Assembly: GCA_030019075.1 (NCBI GenBank) | Contig: JASEHD010000008.1 | Coordinates: 1-45,700, forward strand | Source of the DNA: Bacteroidota bacterium | Lineage (GTDB): Bacteria > Bacteroidota > Ignavibacteria > UBA10030 > SZUA-254 | Direction of reading: 5' to 3' | Length of the DNA: 45,700 bases | Shown here: one piece after another, positions 1 to 45,700 of the stretch | Numbering within the stretch: position 1 is the stretch's first letter | Layout: each line of letters opens with the position of its first letter | The notes under the pieces: generated by a model | The model's database searches: none | What the model saw: only the letters and a program-made list of their open reading frames with translations | What the model was told of the DNA's origin: nothing | Made by a program: the position numbers and the translations under genes

Positions 1-20
1 CATAATATAAGGAGTATAAA

Positions 21-2003
21 ATGGGCCTCCACTTAAGACCAGGACATAAAATCGAGGAAGGTAAAAAAGGCTGGGTACCAACTGGTTACGAAGATTTCTT
101 AACAGACATCAAAGTTGGTGCAATTGACTTAGGGTATTGGGGAGAGAAGGTGGACAAATCCATTAGTTCACCTGACGGACATTCACCAATATATAGCATC
201 CCTAATCCTTGGGCAGCTGCTTATCTGTTCAACTTTGTGCTTAGCGATAATAGCCACCCACTAGCGGAACCGCTCATCGTGCAATTACTCAATTTGCTTT
301 CTGACTATACCCTATACGGCTCTGCTGAATTGCGAGAATTAAATAGACCGAGCGAAGGCGACCCTTTTTACAAGCTTTGGGCAATGGCTCCAGATTTCAT
401 AAGGTACGGCGACAGCATCTACTTCTTTAGTAACACCGCAACCGGAGAAATCTTAGGAGGTTTGTCAAAAACCAGTTTAGCGTGGACTTCCCAGCAATAT
501 GTTGCAAAAGAAGAGAAAAACAACCTGCTTGCTAACGAAGCATTGACTTCATTCCTACACCAAGCCCATCAAGCAAAGAAACCGGATTTCACCGAAGACG
601 CGTTCAATACGTTTTGGCAACATGCCTCCCTTGTGCAGATCTTAAAAACAGTCCCTCCATCAATAGAATTCCAAGCTCAACCTGCGTCCCCCGAAAGCTG
701 GCTTAAGAGACTCCCACCAATGGACAGGAAGAGTGAATTCTATGATGATTTGTCCAGATCGTTCGTATTCGACGAAGACAGCCTAACCAGAGATCGTCAA
801 ATCTTTCTCAATCAGGCTAATCCGCCTGGATTCATTGATGAGATAAAGAGAAAGAAGAGCGATGTAGAACTACCGATGAATTCAGGTGCATATAGATGGG
901 TAATACTGGATTCACTCTTAGAACCCTGTTGGATCAATCAGAACAAAGTTGAGAGCTCTCTGTCTGAAGGAATTCATTCTATGGAGAAAGGTTTTCTTTA
1001 TCCTTTCAAACCGGGATACCTACAGCAATTTCATCTAAAGCTGAAAGATTTAAAGATCCTTGGCAAGATGAACATAGGCAATCAAAATGCCCGAGCTGAC
1101 ATCCAGTGGAATGAAAAACGTAAGGTAAGCCTGAATACACAGTTCGTCGGCGACACAAGAAGTTTGGCGATATGGCCTCCATTCCAATCAAACTTTGTTG
1201 ACAACTACGTCGTGGAGTATGATGTTGTCGGGATCGAGAAGCTGGAAAAACTGGAATTCTTTGATGAATCAGGCAGCCAAATCACTTGCAGTGGTCCCGC
1301 ACACCACATAGGACAGAACTTTAGGATTTACAAGTTGTCAAAAATGTTTCCTCGGTACATCCGCGTCCTGGGCAAATACAAGGGTAATTTATTCGGTGGT
1401 TTTCTTGAGTTCTATGAAAGAAGGCCGACTAACAAACAAGGTAATATCACTATAGGCTTTGATTTCGGAACGAGCCACACTTCCATTGCGTACAGTAAGG
1501 ATGGCACGCGTTCAATCATGAACTTCCAGAAGGCAAAGCCTATTCTCGTAGCCGATCAACAATCTCTCGTTGGCATGTTATACAACTTTCTTCCGCCCGG
1601 CTTGACGGATGCTAAGCCTACTAGGAAAGAAGATTGGGAAAAGCGAATACCTTGGCAGCCATTTCAGACTCAATGGATGGATGTTTCGAATGGCCAGATC
1701 AATCTAGATGCGTTGAAGTTTATCGAAGACGGAACGATTCCGTTTCTTCACTACGCAGAAGAAACCCGCCTTAACCCAATCATTGAAAATTTGAAATGGG
1801 GGGCCCCAGCTAACATCAGCATTTATCGCACGCTTTTTCTCAAACAATTGCTAATGATGGCTGTTGCAGAAGCAGAAGCAATCGGATTTGAGAACTTAAA
1901 GATTCGCTGGTCCTTTCCGAAAGCATTCTCACCAACGCAGTACCAGAATCTAAAAAGCTTTTGGACAAGCATTTTAAGTGACTTACGTTTGACGCAACAA
2001 TAA
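21..2003 (+). CDS. N-terminal part of an Hsp70/actin-fold ATPase with a ~470-aa N-terminal extension of unknown function
   Basis: 660-aa ORF preceded by AAGGAG SD (~10-15). Contains a phosphate-1-like motif 'ITIGFDFGTSHTSIAYSKDG' near aa 470-490; ends before phosphate-2. Confidence 0.8.
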   Translation: MGLHLRPGHKIEEGKKGWVPTGYEDFLTDIKVGAIDLGYWGEKVDKSISSPDGHSPIYSIPNPWAAAYLFNFVLSDNSHPLAEPLIVQLLNLLSDYTLYGSAELRELNRPSEGDPFYKLWAMAPDFIRYGDSIYFFSNTATGEILGGLSKTSLAWTSQQYVAKEEKNNLLANEALTSFLHQAHQAKKPDFTEDAFNTFWQHASLVQILKTVPPSIEFQAQPASPESWLKRLPPMDRKSEFYDDLSRSFVFDEDSLTRDRQIFLNQANPPGFIDEIKRKKSDVELPMNSGAYRWVILDSLLEPCWINQNKVESSLSEGIHSMEKGFLYPFKPGYLQQFHLKLKDLKILGKMNIGNQNARADIQWNEKRKVSLNTQFVGDTRSLAIWPPFQSNFVDNYVVEYDVVGIEKLEKLEFFDESGSQITCSGPAHHIGQNFRIYKLSKMFPRYIRVLGKYKGNLFGGFLEFYERRPTNKQGNITIGFDFGTSHTSIAYSKDGTRSIMNFQKAKPILVADQQSLVGMLYNFLPPGLTDAKPTRKEDWEKRIPWQPFQTQWMDVSNGQINLDALKFIEDGTIPFLHYAEETRLNPIIENLKWGAPANISIYRTLFLKQLLMMAVAEAEAIGFENLKIRWSFPKAFSPTQYQNLKSFWTSILSDLRLTQQ

Positions 2004-2017
2004 AGGAGAATTGAATC

Positions 2018-3016
2018 ATGGTGATAGAAAAAATTGGTGATGGAATCACAGAAGCACAAGCTTCGGCTGTTTACTTCTTAGAAGACACAAATTTTAATAC
2101 CATGGGACATGCCGTAGTTGTGGATATCGGAGGTGGTACATCAGATATCTCGCGCTGGTACGACAGAAATATCCAGTGGGAAGATAGTGTGAAGTTTGCT
2201 GGGAGTGATCTAGTTGCAGTTCTTGATGATCTCCTACATTTCATCGGTATCGCCAACCCCGAACCTTATGCATATGACATTGCAATGAGAAGATGGCCAC
2301 AGATTCATAAGAACTGGAATGGCAAGATGGAGAATTTTCAGTCCAGGCCTGAGAGTATGAATACTCTTCAAACCATTGGTTTGTTTTATGCAGGCATCTC
2401 TTACTATGTGGGGATGCATTTGAAAAGAGAAAATCTTGTTGAACCTTTAAGGCACCTTGCCTTTGCAGGAAACGGAATACGCTTCTTGGAGATAATCACG
2501 TTCGGTGACAATCTGTCGGAACATACTCCGGCCCTTGTCGACTGGATCGGTCTTTTCCGAGAAATGCTAAAAGCTGGACATAATATTTCTGGAAATTACG
2601 ATACCTTGTTTACGTTCTCGCCTAACCCAAAACTCGAAGTTGTCTATGGATTGGTCTCGAACAAACTTGGAGACTACGCTGCAGGGAAAGATACAACAAG
2701 AAAAATGTTTGGACTTGATGTTACCTGGGAAGGTAATCAGTACCAGTCTCACGAATGGAATCCAGAAGTAAAGGCAACAGATTTCAAAGAGTCCGACATA
2801 GATTTCAAGGGCTTCGTTGAATTCATTAAGAAATACAAGACGATAGCACCCGCATATTTTAAAAATTGGCAATTGAATTCTCTTCCTGAAGAATTCAATA
2901 GGGATATGAGAACTAGCCTCTTTAGCGCTCTTGAAAAAAGAGGAAATGAAGAACTGGCGAGCCCCTTGTTCCTCGAAGCACTAAAAGCATATATGAAGTG
3001 TCAATACAAACGGTGA
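2018..3016 (+). CDS. C-terminal part of the Hsp70/actin-fold ATPase (phosphate-2 and adenosine-motif half)
   Basis: 332-aa ORF; 'TEAQASAVYFLED', phosphate-2-like 'AVVVDIGGGTSDISRW', adenosine-like 'LAFAGNGIRFLEII'. SD AAAGGAG at 2002-2008, 9 nt before the ATG, overlapping the upstream TAA. Confidence 0.8.
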   Translation: MVIEKIGDGITEAQASAVYFLEDTNFNTMGHAVVVDIGGGTSDISRWYDRNIQWEDSVKFAGSDLVAVLDDLLHFIGIANPEPYAYDIAMRRWPQIHKNWNGKMENFQSRPESMNTLQTIGLFYAGISYYVGMHLKRENLVEPLRHLAFAGNGIRFLEIITFGDNLSEHTPALVDWIGLFREMLKAGHNISGNYDTLFTFSPNPKLEVVYGLVSNKLGDYAAGKDTTRKMFGLDVTWEGNQYQSHEWNPEVKATDFKESDIDFKGFVEFIKKYKTIAPAYFKNWQLNSLPEEFNRDMRTSLFSALEKRGNEELASPLFLEALKAYMKCQYKR

Positions 3017-3021
3017 AGTCT

Positions 3022-3975
3022 ATGTCAAAATTCCGGAAAATATTGCTCTGCTGTCTTTGTTTGTGGCTTATCACAGATTGTTTGCAGGCAAATCAAGTCG
3101 GAGAAAGGAAATCGAAGTCCCAAAAACAAGGCGCAACGCGCGAGGACAAAAAGATTGCTATCCCTGATGAGAATCAACCCACATCGTCAGAAACTAGTAT
3201 CAAAGACAATTTTCAATCGCTTCATTACTCTCTTCAACAACAGGACAAAAACATTGAGAGAATGTCGGATCAAATAAGATCCTCTCAGGATGATCTTCGA
3301 ATTCTATATTACGTCTCAATTGGCTTGACCACCCTAATAATTCTTCTACTCAGCTTTCTCATCTTTATCTTGATAAGAGGGAAATTCCATAAGTTGTCTG
3401 GCGAATTGACATACCTGAAGAATATTCTTGGCTGTGATAAGAAGTTCAACTTCGAAGCATCGCGATTCCTTCCTCAACTTCGTGAGACTTTAAGGAACCT
3501 TGACTCGGATATCAAGCGAATCAAGGAAGCAGTTTACAGTATCAACGACAAAATTGCGGAATCGGCACGGCCGGGCCACCGAGAGAACTTTCCAAGTAGA
3601 TTAGTTACTCTATCTAATGAGCTCTCCCTTTCCCGGTCAAACACTTTCGAAGAACTAAAACCACAAGAGGAATCTCAAATCGTACACGTCAAGTATATCG
3701 GTGAATTTGCATCAAGACAAACCTTTTCACGAGATACGATTCCAGAATACTTTTATATCGCAAAACAAGGTGGCAATTGGCGATTGTACGTTGAGGAAAA
3801 TATCCTAGCCAAGCGCCCTAGCCAGGAATACGAAGTTCTTCTAACTAAATTCTTCGAGATCACCAAGGTCCCCGATCCGCAACGCTATGAGTTATCAGAA
3901 AGTGCACTCATCGACTGGGACGAAAGCGAAGGCAAGGGATACTTCAAAGCAAAGGGGAAAATAAGACAGGTATAG
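3022..3975 (+). CDS. Membrane-anchored coiled-coil protein (signal peptide + central TM), unknown function
   Basis: ORF 2998-3975; the ATG at 3022 gives an N-terminal hydrophobic signal (MSKFRKILLCCLCLWLITDC), then a TM segment 'ILYYVSIGLTTLIILLLSFLIFILI'. Start is 5 nt after the ORF2 stop. Confidence 0.65.
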   Translation: MSKFRKILLCCLCLWLITDCLQANQVGERKSKSQKQGATREDKKIAIPDENQPTSSETSIKDNFQSLHYSLQQQDKNIERMSDQIRSSQDDLRILYYVSIGLTTLIILLLSFLIFILIRGKFHKLSGELTYLKNILGCDKKFNFEASRFLPQLRETLRNLDSDIKRIKEAVYSINDKIAESARPGHRENFPSRLVTLSNELSLSRSNTFEELKPQEESQIVHVKYIGEFASRQTFSRDTIPEYFYIAKQGGNWRLYVEENILAKRPSQEYEVLLTKFFEITKVPDPQRYELSESALIDWDESEGKGYFKAKGKIRQV

Positions 3976-3976
3976 T

Positions 3977-5365
3977 ATGCCTATAGACCAACAAATCCTA
4001 ACCGAGCCGGGCGTGCATCTTGCTATTGTCGCACTAATAATTGAGGTTACGATCGCAACGTCAATCTCGAGACAGTATGACAAGGCTCGTAATTCTCTTC
4101 TTTCTTCTCAACACTTCCAATCCCTATTACAGAAAGCCATTAATGATGCTAGCGGAACAGTCCATGATAATGTGATGGTCACCGAACTGATCGATCTAAT
4201 GGGGACCCAGCGGTCAACAGAGAGCATCAGAATCGTTTTGAGAAAAAATTTCATTTCACCTAATGAAAGAATCAGGCACCTCGCTAACATGGGTCCAGCG
4301 GTTGGACTTTTCTTTACATTCACAGGGATGTTTCTAACAGTGCTTAAAATATCCACAATCCCGTTTGGAACAAACGTGGACATTCTAAGCCAGAACTTCT
4401 CCAATCTCTTCCCTGTATTTATTGGAGGGGCGGTTGGAATCGCAGTTTATGCATATGGCATGGTGCTCTTCAATAGAATACAGACAGCACAATACGCTGT
4501 TGAGAATGACTTACTAAAGGCTTTTCTGGTTTTTGAATCGACACATGAGCCACCCGAACCAAGAACAGTCGAAGATGCATATAAGAGGTTACTTAAGCCC
4601 CTGAAACTGCTTTTGAATCGGCTAGAGTTGATAAACACTGAATTCGAGAAATTGTCAAATCAAACTGATAGCCTTATAACCAAGTTTTCCGAAAAGACTA
4701 ACAACTTCATAGAGAAGATTGATAACAAGACATCCGAACTCACGTCTAAATTCAAATCTAACTTTGATGCCTTGGAGACTGGTTCAAAAAGCATCGCGGG
4801 CTTGAATTCTATTTTCACAGAGTCTGCCAAACAATGGAAAGAGTCTTCTGCTGCCTTATCCAGCCTCTCGCAAACTCTGTTACAAACTGAGGATCGGCTT
4901 CAAAAACTAGCAACGATTTCAGAAACCGTTTCAGATCTGGTAAAGAGTTTAGACTCCAACACAAATAATATTAACAAACTTGTCAATTGGGTTGAACAGG
5001 ATCGGCTAGAGTTTAGCAGCCTAAAAGACGAAATGAAAAAATTCGGTGACACAGTTCCGGCTTTCACAAACACAGTTGAGCAATTCAGGTTAGGCTTGAA
5101 CCCCCTCAAAGAGATTTTTGACTCCAAATTGTCCGAAATCAAAAACAAGCTGGAAGAGATATTAAACTCACCGAGCCCACCTATCGACTTTCAGAAGGAT
5201 GTCACAAAATATCTTAAGGAGATCAACATCTCGCTGGACAAGATTTCCAAAGACGGACAGGCCCGAAAGGTACCAACCCTCGGGAATCCGGTAGCTAATC
5301 CGAATAGACTCACGATTCGAAGAACCTTCCTACAAAAGGTAAAGGCTCTCTTTTCCCGAACTTAG
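3977..5365 (+). CDS. MotA/TolQ/ExbB-fold proton-channel-like protein with long coiled-coil tail (ZorA-like)
   Basis: 462 aa; TM1 'GVHLAIVALIIEVTIA', TM2 'NMGPAVGLFFTFTGMFLTVLKI', TM3 'LFPVFIGGAVGIAVYAYGMVLF'; then ~250 aa of charged helical/coiled-coil sequence. 1 nt after the upstream stop. Confidence 0.75.
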   Translation: MPIDQQILTEPGVHLAIVALIIEVTIATSISRQYDKARNSLLSSQHFQSLLQKAINDASGTVHDNVMVTELIDLMGTQRSTESIRIVLRKNFISPNERIRHLANMGPAVGLFFTFTGMFLTVLKISTIPFGTNVDILSQNFSNLFPVFIGGAVGIAVYAYGMVLFNRIQTAQYAVENDLLKAFLVFESTHEPPEPRTVEDAYKRLLKPLKLLLNRLELINTEFEKLSNQTDSLITKFSEKTNNFIEKIDNKTSELTSKFKSNFDALETGSKSIAGLNSIFTESAKQWKESSAALSSLSQTLLQTEDRLQKLATISETVSDLVKSLDSNTNNINKLVNWVEQDRLEFSSLKDEMKKFGDTVPAFTNTVEQFRLGLNPLKEIFDSKLSEIKNKLEEILNSPSPPIDFQKDVTKYLKEINISLDKISKDGQARKVPTLGNPVANPNRLTIRRTFLQKVKALFSRT

Positions 5366-5373
5366 TTAAGCTC

Positions 5374-5991
5374 ATGAATGGAGAGAATCAGACATCTGGT
5401 TTTTGGTTTGCCTATATCGAAACTCTCACGGGCTTAGCGGTAATATTTCTAATTCTCTTCGTTGCTGCTGCAAATCGAGAAAGGGCAATCAACGAACAAC
5501 AAGAGGGCTTAGTAAAAAGCTGGCAAACGGCGAAAGAGAAACTATTTGATCTTCAGGCTGCACCTGTTCCAGATCCAAAAATGGGAGGTATGCGAATTAC
5601 GCTCGCTGATAGTCTTATTTTCGCCCTGAAGTCTTCCAAACTTAGCGGTGAGGGTGAGAATAAGATCATCGAAATTTCTAGAGTCTTAGTCGGATTCTAC
5701 AAGAGCAATCCATCCTTCAAAACTGCGATGAGAATTAAGGTTGGCGGTCATACAGATCCCATCGGAGGAGATACCATCAATTTTCCGTTGTCATATCAAC
5801 GAGCCTACAACGTAATGAGCCTGATAAACAGTCAATTCACCTCAGAACGGTTGGATGTTGAAACCATACCAATTGCATACGGCTCGAAGTATCCTTTGCC
5901 AGGTCACGACTCCGAAATCGAACCAAAAAATAGAAGAATCACAATTGTAGTGGAGTTCCTATCAACGGAATTATTGATCGGTTTAAAATAA
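5374..5991 (+). CDS. MotB/ZorB-like stator: N-terminal TM plus OmpA-family peptidoglycan-binding domain
   Basis: TM 'GFWFAYIETLTGLAVIFLILFVAAANRER' and OmpA-like 'IKVGGHTDPIGGDTINFPLSYQRAYNVM...PIAYGSKYPLPGHDSEIEPKNRRITI'. Confidence 0.85.
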   Translation: MNGENQTSGFWFAYIETLTGLAVIFLILFVAAANRERAINEQQEGLVKSWQTAKEKLFDLQAAPVPDPKMGGMRITLADSLIFALKSSKLSGEGENKIIEISRVLVGFYKSNPSFKTAMRIKVGGHTDPIGGDTINFPLSYQRAYNVMSLINSQFTSERLDVETIPIAYGSKYPLPGHDSEIEPKNRRITIVVEFLSTELLIGLK

Positions 5992-6212
5992 TGATGGCAA
6001 CAAAATCACATTACAAGAGAATATGAATCAAACTTGCGCACGGCGCACAACAGCGGTAACAACGTCGCTCCCTTTGTTGATAGAGAATTATTGTGGTCGC
6101 TCAATGCTTTTGCTCACGAGAAATTTGTCGTTTGACAAGTTCGCAAAAGAAATGCGTAGCTTGTACACACTACTTATTGAATATCAAATATTATTCTTTT
6201 CATTCTTTGCTT

Positions 6213-6262
6213 AGACTTCCGATTTTTACTTGTGAAATGTCGCAGTCAAAAATCGGAAGTCT
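6213..6262. repeat. Inverted repeat: 15-bp perfect arms, 20-nt loop
   Basis: agacttccgattttt (6213-6227) / aaaaatcggaagtct (6248-6262), exact reverse complements. Confidence 0.9.
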
Positions 6263-6309
6263 GACTCTTAAATCTTGCATCCTAAATCCGATATTCGTAT
6301 GTTATATCG

Positions 6310-8586
6310 ATGTTTAAAACAAATCTTATTAGTAAAAAACAGTATATATTTGTGATGTTATTATATCTGTTCATCACGATTCCTTTACATTCACAATCCG
6401 ATATTTCCTCTTCGATAAAAGGCGGGATCTCTGGTTACATACTCGATCTTCAAACAAAAGAACCGTTGATATCGGCAAACGTACTCATCATGGGAACAAG
6501 CAGGGGAACTGTAACGAATAAAAGCGGATACTTTGTCGTACCCGATATACAAGTTGGTACTGTGATTTTACGAGCATCAATGGTCGGATATGGAACCATT
6601 GATTCGACAATCGAAGTAAGACCCGGCAAGTTCACGAGTGTAAAATTACGATTACGCGAAGCCGCTACGGTACTTGGGGAGGTCGTCATCGAAGAAAATA
6701 TTATTAAAGATAAAGATAAAACGATCTCAACAATTTCACTTCCAGTCGCAGATCTCCAAAAACTGCCCGCTGTCGGAGAAACAGATTTGCTTCGTACGCT
6801 TCAGTTATTACCGGGAGTTCAAGCATCGAGTGAAATAAGTACGGGTTTGTACATCCGCGGTGGATCGCCCGACCAAAATTTAATTTTGTTGGACGGCATT
6901 ACCGTCTATAATCCATCTCACTTCTTCGGATTCTTTAGTACATTCAACAGCGATGCGATTAAAAACGTGAAACTCATCAAAGGCGGATTTCCGGCTGAAT
7001 ACGGCGGCAGACTCTCGGCAGTTCTCGATATAACAAACAAAGAAGGCAATCGGAATCGTTTCAGCGCTTCAGGATCGACTTCACTTATAAGCTCGAAACT
7101 ATTAGTGGAAGGTCCATTGGGTAACGGAAGTTTCATGCTCTCGGGGAGACGAACATACCTGGATTTAATTTTAATGGCAGCGAATTTAAAAGATGTTCCA
7201 AACTATTACTTTTATGATCTGAATGGAAAAATAAATATAGATGAATTCGAGAATGATAAATTCTCTCTTTCTATGTATGCAGGTGATGATGTTTTAGACT
7301 TCACTATCAAAGAAAATAATGTCGCCCGACAAGCATTAAACATTAGCTGGGGGAATAAAACACTTTCAGCAAAATGGACCCATTTATTTTCAGACCAGAT
7401 TTACAGCAACCTGATCGTTGCAGGAAGCAGCTTTAAATCATTGACGAAATTTGGTCTTAGCGGCTTCGACATGCACTTCGATAATGGAATCAGTGATTAT
7501 TCCATCAAACCCGACATCGAATGGTATCCGAGCAGTGAACATATTGTCAAATTTGGTTTATGGGGAACATATTATCAAGTTAAGTACAACACCGAAGTGG
7601 GCGAAAATACCGGTTTCATAACCAACGCGAACGCTCACTCGAAATATTTTGCCGGATACGCTCAGGACGAATGGAAACCAAATGTATTTTGGACATTGAC
7701 TTCAGGATTGAGATATAACTTCTATTCATTGGGAAGTCGAAATTACATTGAACCCCGTTTTCAAGCTCTCTATCGAATGGATGACCGATGGTCGATTATC
7801 GGTTCTCTTGGATATTACACACAATATACTACACTTATTACATGGGAGGGCGCATCGTTTGCAGATTTATGGTTTCTCATCGATGAAACGATCAGACCCT
7901 TGGAAGCTATGCAATACGTTTTGGGAATTCATTTTAGGGATGAGCCGTTTTCAATCGAATTAGAAACATATTACAAACCGATGAAAGAGTTAACGGAGTT
8001 TAACCTGACTTCACAAATGGATTCAAAAAATCTTTCGGAAATATTTTATATCGGAAGTGGTTATTCAACCGGCATTGAATTGTTTATACAAAAATATTAT
8101 GGCGCTTTGACCGGCTGGGTGGGCTACACATTGAGCAAAACTGTTCGAACATTCGACGGGATTAACAATAATAAAACGTACCCAGCGAAATGGGATTTCA
8201 CACATTATCTTACAGTAACTGGCAGCTACAATTTAGGAAGCGATTGGTCTTTAGGATCAACTTTAGTCATAACGAGTGGAACAACGTATACCGTTCCAAC
8301 TGGTACTTATCAAATCGATTTTGGCGGAGGTTCATATACATATCTTCGGAGTGGAGATAAGAATGCTCATCGTTTAGAGCCATACCATCGGTTAGATGTC
8401 AGCGTTTCTAAAATTTGGAAAATGTGGAATGGTGATTGGAAGATTTCATTAAATGTATACAATACCTACAACCATCGAAATGTCTGGTACCGAAATTACG
8501 ACTATGATGATGATGGGGAACCTAAAATAACAGATGTTCGTCTGCTGCCGATAGTCCCAACACTTGAGTTATCGTTTAAATTTTAG
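6310..8586 (+). CDS. TonB-dependent outer-membrane receptor with carboxypeptidase-regulatory-like N-terminal domain
   Basis: Signal peptide, 'GGISGYILDLQTKEPLISANVLIMGTSRGTVTNKSGYF', plug 'LPAVGETDLLRTLQLLPGVQASSEISTGLYIRGGSPDQNLILLDGITVYNPSHFFGFFSTFN'. Confidence 0.92.
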   Translation: MFKTNLISKKQYIFVMLLYLFITIPLHSQSDISSSIKGGISGYILDLQTKEPLISANVLIMGTSRGTVTNKSGYFVVPDIQVGTVILRASMVGYGTIDSTIEVRPGKFTSVKLRLREAATVLGEVVIEENIIKDKDKTISTISLPVADLQKLPAVGETDLLRTLQLLPGVQASSEISTGLYIRGGSPDQNLILLDGITVYNPSHFFGFFSTFNSDAIKNVKLIKGGFPAEYGGRLSAVLDITNKEGNRNRFSASGSTSLISSKLLVEGPLGNGSFMLSGRRTYLDLILMAANLKDVPNYYFYDLNGKINIDEFENDKFSLSMYAGDDVLDFTIKENNVARQALNISWGNKTLSAKWTHLFSDQIYSNLIVAGSSFKSLTKFGLSGFDMHFDNGISDYSIKPDIEWYPSSEHIVKFGLWGTYYQVKYNTEVGENTGFITNANAHSKYFAGYAQDEWKPNVFWTLTSGLRYNFYSLGSRNYIEPRFQALYRMDDRWSIIGSLGYYTQYTTLITWEGASFADLWFLIDETIRPLEAMQYVLGIHFRDEPFSIELETYYKPMKELTEFNLTSQMDSKNLSEIFYIGSGYSTGIELFIQKYYGALTGWVGYTLSKTVRTFDGINNNKTYPAKWDFTHYLTVTGSYNLGSDWSLGSTLVITSGTTYTVPTGTYQIDFGGGSYTYLRSGDKNAHRLEPYHRLDVSVSKIWKMWNGDWKISLNVYNTYNHRNVWYRNYDYDDDGEPKITDVRLLPIVPTLELSFKF

Positions 8587-8587
8587 A

Positions 8588-9409
8588 ATGAATAAAATAA
8601 AAAATATAAAACTCCTTAATACGGTCTTAAACACAATTCTAATCCTGATAAGTGGATGCACTTCAGTAGATGATCCATTCGATTATAAAGCCGACACAAT
8701 AGTTGAATGCATCCTTTACGTAAATGAAAGCATAGACACATTAAAACTCCACCGTACAATGCCCGTTGATCAAAAATATAATAAAGCAGAAGCCGGGATT
8801 GGAAATGCAAGTGTAAAAATATTTTCGGTGGCTGGAGATACAATATACATGCTGCCTGCGAAAGGGAAACCGGGCTCGTATTACGATCCGACCAGAACAA
8901 CAGTCCGACCAGCCACACAATATTATCTCGAGATTGATTACCCCGGCGGTAAACAGATAACCGGCGCCACAATCACTCCTGATACATTCACTGTTTTACC
9001 GCCTAAGTATCGTGTTGTAACTTATCTATACGATACAAACATCGTAAGATGGACTATATCAAACCATGCCGCAGCATATTTAATTCTCGTATCGAACATC
9101 GAATTCGTTAGAACTAAAATCGAGCGAGATCAAGATCTTTTGCCAGATAATCAATATAACAATAAGGAAGCGCCAACCATATGGACGTTTACACTCGGAA
9201 CATCCACACCGCTTTATCCCTGGCTATATAATTATTATGGTATTCATGAAATAACAATTACTGCAATGGATAATAATCTCTACGATTACGTATGGACGAT
9301 GTATCAGGATAAGATGAGATTAAATGAGCCGTCATTTCATCTCAATAATGCTATCGGTTTCTTTGGCTCTGGTGTGAGACGGGATTTTATTTATGAAATC
9401 CAGAAGTGA
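8588..9409 (+). CDS. DUF4249-like lipoprotein paired with the TonB receptor
   Basis: Lipobox-like 'LILISGCTSVDDP', immediately downstream of a TonB receptor as is usual for DUF4249; ATG at 8588. Confidence 0.7.
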   Translation: MNKIKNIKLLNTVLNTILILISGCTSVDDPFDYKADTIVECILYVNESIDTLKLHRTMPVDQKYNKAEAGIGNASVKIFSVAGDTIYMLPAKGKPGSYYDPTRTTVRPATQYYLEIDYPGGKQITGATITPDTFTVLPPKYRVVTYLYDTNIVRWTISNHAAAYLILVSNIEFVRTKIERDQDLLPDNQYNNKEAPTIWTFTLGTSTPLYPWLYNYYGIHEITITAMDNNLYDYVWTMYQDKMRLNEPSFHLNNAIGFFGSGVRRDFIYEIQK

Positions 9410-9525
9410 TCTATAATTGAAATAACAAAATACCTCACTAAAAACATTATCAAGAATCAGAAAGAAATCAAAATTAAGATAACATAATTATAAATTCAAA
9501 CTAACAAACCAAAAAGGGGTCTTTT

Positions 9526-10971
9526 ATGATAGTAAAACTTTCGAACGGGAAAGAAATTCCTATTGAAATGCACAAGGTACGGATAGTGCAAAAAGCCAAT
9601 CTCCTATCTGCCGATGAACGGCTGAAGGCAATCGAAGAAGGCGGGTATAATACATTCTCACTGCGTACAAGAGATATATTCCTTGATATGCTTACAGATA
9701 GCGGAACGAATGCAATGAGCGACAATCAGCTTGCTGCTATGATGGTCTCGGACGATGCTTATGCAGGAGGCGAAAGCTACTACAAGTTAGCTGATGCTGT
9801 TAAAGATGTTTTGAAGTTTAATTATCTCTTGCCTGTACATCAGGGAAGAGCTGCCGAGCATCTCCTTGCAAAAGTGTTCGTCAAGCCGGGGGATGTTGTA
9901 CCGATGAACTACCATTTCACAACAACTAAAGTTCACTTCGAGCTGGCGGGTGGAACTGTCCTCGAAATTTATACCGATGAAGCTCTAAATACTCAAAGCA
10001 CGTTCCCATTCAAAGGAAATTTGGACATACAGAAGTTCAAAGATATTATCCAGAAATACGGATCGAAAAAAGTTCCATTCATAAGAATGGAAGCAACAAC
10101 AAATCTTATCGGCGGTCAGCCATTCTCGATCGAAAATCTTAAAGAAGTAAAAAAGTTTGCTTCGGATAATAATATCCCGCTTGTATTCGATGGGAGTTTG
10201 ATTTCGGAGAATGCTTATTTCATCAAGCAACGTGAAAAGGGATATGAAAATAAATCAATCCAAGAAATCATTTGGGAATTGATGAGCTATGCAGATATCT
10301 TCTATCTCTCAGGAAGGAAAAGCACATGCGTGCGCGGCGGTTTCATTGCGACAAACAATAAAAAATATTTTGAAGATTTTAAAGTATGGCTGCCAGTATA
10401 TGAGGGCTTCTTAACTTACGGTGGTATGTCGAGTAAGGAAATAGAAGCAATGGCGGTTGGACTCAGAGAAATGACCGATATAAACGTAGCGGGCAGCTCT
10501 GCTGAGTTCGTCAAATACTTTGCAGAAAGATGTATCGAACAAAACATTCCGGTCGTTACGCCGCCCGGCGGATTGGCTTGTCACATAGATGCTAAACGAT
10601 TCTTACCTCATATTCCTCAGTCACAATACATTGCAGGAGCGTTGTCAGCCGCTATTTATATCGCTTCCGGTGTGAGAAGTATGGAACGAGGTACAGTATC
10701 GATGGAACGTGACAAAGATGGAAACGAAGTTTACGCCGATTTAGAATTAGCTCGGCTTGCAGTGCCGCGAAGAGTCTATACCATGTCGCAGATAGAATAT
10801 GTCGTTGATCGACTTTCTTGGCTGTTAAAAAATCGTAACTTAGTTGGCGGACTTAAATTCATAGAAGAGCCGCCGGTACTGAGATTTTTCTTCGGTAAAT
10901 TGGCAGCTTTGGATGGATGGGGTAAAAAATTGCTGGATGCGTATAAGAGGGATTTTGGAACTGGGTATTAA
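9526..10971 (+). CDS. Tryptophanase / tyrosine phenol-lyase family beta-eliminating lyase
   Basis: 481 aa; 'DSGTNAMSDNQLAAMMVSDDAYAGGESYYKL', 'HQGRAAEHLLAKV', PLP-lysine region 'IFYLSGRKSTCVRGGFIAT'. SD-like AAAAGGGG upstream. Confidence 0.88.
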   Translation: MIVKLSNGKEIPIEMHKVRIVQKANLLSADERLKAIEEGGYNTFSLRTRDIFLDMLTDSGTNAMSDNQLAAMMVSDDAYAGGESYYKLADAVKDVLKFNYLLPVHQGRAAEHLLAKVFVKPGDVVPMNYHFTTTKVHFELAGGTVLEIYTDEALNTQSTFPFKGNLDIQKFKDIIQKYGSKKVPFIRMEATTNLIGGQPFSIENLKEVKKFASDNNIPLVFDGSLISENAYFIKQREKGYENKSIQEIIWELMSYADIFYLSGRKSTCVRGGFIATNNKKYFEDFKVWLPVYEGFLTYGGMSSKEIEAMAVGLREMTDINVAGSSAEFVKYFAERCIEQNIPVVTPPGGLACHIDAKRFLPHIPQSQYIAGALSAAIYIASGVRSMERGTVSMERDKDGNEVYADLELARLAVPRRVYTMSQIEYVVDRLSWLLKNRNLVGGLKFIEEPPVLRFFFGKLAALDGWGKKLLDAYKRDFGTGY

Positions 10972-10982
10972 ATTCACTCTAT

Positions 10983-11061
10983 AACCTTACGAAGGTACAT
11001 CCTTTACGGAGTTTACACTGAACGAAGTAAATGTGTTCAGTGTAAACTCTTCGCAAGGTTC
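10983..11061. terminator. Long nested inverted repeat between convergent genes, probable bidirectional terminator
   Basis: Inner arms gagtttacactgaac (11009-11023) / gttcagtgtaaactc (11035-11049) perfect; outer arms aaccttacgaag / cttcgcaaggtt 11/12. Confidence 0.7.
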
Positions 11062-11377
11062 AATCTTTTTTTGAAGAATCGCCTGATCGCTTCGACGAGT
11101 CATGCGATTTCGTTTCCGCTTTGGATTCTGACTTTGTTTCAGATTTAGGTTTTGTATCGGTTTTCTCTTCTTTTTTATGATGGGACGATGATTTCCCTTT
11201 GTAATCGGTGATGTAAAAACCACTTCCCTTAAAGATCAAACTACCCCCACCTCCAATCATCTTTACCTATGAATGCTTCTTGCAAGATGGACACAAGACC
11301 AGTGCGTCTTCAGACATTGTTTGTAATTCTTCAAACTCGTGTTTACATGATTTACATTTATAATGATAAGTTGGCAT
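11060..11377 (-). pseudogene. FmdB-family zinc-ribbon regulatory protein interrupted by in-frame TAG
   Basis: Minus-strand translation MPTYHYKCKSCKHEFEELQTMSEDALVLCPSCKKHS*VKMIGGGGSLIFKGSGFYITDYKGK...; TAG at 11269-11267, same frame both sides. Confidence 0.85.
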
Positions 11378-11559
11378 ATTTTGATTTCGGATTTCGGATT
11401 TCAGATTTTAGAATTAACAAATATACTTAGATATTGATGGATAAACAACTTCTTTGGTTTTCAAAAATATTTTTTGTAAAATGTAACAGTTATTATCATT
11501 TTGTAACATTGTTCTTATTATTTTCCCTAAGTATCAAGAAAGATGAGGTCAATTAATAA

Positions 11560-12777
11560 ATGAATGTAAGTCAACTGGCACGTTCAATAGCTGAATCGCC
11601 GACCCTGAAACTTAACGAGGAAGCTCGTTTGCTGAAAGATAAAGGCGAAGCAGTTATTCACCTTGGTGCGGGTGAACCAAAAAATAAAGCTCCAATTAAC
11701 GCCATCCTGAGTTCCGCAGCAAAACTCAATACCGGCGACGTGAAATACACTCCCGCCGACGGCACTCCCTCACTCAAAAAAGCAATCATCAGGTACACTG
11801 AAGAAAACTACGATAAAATGGTTGCGCCCGAAAATATTATCGTCTCTGCCGGCGCAAAGCAATCTGTTTTTAATCTTCTCTTCACTTTGCTAAATCCTCA
11901 AGAAGAAGTTATCATCCTTGCACCATACTGGGTTAGTTACCCGGAAATGGTGCGCATGTGTTACGGAGTTCCCGTTATTGTTACACCCGATGACGGCTCG
12001 TTCCATCCACGAATGAAAGACATCGAACAAAAAGTCAGCTCATACACTAAAGCGATAATCATTAATAGTCCGAACAATCCATCAGGGATAATGTATAAAG
12101 AAGAATTTACAGCGGAGATAGTAGAATTCTGTGAACGTAAAGGAATTTACTGCATCATGGATGATATTTATCATAAATTGATATTTGATGGTAGAAAACC
12201 AATTTCTGCATACAAGTATACAAGGAATACTTTAGAAAATTCTAAAGTCATAGTTGTGAATGGTATCTCGAAACTTTACGGTATGACCGGCTTCAGAATC
12301 GGCTGGGCGGTTGCGCCAAAAGCGTTAACTGAAATTATGACAAACGTTCAGGGACAAATCACAACAACAACTTCAGTAATTCTTCAAGCGGCGGCCGAGG
12401 GAGCGCTGATGGGGATTCAAAGTATTGTCGAGGGATTACGTTTGATGATTGAAAATCACCGAAATGTGATGATGCAAGAGCTTCATTCGTTTACTGGAAT
12501 CAAAACAACAAAGCCAGATGGAACGTTTTACTGTTTGCCTGATTTCAGTGCGTATAACAAAAACTCACTTGAGCTTTCGAAATTCTTGTTAAAGAAAGCG
12601 CTCGTTGTTACAGTTCCCGGAAAAGAATTCGGAATGGAAGGTTACCTGCGTTTAAGTTACTGCGGCTCGATAAAAGAAATCAAGCAAGGTATTGAACGCA
12701 TCAAGTGGGCGCTCGATCCAAATTCACCAAATGAAATATTTATTGGCGAACGTAAATTAGTGAGGGATTGGTTATGA
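11560..12777 (+). CDS. Class I PLP aminotransferase (aspartate aminotransferase-like)
   Basis: 'VIHLGAGEPKNKAP', 'YTPADGTPSLKKAI', 'SPNNPSGIMY', 'VNGISKLYGMTGFRIGWAVAP'. Confidence 0.9.
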   Translation: MNVSQLARSIAESPTLKLNEEARLLKDKGEAVIHLGAGEPKNKAPINAILSSAAKLNTGDVKYTPADGTPSLKKAIIRYTEENYDKMVAPENIIVSAGAKQSVFNLLFTLLNPQEEVIILAPYWVSYPEMVRMCYGVPVIVTPDDGSFHPRMKDIEQKVSSYTKAIIINSPNNPSGIMYKEEFTAEIVEFCERKGIYCIMDDIYHKLIFDGRKPISAYKYTRNTLENSKVIVVNGISKLYGMTGFRIGWAVAPKALTEIMTNVQGQITTTTSVILQAAAEGALMGIQSIVEGLRLMIENHRNVMMQELHSFTGIKTTKPDGTFYCLPDFSAYNKNSLELSKFLLKKALVVTVPGKEFGMEGYLRLSYCGSIKEIKQGIERIKWALDPNSPNEIFIGERKLVRDWL

Positions 12778-14414
12778 ACAATTTACTGAATATCAAAACA
12801 CCTGCTCAAGATCAAGCCAAAGCTCTGAAAAGCGATTACGGACTTGAGAACCATGGCCTCACAAATTTAAATACCGTCTATTGGAATTTACCGACAGAAG
12901 CTCTTTACGAAGAAATAACTTTCCGCGGTGAAGCGCGAATTTCCAAATTAGGTCCGATAATCGCGCATACAGGCAAACACACCGGACGCTCCGCAAATGA
13001 TAAGTTTGTTGTAAAGGAGCCTTCAACGCAGGATAAAGTGTGGTGGGGCGAATACAACCGACCTTTCAATCAGGATAAGTTCAACGAAGTCCACAGCCGC
13101 TTGCAAGGATTCTTACAAGGTAGAGATATATTTGTGCAGGATTGCTATGCAGGAGCTGATGAGGAATACCGTTTACCAATTCGCATTATTACAGAAAAAG
13201 CATGGCACAGTGCATTTGCTCGCAACATGTTTATTCTTCCCAAAACAGCCGAAGAATACAAACGGCACGTTCCCGATTTCACAATCATTTCGATACCATC
13301 TTTCAAAGGACTTCCGCAAATAGATGGTACTGCAACTGAAACGTTTATACTTTTAAACTTCGAGCAGAAGATAGGCATTATTGGCAACACCGCATACGGC
13401 GGCGAGATTAAAAAATCAATCTTCACAGTCATGAATTTCTTATTGCCGTTGGATGGGGTGATGCCGATGCACTGTTCTGCGAATATCGGAAAAGAAAAAG
13501 ACACCGCGCTCTTCTTCGGATTATCGGGCACTGGTAAAACAACGCTGTCGGCTGATCCGAACCGCGGACTAATCGGCGACGACGAGCATGGCTGGAGCGA
13601 TGAAGGCATCTTCAATTTCGAAGGTGGTTGTTACGCGAAAGTTATCGCCCTCTCCCCCACTGCCGAGCCGCAGATTTACGCCTGCACACAAAAGTTCGGA
13701 ACAATTTTGGAGAACGTTGTTTACGATCCGATTACTCGCAAAATTGATTTGGATGATGCAACGATTACAGAGAACACGCGCGCATCATATCCACTCGAAT
13801 TTATAGATAACGCAGTACCCGAAAAAATAGGCGGGCATCCAAAGAACATCATTCTATTAACATGCGACGGTCTTGGAGTACTTCCGCCGATAGCGAAGCT
13901 TTCACCAGATCAGGCGATGTATCAGTTCATTTCCGGTTACACAACAAAAGTTGCAGGAACAGAGATGGGACTTGGTAAAGAACCGGAGTTGACATTCAGC
14001 GCGTGCTTTGGCGCTCCATTCATGGTACATCATCCAGCCGTTTATGCCGACTTACTAAAACGGAAAATGCTGAAGTATGGCGCTCACTGCTGGTTGGTAA
14101 ACACCGGTTGGGTTGGTGGACCGTATGGTGTTGGCAAGCGCATAAGCATAAAGTACACTCGGCAATTATTGAACGCGGCACTTAGTGGTGAATTGCTGAA
14201 GGTTAAGTTTAAAAAAGATCCACTCTTTGGTTTCGAAGTTCCTGAAACCTGCGGAGATATACCGCAAAATGTTCTTAATCCTGCATCATCATGGCACAGC
14301 AAAGAAGCACACATGACGAAATACAAGCAACTTGCGAGTAGGTTCATCGAGAACTTCAAGAAGTACGAAGCTGGTTGTCCGCAAGAAGTGATTAAAGCGG
14401 GACCAAAGGTGTAA
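12774..14414 (+). CDS. pckA: ATP-dependent phosphoenolpyruvate carboxykinase
   Basis: 'GLSGTGKTTLSADPNRGLIGDDEHGW', 'TGWVGGPYGVGKRISI', 'ENTRASYPLEFIDNA'; ATG at 12774 overlaps the upstream stop. Confidence 0.95.
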   Translation: MNNLLNIKTPAQDQAKALKSDYGLENHGLTNLNTVYWNLPTEALYEEITFRGEARISKLGPIIAHTGKHTGRSANDKFVVKEPSTQDKVWWGEYNRPFNQDKFNEVHSRLQGFLQGRDIFVQDCYAGADEEYRLPIRIITEKAWHSAFARNMFILPKTAEEYKRHVPDFTIISIPSFKGLPQIDGTATETFILLNFEQKIGIIGNTAYGGEIKKSIFTVMNFLLPLDGVMPMHCSANIGKEKDTALFFGLSGTGKTTLSADPNRGLIGDDEHGWSDEGIFNFEGGCYAKVIALSPTAEPQIYACTQKFGTILENVVYDPITRKIDLDDATITENTRASYPLEFIDNAVPEKIGGHPKNIILLTCDGLGVLPPIAKLSPDQAMYQFISGYTTKVAGTEMGLGKEPELTFSACFGAPFMVHHPAVYADLLKRKMLKYGAHCWLVNTGWVGGPYGVGKRISIKYTRQLLNAALSGELLKVKFKKDPLFGFEVPETCGDIPQNVLNPASSWHSKEAHMTKYKQLASRFIENFKKYEAGCPQEVIKAGPKV

Positions 14415-14447
14415 GAACTATGAGCAGGGAGCGTAGAGCATAGAGTA

Positions 14448-16172
14448 ATGAAAACATTTACAATAAAGATTGACCCTTTAACCGGAGAAGAATATTTTGA
14501 AGTTTATCTTCGCGGAAGGCAAATATTAAACGACCCACTTTTAAACAAGGCATCTGCATTCACTTTAGAAGAAAGAATGAATCTTGGCTTAGTCGGACTT
14601 TTACGATACGGTATTTAGGATATTGAAAATCAAGTGAACAGAAGTTTGGCTATGTATAGAAGAAAAACTGACGAACTCGAGCGATATATATTTCTTCAAG
14701 GATTGCTTGACCGGAATGAAATCCTTTTTTATCGTCTTCTGTGCGAACACATCATCGAAATGCTGCCCATCGTTTATACTCCTACAGTAGGACAAGCTTG
14801 TTTAAGGTTAAGCCACATAACGAAAAGATACCGTGGAATTTATATAAGTCCCTACAACGTCGCGAATATCGATAACATTTTTCAAAATAATGTGTCACTC
14901 CCGGATGTAAACTTGATAGTAGTAACCGACGGCGAAAGAATTCTTGGTTTAGGCGATTTGGGATCAGACGGCATGGGTATTCCAGTTGGTAAAATCAACC
15001 TCTACGTTGCCGCCGGCGGATTACATCCGGCTTGCTGTCTGCCAATTTGCCTTGACGTAGGAACGAACAACGAGCGGCTATTAAACGACCCGCTTTATCT
15101 CGGTTATCGCAATAAGAGATTAGGTGGACCTGAGTATTTCGATTTCATCGAGCGATTTATAATAGGTGTTAAACGAAATTTCCCGAATGCACTTTTACAG
15201 TGTGAAGATTTCGCAAAACATAAAGCATTTAAGTTACTCGAAAGATATCGAGACAGAATACTTTCTTTCAACGACGATATTCAGGGAACCGGTGCCGTGT
15301 CTTTAGCAGCTTTGACAACGGCGATGAAAATTAAAAAACAGCGCTTTAGCGACCAACGCTTTGTTGTTGTAGGCATGGGACAAGCCGGCTCGGGAATATG
15401 CGACAACATACTTGCAATGCTAAAAGAAGAATGGCTGACTGATAAAGAAGCGAGTAGTAAAATTTTTCCTTTCGACGTACCCGGATTATTGATGGAAGAT
15501 ACTCCAAACCTGGAAGCCTCGCAAAAACCTTTTGCAAAAAAACACTCGGCTGTTGCAAAATGGAAATTAGATTAACCAAACACTATAACGTTGATGGATG
15601 TTATAAGAAACACAAAAGCCACAGTACTGATAGGTGTAACGGCTACAAAAGGACTCTTCAACGAAGAGATTTTAAAGCAGATGGCAAATAATGATGAGCG
15701 TCCTGTAATATTTGCTTTATCGAATCCAACCTCAAAAACCGAATGCACTCCAGAAGAAGTTGCTATAGCAACGAATGGCAGAGGTATGGTTGCAACCGTA
15801 AGTCCTTTCCCGGAATTCGAGTATAATGGAAAAACATTTATCACATCTCAATGTAATAACATGTTTGTATTCCCCGGTGTTGGTTTAGGCGCGCTTGTAA
15901 GTAAATCTTCGAAGGTTACAAATAACATGTTCCTGAAAGCCAGTAAGGCTTTGAGTACTCTGGTAACCGAAGAGGAACGTAAACAGGGTATGTTGTTACC
16001 CAACCTGAACGATATAAGAAATGTTTCCTTACACGTTGCAAAAGCAGTCGCGATAGAGGCGCGTGAGGCAGGATTAGGAAGACTGTTAAACGATGACGAG
16101 CTTGAGCGGATCATTAAAAAGGCACAGTGGGAACCCCATTACTATCCATTCAGGCCAGGCAAAGCCGGGTAA
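14448..16172 (+). pseudogene. NAD-dependent long-form malic enzyme, interrupted by two in-frame stops (TAG at 14616, TAA at 15573)
   Basis: Same frame throughout: 'RGRQILNDPLLNKASAFTLEERMNLGLVGLLRYGI*DIENQVNRSLAMYRRKTDELERYIFLQGLLDRNEILFYRLL...EMLPIVYTPTVGQAC...VPGLLMEDTPNLEASQKPFAKKHSAVAKWKLD*PNTITLMDVIRNTKATVLIGVTATKGLFNEEIL'. Confidence 0.9.
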
Positions 16173-16221
16173 AACTTCCGATTTCTTACGCTGATCAAAA
16201 CTATTCAGAAATCGGAAGTTT
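16172..16221. repeat. Inverted repeat, second copy of the ACTTCCGATTT stem-loop (15-bp arms, 20-nt loop)
   Basis: aaacttccgatttct (16172-16186) / agaaatcggaagttt (16207-16221) exact reverse complements. Confidence 0.9.
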
Positions 16222-16237
16222 CAAACATATTATCGTA

Positions 16238-16260
16238 GAGACGATGCAGTGCATCGTCTC
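16238..16260. repeat. Palindrome gagacgatgca-g-tgcatcgtctc
   Basis: 11-bp perfect arms around one central base. Confidence 0.9.
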
Positions 16261-16264
16261 GCAC

Positions 16265-16293
16265 TGTAGGTCGACGAGTCTAGTCGACCTACA
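16265..16293. repeat. Inverted repeat tgtaggtcgac / gtcgacctaca
   Basis: 11-bp perfect arms, 7-nt loop. Confidence 0.9.
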
Positions 16294-16333
16294 ATATGAT
16301 AGACGATCCTAAAAATATATCAGGAGATATAAA

Positions 16334-17227
16334 ATGAAACTCATACTCTATACTTTTTTAATCGGTATAATTAATATTTTACCTTTAGGAATATACAGAC
16401 ATAATGTTCCTATCGAAAAATATATGCAGTTAGCAAGAGAATCTAAATTTGACTGTGTTGGGAAAATTTTATATTACGAAAATGATAACTTAATTGAGGT
16501 TGGAAGTTGCGTTCTAATCGACAGTCAGTATGTATTGTCTGCAGCTCATTGTTTTATCGGTGAAAATACTAAGGATACCACAATTGATTATGATGGTAAA
16601 AAAATGAAGACGTACATTGTAACCGGTCAATATAAAAAAAGAACTGAGAAGTTTGTTTTCGAATTTAATAATAAAAGGTTCACCTCAAAAAGGATTGTTG
16701 TTCATGAAAAATACATGGCGGAGAACACTCACGATATTGCCTTGATAGAACTGAACGAACCTGTTAAAAACATATCATTTCCATTATTAAATAAAGAATT
16801 TAACGAGAAAGGAGACTCTGTTACCGGTGTTGGATTCGGAGTTTCTGGGCCTGCTAATAGACCTGAATTAGTAGATTCCTATGGAATCAAATTGGCAGGG
16901 ATGAATATTATTGATTCAATAGGCGGTTACATAGTAAATGGGCAATCAGCACTTCTTTTTACTGATTTCGATTCACCAGATAAACTTGAAGATTGTAATA
17001 AGATGGGCGATTCAGCCCCATTACCTTTTGAGTATTTTACCGGTGGCGGTGATAGTGGGGGAGGATTGTTCAGAGAACAAAATGAAACATTACAATTGAT
17101 AGGAATTTGTGTTGGCTCTCCAAAGGATATAAATATTTTGCTCAAGCATGGTTATTATTGCCAAATTTCATGTTGGACAAGAATATCCGTTTTTCGGGAA
17201 TGGATTACTCAAAACCAGAATAAATAA
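16334..17227 (+). CDS. Secreted trypsin-like (S1 family) serine protease
   Basis: Signal peptide; catalytic triad motifs 'VLSAAHCF', 'HDIALIEL', 'GGGDSGGGLF'. Confidence 0.88.
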   Translation: MKLILYTFLIGIINILPLGIYRHNVPIEKYMQLARESKFDCVGKILYYENDNLIEVGSCVLIDSQYVLSAAHCFIGENTKDTTIDYDGKKMKTYIVTGQYKKRTEKFVFEFNNKRFTSKRIVVHEKYMAENTHDIALIELNEPVKNISFPLLNKEFNEKGDSVTGVGFGVSGPANRPELVDSYGIKLAGMNIIDSIGGYIVNGQSALLFTDFDSPDKLEDCNKMGDSAPLPFEYFTGGGDSGGGLFREQNETLQLIGICVGSPKDINILLKHGYYCQISCWTRISVFREWITQNQNK

Positions 17228-17284
17228 ATAAGAAGAACATTTGAACGGAATTGAAAAACGTGGGACGAACTTAAGGTCGTGATT

Positions 17285-18043
17285 ATGCCCAACGAATACA
17301 TACAATCCATTATAACAAAGCATAAGCTTCCAGTCGGTGCTGAAACGAAGGCTCATCAAGCCGCACAGCAACTCACGCAGATTATTCGTGTCTGGGCGGG
17401 TGAAGTTTTAGAAAACATCTGCCCCATCGGCTCTTATGTTAAGGGAACGAGTGTAACTGGGTCAAGCGAGATTGATTTGCTTGTTTCTCTAAATGTTCAT
17501 ACCTGCGGAACGATAAAAGATTTATCGGATAATTTATTTTCATATCTCCAGTCAAATAATTTTGCTCCACAGCGAAAGCAATACTCGATCCGGCTCATGT
17601 TTTTAAATACCTCGGTGGAACTGTTTCTATCGCGATCAATTACCGCAAAAAGCACAAACGATGTTTTGTACTGCAGCATAACAAACACTTGTCTTGAAAC
17701 CAAAACTCAATCTCATACAGAATTAATTTTGATGTCAAACCGGATCGAAGAAATTCAAGCGATAAAAATTTGGCGCAACCTCACCTGTTTGAAGTTCCCT
17801 ACTTTGTATTTAGAGTTGACTGTTCTTAACGCTCTTTTCAACAGGAAGAAAAACAGGTTGGAGAAAAATTTTCTGAACGTTATGGAGTATTTGATGGAAG
17901 GATTTCTTGAAGATACGGTTACCGACCCGGCAAATCCCAAAAACATTATTTCGGATTTATTGACAGCCGAAGAAAAGAAGGCAGTTGCGGCGGCGGCTAA
18001 AATTGCCCGAAACCAGGCGGATTGGAGCAATATTCTCTGGTAG
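17285..18043 (+). CDS. Nucleotidyltransferase-fold protein (CCA-adding/OAS/CD-NTase-like)
   Basis: 'PIGSYVKGTSVTGSSEIDLLVSLNVH' matches GSxxxGT...[DE]hD of the NTase superfamily; helical C-terminus. Start ATG 17285 (or GTG 17279). Confidence 0.7.
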   Translation: MPNEYIQSIITKHKLPVGAETKAHQAAQQLTQIIRVWAGEVLENICPIGSYVKGTSVTGSSEIDLLVSLNVHTCGTIKDLSDNLFSYLQSNNFAPQRKQYSIRLMFLNTSVELFLSRSITAKSTNDVLYCSITNTCLETKTQSHTELILMSNRIEEIQAIKIWRNLTCLKFPTLYLELTVLNALFNRKKNRLEKNFLNVMEYLMEGFLEDTVTDPANPKNIISDLLTAEEKKAVAAAAKIARNQADWSNILW

Positions 18044-18065
18044 GAAATTTGTGCTTTTATAGGCC

Positions 18066-18676
18066 AGTAGAAATGTCAGGTTAGAATGTCCAATAGAAAT
18101 GTCAGGTTTAATGTAACGAAATCAAGTTACGAGTTCAAGTTTCATAGGTGAATTATGTTGTTTACCAGAGAGTCCCCGATTGAGATTCCTCCAAGGGTGC
18201 TTGGGAGAAGGTTTACGGGTTTTCCGGACACTTTGTTTTGACTTAGGTTTATTGTTAAAGATTTCATATTTGAGTTCGTTGTTATTCCAAAGGATATGCA
18301 TGGAGTTATCTAAGTATCGCCTGACAATAACTTTTGATTTAGGTGGGGGTAAAGGAGAATCAGATTTAAGCAGTTGAATGCACTGAGAGTTGATCATGAT
18401 GGTATAGTCGTTATAAACAGTTCTTACATTTTCGAAGCAGAAGATTGCATCAAGGTCGATACCATCTGCAGGACGATGTATGTTTTGTAAAGAGTCGGAT
18501 TTAGCAAAAAGTTTATTGTGATGAGCAGTGTATTTTTTGAGAAGATATTTATTGGCATCTTGAATAGTTGATATATTTTCTATCCTTAAAGATTTAATAA
18601 GACGATCCTGATGAGTTTGATTCCCCCGCTCAACTCGTCCTTTAGCTTGAGGGGAATGAGCAATCCTTGCGATGGT
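18066..18676 (-). mobile_element. Truncated ISNCY/IS1202-like DDE transposase C-terminal remnant plus terminal repeats
   Basis: Minus translation 'ARIAHSPQAKGRVERGNQTHQDRLIKSLRIENISTIQDANKYLLKKYTAHHNKLFAKSDSLQNIHRPADGIDL...VIVRRYLDNSMHILWNNNELKYEIF'; upstream TAA with no start. Two '[ag]atagaaatgtcaggtt'-like repeats at 18066-18105. Confidence 0.75.
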
Positions 18677-18702
18677 TTAGAACCTTCACAAGGTTGGTGT
18701 CG

Positions 18703-18906
18703 TTACGGGCTTTTCTTACTTCCCTTTCTTCTTCGAGTGTACGCTGTTGTTGAGTCCTTCGCTACAAGTTTAATGTGGGCATTTTGTGTATACCGCGTCG
18801 GGGAAACTGTTGTCTCAGGTTTTTCTTTCTGATCAACTTTACGATACCCAAACCTCTTGAGTTTCTCTGAAATCTGTTTTACCGTCGGTCTTTTGTTTTT
18901 AGCCAT
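18703..18906 (-). CDS. Small basic hypothetical protein
   Basis: 67-aa ORF whose start overlaps the stop of the upstream minus-strand ORF. Confidence 0.35.
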   Translation of the reverse strand: MAKNKRPTVKQISEKLKRFGYRKVDQKEKPETTVSPTRYTQNAHIKLVAKDSTTAYTRRRKGSKKSP

Positions 18907-19208
18907 CGTTCATATCTCCATTGAAAAAAATCATGTTGTTCTTCAACTTCATCCAGCGCGAAATCGAGCGCCTGATTGTTATTCAGATACTTATACCACA
19001 CCTTACGCTCTGCTGTTCCATCAGGAAGAAGTATATCCTTATGTGGAATACCATGTCCACCATCGTACCGTATAACCTCGAACCATTCTTTGCCAATCCG
19101 GCAGCGAAGCTTCACGACAAAGCGGGCAACCCTCCCACGTTCAGTTGTGAATGATACGTACACGTAGTTGTCGCTATCAAGATACTTCTCATATTCCTGT
19201 TTTGCCAT
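18879..19208 (-). CDS. Hypothetical ~109-aa protein (possible toxin-like DUF; family not certain)
   Basis: 'VVKLRCRIGKEWFEVIRYDGGHGIPHKDILLPDG' looks like a conserved fold; coupled to the next ORF. Confidence 0.5.
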   Translation of the reverse strand: MAKQEYEKYLDSDNYVYVSFTTERGRVARFVVKLRCRIGKEWFEVIRYDGGHGIPHKDILLPDGTAERKVWYKYLNNNQALDFALDEVEEQHDFFQWRYERWLKTKDRR

Positions 19209-19443
19209 AGCGTAGAGGTAATTTACATATAATTCTCTTCATGATCAATCAGTACGAGCAATCCACTCATCTCTTTTTCTTCCTCTCTACGTTGTTGACT
19301 ATCGGGCTGGTAAAAAACCGCAAAGACACGCCAAGACTTATCTGGCGTACCAAATGCAAGTAGATTAGCGTTTAGTGGCACTAAACGTCAATGGACTTGC
19401 GTTTAGTTCGCACAAATGTCGACGAGAAATTCAGTAAGCAAAA

Positions 19444-20646
19444 TTAATATCCCTCTGCAATCTTCTTAAATCCACTCCTTAGCCGTTTCATCCCTTCTTC
19501 CAATTCCTTCATGGAGCAAGCGAATGACATACGGAAATGTTTTTTTCCTCCAAACGGTGCCCCGGGAACAATCACGAGATGTTCATTCTCTAACAAGAAT
19601 CTACAAATATCTTCTTCGTCTCGCATGAGTTTTCCATTTACACGGTTTCCGACAAACACCTTCACAGAAGGGAATACATAGAATGCACCTTGAGGTGGAA
19701 CTACTTCTAACCCTGATATTTTTGATAATTGTTCCACTACAAAATCTCTCCGCTTCCTAAATTCATTTACCATGATTCCAACATCATCCTGAGAACCATT
19801 CAGTGCGGTAACTGCTGCACGCTGTGCGATTGAGTTTGGATTCGAGGTTACTTGTCCCTGGACTTTGGCTGCTGCACGCACAATTTCTTCAGTAGCGCCA
19901 AGATAACCAATCCGCCACCCAGTCATCGCGTAAGCTTTTGAAACTCCGTTTACTGTTATTACTTGATCTTTAATCTGTTTTATACTTCCAATACTGAAAT
20001 GTTTTACGTCGTTAAAAATTATCTTCTCATATACTTCATCAGAGATTACATAGATTCCAGTCTGCCTAACCACCTCAGCAAGCTCCTCAATCTCACCTTG
20101 AGAATAAACTGTCCCAGTTGGATTCGCGGGTGAGTTGAACAAAAACACTTTCGTTTTTGTATTAATTGCCTTTCGCAATTGCTTAGCAGTAACTTTAAAT
20201 CTCGTCTCCTCGTTCGCTTCAATGATCCTTGGTGTTGCACCAACCAGCTTGACCATCGAAGGATACGTAACCCAATGCGGTGCTTGAAAAATTACTTCAT
20301 CACCGGGATTACAGAGAGCTTGGAGAGTATTAAATATGGATTGCTTGGCACCGCATGAGACCAATATTTGTGAACGGTCAAAGTATAAATTATTATCACT
20401 CTTGAATTTCTCAGCAATTGCGTCAATAAGCTCCGGAATACCTTCCAACGCAGTATAATGCGTAAAATTTTCTTCTATTGCTTTGATTGCTGCTTGCTTG
20501 ACATGTGTTGGAGTTGGAAAATCCGGCTCGCCGGCAGTTAAAGCAATTACATCAATACCTTCGCGCTGCATCTGATTTGCTAAACCGGTCAGGATAGCAG
20601 TTCTGGATTTTTCAATCTGCTGAACTTTTAAAGATTGAGACTTCAC
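19444..20646 (-). CDS. Class I PLP aminotransferase (aspartate aminotransferase)
   Basis: 'IALTAGEPDFPTPTHVKQAA', 'FNSPANPTGTVYS', 'VNGVSKAYAMTGWRIGYLGA'. Confidence 0.92.
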   Translation of the reverse strand: MKSQSLKVQQIEKSRTAILTGLANQMQREGIDVIALTAGEPDFPTPTHVKQAAIKAIEENFTHYTALEGIPELIDAIAEKFKSDNNLYFDRSQILVSCGAKQSIFNTLQALCNPGDEVIFQAPHWVTYPSMVKLVGATPRIIEANEETRFKVTAKQLRKAINTKTKVFLFNSPANPTGTVYSQGEIEELAEVVRQTGIYVISDEVYEKIIFNDVKHFSIGSIKQIKDQVITVNGVSKAYAMTGWRIGYLGATEEIVRAAAKVQGQVTSNPNSIAQRAAVTALNGSQDDVGIMVNEFRKRRDFVVEQLSKISGLEVVPPQGAFYVFPSVKVFVGNRVNGKLMRDEEDICRFLLENEHLVIVPGAPFGGKKHFRMSFACSMKELEEGMKRLRSGFKKIAEGY

Positions 20647-20649
20647 AAA

Positions 20650-21138
20650 TCATTTCCTTAAACTTTTAATTTTCTTTGAAAGAATCTGTCGAACAACCGG
20701 TGGTATAAACTCAGTTACATCCCCGCCTAATCTGGCTATCTCGCGAACAAGGCTTGAATTTAAATACGTGTATTTTTCATGAGGCATCAGGAAAACGGTT
20801 GTAATATTATCTTCGAGCTTACGGTTCATCAAAGCCATCTGGAATTCGTATTCAAAATCAGAGATAGCCCGCAAGCCCCTGACGATTGCAGTTGCCTTTT
20901 TTCTCTTCGCAAACTCTACAAGCAAGCCATCATAACTATCAACCTCTACGTTTTTATATTTACTCACAACTTTCTTAATCATCATCACTCTTTCAGAGTT
21001 AGAAAAGAGCGGCTGCTTTCCAGGATTTTGTGCAACCATCACAATCACTTTGTCAAATATTTCTCCTGCCCGCTCGATGATGTCAATATGCCCGTACGTA
21101 ATCGGATCGAACGTACCGGGATATATTGCAATTTTCAT
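20650..21138 (-). CDS. coaD: Phosphopantetheine adenylyltransferase
   Basis: 'AIYPGTFDPITYGHIDIIERA', 'YTYLNSSLVREIARLGGDVTEFIPPVV'. Confidence 0.95.
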   Translation of the reverse strand: MKIAIYPGTFDPITYGHIDIIERAGEIFDKVIVMVAQNPGKQPLFSNSERVMMIKKVVSKYKNVEVDSYDGLLVEFAKRKKATAIVRGLRAISDFEYEFQMALMNRKLEDNITTVFLMPHEKYTYLNSSLVREIARLGGDVTEFIPPVVRQILSKKIKSLRK

Positions 21139-21701
21139 TTTTCATCTCCTTTATCAATTGGATGGATTAAAAAACTTACGCGTGTGTTGCCGAATGCTTT
21201 TTGTACTTCCAATCTGTACAACTGCGATTCGATAAACTTCGTGTGCTTCGAATGTTCAATTATGAGATATCCATTTGACTTAAGTAATCCCCTCTCAAAG
21301 ATTAATCGAGGAATCTCTGCAGTTCTCTCGTATGCATACGGAGGGTCGGCAAATATCAAATCGAAGGTTTGGTACGTCTTTTCAATGTACGCTTCAGCAT
21401 CTCTTTGTATGATACTGCAATCGGTGAGACAATTTAATTGCTTGGCATTTTTTTCAACGATATCTAAAACTTCGTTCGAGTCATCAACAAATACTACCTG
21501 TTTAGCCCCGCGGCTCAATGCTTCAAAGCCCAGGTTTCCGCTTCCGGCAAATAAATCCAACACATCGGCATCCTTTAGATTGAGTCTATTCTGAAGCATA
21601 TTAAATATTGTACTCTTAACGCGATCAGTTGCGGGCCGTATACCTTGAATCTGAATCGGCGTAAGTGTTCTACCTTTGAATTTTCCAGTAATAATTCTCA
21701 T
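21135..21701 (-). CDS. rsmD: 16S rRNA (guanine966-N2)-methyltransferase
   Basis: 'MRIITGKFKGRTL', 'RPATDRVKSTIFNML', 'DLFAGSGNLGFEALSRGA', 'FADPPY'. Confidence 0.93.
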   Translation of the reverse strand: MRIITGKFKGRTLTPIQIQGIRPATDRVKSTIFNMLQNRLNLKDADVLDLFAGSGNLGFEALSRGAKQVVFVDDSNEVLDIVEKNAKQLNCLTDCSIIQRDAEAYIEKTYQTFDLIFADPPYAYERTAEIPRLIFERGLLKSNGYLIIEHSKHTKFIESQLYRLEVQKAFGNTRVSFLIHPIDKGDEK

Positions 21702-21702
21702 A

Positions 21703-22569
21703 TCATCGCCGCCATAATGCGACTCCTGCTGATACAGCAAAACGATGTTCTAAGCCGACTATTTTAGCATAAGTCTTGCATCGTGATGTTTTAACTTTCT
21801 GGAAAGGATTGAACAGCAGCGTGTCAATACCCGTTATGCTTTTTAAAGTTTCAATAAATTCAACCGACCCAGCAGGTCCGCAACAATAGATTTCCGTTAT
21901 TGATGACTCATTTGTCATCTCCTGTAATCTCCTCGCAATAACTTCTGCAGATGGTGCAATACCAAAATTATACTGAATCAATCGCGCGTTAGAAATGATT
22001 CCGACATCATAACTATTTGAGGTCAGATGCACTAAACCAATTGTCTTCCCTTTTGTTTCCGGGATAGCATTTAATAAGGAACATTCTGCACCAAAATAAT
22101 TTGTATCTGCGATGTGTAACTCAATTCCTTTAGTCGATAGAGATTCCTGTATATTAAATATCACTGATCGCTTCGCAGATACAACAAGAATTTCATCAAT
22201 CTGCTCTCGTGCGTGGGTCTTCAGGATATGAAGATCGTTGATATAATCTTTAGCATTGTAATCTTTAATAAAATTGGAAAGCTCCCAATGAATATGCTCA
22301 TTTTGTTCCGACTGACTGAGTGTGACATCTAAGGGAAATAAGTGAAGAAACGCCGAAGCTGAATCAAAAGCAACTGATACTTTTGTAATATTTTTGAATA
22401 TCCGATTTACAGGATGTAAGATTTTCTCCAAATACCATAACTCGTCTGTGTTTGTTTTTGCAAATTCTTCAATATGAAGGAGCTTGGTTCCTTTTTCTTT
22501 CACTTTAAAGATAACAACCGCAGCACGATCGTTTTCAATGCTAATACCCGCAACGATCTCTTTACTCAT
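21703..22569 (-). CDS. PilM-like actin-fold ATPase
   Basis: 'EIVAGISIENDRAAVVIFK', 'GKTIGLVHLTSNSYDVGIISNARLIQYNFGIAPS', 'YCCGPAG'. Confidence 0.6.
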   Translation of the reverse strand: MSKEIVAGISIENDRAAVVIFKVKEKGTKLLHIEEFAKTNTDELWYLEKILHPVNRIFKNITKVSVAFDSASAFLHLFPLDVTLSQSEQNEHIHWELSNFIKDYNAKDYINDLHILKTHAREQIDEILVVSAKRSVIFNIQESLSTKGIELHIADTNYFGAECSLLNAIPETKGKTIGLVHLTSNSYDVGIISNARLIQYNFGIAPSAEVIARRLQEMTNESSITEIYCCGPAGSVEFIETLKSITGIDTLLFNPFQKVKTSRCKTYAKIVGLEHRFAVSAGVALWRR

Positions 22570-23052
22570 TTACTTCCCCACTGTAACATATGGCGCAAGT
22601 CGCTCGAATTTCTTCTTCCCGATACCTTTCACTTGCATCACTCCCTCGATGGATTTAAAAAGACCATTCTCTTCTCGATAGCGAATTATTCGTTCTGCCA
22701 TTATTTCACCGATACCGGGAAGTTTCATAAGTTCTGTTTTCGATGCGGTATTAACATTAATACTCTTCGGTGCAATATCAGCTTTTGACTTAACAGACTT
22801 TTTAGATTTTTTATCAGTTGTATCAACAACTGTGGAATACGATTTCATTGAATCGCTTGAAAGCAGAAGTTGGGAACGTACTGAAAATACTGAATCTACC
22901 GCCGAGTAATCATAGGGATTATTTTGAGGAAAGAATATTTTGTACGTTTTTAATCCAATACCAATGATGAACGCAATCAGAAGGAAAAGAATAAAACGAC
23001 TTTCCGTTTGTGTCAATCCGAAAGTGTGGTTAAATTTTGTCAGGAGATTCAT
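22570..23052 (-). CDS. ComEA-like helix-hairpin-helix protein
   Basis: 'INVNTASKTELMKLPGIGEIMAERIIRYREENGLFKSIEGVMQVKGIGKKKFERLAPYV' with N-terminal TM. Confidence 0.9.
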   Translation of the reverse strand: MNLLTKFNHTFGLTQTESRFILFLLIAFIIGIGLKTYKIFFPQNNPYDYSAVDSVFSVRSQLLLSSDSMKSYSTVVDTTDKKSKKSVKSKADIAPKSINVNTASKTELMKLPGIGEIMAERIIRYREENGLFKSIEGVMQVKGIGKKKFERLAPYVTVGK

Positions 23053-23055
23053 AAC

Positions 23056-24231
23056 CTATGAAAAAATATCTTTCATCTTCTCAAAGAAACTCTTATCAGA
23101 ATGAGCGGATTTATCACCCTCGTGGGGTTGGATGTTATCACTTTTTCCAAGTGACCTGAGCAGTTCCTTGTCCTCTTTCGATAGATGAGTGGGTATCCAA
23201 ACATTTATACGAACAAGTTGATCGCCGCGGTAATCGCCGCGAAGACTTGGAATTCCTTTTCCTCTCATCCGAAGAATTTTCCCTGATTGGGTTCCCGATT
23301 CAATTTTCAATTTCGCACGTCCTGTTAGCGTTGGAACTTCGATTTCAGCACCTAATGCGGCTTGCGGATAGCTAAAGAGAAGATCAAGAATAATATCATC
23401 CCCATTACGCGTGAAAATTTTATGCGGTTCTTCTTCAACCATTACAATCAAATCACCAGGCGGACCGCCGCGTTGCCCGGCATTTCCCTGACCATGAAGC
23501 GGAATGTAATTTCCCTCGGAGACTCCTGCGGGAACATTTACCTTAATTGTAGTTTCTCCATGTACTCTCCCTTCTCCACCACAACTGGAGCATTGTTCCT
23601 TAATTATTCGTCCTTCTCCATCACAATTATTGCACATGGTAACACTAACAAATTGACCGAAAACCGAGCGAGCAACTTGTCGTATTTCACCTTTACCACC
23701 GCACGCGGGACAAGTTGCTTTTAATGACCCTGCCTTGGCGCCGCTCCCACTGCAAACATCACAAGTTTTATATCTTTTTACTTTAAGTTTTTTCTCAACA
23801 CCAGTTGCAATTTCTTCAAGAGTCAACTTCAACCGAATTTTCTGATCAGAGCCGTGAACACCCGTTTGAGCTCGGCTGCGTGAGTGACTTCTACCGCCCG
23901 TGAATACATCTTCAAAAATGCTGCTACCGATTCCACCACCAAAAATATCACTGAAGTGCCTGAATATGTCATCGAAGTTCGTGTAGGTATGAAAATCTGC
24001 ACCCGGTCGCAATCCTTCATGACCAAATTGATTGTAGCGTTGTCGTTTACTTTCATCACTCAAAACTTCATACGCTTCCGCTGCTTCTTTGAACTTTTCT
24101 TCTGCATCCTTATTTCCCGGATTCCTGTCGGGATGCCACTGCATTGCAGCTTTTCGATAAGACTTTTTTATTTCATCTACGGATGCATTTCGAGGAACTC
24201 CAAGGACTTCGTAATAATCGCGTTTTGCCAT
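23056..24231 (-). CDS. dnaJ: Chaperone DnaJ
   Basis: J domain '[35 protein letters not shown]'; four CxxCxGxG zinc repeats. Confidence 0.97.
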
Positions 24232-24233
24232 GA

Positions 24234-24887
24234 TCATTCTCCAACCTCTGATTCCACACCTGTTTGCGGAGGTTCTTCAATCTGCTCGGCTGAAACAATC
24301 ACTTTGGCATGTCGGAGAATTTTGTCGTGCAGCATGTAACCTTTTTCTACTTCCTCTAAAACTGTATGAGGAGGATAATTTTTATTCTGAATTTGCAATA
24401 GAGCGTCGTGAAGCTGGGGATCAAAGGGCTGCCCAAGAACTTCAAGCGGTTTGACACCTTCCAATTCCAAAATTCTTTTGAACTTATTATAAATCATTTC
24501 GATCCCTTTTTGAAAACTATTATCTTCTGTATCTGATGACACAGGTTGACCGACTGAATACTTAACCGCTTTAAACGATCGCTCGAAATCATCCAACACA
24601 GGAAGAAGTTTTTCAATTAGATTTTCATTGGCAAACTTGACGAGATTAGCATAATCATTTTCAATGCGTTTTTTATAATTATCAAATTCGGCAGCTTTCC
24701 TTAGTAATTGGTCTTTGTAATGGCTAACAGTATTCTCAAGTTCAACAATTCTTGCGCCGAGCGTATCAACTTCACTCAACACAGGAGGTTGGGCTGGGAT
24801 ATCTTGTTTGACTTCATTAGTTTCATTATTGGCAATATTGTTAGTGTTCTCCTCTTGCATAATCTTTTTAAAATATGGTATTTTCAT
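24234..24887 (-). CDS. grpE: Nucleotide exchange factor GrpE
   Basis: '[19 protein letters not shown]', '[15 protein letters not shown]', '[20 protein letters not shown]'. Confidence 0.93.
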
Positions 24888-24971
24888 GTATGGAAACGTT
24901 TAAAAAACAATTAATAATAACGAAATTTGGTATCTTTTTCAAATAACAACAAATCTTTCATCTGGAAATTT

Positions 24972-25010
24972 AAATTAAAAGCCCTGATCGTACGTCAGGG
25001 CTTTTAATTT
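24972..25010. terminator. Intrinsic terminator hairpin
   Basis: aaattaaaagccctga (24972-24987) / tcagggcttttaattt (24995-25010): 16-bp perfect stem with A/T flanks, 7-nt loop. Confidence 0.88.
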
Positions 25011-25026
25011 CAAGATATTATTTGAT

Positions 25027-26364
25027 TTAATACTTGAGTTCTTTCAACGATTCTTTAAGGATATTCACTCCCTCATCAATCTCGTGCTTCTGAATTGTGA
25101 GCGGCGGACGGAAACGAAGTGATCGCTCGCCGCTGCCAAGGATGACAAGTCCTTTTTCAAGAGCTTTCTTCCTTACATCATTACGAATTGCAGGATTGAT
25201 TAAATCAATTGCACAGAAGAGTCCGAGTCCACGAGCATTGTTCACCATCATGGGAAATTCAACCTGCAGCTCTTGCAGACGTGACTGTAAATAGTAACCA
25301 ACCACACGAGCGTTCTCAACGAGATTATCTTCCTCAATAATTTCAAGATAACGCTGAGAGCGAACCATGTCCACCAGACTTCCGCCCCAGGTTGAATTCA
25401 ACCGACCTGCAACTTTGAAAACATTATCCTTTACATCATCTATCCGCTTGCTCGACATGAATCCGCACACTTGCGTTTTCTTTCCAAATGCAATCATATC
25501 CGGTTTAATGAAGTGCTGATGCGCCCACATTTTTCCTGAGAGCCCGATTCCTGTTTGTACTTCATCAAGTATCAGCATAATTTCATTCTCATCGGTAATC
25601 TTTCGAAGTGCTTCGAAGAATTCTTTTCTGAAATGATTGTCGCCACCTTCACCCTGAATCGGTTCGATGATCAAAGCAGCAATATCATTCTTGTATTGAC
25701 TGATTGCATCCTTAATCTGCTTCAAAGAATTCTGTTCTGCCTGCTGAATTGCCTTTAGATTCTCTTCAGTGAGCGGGAATTTAATAACGGGATTATCAAT
25801 TCGGGGCCACTGAAACTTCGGGTAATAATCAATCTTTGTAGGATCGGTATTAGTAAGCGACATCGTATAACCGGTTCTACCATGGAAAGCTTGTTTAAAG
25901 TGAATTACCTTCATCTTCGATTCATCTTGCAATCCGTTGTAAACACCTTTTGCTAAATTTTTTCTCATCTTCCAATCGAATGCGGCTTTGAGTGCATTCT
26001 CAACACCGAGCGCCCCGCCTTCAACAAAAAAAACATACGGCAGATAATCGGGCATCGCGACGCGTGCAAATGTCTCAACGAACTCTGCCATTTCAACGCA
26101 ATACACATCGGAGTTAGTGGGTTTATTGATGGAAACGTATGCCATCTTCTCTTTGAATTCCGGCGTCACCATCTTCGGATGATTTAAACCGATTGGCATG
26201 GATGCGACAAATGTGAAGAAATCAAGAAGCTTGCGATTAGATTTTGAATCCCAGATATATGCTCCTTCACTTTTTCTAAGATCAACGATAAAATCGAGGA
26301 CATCAACAAGCATATGCTTGCCGATAGTGGACTCAACGTCCTTAGATAAAATATTTAATTTCAT
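25027..26364 (-). CDS. lat: L-lysine 6-transaminase
   Basis: 'GLNHPKMVTPEFKEKMAYVSINKPTNSDVYCVEMAEFVETF', 'FFVEGGALGVENALKAAFDWK', 'ILDEVQTGIGLSGKMWAHQHF'. Confidence 0.93.
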   Translation of the reverse strand: MKLNILSKDVESTIGKHMLVDVLDFIVDLRKSEGAYIWDSKSNRKLLDFFTFVASMPIGLNHPKMVTPEFKEKMAYVSINKPTNSDVYCVEMAEFVETFARVAMPDYLPYVFFVEGGALGVENALKAAFDWKMRKNLAKGVYNGLQDESKMKVIHFKQAFHGRTGYTMSLTNTDPTKIDYYPKFQWPRIDNPVIKFPLTEENLKAIQQAEQNSLKQIKDAISQYKNDIAALIIEPIQGEGGDNHFRKEFFEALRKITDENEIMLILDEVQTGIGLSGKMWAHQHFIKPDMIAFGKKTQVCGFMSSKRIDDVKDNVFKVAGRLNSTWGGSLVDMVRSQRYLEIIEEDNLVENARVVGYYLQSRLQELQVEFPMMVNNARGLGLFCAIDLINPAIRNDVRKKALEKGLVILGSGERSLRFRPPLTIQKHEIDEGVNILKESLKELKY

Positions 26365-26589
26365 AATACACCTTTAAGAGTTTAAGTTCTAAGTTACGGG
26401 AATTAATGAGAGAAAAACTACCCGACTTAGAAGAACTCTTGGTGCTCGTAGAGAGAAATAATGTAGGGTCTTCCCAGAATTTGTGGAATTTGAAGTTTAA
26501 ACGAATATATTTCTATTTGCTGGAAGATTAGCATGTGAAAATATAAGAAATATTTAGGAAAGCTCAAAAACTCCCATCAGGAAAATAAA

Positions 26590-26651
26590 ACCGCAGAGTC
26601 GCTGAGAAAATATTCTTATTATTATTTCTGCGCCCTCAGCACCTCTGCGGT
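26590..26651. repeat. Imperfect inverted repeat of the ACCGCAGAG family
   Basis: accgcagagtcgctgag (26590-26606) / ctcagcacctctgcggt (26635-26651), 15/17 complementary. Confidence 0.8.
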
Positions 26652-26684
26652 GAAAAATATTGATACTCATCTACTCAACTACTC

Positions 26685-28166
26685 TTAAGTATCTATCTGC
26701 GCTCTTTGCAATCCACCGCTGTAATCTATGTATATGGTTTTCCACTCGCTGAAGAACTCGTACACTGTCCAGCCGCCTTCGCAGTGGCCATTACCGGTTT
26801 GCTTCACACCACCAAATGGCATATGGGCTTCCGCTCCAATCGTTGGTGCGTTGATGTATGTGATACCGGCTTTGATATCACGAATAGCTCTGAATGCATC
26901 ATTTACATTCTTTGTATAAATTGATGATGAGAGACCATAGATGGTATCATTCAGAACGTTAATGGCTTCTTCCAACGATTTAATTCTAATAACTGAAAGA
27001 ACCGGACCAAAAATCTCTTCTTTTGCAATTCTCATGTTGGGAGTTACCTCAGTAAAAATCGTTGGTTGATAGAACCAGCCCTTATCGAGATCACCGCCTT
27101 TTCCGATATCACCGCCGCATGCGAGTTTTGCACCCTCCTTCAAGCCGATTTCAACGTAACTATGATCGGTTTGACGCTGACCTTCGTTCACACAAGGTCC
27201 AACATCCGTGGTGGGAAGGAGTCCATCTCCAAGCCGGAGTTTTTTCGTGCGGTCAACAAGGATCGACATGAATTTATCAAAAACTTTTTCATGTAATATC
27301 AATCGGCTGGTTGCAGTGCATCGCTGCCCTGTTGTTCCAAATGCACCCCAAAGTACACCATCGAGCGCAAGGTTCAAATCGGCATCATCCATAACAATTT
27401 GTGCATTCTTTCCACCGAGCTCAAGTGAAACACGCTTGAGGGTTTTACTTCCCATTTCGGAAATTTTTATTCCTATTTCGGTCGAACCTGTAAAGCTAAC
27501 CAGATCAACTTCCTGATGACCAACGATTGCATTTCCAACCTCACCTCCGCCGCCATGCACAATATTGATAACACCTTCAGGCACACCAGCTTCAGCTAAT
27601 ATTTCAACAAGAACTGTCGCTGTTGCAGGCGTATCGGATGCCGGCTTGAAGACAACTGTGTTGCCGCAAAGTAGTGCCGGGAAAATTTTCCATGTGGGAA
27701 TCGCCATCGGGAAATTCCACGGTGTGATAATTCCTGCTACACCAATCGGTACACGCATCGCCATGTTGAATTTATTTGGCAGCTCAGATGGAACTGTATG
27801 TCCAAACAACCTTCGCCCCTCGGATGCAGCATAATACGCTGTGTCGATACCTTCCTGAACATCGCCTTTTGTTTCAGTCAATACTTTTCCCATCTCACGT
27901 GTCATGAGCTTAGCGATTTCTTCTTTACGAGCCGACATAATATCACCGACTGTCTTCAGAATATCACCTCGTTTTGGTGCTGGTACAAGCCGCCATTTTT
28001 CGAATGCTGTTCGTGCAGCTTTTATTGCTTCTTCAACATCTTCCTTTCCTGATTTAGGAAATATTCCAACAATCTCGCTCCAATTAGCAGGATTGCGGTT
28101 CTCGAATGTTTTTCCTGATTTGGCATCACACCACTTGCCATTAATAAAGTTTTGGTATTTTTTCAT
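26685..28166 (-). CDS. Aldehyde dehydrogenase (possibly aminoadipate-semialdehyde dehydrogenase, from proximity to lat)
   Basis: 'PWNFPMAIPTWKIFPALLCGNTVVFKPASDTP', 'SLELGGKNAQIVMDDADL', 'GTTGQRCTATSRL'. Confidence 0.9.
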   Translation of the reverse strand: MKKYQNFINGKWCDAKSGKTFENRNPANWSEIVGIFPKSGKEDVEEAIKAARTAFEKWRLVPAPKRGDILKTVGDIMSARKEEIAKLMTREMGKVLTETKGDVQEGIDTAYYAASEGRRLFGHTVPSELPNKFNMAMRVPIGVAGIITPWNFPMAIPTWKIFPALLCGNTVVFKPASDTPATATVLVEILAEAGVPEGVINIVHGGGGEVGNAIVGHQEVDLVSFTGSTEIGIKISEMGSKTLKRVSLELGGKNAQIVMDDADLNLALDGVLWGAFGTTGQRCTATSRLILHEKVFDKFMSILVDRTKKLRLGDGLLPTTDVGPCVNEGQRQTDHSYVEIGLKEGAKLACGGDIGKGGDLDKGWFYQPTIFTEVTPNMRIAKEEIFGPVLSVIRIKSLEEAINVLNDTIYGLSSSIYTKNVNDAFRAIRDIKAGITYINAPTIGAEAHMPFGGVKQTGNGHCEGGWTVYEFFSEWKTIYIDYSGGLQRAQIDT

Positions 28167-28200
28167 ACTTTTATCCTAATATTTAAATGCTTTTTTGTAT

Positions 28201-28267
28201 ACTCTCCGCGATCTCCGTGTCTCAGCGGTGAATATAAAACCGCAGAGACGCAAAGTACGCAGAGTTA
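28201..28267. repeat. Second, imperfect copy of the ACCGCAGAG/CTCTGCGGT inverted repeat
   Basis: actctccgcgatctccgtgtctcagcggt ... accgcagagacgcaaagtacgcagagt. Confidence 0.75.
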
Positions 28268-28268
28268 T

Positions 28269-29564
28269 TTATGATAGACCAACTCTTTCAAAAATATAAT
28301 TTACATTACGAATACTTTTCTTCAAATCAAACAGCTCGTCAAGCTCGCTGCTGCTGAGGTATTTCATTATGTTTGAATCTGATTTTAAAATTTCCTTAAA
28401 ATTATTTTTTGTCCGCCAGACTTCCATTGCATAATTCTGTACAGCTGCATATGCCTCTTCCCTTTTCATTCCTTTTTTTGTGAGTGCAAGAAGAACCTCT
28501 TGTGAGAATATTAGTCCATGTGTTAGCTCAATATTCTTTTGCATATTTTCTGGATACACAATTAGTTTATCAATGACGTTTGTGATTTCCGAAATCATAA
28601 AATCGAGAAGGATGCAGCTATCGGGAATAATTATTCTCTCTGCTGATGAATGCGAGATATCCCTTTCATGCCACAGAGAAATATTTTCCATCGCTGCCTG
28701 AGCATTCCCTCGAAGAACTCTTGCTAAACCAGCAACACGCTCGCAATTTACAGGATTGCGTTTATGCGGCATCGCCGATGAACCCTTCTGCCCTTTCGAG
28801 AAATATTCTTCCACTTCAAGCACTTCTGTTTTTTGGAGATGACGAATCTCAGTTGCAAATTTCTCAAGCGAACTGCCAATAATCGCAAGTGTAGTTAAGA
28901 ACTCAGCATGTATATCACGCTGAAGGATTTGTGTTGAGATTGGTACTGGTTTTAATCCTAACTTCTCACAAACATATTTCTCAACGAATGGATCGAGATG
29001 CTCATACGTACCAACCGCACCTGAAATTTGTCCGTATGAGATTGTATCTCTCGCTTGCTCAAGTCGTTTTATGTCCCGACAAGTTTCATCATACCAAAGC
29101 GCCAACTTCAACCCAAAAGTAATCGGCTCTGCGTGGATACCGTGAGTTCTACCAATCATAACGGTATATTTGAATTCCTTTGCACGTCGGGCAAAAACAT
29201 TTTGTAACAAAGATAAATCCTTTAACAACAAATCTGCTGACTGCTTCATCTGAAGCGAAAGACCTGTGTCAAGAATATCAGACGAAGTCATGCCGAGATG
29301 AATAAAGCGCGATTCCGGACCAACATACTCGCCGACATTCGTGAGGAATGCGATGACATCGTGCTTCACTTCAGCTTCGATTTCATCAATTCGTTTTGCA
29401 TCAAATTTTGCTTTCTCACGGATTACTCTAACAGCATCTTTAGGAATTACACCAAGTTCTGCCTGTGCTTCACAAGCGAGAATCTCAATATCGAGCCAGG
29501 TTTGGAATTTATTTTCTTCTGTCCAGATTTTTCCCATTGCCGGACGTGTATATCGGGCAATCAT
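28269..29564 (-). CDS. purB: Adenylosuccinate lyase
   Basis: 'HLGMTSSDILDTGLSLQMK', 'GRTHGIHAEPITFGLK', 'KGQKGSSAMPHKRNPVNCERVAGLARV'. Confidence 0.96.
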   Translation of the reverse strand: MIARYTRPAMGKIWTEENKFQTWLDIEILACEAQAELGVIPKDAVRVIREKAKFDAKRIDEIEAEVKHDVIAFLTNVGEYVGPESRFIHLGMTSSDILDTGLSLQMKQSADLLLKDLSLLQNVFARRAKEFKYTVMIGRTHGIHAEPITFGLKLALWYDETCRDIKRLEQARDTISYGQISGAVGTYEHLDPFVEKYVCEKLGLKPVPISTQILQRDIHAEFLTTLAIIGSSLEKFATEIRHLQKTEVLEVEEYFSKGQKGSSAMPHKRNPVNCERVAGLARVLRGNAQAAMENISLWHERDISHSSAERIIIPDSCILLDFMISEITNVIDKLIVYPENMQKNIELTHGLIFSQEVLLALTKKGMKREEAYAAVQNYAMEVWRTKNNFKEILKSDSNIMKYLSSSELDELFDLKKSIRNVNYIFERVGLS

Positions 29565-30769
29565 GATGGTTGCTTTTCTAATTTAAGACTTAAGTTAAAA
29601 ATTTTCTTATCACGGATTACTTTCATTTTCAACACATCCCCCGCTCGCGATGTTCTAACAATAGAAACGATTGCATTTTCGTTCGCTATTTTCTCACCAT
29701 TTACTTCAATAATAATATCACCCGGTTTGAAACCGCTTTCATCGGCTGGACTTCGGCGTTTCACATCGGTAACGATAACACCTTCTGCTTTATCTAAATC
29801 GAAGTATCGTGCAACGCGTGCATCAACTGTTTGCACTTCCAATCCAGTCCAGAAATTCCGCTCAATCTTGCCACTTCGTTTTAACTCAGCGACGATGTCC
29901 TTCACACGATTTATTGGGATAGCAAAACCAAGTCCGATGTTCCCCTGATTCGGCGTATAGATAACTGCATTCACACCTATCACTTCACCTGTCGAGTTCA
30001 ATAATGGACCGCCGCTGTTCCCCTGATTTATTGCTGCATCTGTTTGTATCATGCCGCGATAAATTCGACCGCCTTCCGCATTGAGGTTCATTCCGGTTGC
30101 ACTTACAACTCCAACTGTAACTGTAGGTTTATCGCTGATTTCGAATAACCCGAACGGATTTCCCATTGCAATCACCCATTCACCGATGATAACATCATCC
30201 GAATTACCAAGTTTTAAGTATGAGAAATCTTTCCCGTTTATTTTCAATAAAGAAATATCGGAAACTAAATCGGTTCCAATCAATTCTGCTTCATACTTCT
30301 CTTTGTTTGTGAGAGTAATGGTAATTTTCGATGCGTTGCCGGCAACATGGTCGTTCGTCAGGATGTATCCATCTGGCGAAACAATAAATCCCGAGCCAAG
30401 TCCTTTAACTTCCTGTTTGAAAGTTTTATCGCCAAAGAACTGACGGAAAAATGGATCATCTCCAAACATCCTCGACCACGGATTTTGATACCGGTACTCA
30501 CGTACCTCAGTTACGTTGATGCCAACTACGGCAGGACTTGCAAAGCCCACAGCACGTGTGATTGCATTCTGCCGACCAAAAGAAATTTGTTCACCGACAC
30601 TATCACGATTTGCTTGATGGTATGTTGCTGTCGTAACAAGTTGATTATCTAAGTTAAAACTTTCGTCGCTGCTTTGTGCAATACTTCTATTTCCGACACT
30701 ATAACCTAAACCGAAGCCAACTAAAAACGGTAATGTAATCATAATGATTAAAATTAATATTTTCTTCAT
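29561..30769 (-). CDS. HtrA/DegP/DegQ-family serine protease with PDZ domain
   Basis: 'GLGSGFIVSPDGYILTNDHVAGNA', 'QGNSGGPLLNSTGEVIGVNA', PDZ 'DESGFKPGDIIIEVNGE'. Confidence 0.94.
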   Translation of the reverse strand: MKKILILIIMITLPFLVGFGLGYSVGNRSIAQSSDESFNLDNQLVTTATYHQANRDSVGEQISFGRQNAITRAVGFASPAVVGINVTEVREYRYQNPWSRMFGDDPFFRQFFGDKTFKQEVKGLGSGFIVSPDGYILTNDHVAGNASKITITLTNKEKYEAELIGTDLVSDISLLKINGKDFSYLKLGNSDDVIIGEWVIAMGNPFGLFEISDKPTVTVGVVSATGMNLNAEGGRIYRGMIQTDAAINQGNSGGPLLNSTGEVIGVNAVIYTPNQGNIGLGFAIPINRVKDIVAELKRSGKIERNFWTGLEVQTVDARVARYFDLDKAEGVIVTDVKRRSPADESGFKPGDIIIEVNGEKIANENAIVSIVRTSRAGDVLKMKVIRDKKIFNLSLKLEKQPS

Positions 30770-30772
30770 ATT

Positions 30773-31750
30773 CTATCTCCTTGAAAATCTATTGCTTTTC
30801 TTTCTTTCAATAACTCTATGTACAGCTTTGACGATTGCGTCCTTATTTATTCCATATTTCTTCATAAGCTCTTCACCAAGTCCCGATTCACCGAATGTAT
30901 CATTTACAGCAACAAACTCTTGCGGTGTTGGACAATGTTGAACAAGAACTTCAGCGACTGCACTTCCGAGTCCACCATGCTTTTGATGGTCTTCTGCAGT
31001 AACAATTGCACCGGTTTCCTCCGCTGCCTTATTGATTGTTTCTACATCAATTGGTTTAATAGTGTGCATGTTGATCACGCGAACGCTGATACCATCTTTT
31101 GCGAGAATTTCTTCAGCAAGGATCACTTCCCAAACTTGCAAGCCGCAGGCAATTATGGTAACATCACTTCCATCGATCAGTGTATCGGCTTTCCCGAATT
31201 GAAACGGTGAATCCGGACTTGTAAATACAGTTGAATTATCTCTGAAAAAACGCAGGTAAAGAGGATTCTTTAAATGCATTGATGCTTTGACCATCTTCTT
31301 CGCTTGATGATAATCGCATGGTGAAGCAACTGTCATATGCGGCAGCACCCGCATCAGAGCAATATCTTCGAGTGATTGATGTGTTGCCCCATCTTGTCCG
31401 ACAGTGATACCGCAATGCGATGCACAAATCTTTACAGGTAATTCGCTGTATGCGATTGATTGTCTGATTTGATCAAACGGGCGACCAGTTGCAAATTCAC
31501 CATAAGTTGAAGCGAACGGAATTTTTCCGGCAATCGCTAACCCTGCAGCAGTGCCCATCATATCCTGTTCGGCAATCCCAACACTGAAGAAGCGGTTAGG
31601 AAATGCTTTCATAAATAAATCTGTTCGCACTGATCCCGTAACATCACCACCGAGCACGACAACATTTGGGTTCTCATGTCCAAGTTCAACGAGGGCTTCA
31701 CCGAAACCGAGACGAGTTGCTTTGTGTTCTTTGGGTTGAAACTTAAGCAT
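30773..31750 (-). CDS. Transketolase C-terminal subunit
   Basis: 'GLAIAGKIPFASTYGEFATGRPFDQIRQSIAYS', 'QDGATHQSLEDIALMRVLPHMTVASPCD'. Confidence 0.92.
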   Translation of the reverse strand: MLKFQPKEHKATRLGFGEALVELGHENPNVVVLGGDVTGSVRTDLFMKAFPNRFFSVGIAEQDMMGTAAGLAIAGKIPFASTYGEFATGRPFDQIRQSIAYSELPVKICASHCGITVGQDGATHQSLEDIALMRVLPHMTVASPCDYHQAKKMVKASMHLKNPLYLRFFRDNSTVFTSPDSPFQFGKADTLIDGSDVTIIACGLQVWEVILAEEILAKDGISVRVINMHTIKPIDVETINKAAEETGAIVTAEDHQKHGGLGSAVAEVLVQHCPTPQEFVAVNDTFGESGLGEELMKKYGINKDAIVKAVHRVIERKKSNRFSRR

Positions 31751-31969
31751 TTATGATGCTACTCTTTCTTGCACTAACGTTACACTTAGCAAATCATTAA
31801 GCTCTAAGTATTTCGATGTATTAAGGATTTCGATACCTACAACTTTATTTTCTTTGTCTAAATCAAACACAATATCGTCGCTATATCGCTCGTTTCTTAC
31901 TTCTTTACTCTCCTTCAATGTGATATGAAGGAGATCATCTTTGGGATTATAATATATTTTCATAACCAT
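31751..31969 (-). CDS. DUF2283-like small protein
   Basis: 'MKIYYNPKDDLLHITLKESKEVRNERYSDDIVFDLDKENKVVGIEIL' matches DUF2283 style (D.L.I......E......D.I...D....VVGIEIL). Confidence 0.85.
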   Translation of the reverse strand: MVMKIYYNPKDDLLHITLKESKEVRNERYSDDIVFDLDKENKVVGIEILNTSKYLELNDLLSVTLVQERVAS

Positions 31970-32219
31970 TCTCCATAATAAACATAAACAGTAACAGTGA
32001 TTATTTGATCGCTTTCCTGGGTGAATATTACTTCAACTTTCTTCTCTTTGTAATACTTACCACACCAGTAGTTATTGAATGGAAATATTTTTGTTTTTTC
32101 TTTCGTCCATATTTCGCATCAATTTCATCTTTGGTTTCTAAAACTTCCTTAATCTCACTTTCATTTGTTCCACGCCTTATCATCTGCTCAGCCGTATGAG
32201 GATCAATTTTAACAGTCAT
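31960..32219 (-). pseudogene. DUF4258-like small protein with a frameshift near an A6 run
   Basis: Frame A 'MTVKIDPHTAEQMIRRGTNESEIKEVLETKDEIDAKYGRKKK'; then another frame gives 'TKIFPFNNYWCGKYYKEKKVEVIFTQESDQIITVTVYVYYGEWL*', whose TGA overlaps the DUF2283 start. Confidence 0.8.
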
Positions 32220-32230
32220 TATGAGTATAT

Positions 32231-33124
32231 TCACTTAACGCTGACAAGATTTATCTCTTTCTCCCACTCAAACTCAATAAAATCGCCATACTTTGTTGGA
32301 GGAATTTCAGCCAATGCTTGTTTCCCCTGTTCATCGTTTGGTGGAACACCATGCCATTTATAATCATCCTGCATAAATGAAACACCATTACCCATAAATG
32401 TACGGGCAACGATCACTTTTGGTTTTCCCTTTAAATCTTTTGCTTGTTTAATTGTTGAGATAAAATCATCAATATTGTTTCCGTTGCATTCGAGTACATG
32501 CCAGTTGAATGCTTTCCATTTATCTACGAGTGGCTCAAGCCCCATCACGTTACTCGTTCTTCCATCAATCTGACAATCGTTTCTATCAACTATAGCAATT
32601 AGGTTATCAACTTTGTGATGACCCGCAGTCATAGCAGCTTCCCATATTTGCCCTTCATTTAATTCACCATCCCCTAGGAAGACATAAACATGATTCGCTT
32701 TATTATCTAATCGCAAGCCAAGCGAACAACCGACAGCAATTGATAAACCCTGTCCTAAAGCTCCAGAAGCTACCTCAACTCCGGGAACACCATGAGTGTG
32801 TACCGGTGCTGGATGACCTTGCAGCCGTCCGTTTATTTTTCTTAAAGTTGTTAATTCGTTCAATGGAAAATAACCTCGCCGAGCAAGAGCGGCATACCAG
32901 ACGGGACAATAATGACCTGCTGAGAGAAAGAAATAATCTCTTCCATCCCATTTAGGATTTTTTGGATCAATATTTAAAATATGAAAGTAGAGTGATGAAA
33001 AAATATCTGCCGATCCGAGAGGTCCACCTGAATGTCCTGATTTGGATATCATCAACATCTTTATTACATCGCGGCGAAGCTGCTGGGATATTTCTTTTAG
33101 TTCATTTGTGTCAAGTATTTTCAT
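32231..33124 (-). CDS. Transketolase N-terminal subunit
   Basis: 'SGHSGGPLGSADIFSSLYFHILN', 'ASGALGQGLSIAVGCSLGLRL', 'FLGDGELNEGQIWEAAMTAGH'. Confidence 0.93.
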   Translation of the reverse strand: MKILDTNELKEISQQLRRDVIKMLMISKSGHSGGPLGSADIFSSLYFHILNIDPKNPKWDGRDYFFLSAGHYCPVWYAALARRGYFPLNELTTLRKINGRLQGHPAPVHTHGVPGVEVASGALGQGLSIAVGCSLGLRLDNKANHVYVFLGDGELNEGQIWEAAMTAGHHKVDNLIAIVDRNDCQIDGRTSNVMGLEPLVDKWKAFNWHVLECNGNNIDDFISTIKQAKDLKGKPKVIVARTFMGNGVSFMQDDYKWHGVPPNDEQGKQALAEIPPTKYGDFIEFEWEKEINLVSVK

Positions 33125-33804
33125 TTTGTTATATTCAATTTCAAAATTTCTTTTAACGGTTCAATATGCCGAAGCATAATTAACAAACTTAAAATGATAC
33201 ACAGGAAAAATAAATTTGAATGTTCAATATCAGATAACAACAACGAATTTATCAAAGATTTGGGCATCAATAAGATTAATATTGGACTGGTAATTGTCGC
33301 AATGATATTTGAAATATGGATATGTTTCGAGATACTGTTGACAATAAAATATATTACCAGCCAATTCACTACATAAATCCAACCAAGTAAAATCATCACT
33401 CCAGCCGTCGTCGAAAGTCCCCGCCCTCCTTTAAATTGCAGCCAAGGGGAGTAATTGTGACCAAGGACAGAGCCAATTCCGGCAATCCCTAAAATCCAAA
33501 AATGATGACCATAAATTATATTTGCTAATAATACCGAAGCTCCACCTTTTAACAAATCTATCAGTAATACTATAAGTCCAAGTAATTTTGAATTTGTTAC
33601 ATCATATGCATTTCTTGCCCCGACGTTACCACTACCTGCAAAACGAATATCAAGTCGAGCTTGACGTTTTACCAGTAGGTATGCTGTTGGAAAAGAACCG
33701 ATAACAAAACCAATTACGAGACTAATAATGTACTGCAAATACCCGTAACCTATAAATTTTTCGATGATTATTTCACAACAAAATACTAAAAAATGCCTAA
33801 ACAA
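33121..33804 (-). CDS. plsY: Glycerol-3-phosphate acyltransferase PlsY
   Basis: 'GSFPTAYLLVKRQARLDIRFAGSGNVGARNAYDV', 'HNYSPWLQFKGGRGLSTTAGV'. Confidence 0.93.
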   Translation of the reverse strand: MFRHFLVFCCEIIIEKFIGYGYLQYIISLVIGFVIGSFPTAYLLVKRQARLDIRFAGSGNVGARNAYDVTNSKLLGLIVLLIDLLKGGASVLLANIIYGHHFWILGIAGIGSVLGHNYSPWLQFKGGRGLSTTAGVMILLGWIYVVNWLVIYFIVNSISKHIHISNIIATITSPILILLMPKSLINSLLLSDIEHSNLFFLCIILSLLIMLRHIEPLKEILKLNITK

Positions 33805-33870
33805 ACAAAGGAGAGAAAACAGAAATCAGTCTATTAGAAAGATACTCGGGAAATTACAAGGTTATAATAA

Positions 33871-34797
33871 TTAAGTATTTTCAAAATCAGAGACGTTCAT
33901 CTCAGTTTGTTGTACCTCATCAATGGGCAGCTCATTAGTATCAGGAATTAAATTTGTATCCTGACCATTCTGAATTTCGCGTTTCCTAACGACTTCGTAC
34001 ATCAAAAGGGCACCGGCAACAGAAGCGTTTAAAGAGGGAACTTTGCCGCGTATTGGGATTTTCACCATAAAGTCACATTTTTCTTTTACCAGAGTACGGA
34101 TTCCTTTTCCTTCGCTGCCGATGACAACGGCAATCGGTCCGGTGTAATCAATCTCTGAATAAAGTTTATTGGCATTAGAATCAGTACCAACCACCCATAT
34201 ACCTTTTTTCTTCAACTCATCAAGGGTGTTTGCTATATTAGTTACTTTCGCAACGGGGAGATGCTCGCTTGCACCTGCCGAAGTTCTGGCAACAGTTTGA
34301 TTTACCGAAGCTGCGTGGTGTTTAGGGATGACAACACCATGTACCCCAGCACATTCTGCTGTCCGGATAAGCGCCCCTAAATTCTGAGGGTCTTCGATTT
34401 CATCTAACAATAATATGAAGGGTTTTTCGTTACGCTCCTTAGCGATTTTTATGATATCTTCAACTTCAACATATTTTTTCGTGCCAACAATCGCTACTAC
34501 ACCTTGAGTCGTAGTATCGCTGACCAGTTCGCGAAATTTTATTTTACCAACTTCGACACAGTTTACACGATTATTTTTAGCTAACTGTTTAATTTTTTCA
34601 ATAGAAGATCCTTTAACTCCGGCAAGGATAACAATTTTTTCAATTATCTTCCCGGCGCGTAACGCTTCTATCACTGGATTCCGCCCTGCAATGATGTTTG
34701 CTGTGGGTTTACGATCGTGAACGACACGCAGAGGTGAAGGTCGGTTGGGTTTTCGGTCGTAATACGAATTGGCGGTATTTTTTATTTCGTAATTCAT
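33871..34797 (-). CDS. rlmB: TrmH/RlmB-family 23S rRNA 2'-O-methyltransferase
   Basis: 'IIAGRNPVIEALRAGK', 'LLLDEIEDPQNLGALIRTAECAGVHGVVIPKHHA', 'VVIGSEGKGIRTLVKEKCD', 'GKVPSLNASVAGALLMYEVVRKR'. Confidence 0.92.
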   Translation of the reverse strand: MNYEIKNTANSYYDRKPNRPSPLRVVHDRKPTANIIAGRNPVIEALRAGKIIEKIVILAGVKGSSIEKIKQLAKNNRVNCVEVGKIKFRELVSDTTTQGVVAIVGTKKYVEVEDIIKIAKERNEKPFILLLDEIEDPQNLGALIRTAECAGVHGVVIPKHHAASVNQTVARTSAGASEHLPVAKVTNIANTLDELKKKGIWVVGTDSNANKLYSEIDYTGPIAVVIGSEGKGIRTLVKEKCDFMVKIPIRGKVPSLNASVAGALLMYEVVRKREIQNGQDTNLIPDTNELPIDEVQQTEMNVSDFENT

Positions 34798-34804
34798 AAA
34801 TTTC

Positions 34805-35644
34805 TCATAATAATTGGTTTGACATTTTCATAGGTTGTTTTGTTTTTATTAAAATTATTGAACCAATAATTCCAAATATTATTAAAACAATTGAGATCAA
34901 CTGTGCCTCTGAGAGCCCGAAAAGGATACGTGGGTTCAATCTAATAAACTCCACCAAGAAACGGCTGATTCCACATAAAATAAGATAAAACATAAAAATA
35001 GTACCATCTGCAAAATTCTTTTTTCGGAGTCTCCACAATATTAAGAACAAAATTATTGATGAAAAGAATTCATAGAGGGGTGTAGGGTGAACCGTAATAT
35101 CGTTCGGAACAATTCCATTGACTCCGTATTGTTGAACAATTTCTGGGAATTCGCGAAATGCGATCATAGGAGGATACGTTCCGTTTGAATACACAGCACC
35201 CCATGGAAGATCGGTCGGCATACCATAATCACCATCACCCGCAAGATGGCAACCGATGCGAGCAATACCGTATCCTATCATCAAGGCGGGAGCGGCTGCG
35301 TCACAAATTTTAAGAAAAGAAATTTTCTTTTTTCTGATATATAGCCAGATTACAAAAGTCGCAAGAAAAAACCCACCATACCATGTTAAACCACCAGGTG
35401 AAAAAGCTTCGCCAAGGGGATTTAAAATAAAATGATCCCAATCTTCAATGAGAAAAAGCATCTTGGAACCGATAATACCAAAAATGACCGCAAGGAGCGT
35501 TACCGTACTACCTAAGTTCGGCTGATACCCTTTACGAGTTAATTCCTTCGTCAAAATCCAGCTTGCAACAATGAAACCGATTGCCATCATCAAGCCGAAG
35601 CTGTGAACCGTGAAGGGTCCTATTTTAAATAATTCAGGATACAT
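34805..35644 (-). CDS. lgt: Prolipoprotein diacylglyceryl transferase
   Basis: 'FSPGGLTWYGGFF', 'RIGCHLAGDGDYGMPTDLPWG', 'VHPTPLYEFFSS', 'GISRFLVEFIRLNPR'. Confidence 0.95.
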   Translation of the reverse strand: MYPELFKIGPFTVHSFGLMMAIGFIVASWILTKELTRKGYQPNLGSTVTLLAVIFGIIGSKMLFLIEDWDHFILNPLGEAFSPGGLTWYGGFFLATFVIWLYIRKKKISFLKICDAAAPALMIGYGIARIGCHLAGDGDYGMPTDLPWGAVYSNGTYPPMIAFREFPEIVQQYGVNGIVPNDITVHPTPLYEFFSSIILFLILWRLRKKNFADGTIFMFYLILCGISRFLVEFIRLNPRILFGLSEAQLISIVLIIFGIIGSIILIKTKQPMKMSNQLL

Positions 35645-35680
35645 ATTGTGTTATATAATTAACCATGTAAGATTTGTTCA

Positions 35681-36091
35681 CTACCAGTTTTTCTCATCCG
35701 TGATGATCTCAATAAATTTATTCGTCGGGTTTTCTTCAACTACGATGCTATTCTTTTTTATGTTCACTGTAAATCTATTTACCCTTTTATCATTTTTAGA
35801 AATAATCAGAAAGTACCGTCCATCTAATTTTTCGAATTTAGTAATAAATGTTGCTGGACCCGCACTCGGTATCGTAACACGAGGGGCCCGTAAACCATGA
35901 ATGTTGAATTGTACTGTTCTATCATGGATAACTGGTTCAACAATTATCTCATAACTAAAATACGAAAACTCCTGGACGGTTTTTAGTGTGAAATAAGTAA
36001 CCGCTTTCTTTTCTCGCTCTTCATATTTCAGCGTTATGAGTAAGCGGTACTCAACTGGAATTAAAGGTTTAACGGTTTTCCCTCGTTTCAA
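35681..36091 (-). CDS. Hypothetical protein, overlapping the hisS 3' end
   Basis: 136-aa ORF in the minus-strand operon between hisS and lgt. Confidence 0.55.
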   Translation of the reverse strand: MKRGKTVKPLIPVEYRLLITLKYEEREKKAVTYFTLKTVQEFSYFSYEIIVEPVIHDRTVQFNIHGLRAPRVTIPSAGPATFITKFEKLDGRYFLIISKNDKRVNRFTVNIKKNSIVVEENPTNKFIEIITDEKNW

Positions 36092-37355
36092 TGTTTTCCC
36101 CCGGTTCTTGAAAATGGCTGACTAAATCCTTTACTCCGATGCTTGTTTGTATTCCATTTTTCATATTCTTAATAATAACAAGTCCTTTTTGCAGTTCATT
36201 ACCACCAATGATAATAACGAACTCCACCTTTTGTCGATCTGCTTCGCGCATTTGTGATTTAAGACTTCGCCCAAGTAAATCAACTTCGCACGGAATATTA
36301 TTACGCCGCAATATCATCGCCTGTTCTACTGCATATCCTCTTCCCTCTTCATCAGCCGAAACAATAAATACTTTTGGCTTGATATTTTCCCCCGTAAATA
36401 TTTGCTGTTTCTCCATCGTCAGCAGAAGGCGCTCTATTCCCGCCGCAAATCCGACAGACGGTGTTTGTTTACCACCAATCTCTTTTAACAAGAGATCATA
36501 ACGGCCGCCACCAACTAATGCATCCTGTGCTCCTAAATCTTTACTAATGATTTCGTAAGCTGTCTTAGTGTAATAATCTAAACCCCGAACAATTCTACCG
36601 TCGATTTCAAATTCAATATTTAATGACCTTAAAATCGATTGAAGCTCGATAAAATGTTCAGAACATTCCTTGCATAAATGATCTTTCATTAACGGTGCAT
36701 CCGTAGTAAGCTTCTGATCATTTTCATCTTTCGAGTCAAGTATACGTAATGGATTCTGCTCTAATCGCTGTTTGCTTTCTTCTGATAATTCCTTAAAAAC
36801 ATTCTGTAGATGTTTCTTCAGAATTTCTTTATATTGCGGGCGGCAATTTATACAACCGACCGAGTTAATTTTAATCTGAAAGTTTTTCACACCAAGTACC
36901 CGGTAAACCTCGGCAGACAAGGCGATAATTTCAGCATCAACAAAAGGACTGCTGCCACCGATAGCTTCGGCACCGAATTGGTGAAATTGTCTCAACCGTC
37001 CGGCTTGCGGCTTTTCTTGGCGGAACATTGGTGCGATATAATATACTTTTACTAATGGTTTTTGCTCACCAAGGTTATGCTGGAGATAGGAACGCATAAC
37101 CGCCGCAGTCATCTCGGGTTTCAATGTCAGCATTGTTCCACCTCTATCCTGAAAAGTGTACATTTCTTTCCCGACGATATCGGTTAATTCACCGATACCA
37201 CGTGCAAATAATGCTGTTTCTTCAAACACTGGTGTACGAATTTCATGATAGCTGAACGTATGCATTACCGAACGGATTTTCTGCTCAACAAACTGCCAAC
37301 GATAACTCTCATCGGGCAGTACATCCTTGGTACCTTTGATTGATTTGAACTTCAA
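36069..37355 (-). CDS. hisS: Histidine--tRNA ligase
   Basis: 'IKGTKDVLPDESYRWQFVE', 'TLKPEMTAAVMRSYLQHNL', 'MFRQEKPQAGRLRQFHQFGAEAIG', 'RGLDYYTKTAYEI', 'VGGGRYDLLLKEIGG'. Confidence 0.96.
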   Translation of the reverse strand: MKFKSIKGTKDVLPDESYRWQFVEQKIRSVMHTFSYHEIRTPVFEETALFARGIGELTDIVGKEMYTFQDRGGTMLTLKPEMTAAVMRSYLQHNLGEQKPLVKVYYIAPMFRQEKPQAGRLRQFHQFGAEAIGGSSPFVDAEIIALSAEVYRVLGVKNFQIKINSVGCINCRPQYKEILKKHLQNVFKELSEESKQRLEQNPLRILDSKDENDQKLTTDAPLMKDHLCKECSEHFIELQSILRSLNIEFEIDGRIVRGLDYYTKTAYEIISKDLGAQDALVGGGRYDLLLKEIGGKQTPSVGFAAGIERLLLTMEKQQIFTGENIKPKVFIVSADEEGRGYAVEQAMILRRNNIPCEVDLLGRSLKSQMREADRQKVEFVIIIGGNELQKGLVIIKNMKNGIQTSIGVKDLVSHFQEPGENIETRENR

Positions 37356-37425
37356 AATAGCTCCAAAATAATATCCATATTGGATAACAACTTGCGGTAA
37401 GGAAGATGGTAGATATTCCGGATTG

Positions 37426-37896
37426 TTACATCTCGGAATAATTTGCTTCCTCTTGTTTGAATGTTGCGATAATTTCTTGCGGTGTAGTGGTTTCTAACAG
37501 TTTATTACGAAATTCCTCTTTGTTCATTAGTCTTGAAATACGACTGAGGAGTTTGATGTGTGGACCTACCAAGTTGTCCTTGCCTACCAGAAGAAAAACA
37601 AGCCGCACGGGTTTTTCATCGAGTGACTGATATTGGATTGGTTCTGCCGTTATACCGAATGCTGCCACGATGTCCGAGACCGCATCAGTTTTTCCGTGGG
37701 GAATGGCAAATCCATTCCCGACTCCGGTTGACATAATTTTTTCTCGCTCGAAAATGGCAGTCCGAACCTTTTCTATATTTAAAACTTTCGGTGACTGACT
37801 GACGACTTCAATCAATCCCTCGATTATGTCTTCTTTCGAACTTCCCGGAAGGTTGCTGACAACCGTTCTTTCATCGAGAATATCACTAATCTTCAT
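37426..37896 (-). CDS. PTS EIIA (fructose/nitrogen, PtsN-like) domain protein
   Basis: 'IFEREKIMSTGVGNGFAIPHGKTDAVSDIVAAFGI'. Confidence 0.9.
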   Translation of the reverse strand: MKISDILDERTVVSNLPGSSKEDIIEGLIEVVSQSPKVLNIEKVRTAIFEREKIMSTGVGNGFAIPHGKTDAVSDIVAAFGITAEPIQYQSLDEKPVRLVFLLVGKDNLVGPHIKLLSRISRLMNKEEFRNKLLETTTPQEIIATFKQEEANYSEM

Positions 37897-38016
37897 ACTA
37901 TCATTTTACTCCAAGAAAGGCAAAGTATTCCAATATTTCATTTGTATGATAAACGCAAGAAAAGATAATTATTAATAAGTTGGATATAATTTAATTAAAA
38001 AAAATGTTTTTAGCAA

Positions 38017-39156
38017 CTAAATATTTTTTAAAGCTTGTTGAAGATCCTTGATTATATCATCGACATTTTCCAGTCCGACTGATAACCGAACAAGTCCCTC
38101 AGTTACTTTACTTTTCTCTCGCTGATCTTTCGGTACAGATGCATGCGTCATCGTTGCAGGATGTGAAATTAGAGTCTCTACACCACCTAAACTTTCCGCG
38201 AGAGCGCAAAGTTGTACTTTTTTCAAGAACTTCTTTGCCTTTTCGAAGCTACCAAGATCAAAAGAAATCATTCCGCCGAATTTTTTCATTTGTTTTTTTG
38301 CCAGTTTATGCTGGGGATGTGAAGGAAGTCCCGGATACAAAACTCGCTTGACCTTTCTCTGTTTCAGAAGCCATCGGGCAACTTGTATTGCGTTCGTGCT
38401 ATGTTGTTCCATTCTGATTGGAAGAGTTTTAACCCCTCGTAAACACAACCAAGCATCAAACGGACTTAATATTCCGCCAGTTGATTTATGTATAAACCTC
38501 AAACGTTCAGCCGTTTTCATATCGTTTGTTACAACCAAACCACCTAACATGTCGCTGTGCCCGTTTAGATATTTTGTAAGACTGTGAACAACGATATCAA
38601 TTCCGTATTCCAGTGGCTGTTGCAAATATGGTGTTGCAAACGTGTTGTCGCAAACGGAAATGAGTCGATTACCCTTTGCGATTTTTACAATAGCTTTTAA
38701 ATCGGTTATTTCCATTGTTGGATTCGTCGGCGTTTCGACAAATATCATTCGAGTTTCTTGCCGAATTGTCTGCTCTACAAGTTTGATATTTGTCGTGTCG
38801 ATAAACTCGAATTGAAGCCGATAATCTTCAAGCACTTGTTTTGCGAGCCGATAAGTGCCTCCATAAACATTATGCGAGATGATGACATGATCACACGGTT
38901 TTAGCAACCGGAAGATTGCGTCAACTGCCGCCATACCAGAGCCAAATGCAATGCCGTGTTTGCCGTTTTCAAGAGCGGCAATATTTTGTTCAAGCGCTGT
39001 CCGTGTCGGATTTGCTATACGGGAGTAAACATATCCTTTGTGTTTACCGATTTCTTCCTGAACGTAAGTTGAAGTTAAATAAACCGGCGTCATCACAGCG
39101 CCGGTTGTTGGACAGGGCTGCTGCCCTGCGTGGATTGCTTTTGTGGAGAATTTCAT
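38017..39156 (-). CDS. Cystathionine gamma-synthase/beta-lyase family PLP enzyme
   Basis: 'FSTKAIHAGQQPCPTTGAVMTPVYLTSTY', 'VYSRIANPTRTALEQNIAALENGKHGIAFGSGMAA', 'VHSLTKYLNGHSDMLGG'. Confidence 0.93.
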   Translation of the reverse strand: MKFSTKAIHAGQQPCPTTGAVMTPVYLTSTYVQEEIGKHKGYVYSRIANPTRTALEQNIAALENGKHGIAFGSGMAAVDAIFRLLKPCDHVIISHNVYGGTYRLAKQVLEDYRLQFEFIDTTNIKLVEQTIRQETRMIFVETPTNPTMEITDLKAIVKIAKGNRLISVCDNTFATPYLQQPLEYGIDIVVHSLTKYLNGHSDMLGGLVVTNDMKTAERLRFIHKSTGGILSPFDAWLCLRGVKTLPIRMEQHSTNAIQVARWLLKQRKVKRVLYPGLPSHPQHKLAKKQMKKFGGMISFDLGSFEKAKKFLKKVQLCALAESLGGVETLISHPATMTHASVPKDQREKSKVTEGLVRLSVGLENVDDIIKDLQQALKNI

Positions 39157-39187
39157 ATATTGATTTTTGTTGGTTAGTTTTGGATTT

Positions 39188-39760
39188 TCAAAATTCGATC
39201 TGAATTCCATCTTTAATTTTTTTGTAATAGATTATTCGTATCTGTATTGATTCGGATAATGATTTCTTCGAAAGATATGAAACAGGTTTAATTGATACTG
39301 GTTCATTCCCAAGATAGCCATCGATGCCTTGAGATTCTTCTTGAATGTTCCCCATTCTATAAGATTTGCCCTCCTGTTCAGCGACTACCTTTAAGATCGC
39401 TTCTTGAAATCGAAGACCAATGAATGTTTTAATTATTACCAAATCCTTAACCCATTTCTCTATCATTTTATCATCGATTTTGTTTATTGCGTCTTTTAGA
39501 TTCTTGAACATTTTAATAATTCGTTCTTTGGCGTTTTGAATAGCTTCCGGATAATTTTTTAAATACCAATCTTCCCATTCAAAGAATTTATTACCTTTAA
39601 ACTTATGAATTAGATCTGAAAGTTTACCAACAACTTTGGGCCTCGTTCCCTGTGAGTTTTGATTAGCAAGATTAATAAGTTGGGTTGTATATTTGGGGAA
39701 TTCTGGGGATTCTATATCCAATATTTTTTTTATCTCTTCATTTGATAACTTAATATTCAT
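39188..39760 (-). CDS. MjaI-family type II restriction endonuclease (probable)
   Basis: 'EFPKYTTQLINLANQNSQGTRPKVVGKLSDLI', 'GLRFQEAILKVVAEQEGKSYRMGNIQEESQGIDGYLGNEPVSIKPVSY' (nuclease-core-like D...SIKP); directly downstream of the methylase. Confidence 0.72.
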   Translation of the reverse strand: MNIKLSNEEIKKILDIESPEFPKYTTQLINLANQNSQGTRPKVVGKLSDLIHKFKGNKFFEWEDWYLKNYPEAIQNAKERIIKMFKNLKDAINKIDDKMIEKWVKDLVIIKTFIGLRFQEAILKVVAEQEGKSYRMGNIQEESQGIDGYLGNEPVSIKPVSYLSKKSLSESIQIRIIYYKKIKDGIQIEF

Positions 39761-39765
39761 TCACG

Positions 39766-41070
39766 TTATCTTTCTGAATATTTGTGAATAATGTACTGCG
39801 CAAATTTTTCTTTTAGTCTATAATTTATTGAATTGTCAATTTCTGCGTATCCATATTTTAAGATATGTGCATTAATAAATGTTTTATTTTTCAAATAAAG
39901 ATATGCTAATAATCTATTCTCAGCGTCGTATTTTGTTGAATCGTATTTTAAATAAACTTGCTTCCCCTTTATCATCTTCGTTAGAAACTGAATCGCGTCA
40001 TCCCTTTTTTCATCGATAGTTTTAATTCCGATCAAATGTATTAGCAATCCATTGTTGAGTTCAACTATCTCTGGTGAAATAATACGCTTGACGGTAAAGA
40101 ATTGTTCACGTTTGTTTTGATTACCATCCACTTTTGATCCGAAATTAAGTTTCTTGGGATCAACCTTTTTATCAAATCGGACTTTGTCCCTAAAAATATA
40201 AGGCAACTGTTCTATCTGTTTGGTGAAATCGGTAGTACCTTGATTCTTAATAATAATATCAAAACTTGTGTCTTGAGCAAAAAGACCTTGCGAATTAATT
40301 CCGAGTTTATTTTGAATAACAGGGAGAAATTCCGAGCTTATTTCATACCCAATTGAATTTCGCACAAGATTCTTTGCTGCGAGCGTAGTAGTGGCGCTAC
40401 CAAGAAATGGATCGAGTACCGTATCTCCAACAAACGTGAACATACGGATCAGACGCTTTGGTAATTCTTCCGGGAACATCGCGAGGTGTTTATCTTGTTT
40501 CTCTCCGGCAAAATTCCAGTGCCCAGCAAAATATTCGTTCCATTCGGTCGTGGTTAATTTTGAAAGCTGTTTTGCTTCTTTTGTAGGATATTGTGCATCT
40601 CCTAGTTTTTTGAAAAGCAGAATGAATTCATAATCTATTTTAATGATACCATTCCGGGGATATGGGAAGGAACCCATAACAGTTGCTCCACCAGTAGTAT
40701 TTGTGGTTGTTACTTTTTGCCAAATGATCGCCCCCATATAATCGAATCCAATTGTCTCACAGAACTTGATAATTTCTGTTCGTATCGGAATCACCTTATA
40801 TCTCCCATAATAAACAGAGCGGGCAAACTGGTCACCGATATTTACACACAGTCGGCAGCCAGGATTTAAAACGCGATAGCATTCATTCCATACCAGATTC
40901 AAGTTATTAATGTATTCTTCATAAGAATCATTGAAACCGATTTGGTCCTTATGACCATAATCTTTCAATTGCCAGTATGGTGGTGAGGTAACAACCAAAT
41001 GGATGCTTTCGTCTGCTATTTCCTCCATTCGGCGTGAATCGCCGATTATTATTTTATGTGATGTTTTCAT
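39766..41070 (-). CDS. Beta-class DNA methyltransferase (TSPPYW, probable N4-cytosine) with C-terminal SNase/thermonuclease-like domain
   Basis: 'VVTSPPYWQLKDYG' then 'FVGDTVLDPFLGSATTTLAAKNLVRNSIGYEIS'; C-terminal ~120 aa 'FTVKRIISPEIVELNNGLLIHLIGIKTIDEKRDDAIQFLTKMIKGKQVYLKYDSTKYDAENRLLAYLYLKNKTFINAHILKYGYAEID'. Confidence 0.85.
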   Translation of the reverse strand: MKTSHKIIIGDSRRMEEIADESIHLVVTSPPYWQLKDYGHKDQIGFNDSYEEYINNLNLVWNECYRVLNPGCRLCVNIGDQFARSVYYGRYKVIPIRTEIIKFCETIGFDYMGAIIWQKVTTTNTTGGATVMGSFPYPRNGIIKIDYEFILLFKKLGDAQYPTKEAKQLSKLTTTEWNEYFAGHWNFAGEKQDKHLAMFPEELPKRLIRMFTFVGDTVLDPFLGSATTTLAAKNLVRNSIGYEISSEFLPVIQNKLGINSQGLFAQDTSFDIIIKNQGTTDFTKQIEQLPYIFRDKVRFDKKVDPKKLNFGSKVDGNQNKREQFFTVKRIISPEIVELNNGLLIHLIGIKTIDEKRDDAIQFLTKMIKGKQVYLKYDSTKYDAENRLLAYLYLKNKTFINAHILKYGYAEIDNSINYRLKEKFAQYIIHKYSER

Positions 41071-41131
41071 ATTGATTATTCTCCCATCAAACTAATTTAA
41101 AAATGTTAAACTCAAATCCCAAATCTCCGAT

Positions 41132-41884
41132 CTATTTTTTCTTATTCATCAAACTTGCCGCAAACCCAGCCCCAAATCCGTTATCAATATTTACAACTGT
41201 AACACCACTTGCACAAGAGTTAAGCATACCAAGAAGCGCGGCAACGCCTTGAAAACTTGCACCATAACCGATCGAAGTTGGAACCGCAATAACAGGTACA
41301 TCTACTAAACCACCAACCACACTTGGCAGCGCACCTTCCATCCCAGCAACAACGATGATAACATTTGCTTCCACCAATTTATCACTCTGCGAAAGTAACC
41401 GATGGATTCCTGCCACTCCAACATCGTATAATCTTTCGACTGGATTGCCAAGCATTTGAGAAGTAATAAAAGCTTCTTCAGCAACTGGAATATCGGATGT
41501 TCCCGCCGTGATTACGAGAATCGTTCCACGGTTTGGTAACGGCTTTTTAGGTTCATTTGCAGTAATCGTACGAGCAAACTCATGGTAATTACTCTGGCGG
41601 ATTTCCTTTTTTACCGCTTTGAAATGTTCTAGGGTGGCTCGTGTTGCTAACAACGGTTGTGAACGCTTGTGAATTCGTGAAGCGATTTCAGCAACTTGTT
41701 CAGGTGTTTTCCCCTGACACAAAATCACTTCAGGGAATCCTTGCCGTAATTGTCGGTGGTGATCTATTGTTGCAAAACCGAGCGATTCAAACCTTAGAGA
41801 AGATATTTTTTCAACAATCTGCTGCTCGCTAAATCTACCTTTTTTGTATTGTTGTAAAAGCTGTTTGAGTTCTTCTTTTGTCAT
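41132..41884 (-). CDS. larB: Nickel pincer cofactor biosynthesis protein LarB
   Basis: 'LGFATIDHHRQLRQGFPEVILCQGKTPEQV', 'VITAGTSDIPVAEEA', 'VGVAGIHRLL', 'VAGMEGALPSVVGGLVDVPVIAVPTSIGYGASFQGVAALLGMLNSCASGVTVVNIDNGFGAG'. Confidence 0.93.
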   Translation of the reverse strand: MTKEELKQLLQQYKKGRFSEQQIVEKISSLRFESLGFATIDHHRQLRQGFPEVILCQGKTPEQVAEIASRIHKRSQPLLATRATLEHFKAVKKEIRQSNYHEFARTITANEPKKPLPNRGTILVITAGTSDIPVAEEAFITSQMLGNPVERLYDVGVAGIHRLLSQSDKLVEANVIIVVAGMEGALPSVVGGLVDVPVIAVPTSIGYGASFQGVAALLGMLNSCASGVTVVNIDNGFGAGFAASLMNKKK

Positions 41885-42044
41885 GGGTAAAATATAATTG
41901 TTTTTAACAGCGAAAGCAAACGATATTTTCATCCTTATTTTTATCAATTCCGTAAATTCCCTACGAGCAGATGTTGCCTTTCATTAAGAATTTCCGTATG
42001 TTTGATATGAATAATACCAAATTTTATCCTCAAAAGGATTTAAT

Positions 42045-42455
42045 ATGAAACAATTAGGCATAAAGAAGCTGTACTATTCAATAAGTGAGGTTAGTAAAAT
42101 TGCTGACCTTGAACAATATGTACTCCGGTACTGGGAATCGGAATTCGAGCAGCTCGGGCCTGCAAAGAATAGAGCTGGTAATCGCATATATACCAGCAGA
42201 GATATTAAGCTCATACTATTCATAAAAAGATTACTGCGCGAAGAACGATACACGATAGAAGGAGCAAAACAGGTTCTAAAAGATTATATGTCCGATGCTG
42301 AAACCGGTGAGCAATTAGAGCTCCTACACGAAGGAACTCCATCGGCAGCACCATCAACACAGGCACAACCACCAAAGACACCTGAGAATCGCCTGAGAAA
42401 CGATATGGTGGAGTTAAAAAGATTCCTCGAAGAACTGTTAGTAAAACTGACGTAA
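42045..42455 (+). CDS. MerR-family transcriptional regulator
   Basis: 'LYYSISEVSKIADLEQYVLRYWESEFEQLGPAKNRAGNRIYTSRDIKLILFIKRLLREERYTIEGAKQVL'. Confidence 0.92.
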   Translation: MKQLGIKKLYYSISEVSKIADLEQYVLRYWESEFEQLGPAKNRAGNRIYTSRDIKLILFIKRLLREERYTIEGAKQVLKDYMSDAETGEQLELLHEGTPSAAPSTQAQPPKTPENRLRNDMVELKRFLEELLVKLT

Positions 42456-42569
42456 GTATCGGGATTATTTAACGGAAGTGTTGGAACAATGGAGTAATGG
42501 AATTCGTGGTAGGCGAATGAATGATTCCTTATTAGAATTGTTTTTTGCATTTTTAGTTTTGACTTGACT

Positions 42570-42644
42570 CGGAACGTGGCGCAGCCCGGCTAGCGCACTT
42601 GCTTGGGGTGCAAGGGGTCGCGGGTTCAAATCCCGCCGTTCCGA
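42570..42644 (+). tRNA. tRNA-Pro (anticodon GGG)
   Basis: Acceptor CGGAACG/CGTTCCG; anticodon arm CTTGC-TTGGGGT-GCAAG; T arm GCGGG-TTCAAAT-CCCGC; no encoded CCA. Confidence 0.95.
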
Positions 42645-42652
42645 CTAATTAC

Positions 42653-43771
42653 TCATTCCCACCACGCAATTACTTTTAGCTGTGTATCATTTGCAAGAAA
42701 ACCAGTTGCATTGGAAATTGCTTTTCGAGAAAATGAGAGATATGCATTCCCATTCCCAAGCACATTTCCACTGGGAGTGTTTGTTAACCCGATAATTGCT
42801 CCCCAAAGATTTCCATGGAAACGTACAATATCGTCTACCACTACAATACCCGAAAAGTTCCCTGCTGCATTTTCAAGAACAGCATTTTTTACACTGTTGT
42901 GAATAATGAGAATTCCAGTACCATTTATCGTTGCTGAACTCCACCTATTTTTTGGGGAACTTGTTGGTATCTCAACATATGTAACCCCTCTTAAAGGATA
43001 AGTCAACCGGGTTGGATCAGTAACATATTGACTACCGGCAACCCCACTTTGTGCGATTGCTTTTAATGTACCTTCCGGATATCCATAACTCGGTCCGCCG
43101 AATGCACTATCAGGAGTATTCGGGTAACCATTAGGAAACGACTGATTTTTTTTAACAACAACGGGATTACATGGATTCGTAGGAATATAATCAATACTAT
43201 CAGCAGTGCCTCCTATTTTCGCAGCAGCACTCCCCTCAACAAAAGATGCACCTGTTGTCCAAACTCCATAAGTTCCTTTGCCAGGATTAAATTGATTTGG
43301 AGGAGCAAATTCATCATGGTCTCGTCCATCAAGCGTGATGTTTCCATTAACTTGGTTAGACCCATTAAGTGTGAGTAAACCTTTTACAGAGAGCGGTATA
43401 AATCCATTTGGAAAATAAGCAAATGCTGTGGATGTCGCTTGCTTTTCTATTGATGAACGGTGTTCCACAATACCTGTGGATCGAATTCCAATAGCAGGAA
43501 TACCAGCAAACATTGTATCATAAACATCAACATACACTTTTCCACCAAGCATACTCATTTGTGGAAAACCAGCCCGCCATGTTCTGTTGTAACCGAGTTG
43601 GCGAAGCGCAAGATTGACACCACTTTGTGCAATATTCCGTGCTGTTTGTTGTAAAAAATAATTGTTGAAGTTCGCGGCGATGTTTGTACTGGCAGCTTCA
43701 ATGCGATGAAGAATAATACCAGTGATAATAACAACTCCCGCCACAACAAGAATAATAGCTCGTCCAGGCAT
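42653..43771 (-). CDS. PilX-like/pseudopilin-associated secreted protein
   Basis: N-terminal hydrophobic helix 'AIILVVAGVVIITGIIL', 'ARNIAQSGVNLALRQL'; clustered with two prepilin-like proteins. Confidence 0.5.
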   Translation of the reverse strand: MPGRAIILVVAGVVIITGIILHRIEAASTNIAANFNNYFLQQTARNIAQSGVNLALRQLGYNRTWRAGFPQMSMLGGKVYVDVYDTMFAGIPAIGIRSTGIVEHRSSIEKQATSTAFAYFPNGFIPLSVKGLLTLNGSNQVNGNITLDGRDHDEFAPPNQFNPGKGTYGVWTTGASFVEGSAAAKIGGTADSIDYIPTNPCNPVVVKKNQSFPNGYPNTPDSAFGGPSYGYPEGTLKAIAQSGVAGSQYVTDPTRLTYPLRGVTYVEIPTSSPKNRWSSATINGTGILIIHNSVKNAVLENAAGNFSGIVVVDDIVRFHGNLWGAIIGLTNTPSGNVLGNGNAYLSFSRKAISNATGFLANDTQLKVIAWWE

Positions 43772-43774
43772 ATA

Positions 43775-44359
43775 TCACCTTAAATTTTTTGGTTTCATAG
43801 TTCTCTCCCAATAAACTCCGGGATTATATTTCAAATATTTCATTGAACTTTCTTTAAATGGAAAAGTGCTTTCAACCGATAAAACGACCGTCAGCGACCT
43901 TATGAGTGAAGGTGTTGGAACAGGATAAGTAGTGAATGGTTGACCTTGAATGTTTTGATAAGTGATCCGAAATTGAGTTATCCCAAGATTAATCCTTTGG
44001 AGAGGCCCGGAATTGAGTTTACGATATAGTATGCGTGTATTTTTATTTTCAAATCCAGATGGATTATTTTTATCAAGATAATATTGGATTGTGTCGATAA
44101 CTCCATTATTATCTACATCGCTCCGGAATCTAATATTAAGTGAGTCGGCAAAGATTATAATATTACTTCCAACTCGATATCCCATTTTTCGAAATTCATA
44201 TTCCATGATATCAGTAAATGCAGTAAGATTTGTCTGGGTAACCAACTTAACTGTTTGAGAAGCCGCACTCTCTGCTACGTTACCATTAAATCCAAAAAGC
44301 ATCATAAGAATGATACCACCGACTACGACCGAACAAACAACATCATAGATAGCGTTCAT
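43775..44359 (-). CDS. Prepilin-like protein (PilW-like)
   Basis: N-terminal hydrophobic helix, secreted small protein in the pseudopilin cluster. Confidence 0.45.
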   Translation of the reverse strand: MNAIYDVVCSVVVGGIILMMLFGFNGNVAESAASQTVKLVTQTNLTAFTDIMEYEFRKMGYRVGSNIIIFADSLNIRFRSDVDNNGVIDTIQYYLDKNNPSGFENKNTRILYRKLNSGPLQRINLGITQFRITYQNIQGQPFTTYPVPTPSLIRSLTVVLSVESTFPFKESSMKYLKYNPGVYWERTMKPKNLR

Positions 44360-44366
44360 AAAACAC

Positions 44367-44945
44367 CTAATAAGTAAAAGCGTATGACAGTTTTATTGTA
44401 TCAGCCACCATAGTTCCACTCTCCTCTCGTTGTGCAAAGTATGGACTGGTTATACTAATATCCATTTTTTTAGAAAATGTTTTTATAAATTTTACGGAAT
44501 CGGGATTTGTCTCGCCCGCATAACTTACTGTAACAAAAATCTGATACCCTTCTGCACGTGGTGTATTAACAAGGCGTCTGTATCCGTTATAATCGTCAAT
44601 ATCATTAAAAGCCACCATCGAACGGTAACCACGTGAGATCGGGGAAAATGGCGATTGTGATGACAATGTATCAGGAAATGGTATTGCCTCGCCTGCTTCG
44701 CGTCCTAGTAACGAAGAAGCAGTTAATGAATCAGGTATTAATTGTAATTTATTAACAGTTCGCTGATCGAATGCCTTGGTTTTAGCTTCATCCAACACAG
44801 CTTGTGCGACTGATAATGCTGATATGTAATACTCATTTTCATCTGCAATCTTTGCATTACCAATCAGCAACCGGTTCGAGGAGGTCAATAGTATCCCAAA
44901 AATTATCAACGCACCGAAGACTAATATCATATTATTTCCCATCAT
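44367..44945 (-). CDS. Prepilin-like protein (PilV-like)
   Basis: N-terminal hydrophobic helix 'MILVFGALIIFGILLTSSNRLLI', 'ALSVAQAVLDEAK'. Confidence 0.45.
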   Translation of the reverse strand: MMGNNMILVFGALIIFGILLTSSNRLLIGNAKIADENEYYISALSVAQAVLDEAKTKAFDQRTVNKLQLIPDSLTASSLLGREAGEAIPFPDTLSSQSPFSPISRGYRSMVAFNDIDDYNGYRRLVNTPRAEGYQIFVTVSYAGETNPDSVKFIKTFSKKMDISITSPYFAQREESGTMVADTIKLSYAFTY

Positions 44946-45363
44946 ATCGTCACCAATTTTATTTTATGGATTTATTTTCTCTTTATATTAACCAAAATAG
45001 GTGGTTAGATATGTATTTTCCATCACCTGCTTACTTTCCGATTTCTCGTTTTACCCATTTATTAAAAAGGAATGAAGTATTTAAGTAGAAATGATGAATA
45101 AGAGGAATTTGTCCACCATGCATTTCAATAACTAGAGACTTTTTAATAATTCTTTAACAAAAAGAAAACTTGTCACGCTGAGTCCACCTAAATGGAATTC
45201 CCCATTTCTCAACAGAAAATGACAATTCTTGAGACTTGTCATTAGGAGCGTGTCGAAGCGTGAAATTGGACCAAAATGTAATGGTTCGCCAGTCTCACCA
45301 TGACTGTTAGCTATTTTTCAGAAGCCTCAACTTCTCCTGTTTTCGTCATTGGGACACCCTGAG

Positions 45364-45700
45364 TTAAAAGTTTAAGATTTTATTGAGCAATTTTTGTTCG
45401 TCAGTCATCTGTAATGTTACTGTAATATTTTTATTGGATTCGGGTAAAAAAGCATTAATGGCATATATAGTTTGTGATAATTCAGCCACCCTTTTGGTAC
45501 TTAATGGTACTTTCTTCAGCTTCAATCTTCTCTCTAACTCTTTAATTACAGTGTAAGCTACAAAGGCAATACAAATGTGTGCTTCTATTCTGTGTCTAAT
45601 GCGGTGATAAATGGGTCTTACTTTTAAATCAGTTTTAGATATCCTAAATGCTTTTTCTATTTGCCACAAGTTGTTATAGTTATCAATTATATTTTTGGCG
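45364..45700 (-). mobile_element. IS4/IS1634-like transposase C-terminal part, running off the window edge
   Basis: 'NLWQIEKAFRISKTDLKVRPIYHRIRHRIEAHICIAFVAYTVIKELERRL'; the frame stays open to the window end. Confidence 0.85.

What the first reader, a model, noticed from the sequence alone, without database searches (positions are those of the whole stretch)
21..5991. Candidate undescribed system: MotAB/Zorya-like stator operon with an Hsp70/actin-like ATPase
Five same-strand ORFs with near-zero spacing encode: an Hsp70/actin-fold ATPase with a large novel N-terminal region (two ORFs), a signal-peptide/TM coiled-coil protein, a MotA/ZorA-like 3-TM channel protein with a ~250-aa coiled-coil tail, and a ZorB/MotB-like OmpA stator. 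Established: Zorya anti-phage systems pair ZorA/ZorB with cytosolic effectors ZorC/D, ZorE or ZorF/G. No such effector is visible here; the actin/Hsp70-like ATPase occupies that place. Inference: an ion-motive-force-coupled envelope sensor with a different ATPase module, possibly a defense or envelope-remodelling system. The operon start is at the window edge, so more genes may lie upstream.
Basis: partly seen in the sequence, partly recalled or inferred. Interest (0 to 1): 0.9.

Follow-up and report, generated by a model that had tools for sequence, protein, structure and literature searches.

The report
Membrane ion motor with actin-like ATPase
The contig starts partway through a conserved but uncharacterised Bacteroidota operon that pairs a probable ion-driven, cell-wall-anchored membrane motor with an actin/Hsp70-fold ATPase and, in its relatives, a tubulin-fold GTPase; it probably acts on the cell envelope and looks less like a phage-defence system.

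Summary
The five same-strand ORFs are real (21-5991), but they are only the 3' part of an operon cut off by the contig end. Homologous loci give the full order: vWA-type lipoprotein, small 3-TM protein, tubulin/FtsZ-like GTPase, Hsp70/actin-like ATPase, signal-peptide/TM coiled-coil protein, MotA-like channel, MotB-like OmpA stator. Of 80 related loci, 55 carry all seven in that order. The tubulin gene is in 61 of 61 sampled Hymenobacter genomes. In a Bacteroidota sample, all nine tubulin-positive genomes have the Hsp70-like gene adjacent or fused to it. The fused lineage has its own MotA-like and MotB-like genes downstream. So the ATPase-stator linkage is conserved. It is not Zorya: no ZorC-G-type effector is seen, and universal presence in Hymenobacter argues for an envelope role. 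Published kin are predictions only: FtsZl1/vWA/OmpA operons (PMC2875224) and DO-GTPase/tubulin/HSP70 systems (PMC7159879); neither mentions a MotA/MotB pair. Weak points: the window lacks the upstream genes, its ATPase is split into two ORFs, and ORF3/ORF4 are assigned by position and topology. Function is inferred.

The parts
1..20 (+). Contig edge with a Shine-Dalgarno-like AAGGAG before ORF1; upstream operon genes (vWA-type lipoprotein, 3-TM protein, tubulin-like GTPase in relatives) would lie beyond the assembled sequence
   Evidence: Sequence; window = contig C215 from base 1; tubulin profile finds nothing in the 226 contigs of this assembly
21..2003 (+). Hsp70/actin-fold ATPase, first part: ~470-aa family-specific N-terminal region, then phosphate-1 motif DFGTSHT and the NLKW and SFP blocks
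   Evidence: window-free HMM 3.4e-9; blastp of ORF1+ORF2 against the L006 homologue 1e-14
2018..3016 (+). Hsp70/actin-fold ATPase, second part: phosphate-2 motif DIGGGTSD and adenosine motif AFAGNG; own AAAGGAGAA ribosome-binding site
   Evidence: 1.5e-17. No open frame joins it to ORF1 in any of the three frames; full-length homologues are single proteins of 1135-1301 aa
2998..3975 (+). Membrane coiled-coil protein: signal peptide, periplasmic stretch, one TM helix (~108-126), cytosolic C-terminal domain. Positional equivalent of gene 5 of the full operon
   Evidence: same topology and place as the CC gene of relatives. Not detectable by sequence
3977..5365 (+). MotA/TolQ/ExbB/ZorA-like channel subunit: 3 TM helices in ExbB/TolQ/ZorA layout, GLxxTFxG motif, long cytosolic coiled-coil tail
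   Evidence: the Hymenobacter positional equivalent hits PF01618 at 2.6e-4, just below cut-off. Assigned by position and topology in the window
5374..5991 (+). MotB/ZorB-like stator subunit: N-terminal TM helix with acidic ion-site residue E16, C-terminal OmpA peptidoglycan-binding domain
   Evidence: ZorB1 1.7e-16; best PDB chains 8vvn_B and 8qyd_F are ZorB-type; window-free HMM 8e-6; hhalign 1.6e-7
6213..6262 (+). Inverted repeat with 15-nt perfect arms between the operon and the TonB-dependent receptor; possible transcript end
   Evidence: A+T-rich, not a canonical intrinsic terminator

Best explanation
This is the 3' part of a conserved envelope-spanning machine. Shown: in relatives the operon reads vWA-type lipoprotein, small 3-TM protein, tubulin/FtsZ-like GTPase, Hsp70/actin-like ATPase, signal-peptide/TM coiled-coil protein, MotA-like channel, MotB-like peptidoglycan-binding stator; the NTP-binding motifs and the acidic residue in the stator helix are conserved. 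Inferred: the MotA/MotB-like pair forms a 5:2-type motor driven by ion flow and anchored to peptidoglycan. Its long cytosolic coiled-coil tail, with the TM coiled-coil protein, passes motion or envelope state to a cytosolic assembly of the Hsp70/actin-like ATPase and the tubulin-like GTPase, while the lipoprotein reports on or acts in the periplasm. The likely output is maintenance or remodelling of the envelope, not killing of phage-infected cells. In this genome the operon is sporadic, probably horizontally acquired, and may be impaired. Operon identity about 0.9, stator nature about 0.75, envelope role about 0.4.
For: Same order in 55 of 80 loci, most others lacking one recognised gene. Tubulin and Hsp70-like genes are adjacent or fused in all nine tubulin-positive genomes of a 299-genome Bacteroidota sample. 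Tubulin-Hsp70 fusions: profile-profile E 4e-11 and 1e-11; six of the seven fusion loci have downstream MotA-like plus MotB-like genes and the seventh runs off its contig inside the MotA-like gene. Conserved motifs GGTG[SA]R/FGGTGA, DFGT[ST]NT/DIGGGTTD, and D in the MotB-like helix wherever the motif could be parsed. Universal in Hymenobacter, 61 of 61, with shared upstream neighbours in part of the loci. The nearest PADLOC hit among downstream genes lies about 10 kb away, past metabolic genes.
Against: The window itself contains no tubulin, vWA or 3-TM gene and no tubulin is found elsewhere in its assembly. Its ATPase is split, unlike the relatives. ORF3 and ORF4 show no significant sequence match to their positional equivalents. 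Stators are absent from several tubulin/Hsp70 loci (G251, G016, G185, G290, Prevotella), so the motor is an optional module. AlphaFold models were too poor to use. No experiment on any member was found.
Confidence: 0.5

Rival explanations
1. A Zorya-like anti-phage system: the stator senses phage-induced envelope damage and its tail activates the Hsp70/tubulin NTPases, which act as the effector (for example trapping or multimerising).
For: ORF5 is closer to ZorB than to flagellar MotB. Kaur et al. 2020 (PMC7159879) predicted tubulin + HSP70 + vWA conflict systems. Distribution outside Hymenobacteraceae is patchy. A variant carries TerD genes.
Against: 61 of 61 Hymenobacter genomes carry the tubulin marker; no nuclease, helicase or other Zorya effector seen; the genes next to the window operon are metabolic; no PADLOC hit on the core genes of a relative.
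Confidence: 0.25
2. An envelope-stress sensor related to the Ter response: the NTPases act as a switch and the stator is one of several alternative envelope anchors.
For: In L019 and L054 the same vWA/3-TM/tubulin/Hsp70 core is followed by an OmpA-domain TM protein and TerD proteins instead of MotAB; L064 carries a tubulin/Hsp70 core with a similar downstream set.
Against: The stator-bearing and Ter-bearing forms do not overlap in the loci seen; no regulator or kinase was recognised in the operon.
Confidence: 0.2
3. In this particular genome the operon is a decaying remnant: split ATPase, missing upstream genes.
For: ORF1/ORF2 are split and no frame joins them; no tubulin anywhere in the assembly; the nearby malic-enzyme gene also has an in-frame stop.
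Against: All five ORFs are otherwise intact with tight spacing, and ORF2 has its own ribosome-binding site; the contig end explains the missing genes; a draft of 226 contigs can contain base errors.
Confidence: 0.25
4. A gliding or type IX secretion motor of the GldLM/PorLM kind.
For: Bacteroidota; weak GldL match of ORF4.
Against: The GldL match lies in the coiled coil only (E 0.07); the second subunit is OmpA/ZorB-type; no T9SS genes in the operon.
Confidence: 0.03

Closest known systems
Zorya ZorA-ZorB (PMC11890865; PDB 8qyd/8qyy and 8vvn)
   Same: MotB-like subunit with TM ion-site acid and OmpA domain (ZorB1 profile 1.7e-16); 3-TM partner with a long cytosolic coiled-coil tail; stator genes adjacent
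   Different: No ZorC/D, ZorE or ZorF/G seen; far below NCBIfam ZorA/ZorB cut-offs; partners are Hsp70-like and tubulin-like NTPases, a vWA-type lipoprotein and membrane proteins; universal in one genus
FtsZl1 / vWA / OmpA predicted membrane-remodelling operons (Makarova & Koonin 2010, PMC2875224)
   Same: Diverged tubulin-superfamily GTPase next to vWA-type, OmpA-domain and TM proteins
   Different: Adds an Hsp70/actin-like ATPase and a MotA-MotB-like pair; the separate tubulin (~480-550 aa) is about half the length of the FtsZl1 prototype; most members fall below the Tubulin_2 cut-off
DO-GTPase / GAP1-N2 systems with tubulin, HSP70 and vWA (Kaur et al. 2020, PMC7159879)
   Same: Combination of tubulin, Hsp70-family and vWA proteins near the membrane
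   Different: No DO-GTPase or GAP1 recognised in the loci examined; tubulin and HSP70 belong to separate themes there; no stator described
Flagellar MotAB, TolQR, ExbBD, GldLM (5:2 motors)
   Same: Channel plus single-TM partner with a conserved acid; probable peptidoglycan anchoring
   Different: Weak or no sequence match; long coiled-coil tail; no flagellar, Tol, Ton or T9SS partners

Membership tests
Zorya | ZorB-type stator subunit (TM helix with acid + OmpA domain) | tested here: met
   PADLOC ZorB1 1.7e-16 over residues 3-200; PDB profile search ranks ZorB-type chains first; but NCBIfam ZorB1 only 27.9 bits against a cut-off of 400
Zorya | ZorA-type 3-TM channel with cytosolic tail | tested here: inconclusive
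   Topology and motif fit; ZorA profile hits cover only the coiled coil
Zorya | Cytosolic effector ZorC/D, ZorE or ZorF/G in the operon | tested here: not met
   None among the window ORFs scanned or the operon genes scanned from relatives; downstream genes are metabolic. The missing upstream part of the window operon could not be read
FtsZl1-type operon | Tubulin-superfamily GTPase next to vWA-type and OmpA-type proteins | tested here: met
   In relatives; one tubulin passes Tubulin_2 PF13809 (29.5 bits, cut-off 27), others fall below it. The vWA assignment itself rests on gene position and a MIDAS-like ExSGS motif in 37 of 79
FtsZl1-type operon | Tubulin gene present in the window's own genome | tested here: inconclusive
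   Not found in 226 contigs; operon cut by contig edge
DO-GTPase/GAP1-N2 system | DO-GTPase and GAP1 genes | tested here: inconclusive
   No such Pfam match in the operon genes scanned from L005/L006, L016, L017 and L019; not every gene was scanned and the window upstream is missing
Hsp70/actin superfamily | Phosphate-1, phosphate-2 and adenosine motifs in order | tested here: met
   profile matches MreB, FtsA and Hsp70 chains in the PDB around phosphate 2
Hsp70 chaperone (DnaK) proper | Significant match to an Hsp70/DnaK family profile | tested here: not met
   No Hsp70/DnaK family match above chance; the large extra region is N-terminal and matches no known family
5:2 ion-driven motor | A5B2 assembly and ion flow | not testable with these tools
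   AlphaFold of ORF4 failed (pLDDT 39); no multimer prediction available

The most novel reading that the evidence does not exclude
A previously undescribed ion-driven envelope machine in which a ZorAB-like rotary stator is coupled to both an actin/Hsp70-fold ATPase and a tubulin-fold GTPase, so that ion flow controls, or is controlled by, dynamic assembly of two cytoskeletal-type NTPases.
Probability: 0.35. Interest if true: 0.92.

Novelty: new variant of a known kind. Interest (0 to 1): 0.72.

Why it matters
Ion-driven 5:2 motors are known to power flagella, Ton/Tol transport, gliding, type IX secretion and Zorya immunity. A further class that drives, or is gated by, actin-fold and tubulin-fold NTPases would link membrane energy directly to cytoskeleton-type proteins. 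Because it is universal in sampled members of a culturable genus (Hymenobacter), the question can be tested by gene deletion now. It would also give a job to the FtsZl1-type tubulin relatives, predicted in 2010 and, as far as the open-access literature searched shows, still untested.

Tried and rejected
(1) Named systems: no Pfam, NCBIfam or PADLOC family covers the ATPase, tubulin or vWA-type proteins above cut-off, apart from one Tubulin_2 match. (2) SrfB (PF07520) as the ATPase family: only E 0.074 around phosphate 2; not pursued. (3) Missing tubulin on another contig: none at E <= 1. (4) Structures: AlphaFold models of ORF1 and ORF4 had pLDDT 38-39, so no fold search was run. (5) G109 hit rejected: it falls in a 5-TM protein. 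Most low-score hits are short matches at the phosphate-2 motif and were treated as FtsA/MreB-type. (6) Sequence proof for ORF3 and ORF4 equivalence failed: window scores lie within shuffled controls. (7) Plasmids and phages: no relative of ORF1; one relative of the Hymenobacter ATPase on a 1.77-Mb Prevotella replicon, none in phages, two IMG/VR contigs with a tubulin relative. (8) The first genome-contig scan with ORF1 found nothing.
Full report
WHAT IS THERE. The window is contig C215 of a 3.18-Mb, 226-contig assembly (98% complete) and begins at base 1 of that contig. Five + strand ORFs occupy 21-5991 with gaps of +14, -19, +1 and +8 nt. ORF1 (21-2003) and ORF2 (2018-3016) together form one Hsp70/actin-fold ATPase of about 1000 aa: DFGTSHT (phosphate 1) in ORF1, DIGGGTSD (phosphate 2) and AFAGNG (adenosine) in ORF2. 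ORF3 has a signal peptide, one TM helix and coiled coil. ORF4 has three TM helices and a long coiled-coil tail. ORF5 has one TM helix and an OmpA domain.

THE ATPASE SPLIT. Homologues are single proteins of 1135-1301 aa where the gene is complete. In the window, ORF1 ends at a TAA (2001-2003) and the ORF2 frame has a TGA just before its ATG, which is preceded by AAAGGAGAA. None of the three frames joins the two halves. This is either a real split gene with its own ribosome-binding site, early decay, or assembly error. The malic-enzyme gene at 14634-16172 also carries an in-frame stop, so the last two cannot be dismissed.

IS THE FAMILY REAL? A window-free HMM finds ORF1 at 3.4e-9 and ORF2 at 1.5e-17. 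The ~470-aa N-terminal region shares blocks with relatives (GG.S...L, LLEP, KGFL.P.K), so it belongs to the family and is not a random fusion. The significant PDB matches of the profile are MreB chains around phosphate 2, with FtsA and Hsp70 chains weaker. It is actin/Hsp70-fold but not a DnaK chaperone.

THE FULL OPERON. Homologous loci in other Bacteroidota have this order: vWA-type lipoprotein (VWA), small 3-TM protein (TM3), tubulin/FtsZ-like GTPase (TUB), Hsp70-like ATPase (HSP), signal-peptide/TM coiled-coil protein (CC), MotA-like (MOTA), MotB-like (MOTB). Of 80 loci retrieved with the tubulin profile, 55 have all seven on one strand in order, and most others lack only one called gene. 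These 80 are related to each other (Hymenobacter, Pontibacter, Rufibacter, Adhaeribacter, Cesiribacter and kin), so they are not 80 independent events. The tubulin motifs GGTG[SA]R and FGGTGA, the ATPase motifs, and the MotB-like aspartate are conserved. Among the MotB-like proteins whose TM motif could be parsed, all 64 have D; the window has E16. The VWA label is the weakest: no Pfam vWA match, and a MIDAS-like ExSGS motif in 37 of 79.

INDEPENDENT LINKAGE. In an even sample of 299 Bacteroidota genomes the tubulin profile finds nine genomes. In seven the Hsp70-like gene is adjacent. In two, from another family, the two are fused into one protein of 1615 or 1681 aa, tubulin part at the N-terminus and Hsp70-like part at the C-terminus. 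Eight of 60 relatives of one of them carry it. Profile-profile comparison of seven fused proteins with the separate families gives E = 4e-11 (tubulin) and 1e-11 (Hsp70). Six of the seven fusion loci have, downstream, a multi-TM coiled-coil protein followed by a single-TM protein with the WPA...DLMT motif, i.e. a MotA/MotB-like pair; the seventh (L195) runs off its contig inside the MotA-like gene. Stator linkage therefore occurs in at least three settings: Hymenobacteraceae and kin, the fused family, and the window. Other loci lack a recognised stator (G251, G016, G185, G290, Prevotella oral taxon 299), so it is an optional module. Two of those kinds, L019 and L054, have an OmpA-domain TM protein and TerD proteins instead; L064 looks similar.

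WHAT IS SHOWN ABOUT THE STATOR. ORF5: PADLOC ZorB1 1.7e-16 across almost the whole protein; the best PDB chains are ZorB-type; window-free HMM 8e-6 and hhalign 1.6e-7 against the Hymenobacter MotB-like family. ORF4: Pfam MotA_ExbB does not match, and shuffled copies score as well against the MotA HMM. It is called MotA-like because of its TM layout, GLFFTFTG, tail, adjacency to ORF5 and place in the operon. The Hymenobacter equivalent matches PF01618 at 2.6e-4, just below cut-off, and three of eleven members match at E <= 0.01. ORF3 is assigned only by position and topology. Structure prediction gave unusable models.

DISTRIBUTION AND CONTEXT. The tubulin is present in 61 of 61 sampled Hymenobacter genomes, and some flanking genes are shared across up to 33 of the 80 loci: a core, mainly vertical locus there. 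Elsewhere it is sporadic, and no other genome of the window's order had a convincing ATPase match, which suggests horizontal gain. The operon's G+C is slightly above the window average (0.424 against 0.399), weak support at best. Downstream lie a TonB-dependent receptor, a DUF4249-like protein, a beta-eliminating lyase, an aminotransferase, PEPCK and malic enzyme; a trypsin-like peptidase and a CD-NTase-like gene lie about 10 kb away.

MECHANISM (INFERRED). In Zorya, peptidoglycan binding by ZorB, the ZorA tail and ion flow are all important, and ZorAB recruits its effector to the membrane (PMC11890865). By analogy, the MotA/MotB-like pair here would form an ion-driven, wall-anchored unit whose tail passes motion or envelope state to the Hsp70/actin-like and tubulin-like NTPases. 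The TM coiled-coil protein would be an anchor or adaptor and the lipoprotein a periplasmic part. Output: most likely envelope maintenance or remodelling, because a genus-wide core locus is unusual for a defence system. Defence is not excluded.

KNOWN OR NOT. Makarova and Koonin (PMC2875224) predicted FtsZl1/vWA/OmpA operons for membrane remodelling; MotA, MotB and Hsp70 are not mentioned in that text. Kaur et al. (PMC7159879) predicted GTPase-centred conflict systems with tubulin, HSP70 and vWA themes; MotB and proton channels are not mentioned. A 2025 study of MotAB evolution does not mention tubulin or Hsp70 (PMC12505986). No held paper was found that describes the combination. Only open-access full text was searched. 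I file it as a new variant of a known kind: the individual modules and a looser operon concept are known, the ATPase-GTPase-stator combination appears not to be.

Noticed in passing
window 16334-18043: Trypsin-like peptidase (Pfam PF00089, 5e-14; also LmuA-like in PADLOC) followed by a CD-NTase-like 'Cyclase' gene (PADLOC PDLC00803, 2.9e-58): a possible small defence locus.
   Followed up: partly
window 14634-16172: Malic-enzyme gene interrupted by an in-frame TAA at about 15573 (two ORFs in the same frame): decay or assembly error.
   Followed up: partly
L065 548-5395; L066 10097-15142; L192-L196: Single proteins of 1.6-1.7 kaa fusing a tubulin-like GTPase to an Hsp70-like ATPase, in operons with MotA/MotB-like genes; the MotB-like proteins scanned (L065, L177) show no recognised OmpA domain.
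   Followed up: yes
L019 987-13107; L054 4131-14916; L064 2-8455: Tubulin/Hsp70 core followed by an OmpA-type TM protein and, in L019 and L054, TerD proteins in place of the stator; a Ter-associated variant.
   Followed up: partly
L198 8352-15980 (NC_022111.1, Prevotella sp. oral taxon 299): Core VWA-TM3-TUB-HSP-CC set on a 1.77-Mb replicon of a human oral bacterium, without a recognised stator pair.
   Followed up: partly
L178 5001-6200; L179 5001-6200: Two contigs of the IMG/VR viral collection encode a relative of the tubulin-like protein (34% identity).
   Followed up: no
window 6213-6262: Perfect 15-nt inverted repeat with a 20-nt loop between the operon and the TonB-dependent receptor gene.
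   Followed up: no

Follow-up and report, generated by a model that had tools for sequence, protein, structure and literature searches.

A candidate two-chain actin/Hsp70-superfamily ATPase encoded upstream of a ZorAB-like gene pair in a Bacteroidota contig

The stretch of DNA analysed here (the window) covers 45,700 nucleotides of a contig from a Bacteroidota bacterium, whose metagenome-assembled genome consists of 226 contigs. At its beginning lies an operon of five genes (Table 1). The first two, ORF1 and ORF2, whose translations contain ITIGFDFGTSHTSIAY and VVVDIGGGTSDISRW, respectively, match successive segments of one protein family. All ORFs of the operon are intact, the genes that flank the ORF1-ORF2 junction are closely spaced and the next gene past the operon encodes a TonB-dependent receptor. 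Absent from an earlier note on this sequence were the 20 bp that separate the contig start from ORF1, the ca 470 residues of ORF1 that precede the ATPase fold and the extension of the operon to position 5991.

Table 1 Features of the operon at the start of the window
Feature	Position	Strand	Description
ORF1, 660 aa	21-2003	+	Family-specific N-terminal region (about residues 1-470), then predicted lobe I with phosphate-1 (GFDFGTSHTS)
Phosphate-1 motif region FDFGTSHT, within ORF1	1460-1483	+	
Junction	2001-2017	+	ORF1 TAA fused to SD (TAAAGGAG, 2001-2008); ORF2-frame TGA 2012-2014; then ATG 2018
ORF2, 332 aa	2018-3016	+	Predicted hinge (connect-1-like) helix, lobe II, phosphate-2 (DIGGGTSD), adenosine-type motif (AGNGIRFL)
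317-aa protein	3022-3975	+	Signal/TM segment, coiled coil, short C-terminal domain
462-aa MotA/ZorA-like membrane protein	3977-5365	+	Long coiled coil on the cytoplasmic side; weak sequence match; assignment from position, topology and a GLxxTFxGM motif
205-aa ZorB/MotB-like protein	5374-5991	+	N-terminal TM helix, OmpA domain; PADLOC ZorB1 E 1.7e-16, Pfam OmpA E 4e-5

ORF1 and ORF2 score below the cut-off of every Pfam and NCBIfam model. The Hsp70/actin fold proposed in the earlier note is nevertheless supported by a profile of the family, which matches MreB (E 5.7e-7) and also FtsA. The model of a Gemmatimonadetes homologue (L026; mean pLDDT of 60 across the whole model, with higher values in the ATPase region) points the same way, with matches to the solved structures of MreB (E 4.6e-6) and DnaK (E 7e-6). 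From the profile and the homologue model, we assign the protein encoded by ORF1 and ORF2 to the actin/Hsp70-superfamily ATPases, with a large family-specific N-terminal region. The ASKHA motif order (phosphate-1, phosphate-2, adenosine) is kept across the two ORFs, phosphate-1 being on the first chain and the other two motifs on the second. A whole nucleotide-binding fold in one polypeptide, a usual though not strictly defining ASKHA trait, is not seen in ORF1 or ORF2. The ATPase core motifs and the predicted fold are common to MreB, FtsA, DnaK and ParM, but the window proteins differ from these by the large N-terminal domain, by the split chain and by having no close sequence similarity to them. 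A canonical Hsp70/DnaK chaperone, for which an HSP70 Pfam match and a C-terminal substrate-binding domain would be expected, was not accepted, neither ORF having a Pfam or NCBIfam family at cut-off. Modelled alone, ORF2 gives a compact domain (pTM 0.84) with weak matches to ParM, PilM, MreB and actin (best E 1.6e-3).

The sequence and the ORF list agree with the arrangement described in the earlier note, in which ORF1, with DFGTSHTS, ends at a TAA and ORF2, with DIGGGTSD, opens in another frame. At base level, the ORF1 stop (2001-2003) is indeed part of a strong SD sequence, TAAAGGAG, located 9 nt before the ATG of ORF2. Around the junction, stops are found at 2001, 2022 and 2025 in the ORF1 frame, at 1979 (1979-1981) and 2012 in the ORF2 frame and at 1951, 1975, 1990 and 2038 in the third frame. 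Because the ORF2 frame is closed at both 1979-1981 and 2012-2014, a single-base change or indel cannot fuse ORF1 with ORF2, as the note had also argued. Thus, the two-ORF form is not a sequencing slip or fresh nonsense mutation of the commonest kind. Among 33 genes of the window, an SD match of 6 nt or longer at a usable distance accompanies 4 of 634 internal ATGs (0.6%) and 4 of the 33 real gene starts (12%). ORF2 has such an SD (6 nt, spacing of 9 nt), which would favour a genuine start about twenty-fold, a ratio that ignores that the junction was chosen as striking. Frameshifting or stop readthrough could also give one protein from ORF1 and ORF2, with few or no residues missing at the junction. 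However, each frame hits its own stop before reaching the other, and the junction RNA shows no notable or stable structure (z-score +0.75). Such recoding was rejected on these grounds and appears extremely improbable; the SD-ATG accounts for expression more simply.

The family is an uncurated group of actin/Hsp70-superfamily ATPases of ca 1,100 residues, encoded next to a tubulin-like gene. It is found in cyanobacteria, in the phylum to which the window belongs and in one Gemmatimonadetes MAG. ORF2 first matched a 1,118-aa hypothetical protein from a Gloeothece plasmid, at 30% over 203 aa (E 4e-10); the portion of this protein that precedes the matched segment aligns with ORF1. A profile built from this protein and four further plasmid relatives, found after it, identified 54 loci in genome_contigs, nearly all of them cyanobacterial plus the Gemmatimonadetes MAG; a few genomes from the same class and phylum as the window contain members too. 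Intact members of ca 1,100 aa, such as that of the Gloeothece verrucosa plasmid (WP_013325770.1, annotated 'hypothetical protein'), share with the window the two-part layout of N-terminal domain, phosphate-1, phosphate-2, adenosine motif and C-terminal tail. ORF2 as sole query retrieved no close relative from genome_contigs, and none of ORF1 or ORF2 was found in viral contigs and phages or elsewhere in the window's order (98 genomes). Weak matches of ca 412 aa within this order look like FtsA. Identity of the window protein to its relatives is about 20-24% (best about 24%) and its branch in the tree is long (2.79). For want of a near relative, neither the age of the split nor selection on it can be assessed.

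The earlier note had suggested looking for the split in relatives, and none shares it. The phosphate-1 and phosphate-2 regions are on a single chain in all 79 homologous ORFs that span both (some being repeats of one locus), and no two-cistron form was found among them. On the sequences compared, the split ATPase gene is unique to the window among the homologues examined, with one chain in every relative and two in the window. Apparent exceptions correspond to contig or locus ends, to one in-frame stop and to broken copies. One candidate for a second split (G324) was rejected as a single gene severed by two contig ends. Another, in a Trichodesmium erythraeum MAG (L076, 1952-5227), was rejected because it has a single in-frame stop, a TAG that lies in the same loop and takes the place of the conserved Trp; another Trichodesmium MAG carries an intact copy (L077). 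Two cyanobacterial copies (L046 and L049) are truncated or frame-broken elsewhere in the gene. A recent break in the window's lineage would be consistent with the intact state of every homologue spanning the region and with these losses, by nonsense in the same loop (L076) or by damage elsewhere. The downstream half would then be open for want of decay time, the SD would be fortuitous and the system would have lost its function or be losing it. Such a break requires more than one single-base change as well as a restart at an SD of the kind found at just 0.6% of internal ATGs, and it has to accommodate ORF1, ORF2 and three following genes that carry no further lesions. We consider it a serious but rather unlikely explanation.

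The loop that contains the cut is variable and tolerates differences in length. It connects the final helix of lobe I, where a W is conserved, to the hinge helix of lobe II, where an E is conserved. The spacing from W to E is 18-31 aa in intact homologues and 23 aa when counted from the two window chains. In the L026 model, the cut is flanked by helix 715-736 and by the hinge helix 751-762; ORF1 would therefore end with lobe I and ORF2 would open with the hinge helix and lobe II. Out of 46 family-conserved columns, 38 are kept in the window (21/27 in ORF1, 17/19 in ORF2), a fraction of 0.83 that falls within the 0.78-0.98 of other members, divergent ones included. In the alignment, the expected residues are present across the two chains together, with few or none missing at the junction. 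The earlier note had named two signs that, together, would speak against a genuine two-chain gene: homologues that are all intact, and other decay mutations in this copy. The first was found, in 79 ORFs; the second was not, since the ORFs are intact, the conserved columns are largely kept and no decay is seen inside the operon.

Outside the operon, 12 kb away, a malic enzyme gene (PF00390 and PF03949; 14634-16172) carries an in-frame TAA at 15573-15575, and its second part has no SD. This interruption looks like a plain nonsense lesion or a sequence error. It differs from the Hsp70-like junction on three points: the frame is the same on both sides, there is one stop and there is no SD. Simple lesions or errors therefore occur on this contig, which adds weight to a recent break. 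The malic enzyme interruption could also be the second of two errors, the junction being an assembly or sequencing artefact in a truly continuous gene near the end of a metagenome-assembled contig. The fragmentation of the genome into 226 contigs and the contig start 20 bp upstream of ORF1 are compatible with such an artefact. However, about 30 other genes of the window are continuous and closely packed, the junction is not explicable by a single-base error and an error is not expected to yield an SD-ATG. An artefact is improbable in our view.

Downstream of ORF2, assignment of the 205-aa protein as ZorB-like is firm from its profile matches. In the 462-aa protein, matches to the ZorA profile are confined to the coiled coil. 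The 317-aa protein corresponds in position and general layout to the product of the gene that follows the Hsp70-like gene in relatives, with sequence similarity only in the last ca 40 residues. The order of the three genes is the one found downstream of the intact family members L024, L025 and L026 (coiled-coil TM protein, MotA/ZorA-like, OmpA/ZorB-like); sequence support for orthology with these counterparts is weak for the ZorA-like and 317-aa genes. Directly upstream of the Hsp70-like gene, a tubulin-like gene is present in 52 of 60 testable relative loci (Gloeothece protein against Pfam Tubulin_2, E 2.2e-10; L024 protein against Tubulin, E 4.6e-5). Farther upstream, relatives encode a small TM protein, and most loci add a lipoprotein resembling a vWA protein, with a DxSxS-type motif read by eye and without a Pfam match. 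The window contig ends before the place where a tubulin-like gene would be expected, and no such gene was found elsewhere in the assembly.

A conserved operon is visible in L024-L026 and in most cyanobacterial loci (L027-L079). It encodes a vWA-type lipoprotein, a small TM protein, a tubulin-like protein, the actin/Hsp70-like protein of ca 1,100 aa and one or more coiled-coil TM proteins; in L024-L026 it also includes the MotA/ZorA-like and OmpA/ZorB-like pair. This operon pairs a tubulin-like with an actin-like protein, and the ZorAB-like pair follows in some lineages. In L015 (G342:C131, 238-3498), the phosphate-2 of a second Hsp70-like copy is degenerate (NIGKSSCD) and its N-terminal region differs; this copy is probably catalytically dead. 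In four other loci (L032 14430-16628, L038 13511-15703, L056 13090-16074 and L072 13602-15827), the full-length ORF is followed after a few genes by a second family-matching ORF, in which the searched motif patterns are absent.

The operons of relatives resemble published tubulin-vWA-OmpA and tubulin-HSP70 systems. The accessible part of one report describes FtsZl1-vWA-OmpA operons, for which membrane remodelling was proposed (Makarova and Koonin 2010, PMC2875224). Like these, relatives of the window locus combine vWA-type, tubulin/FtsZ-like and OmpA-domain proteins, and the window operon has an OmpA-domain protein. The FtsZl1 system has a GTPase, but an Hsp70/actin-like or MotA-like component is not named in that part of the report. 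GTPase-centric conflict systems, as outlined in the accessible part of Kaur et al. (2020, PMC7159879), include one neighbourhood class with tubulin-like, HSP70-like and vWA components, as in the window's relatives; the forms with tubulin and HSP70 are reported mainly from actinobacteria and firmicutes. These systems are defined there by a DO-GTPase and GAP1. Neither the TRAFAC DO-GTPase nor GAP1 is among the five proteins of the window operon, whose upstream part is outside the assembly, and membership was not accepted. The accessible parts of PMC2875224 and PMC7159879 make no mention of a ZorAB-like pair beside either system, or of a split ATPase. The window shares with the ZorAB motor of Zorya a ZorB-like OmpA protein preceded by a putative MotA/ZorA-like protein with a long coiled coil, but here the pair is partnered by an actin-like protein, and by a tubulin-like one in relatives. 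No match to the effectors ZorC/D, ZorE or ZorF/G was found in the window operon, so that Zorya membership was not accepted either. We would class the locus as one variant within the broad tubulin-vWA-OmpA/tubulin-HSP70 kind.

In the actin/Hsp70 fold, two lobes close on one nucleotide. No natural protein is known to us in which each lobe forms a chain of its own, with one of the phosphate loops, and a literature search for split Hsp70/actin ATPases found no paper. Sequence alone cannot fully decide between a rare natural two-chain ATPase and a freshly broken gene, the two readings set out in the earlier note, but it leans to the former, with translational coupling; the break is retained as the lesser candidate. 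Coupling is favoured by the 6-nt SD at 9 nt, much rarer at internal ATGs than at real starts, by a cut that sits in a length-tolerant loop with conserved columns kept in both halves, and by the predicted compactness of ORF2 alone with its weak actin-superfamily matches. It is weakened by the absence of the split from relatives and by the choice of the junction for its striking look. The malic enzyme stop, which means that the contig holds at least one simple lesion, and the junction RNA without notable structure weaken it as well. On balance, we slightly favour gene fission with translational coupling as the origin of a two-chain ATPase.

According to this preferred scheme, an ancestral one-chain ATPase would have been split by gene fission. 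ORF1 would be translated up to its TAA, and ORF2 would be started at its ATG either by the terminating ribosome or by a new one recruited by the stop-overlapping SD. An N-terminal chain (family domain and lobe I) and a C-terminal chain (hinge helix and lobe II) would thereby be made adjacently and in similar amounts. We infer that the two chains associate to form one ATP-binding cleft and that the heterodimer, if active as an ATPase, would take over the role that the intact protein has in a membrane-linked tubulin-like/vWA/ZorAB-like system. The broader proposal of a natural split ATPase, with halves coupled in translation that must assemble the ATP site, at work in a tubulin-like/actin-like/ZorAB-like envelope machine, has in our estimate an even chance of being right. 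If true, it would offer a natural split ATPase for studying the link between lobe closure and function.

Two other arrangements were observed in the window. At 39188-41070, genes for an MjaI-type restriction endonuclease and an N6/N4 methylase lie side by side and form an ordinary restriction-modification pair. At 30773-33124, the C- and N-terminal halves of transketolase are encoded by separate genes, ca 480 bp apart; two-gene transketolases are known in bacteria.
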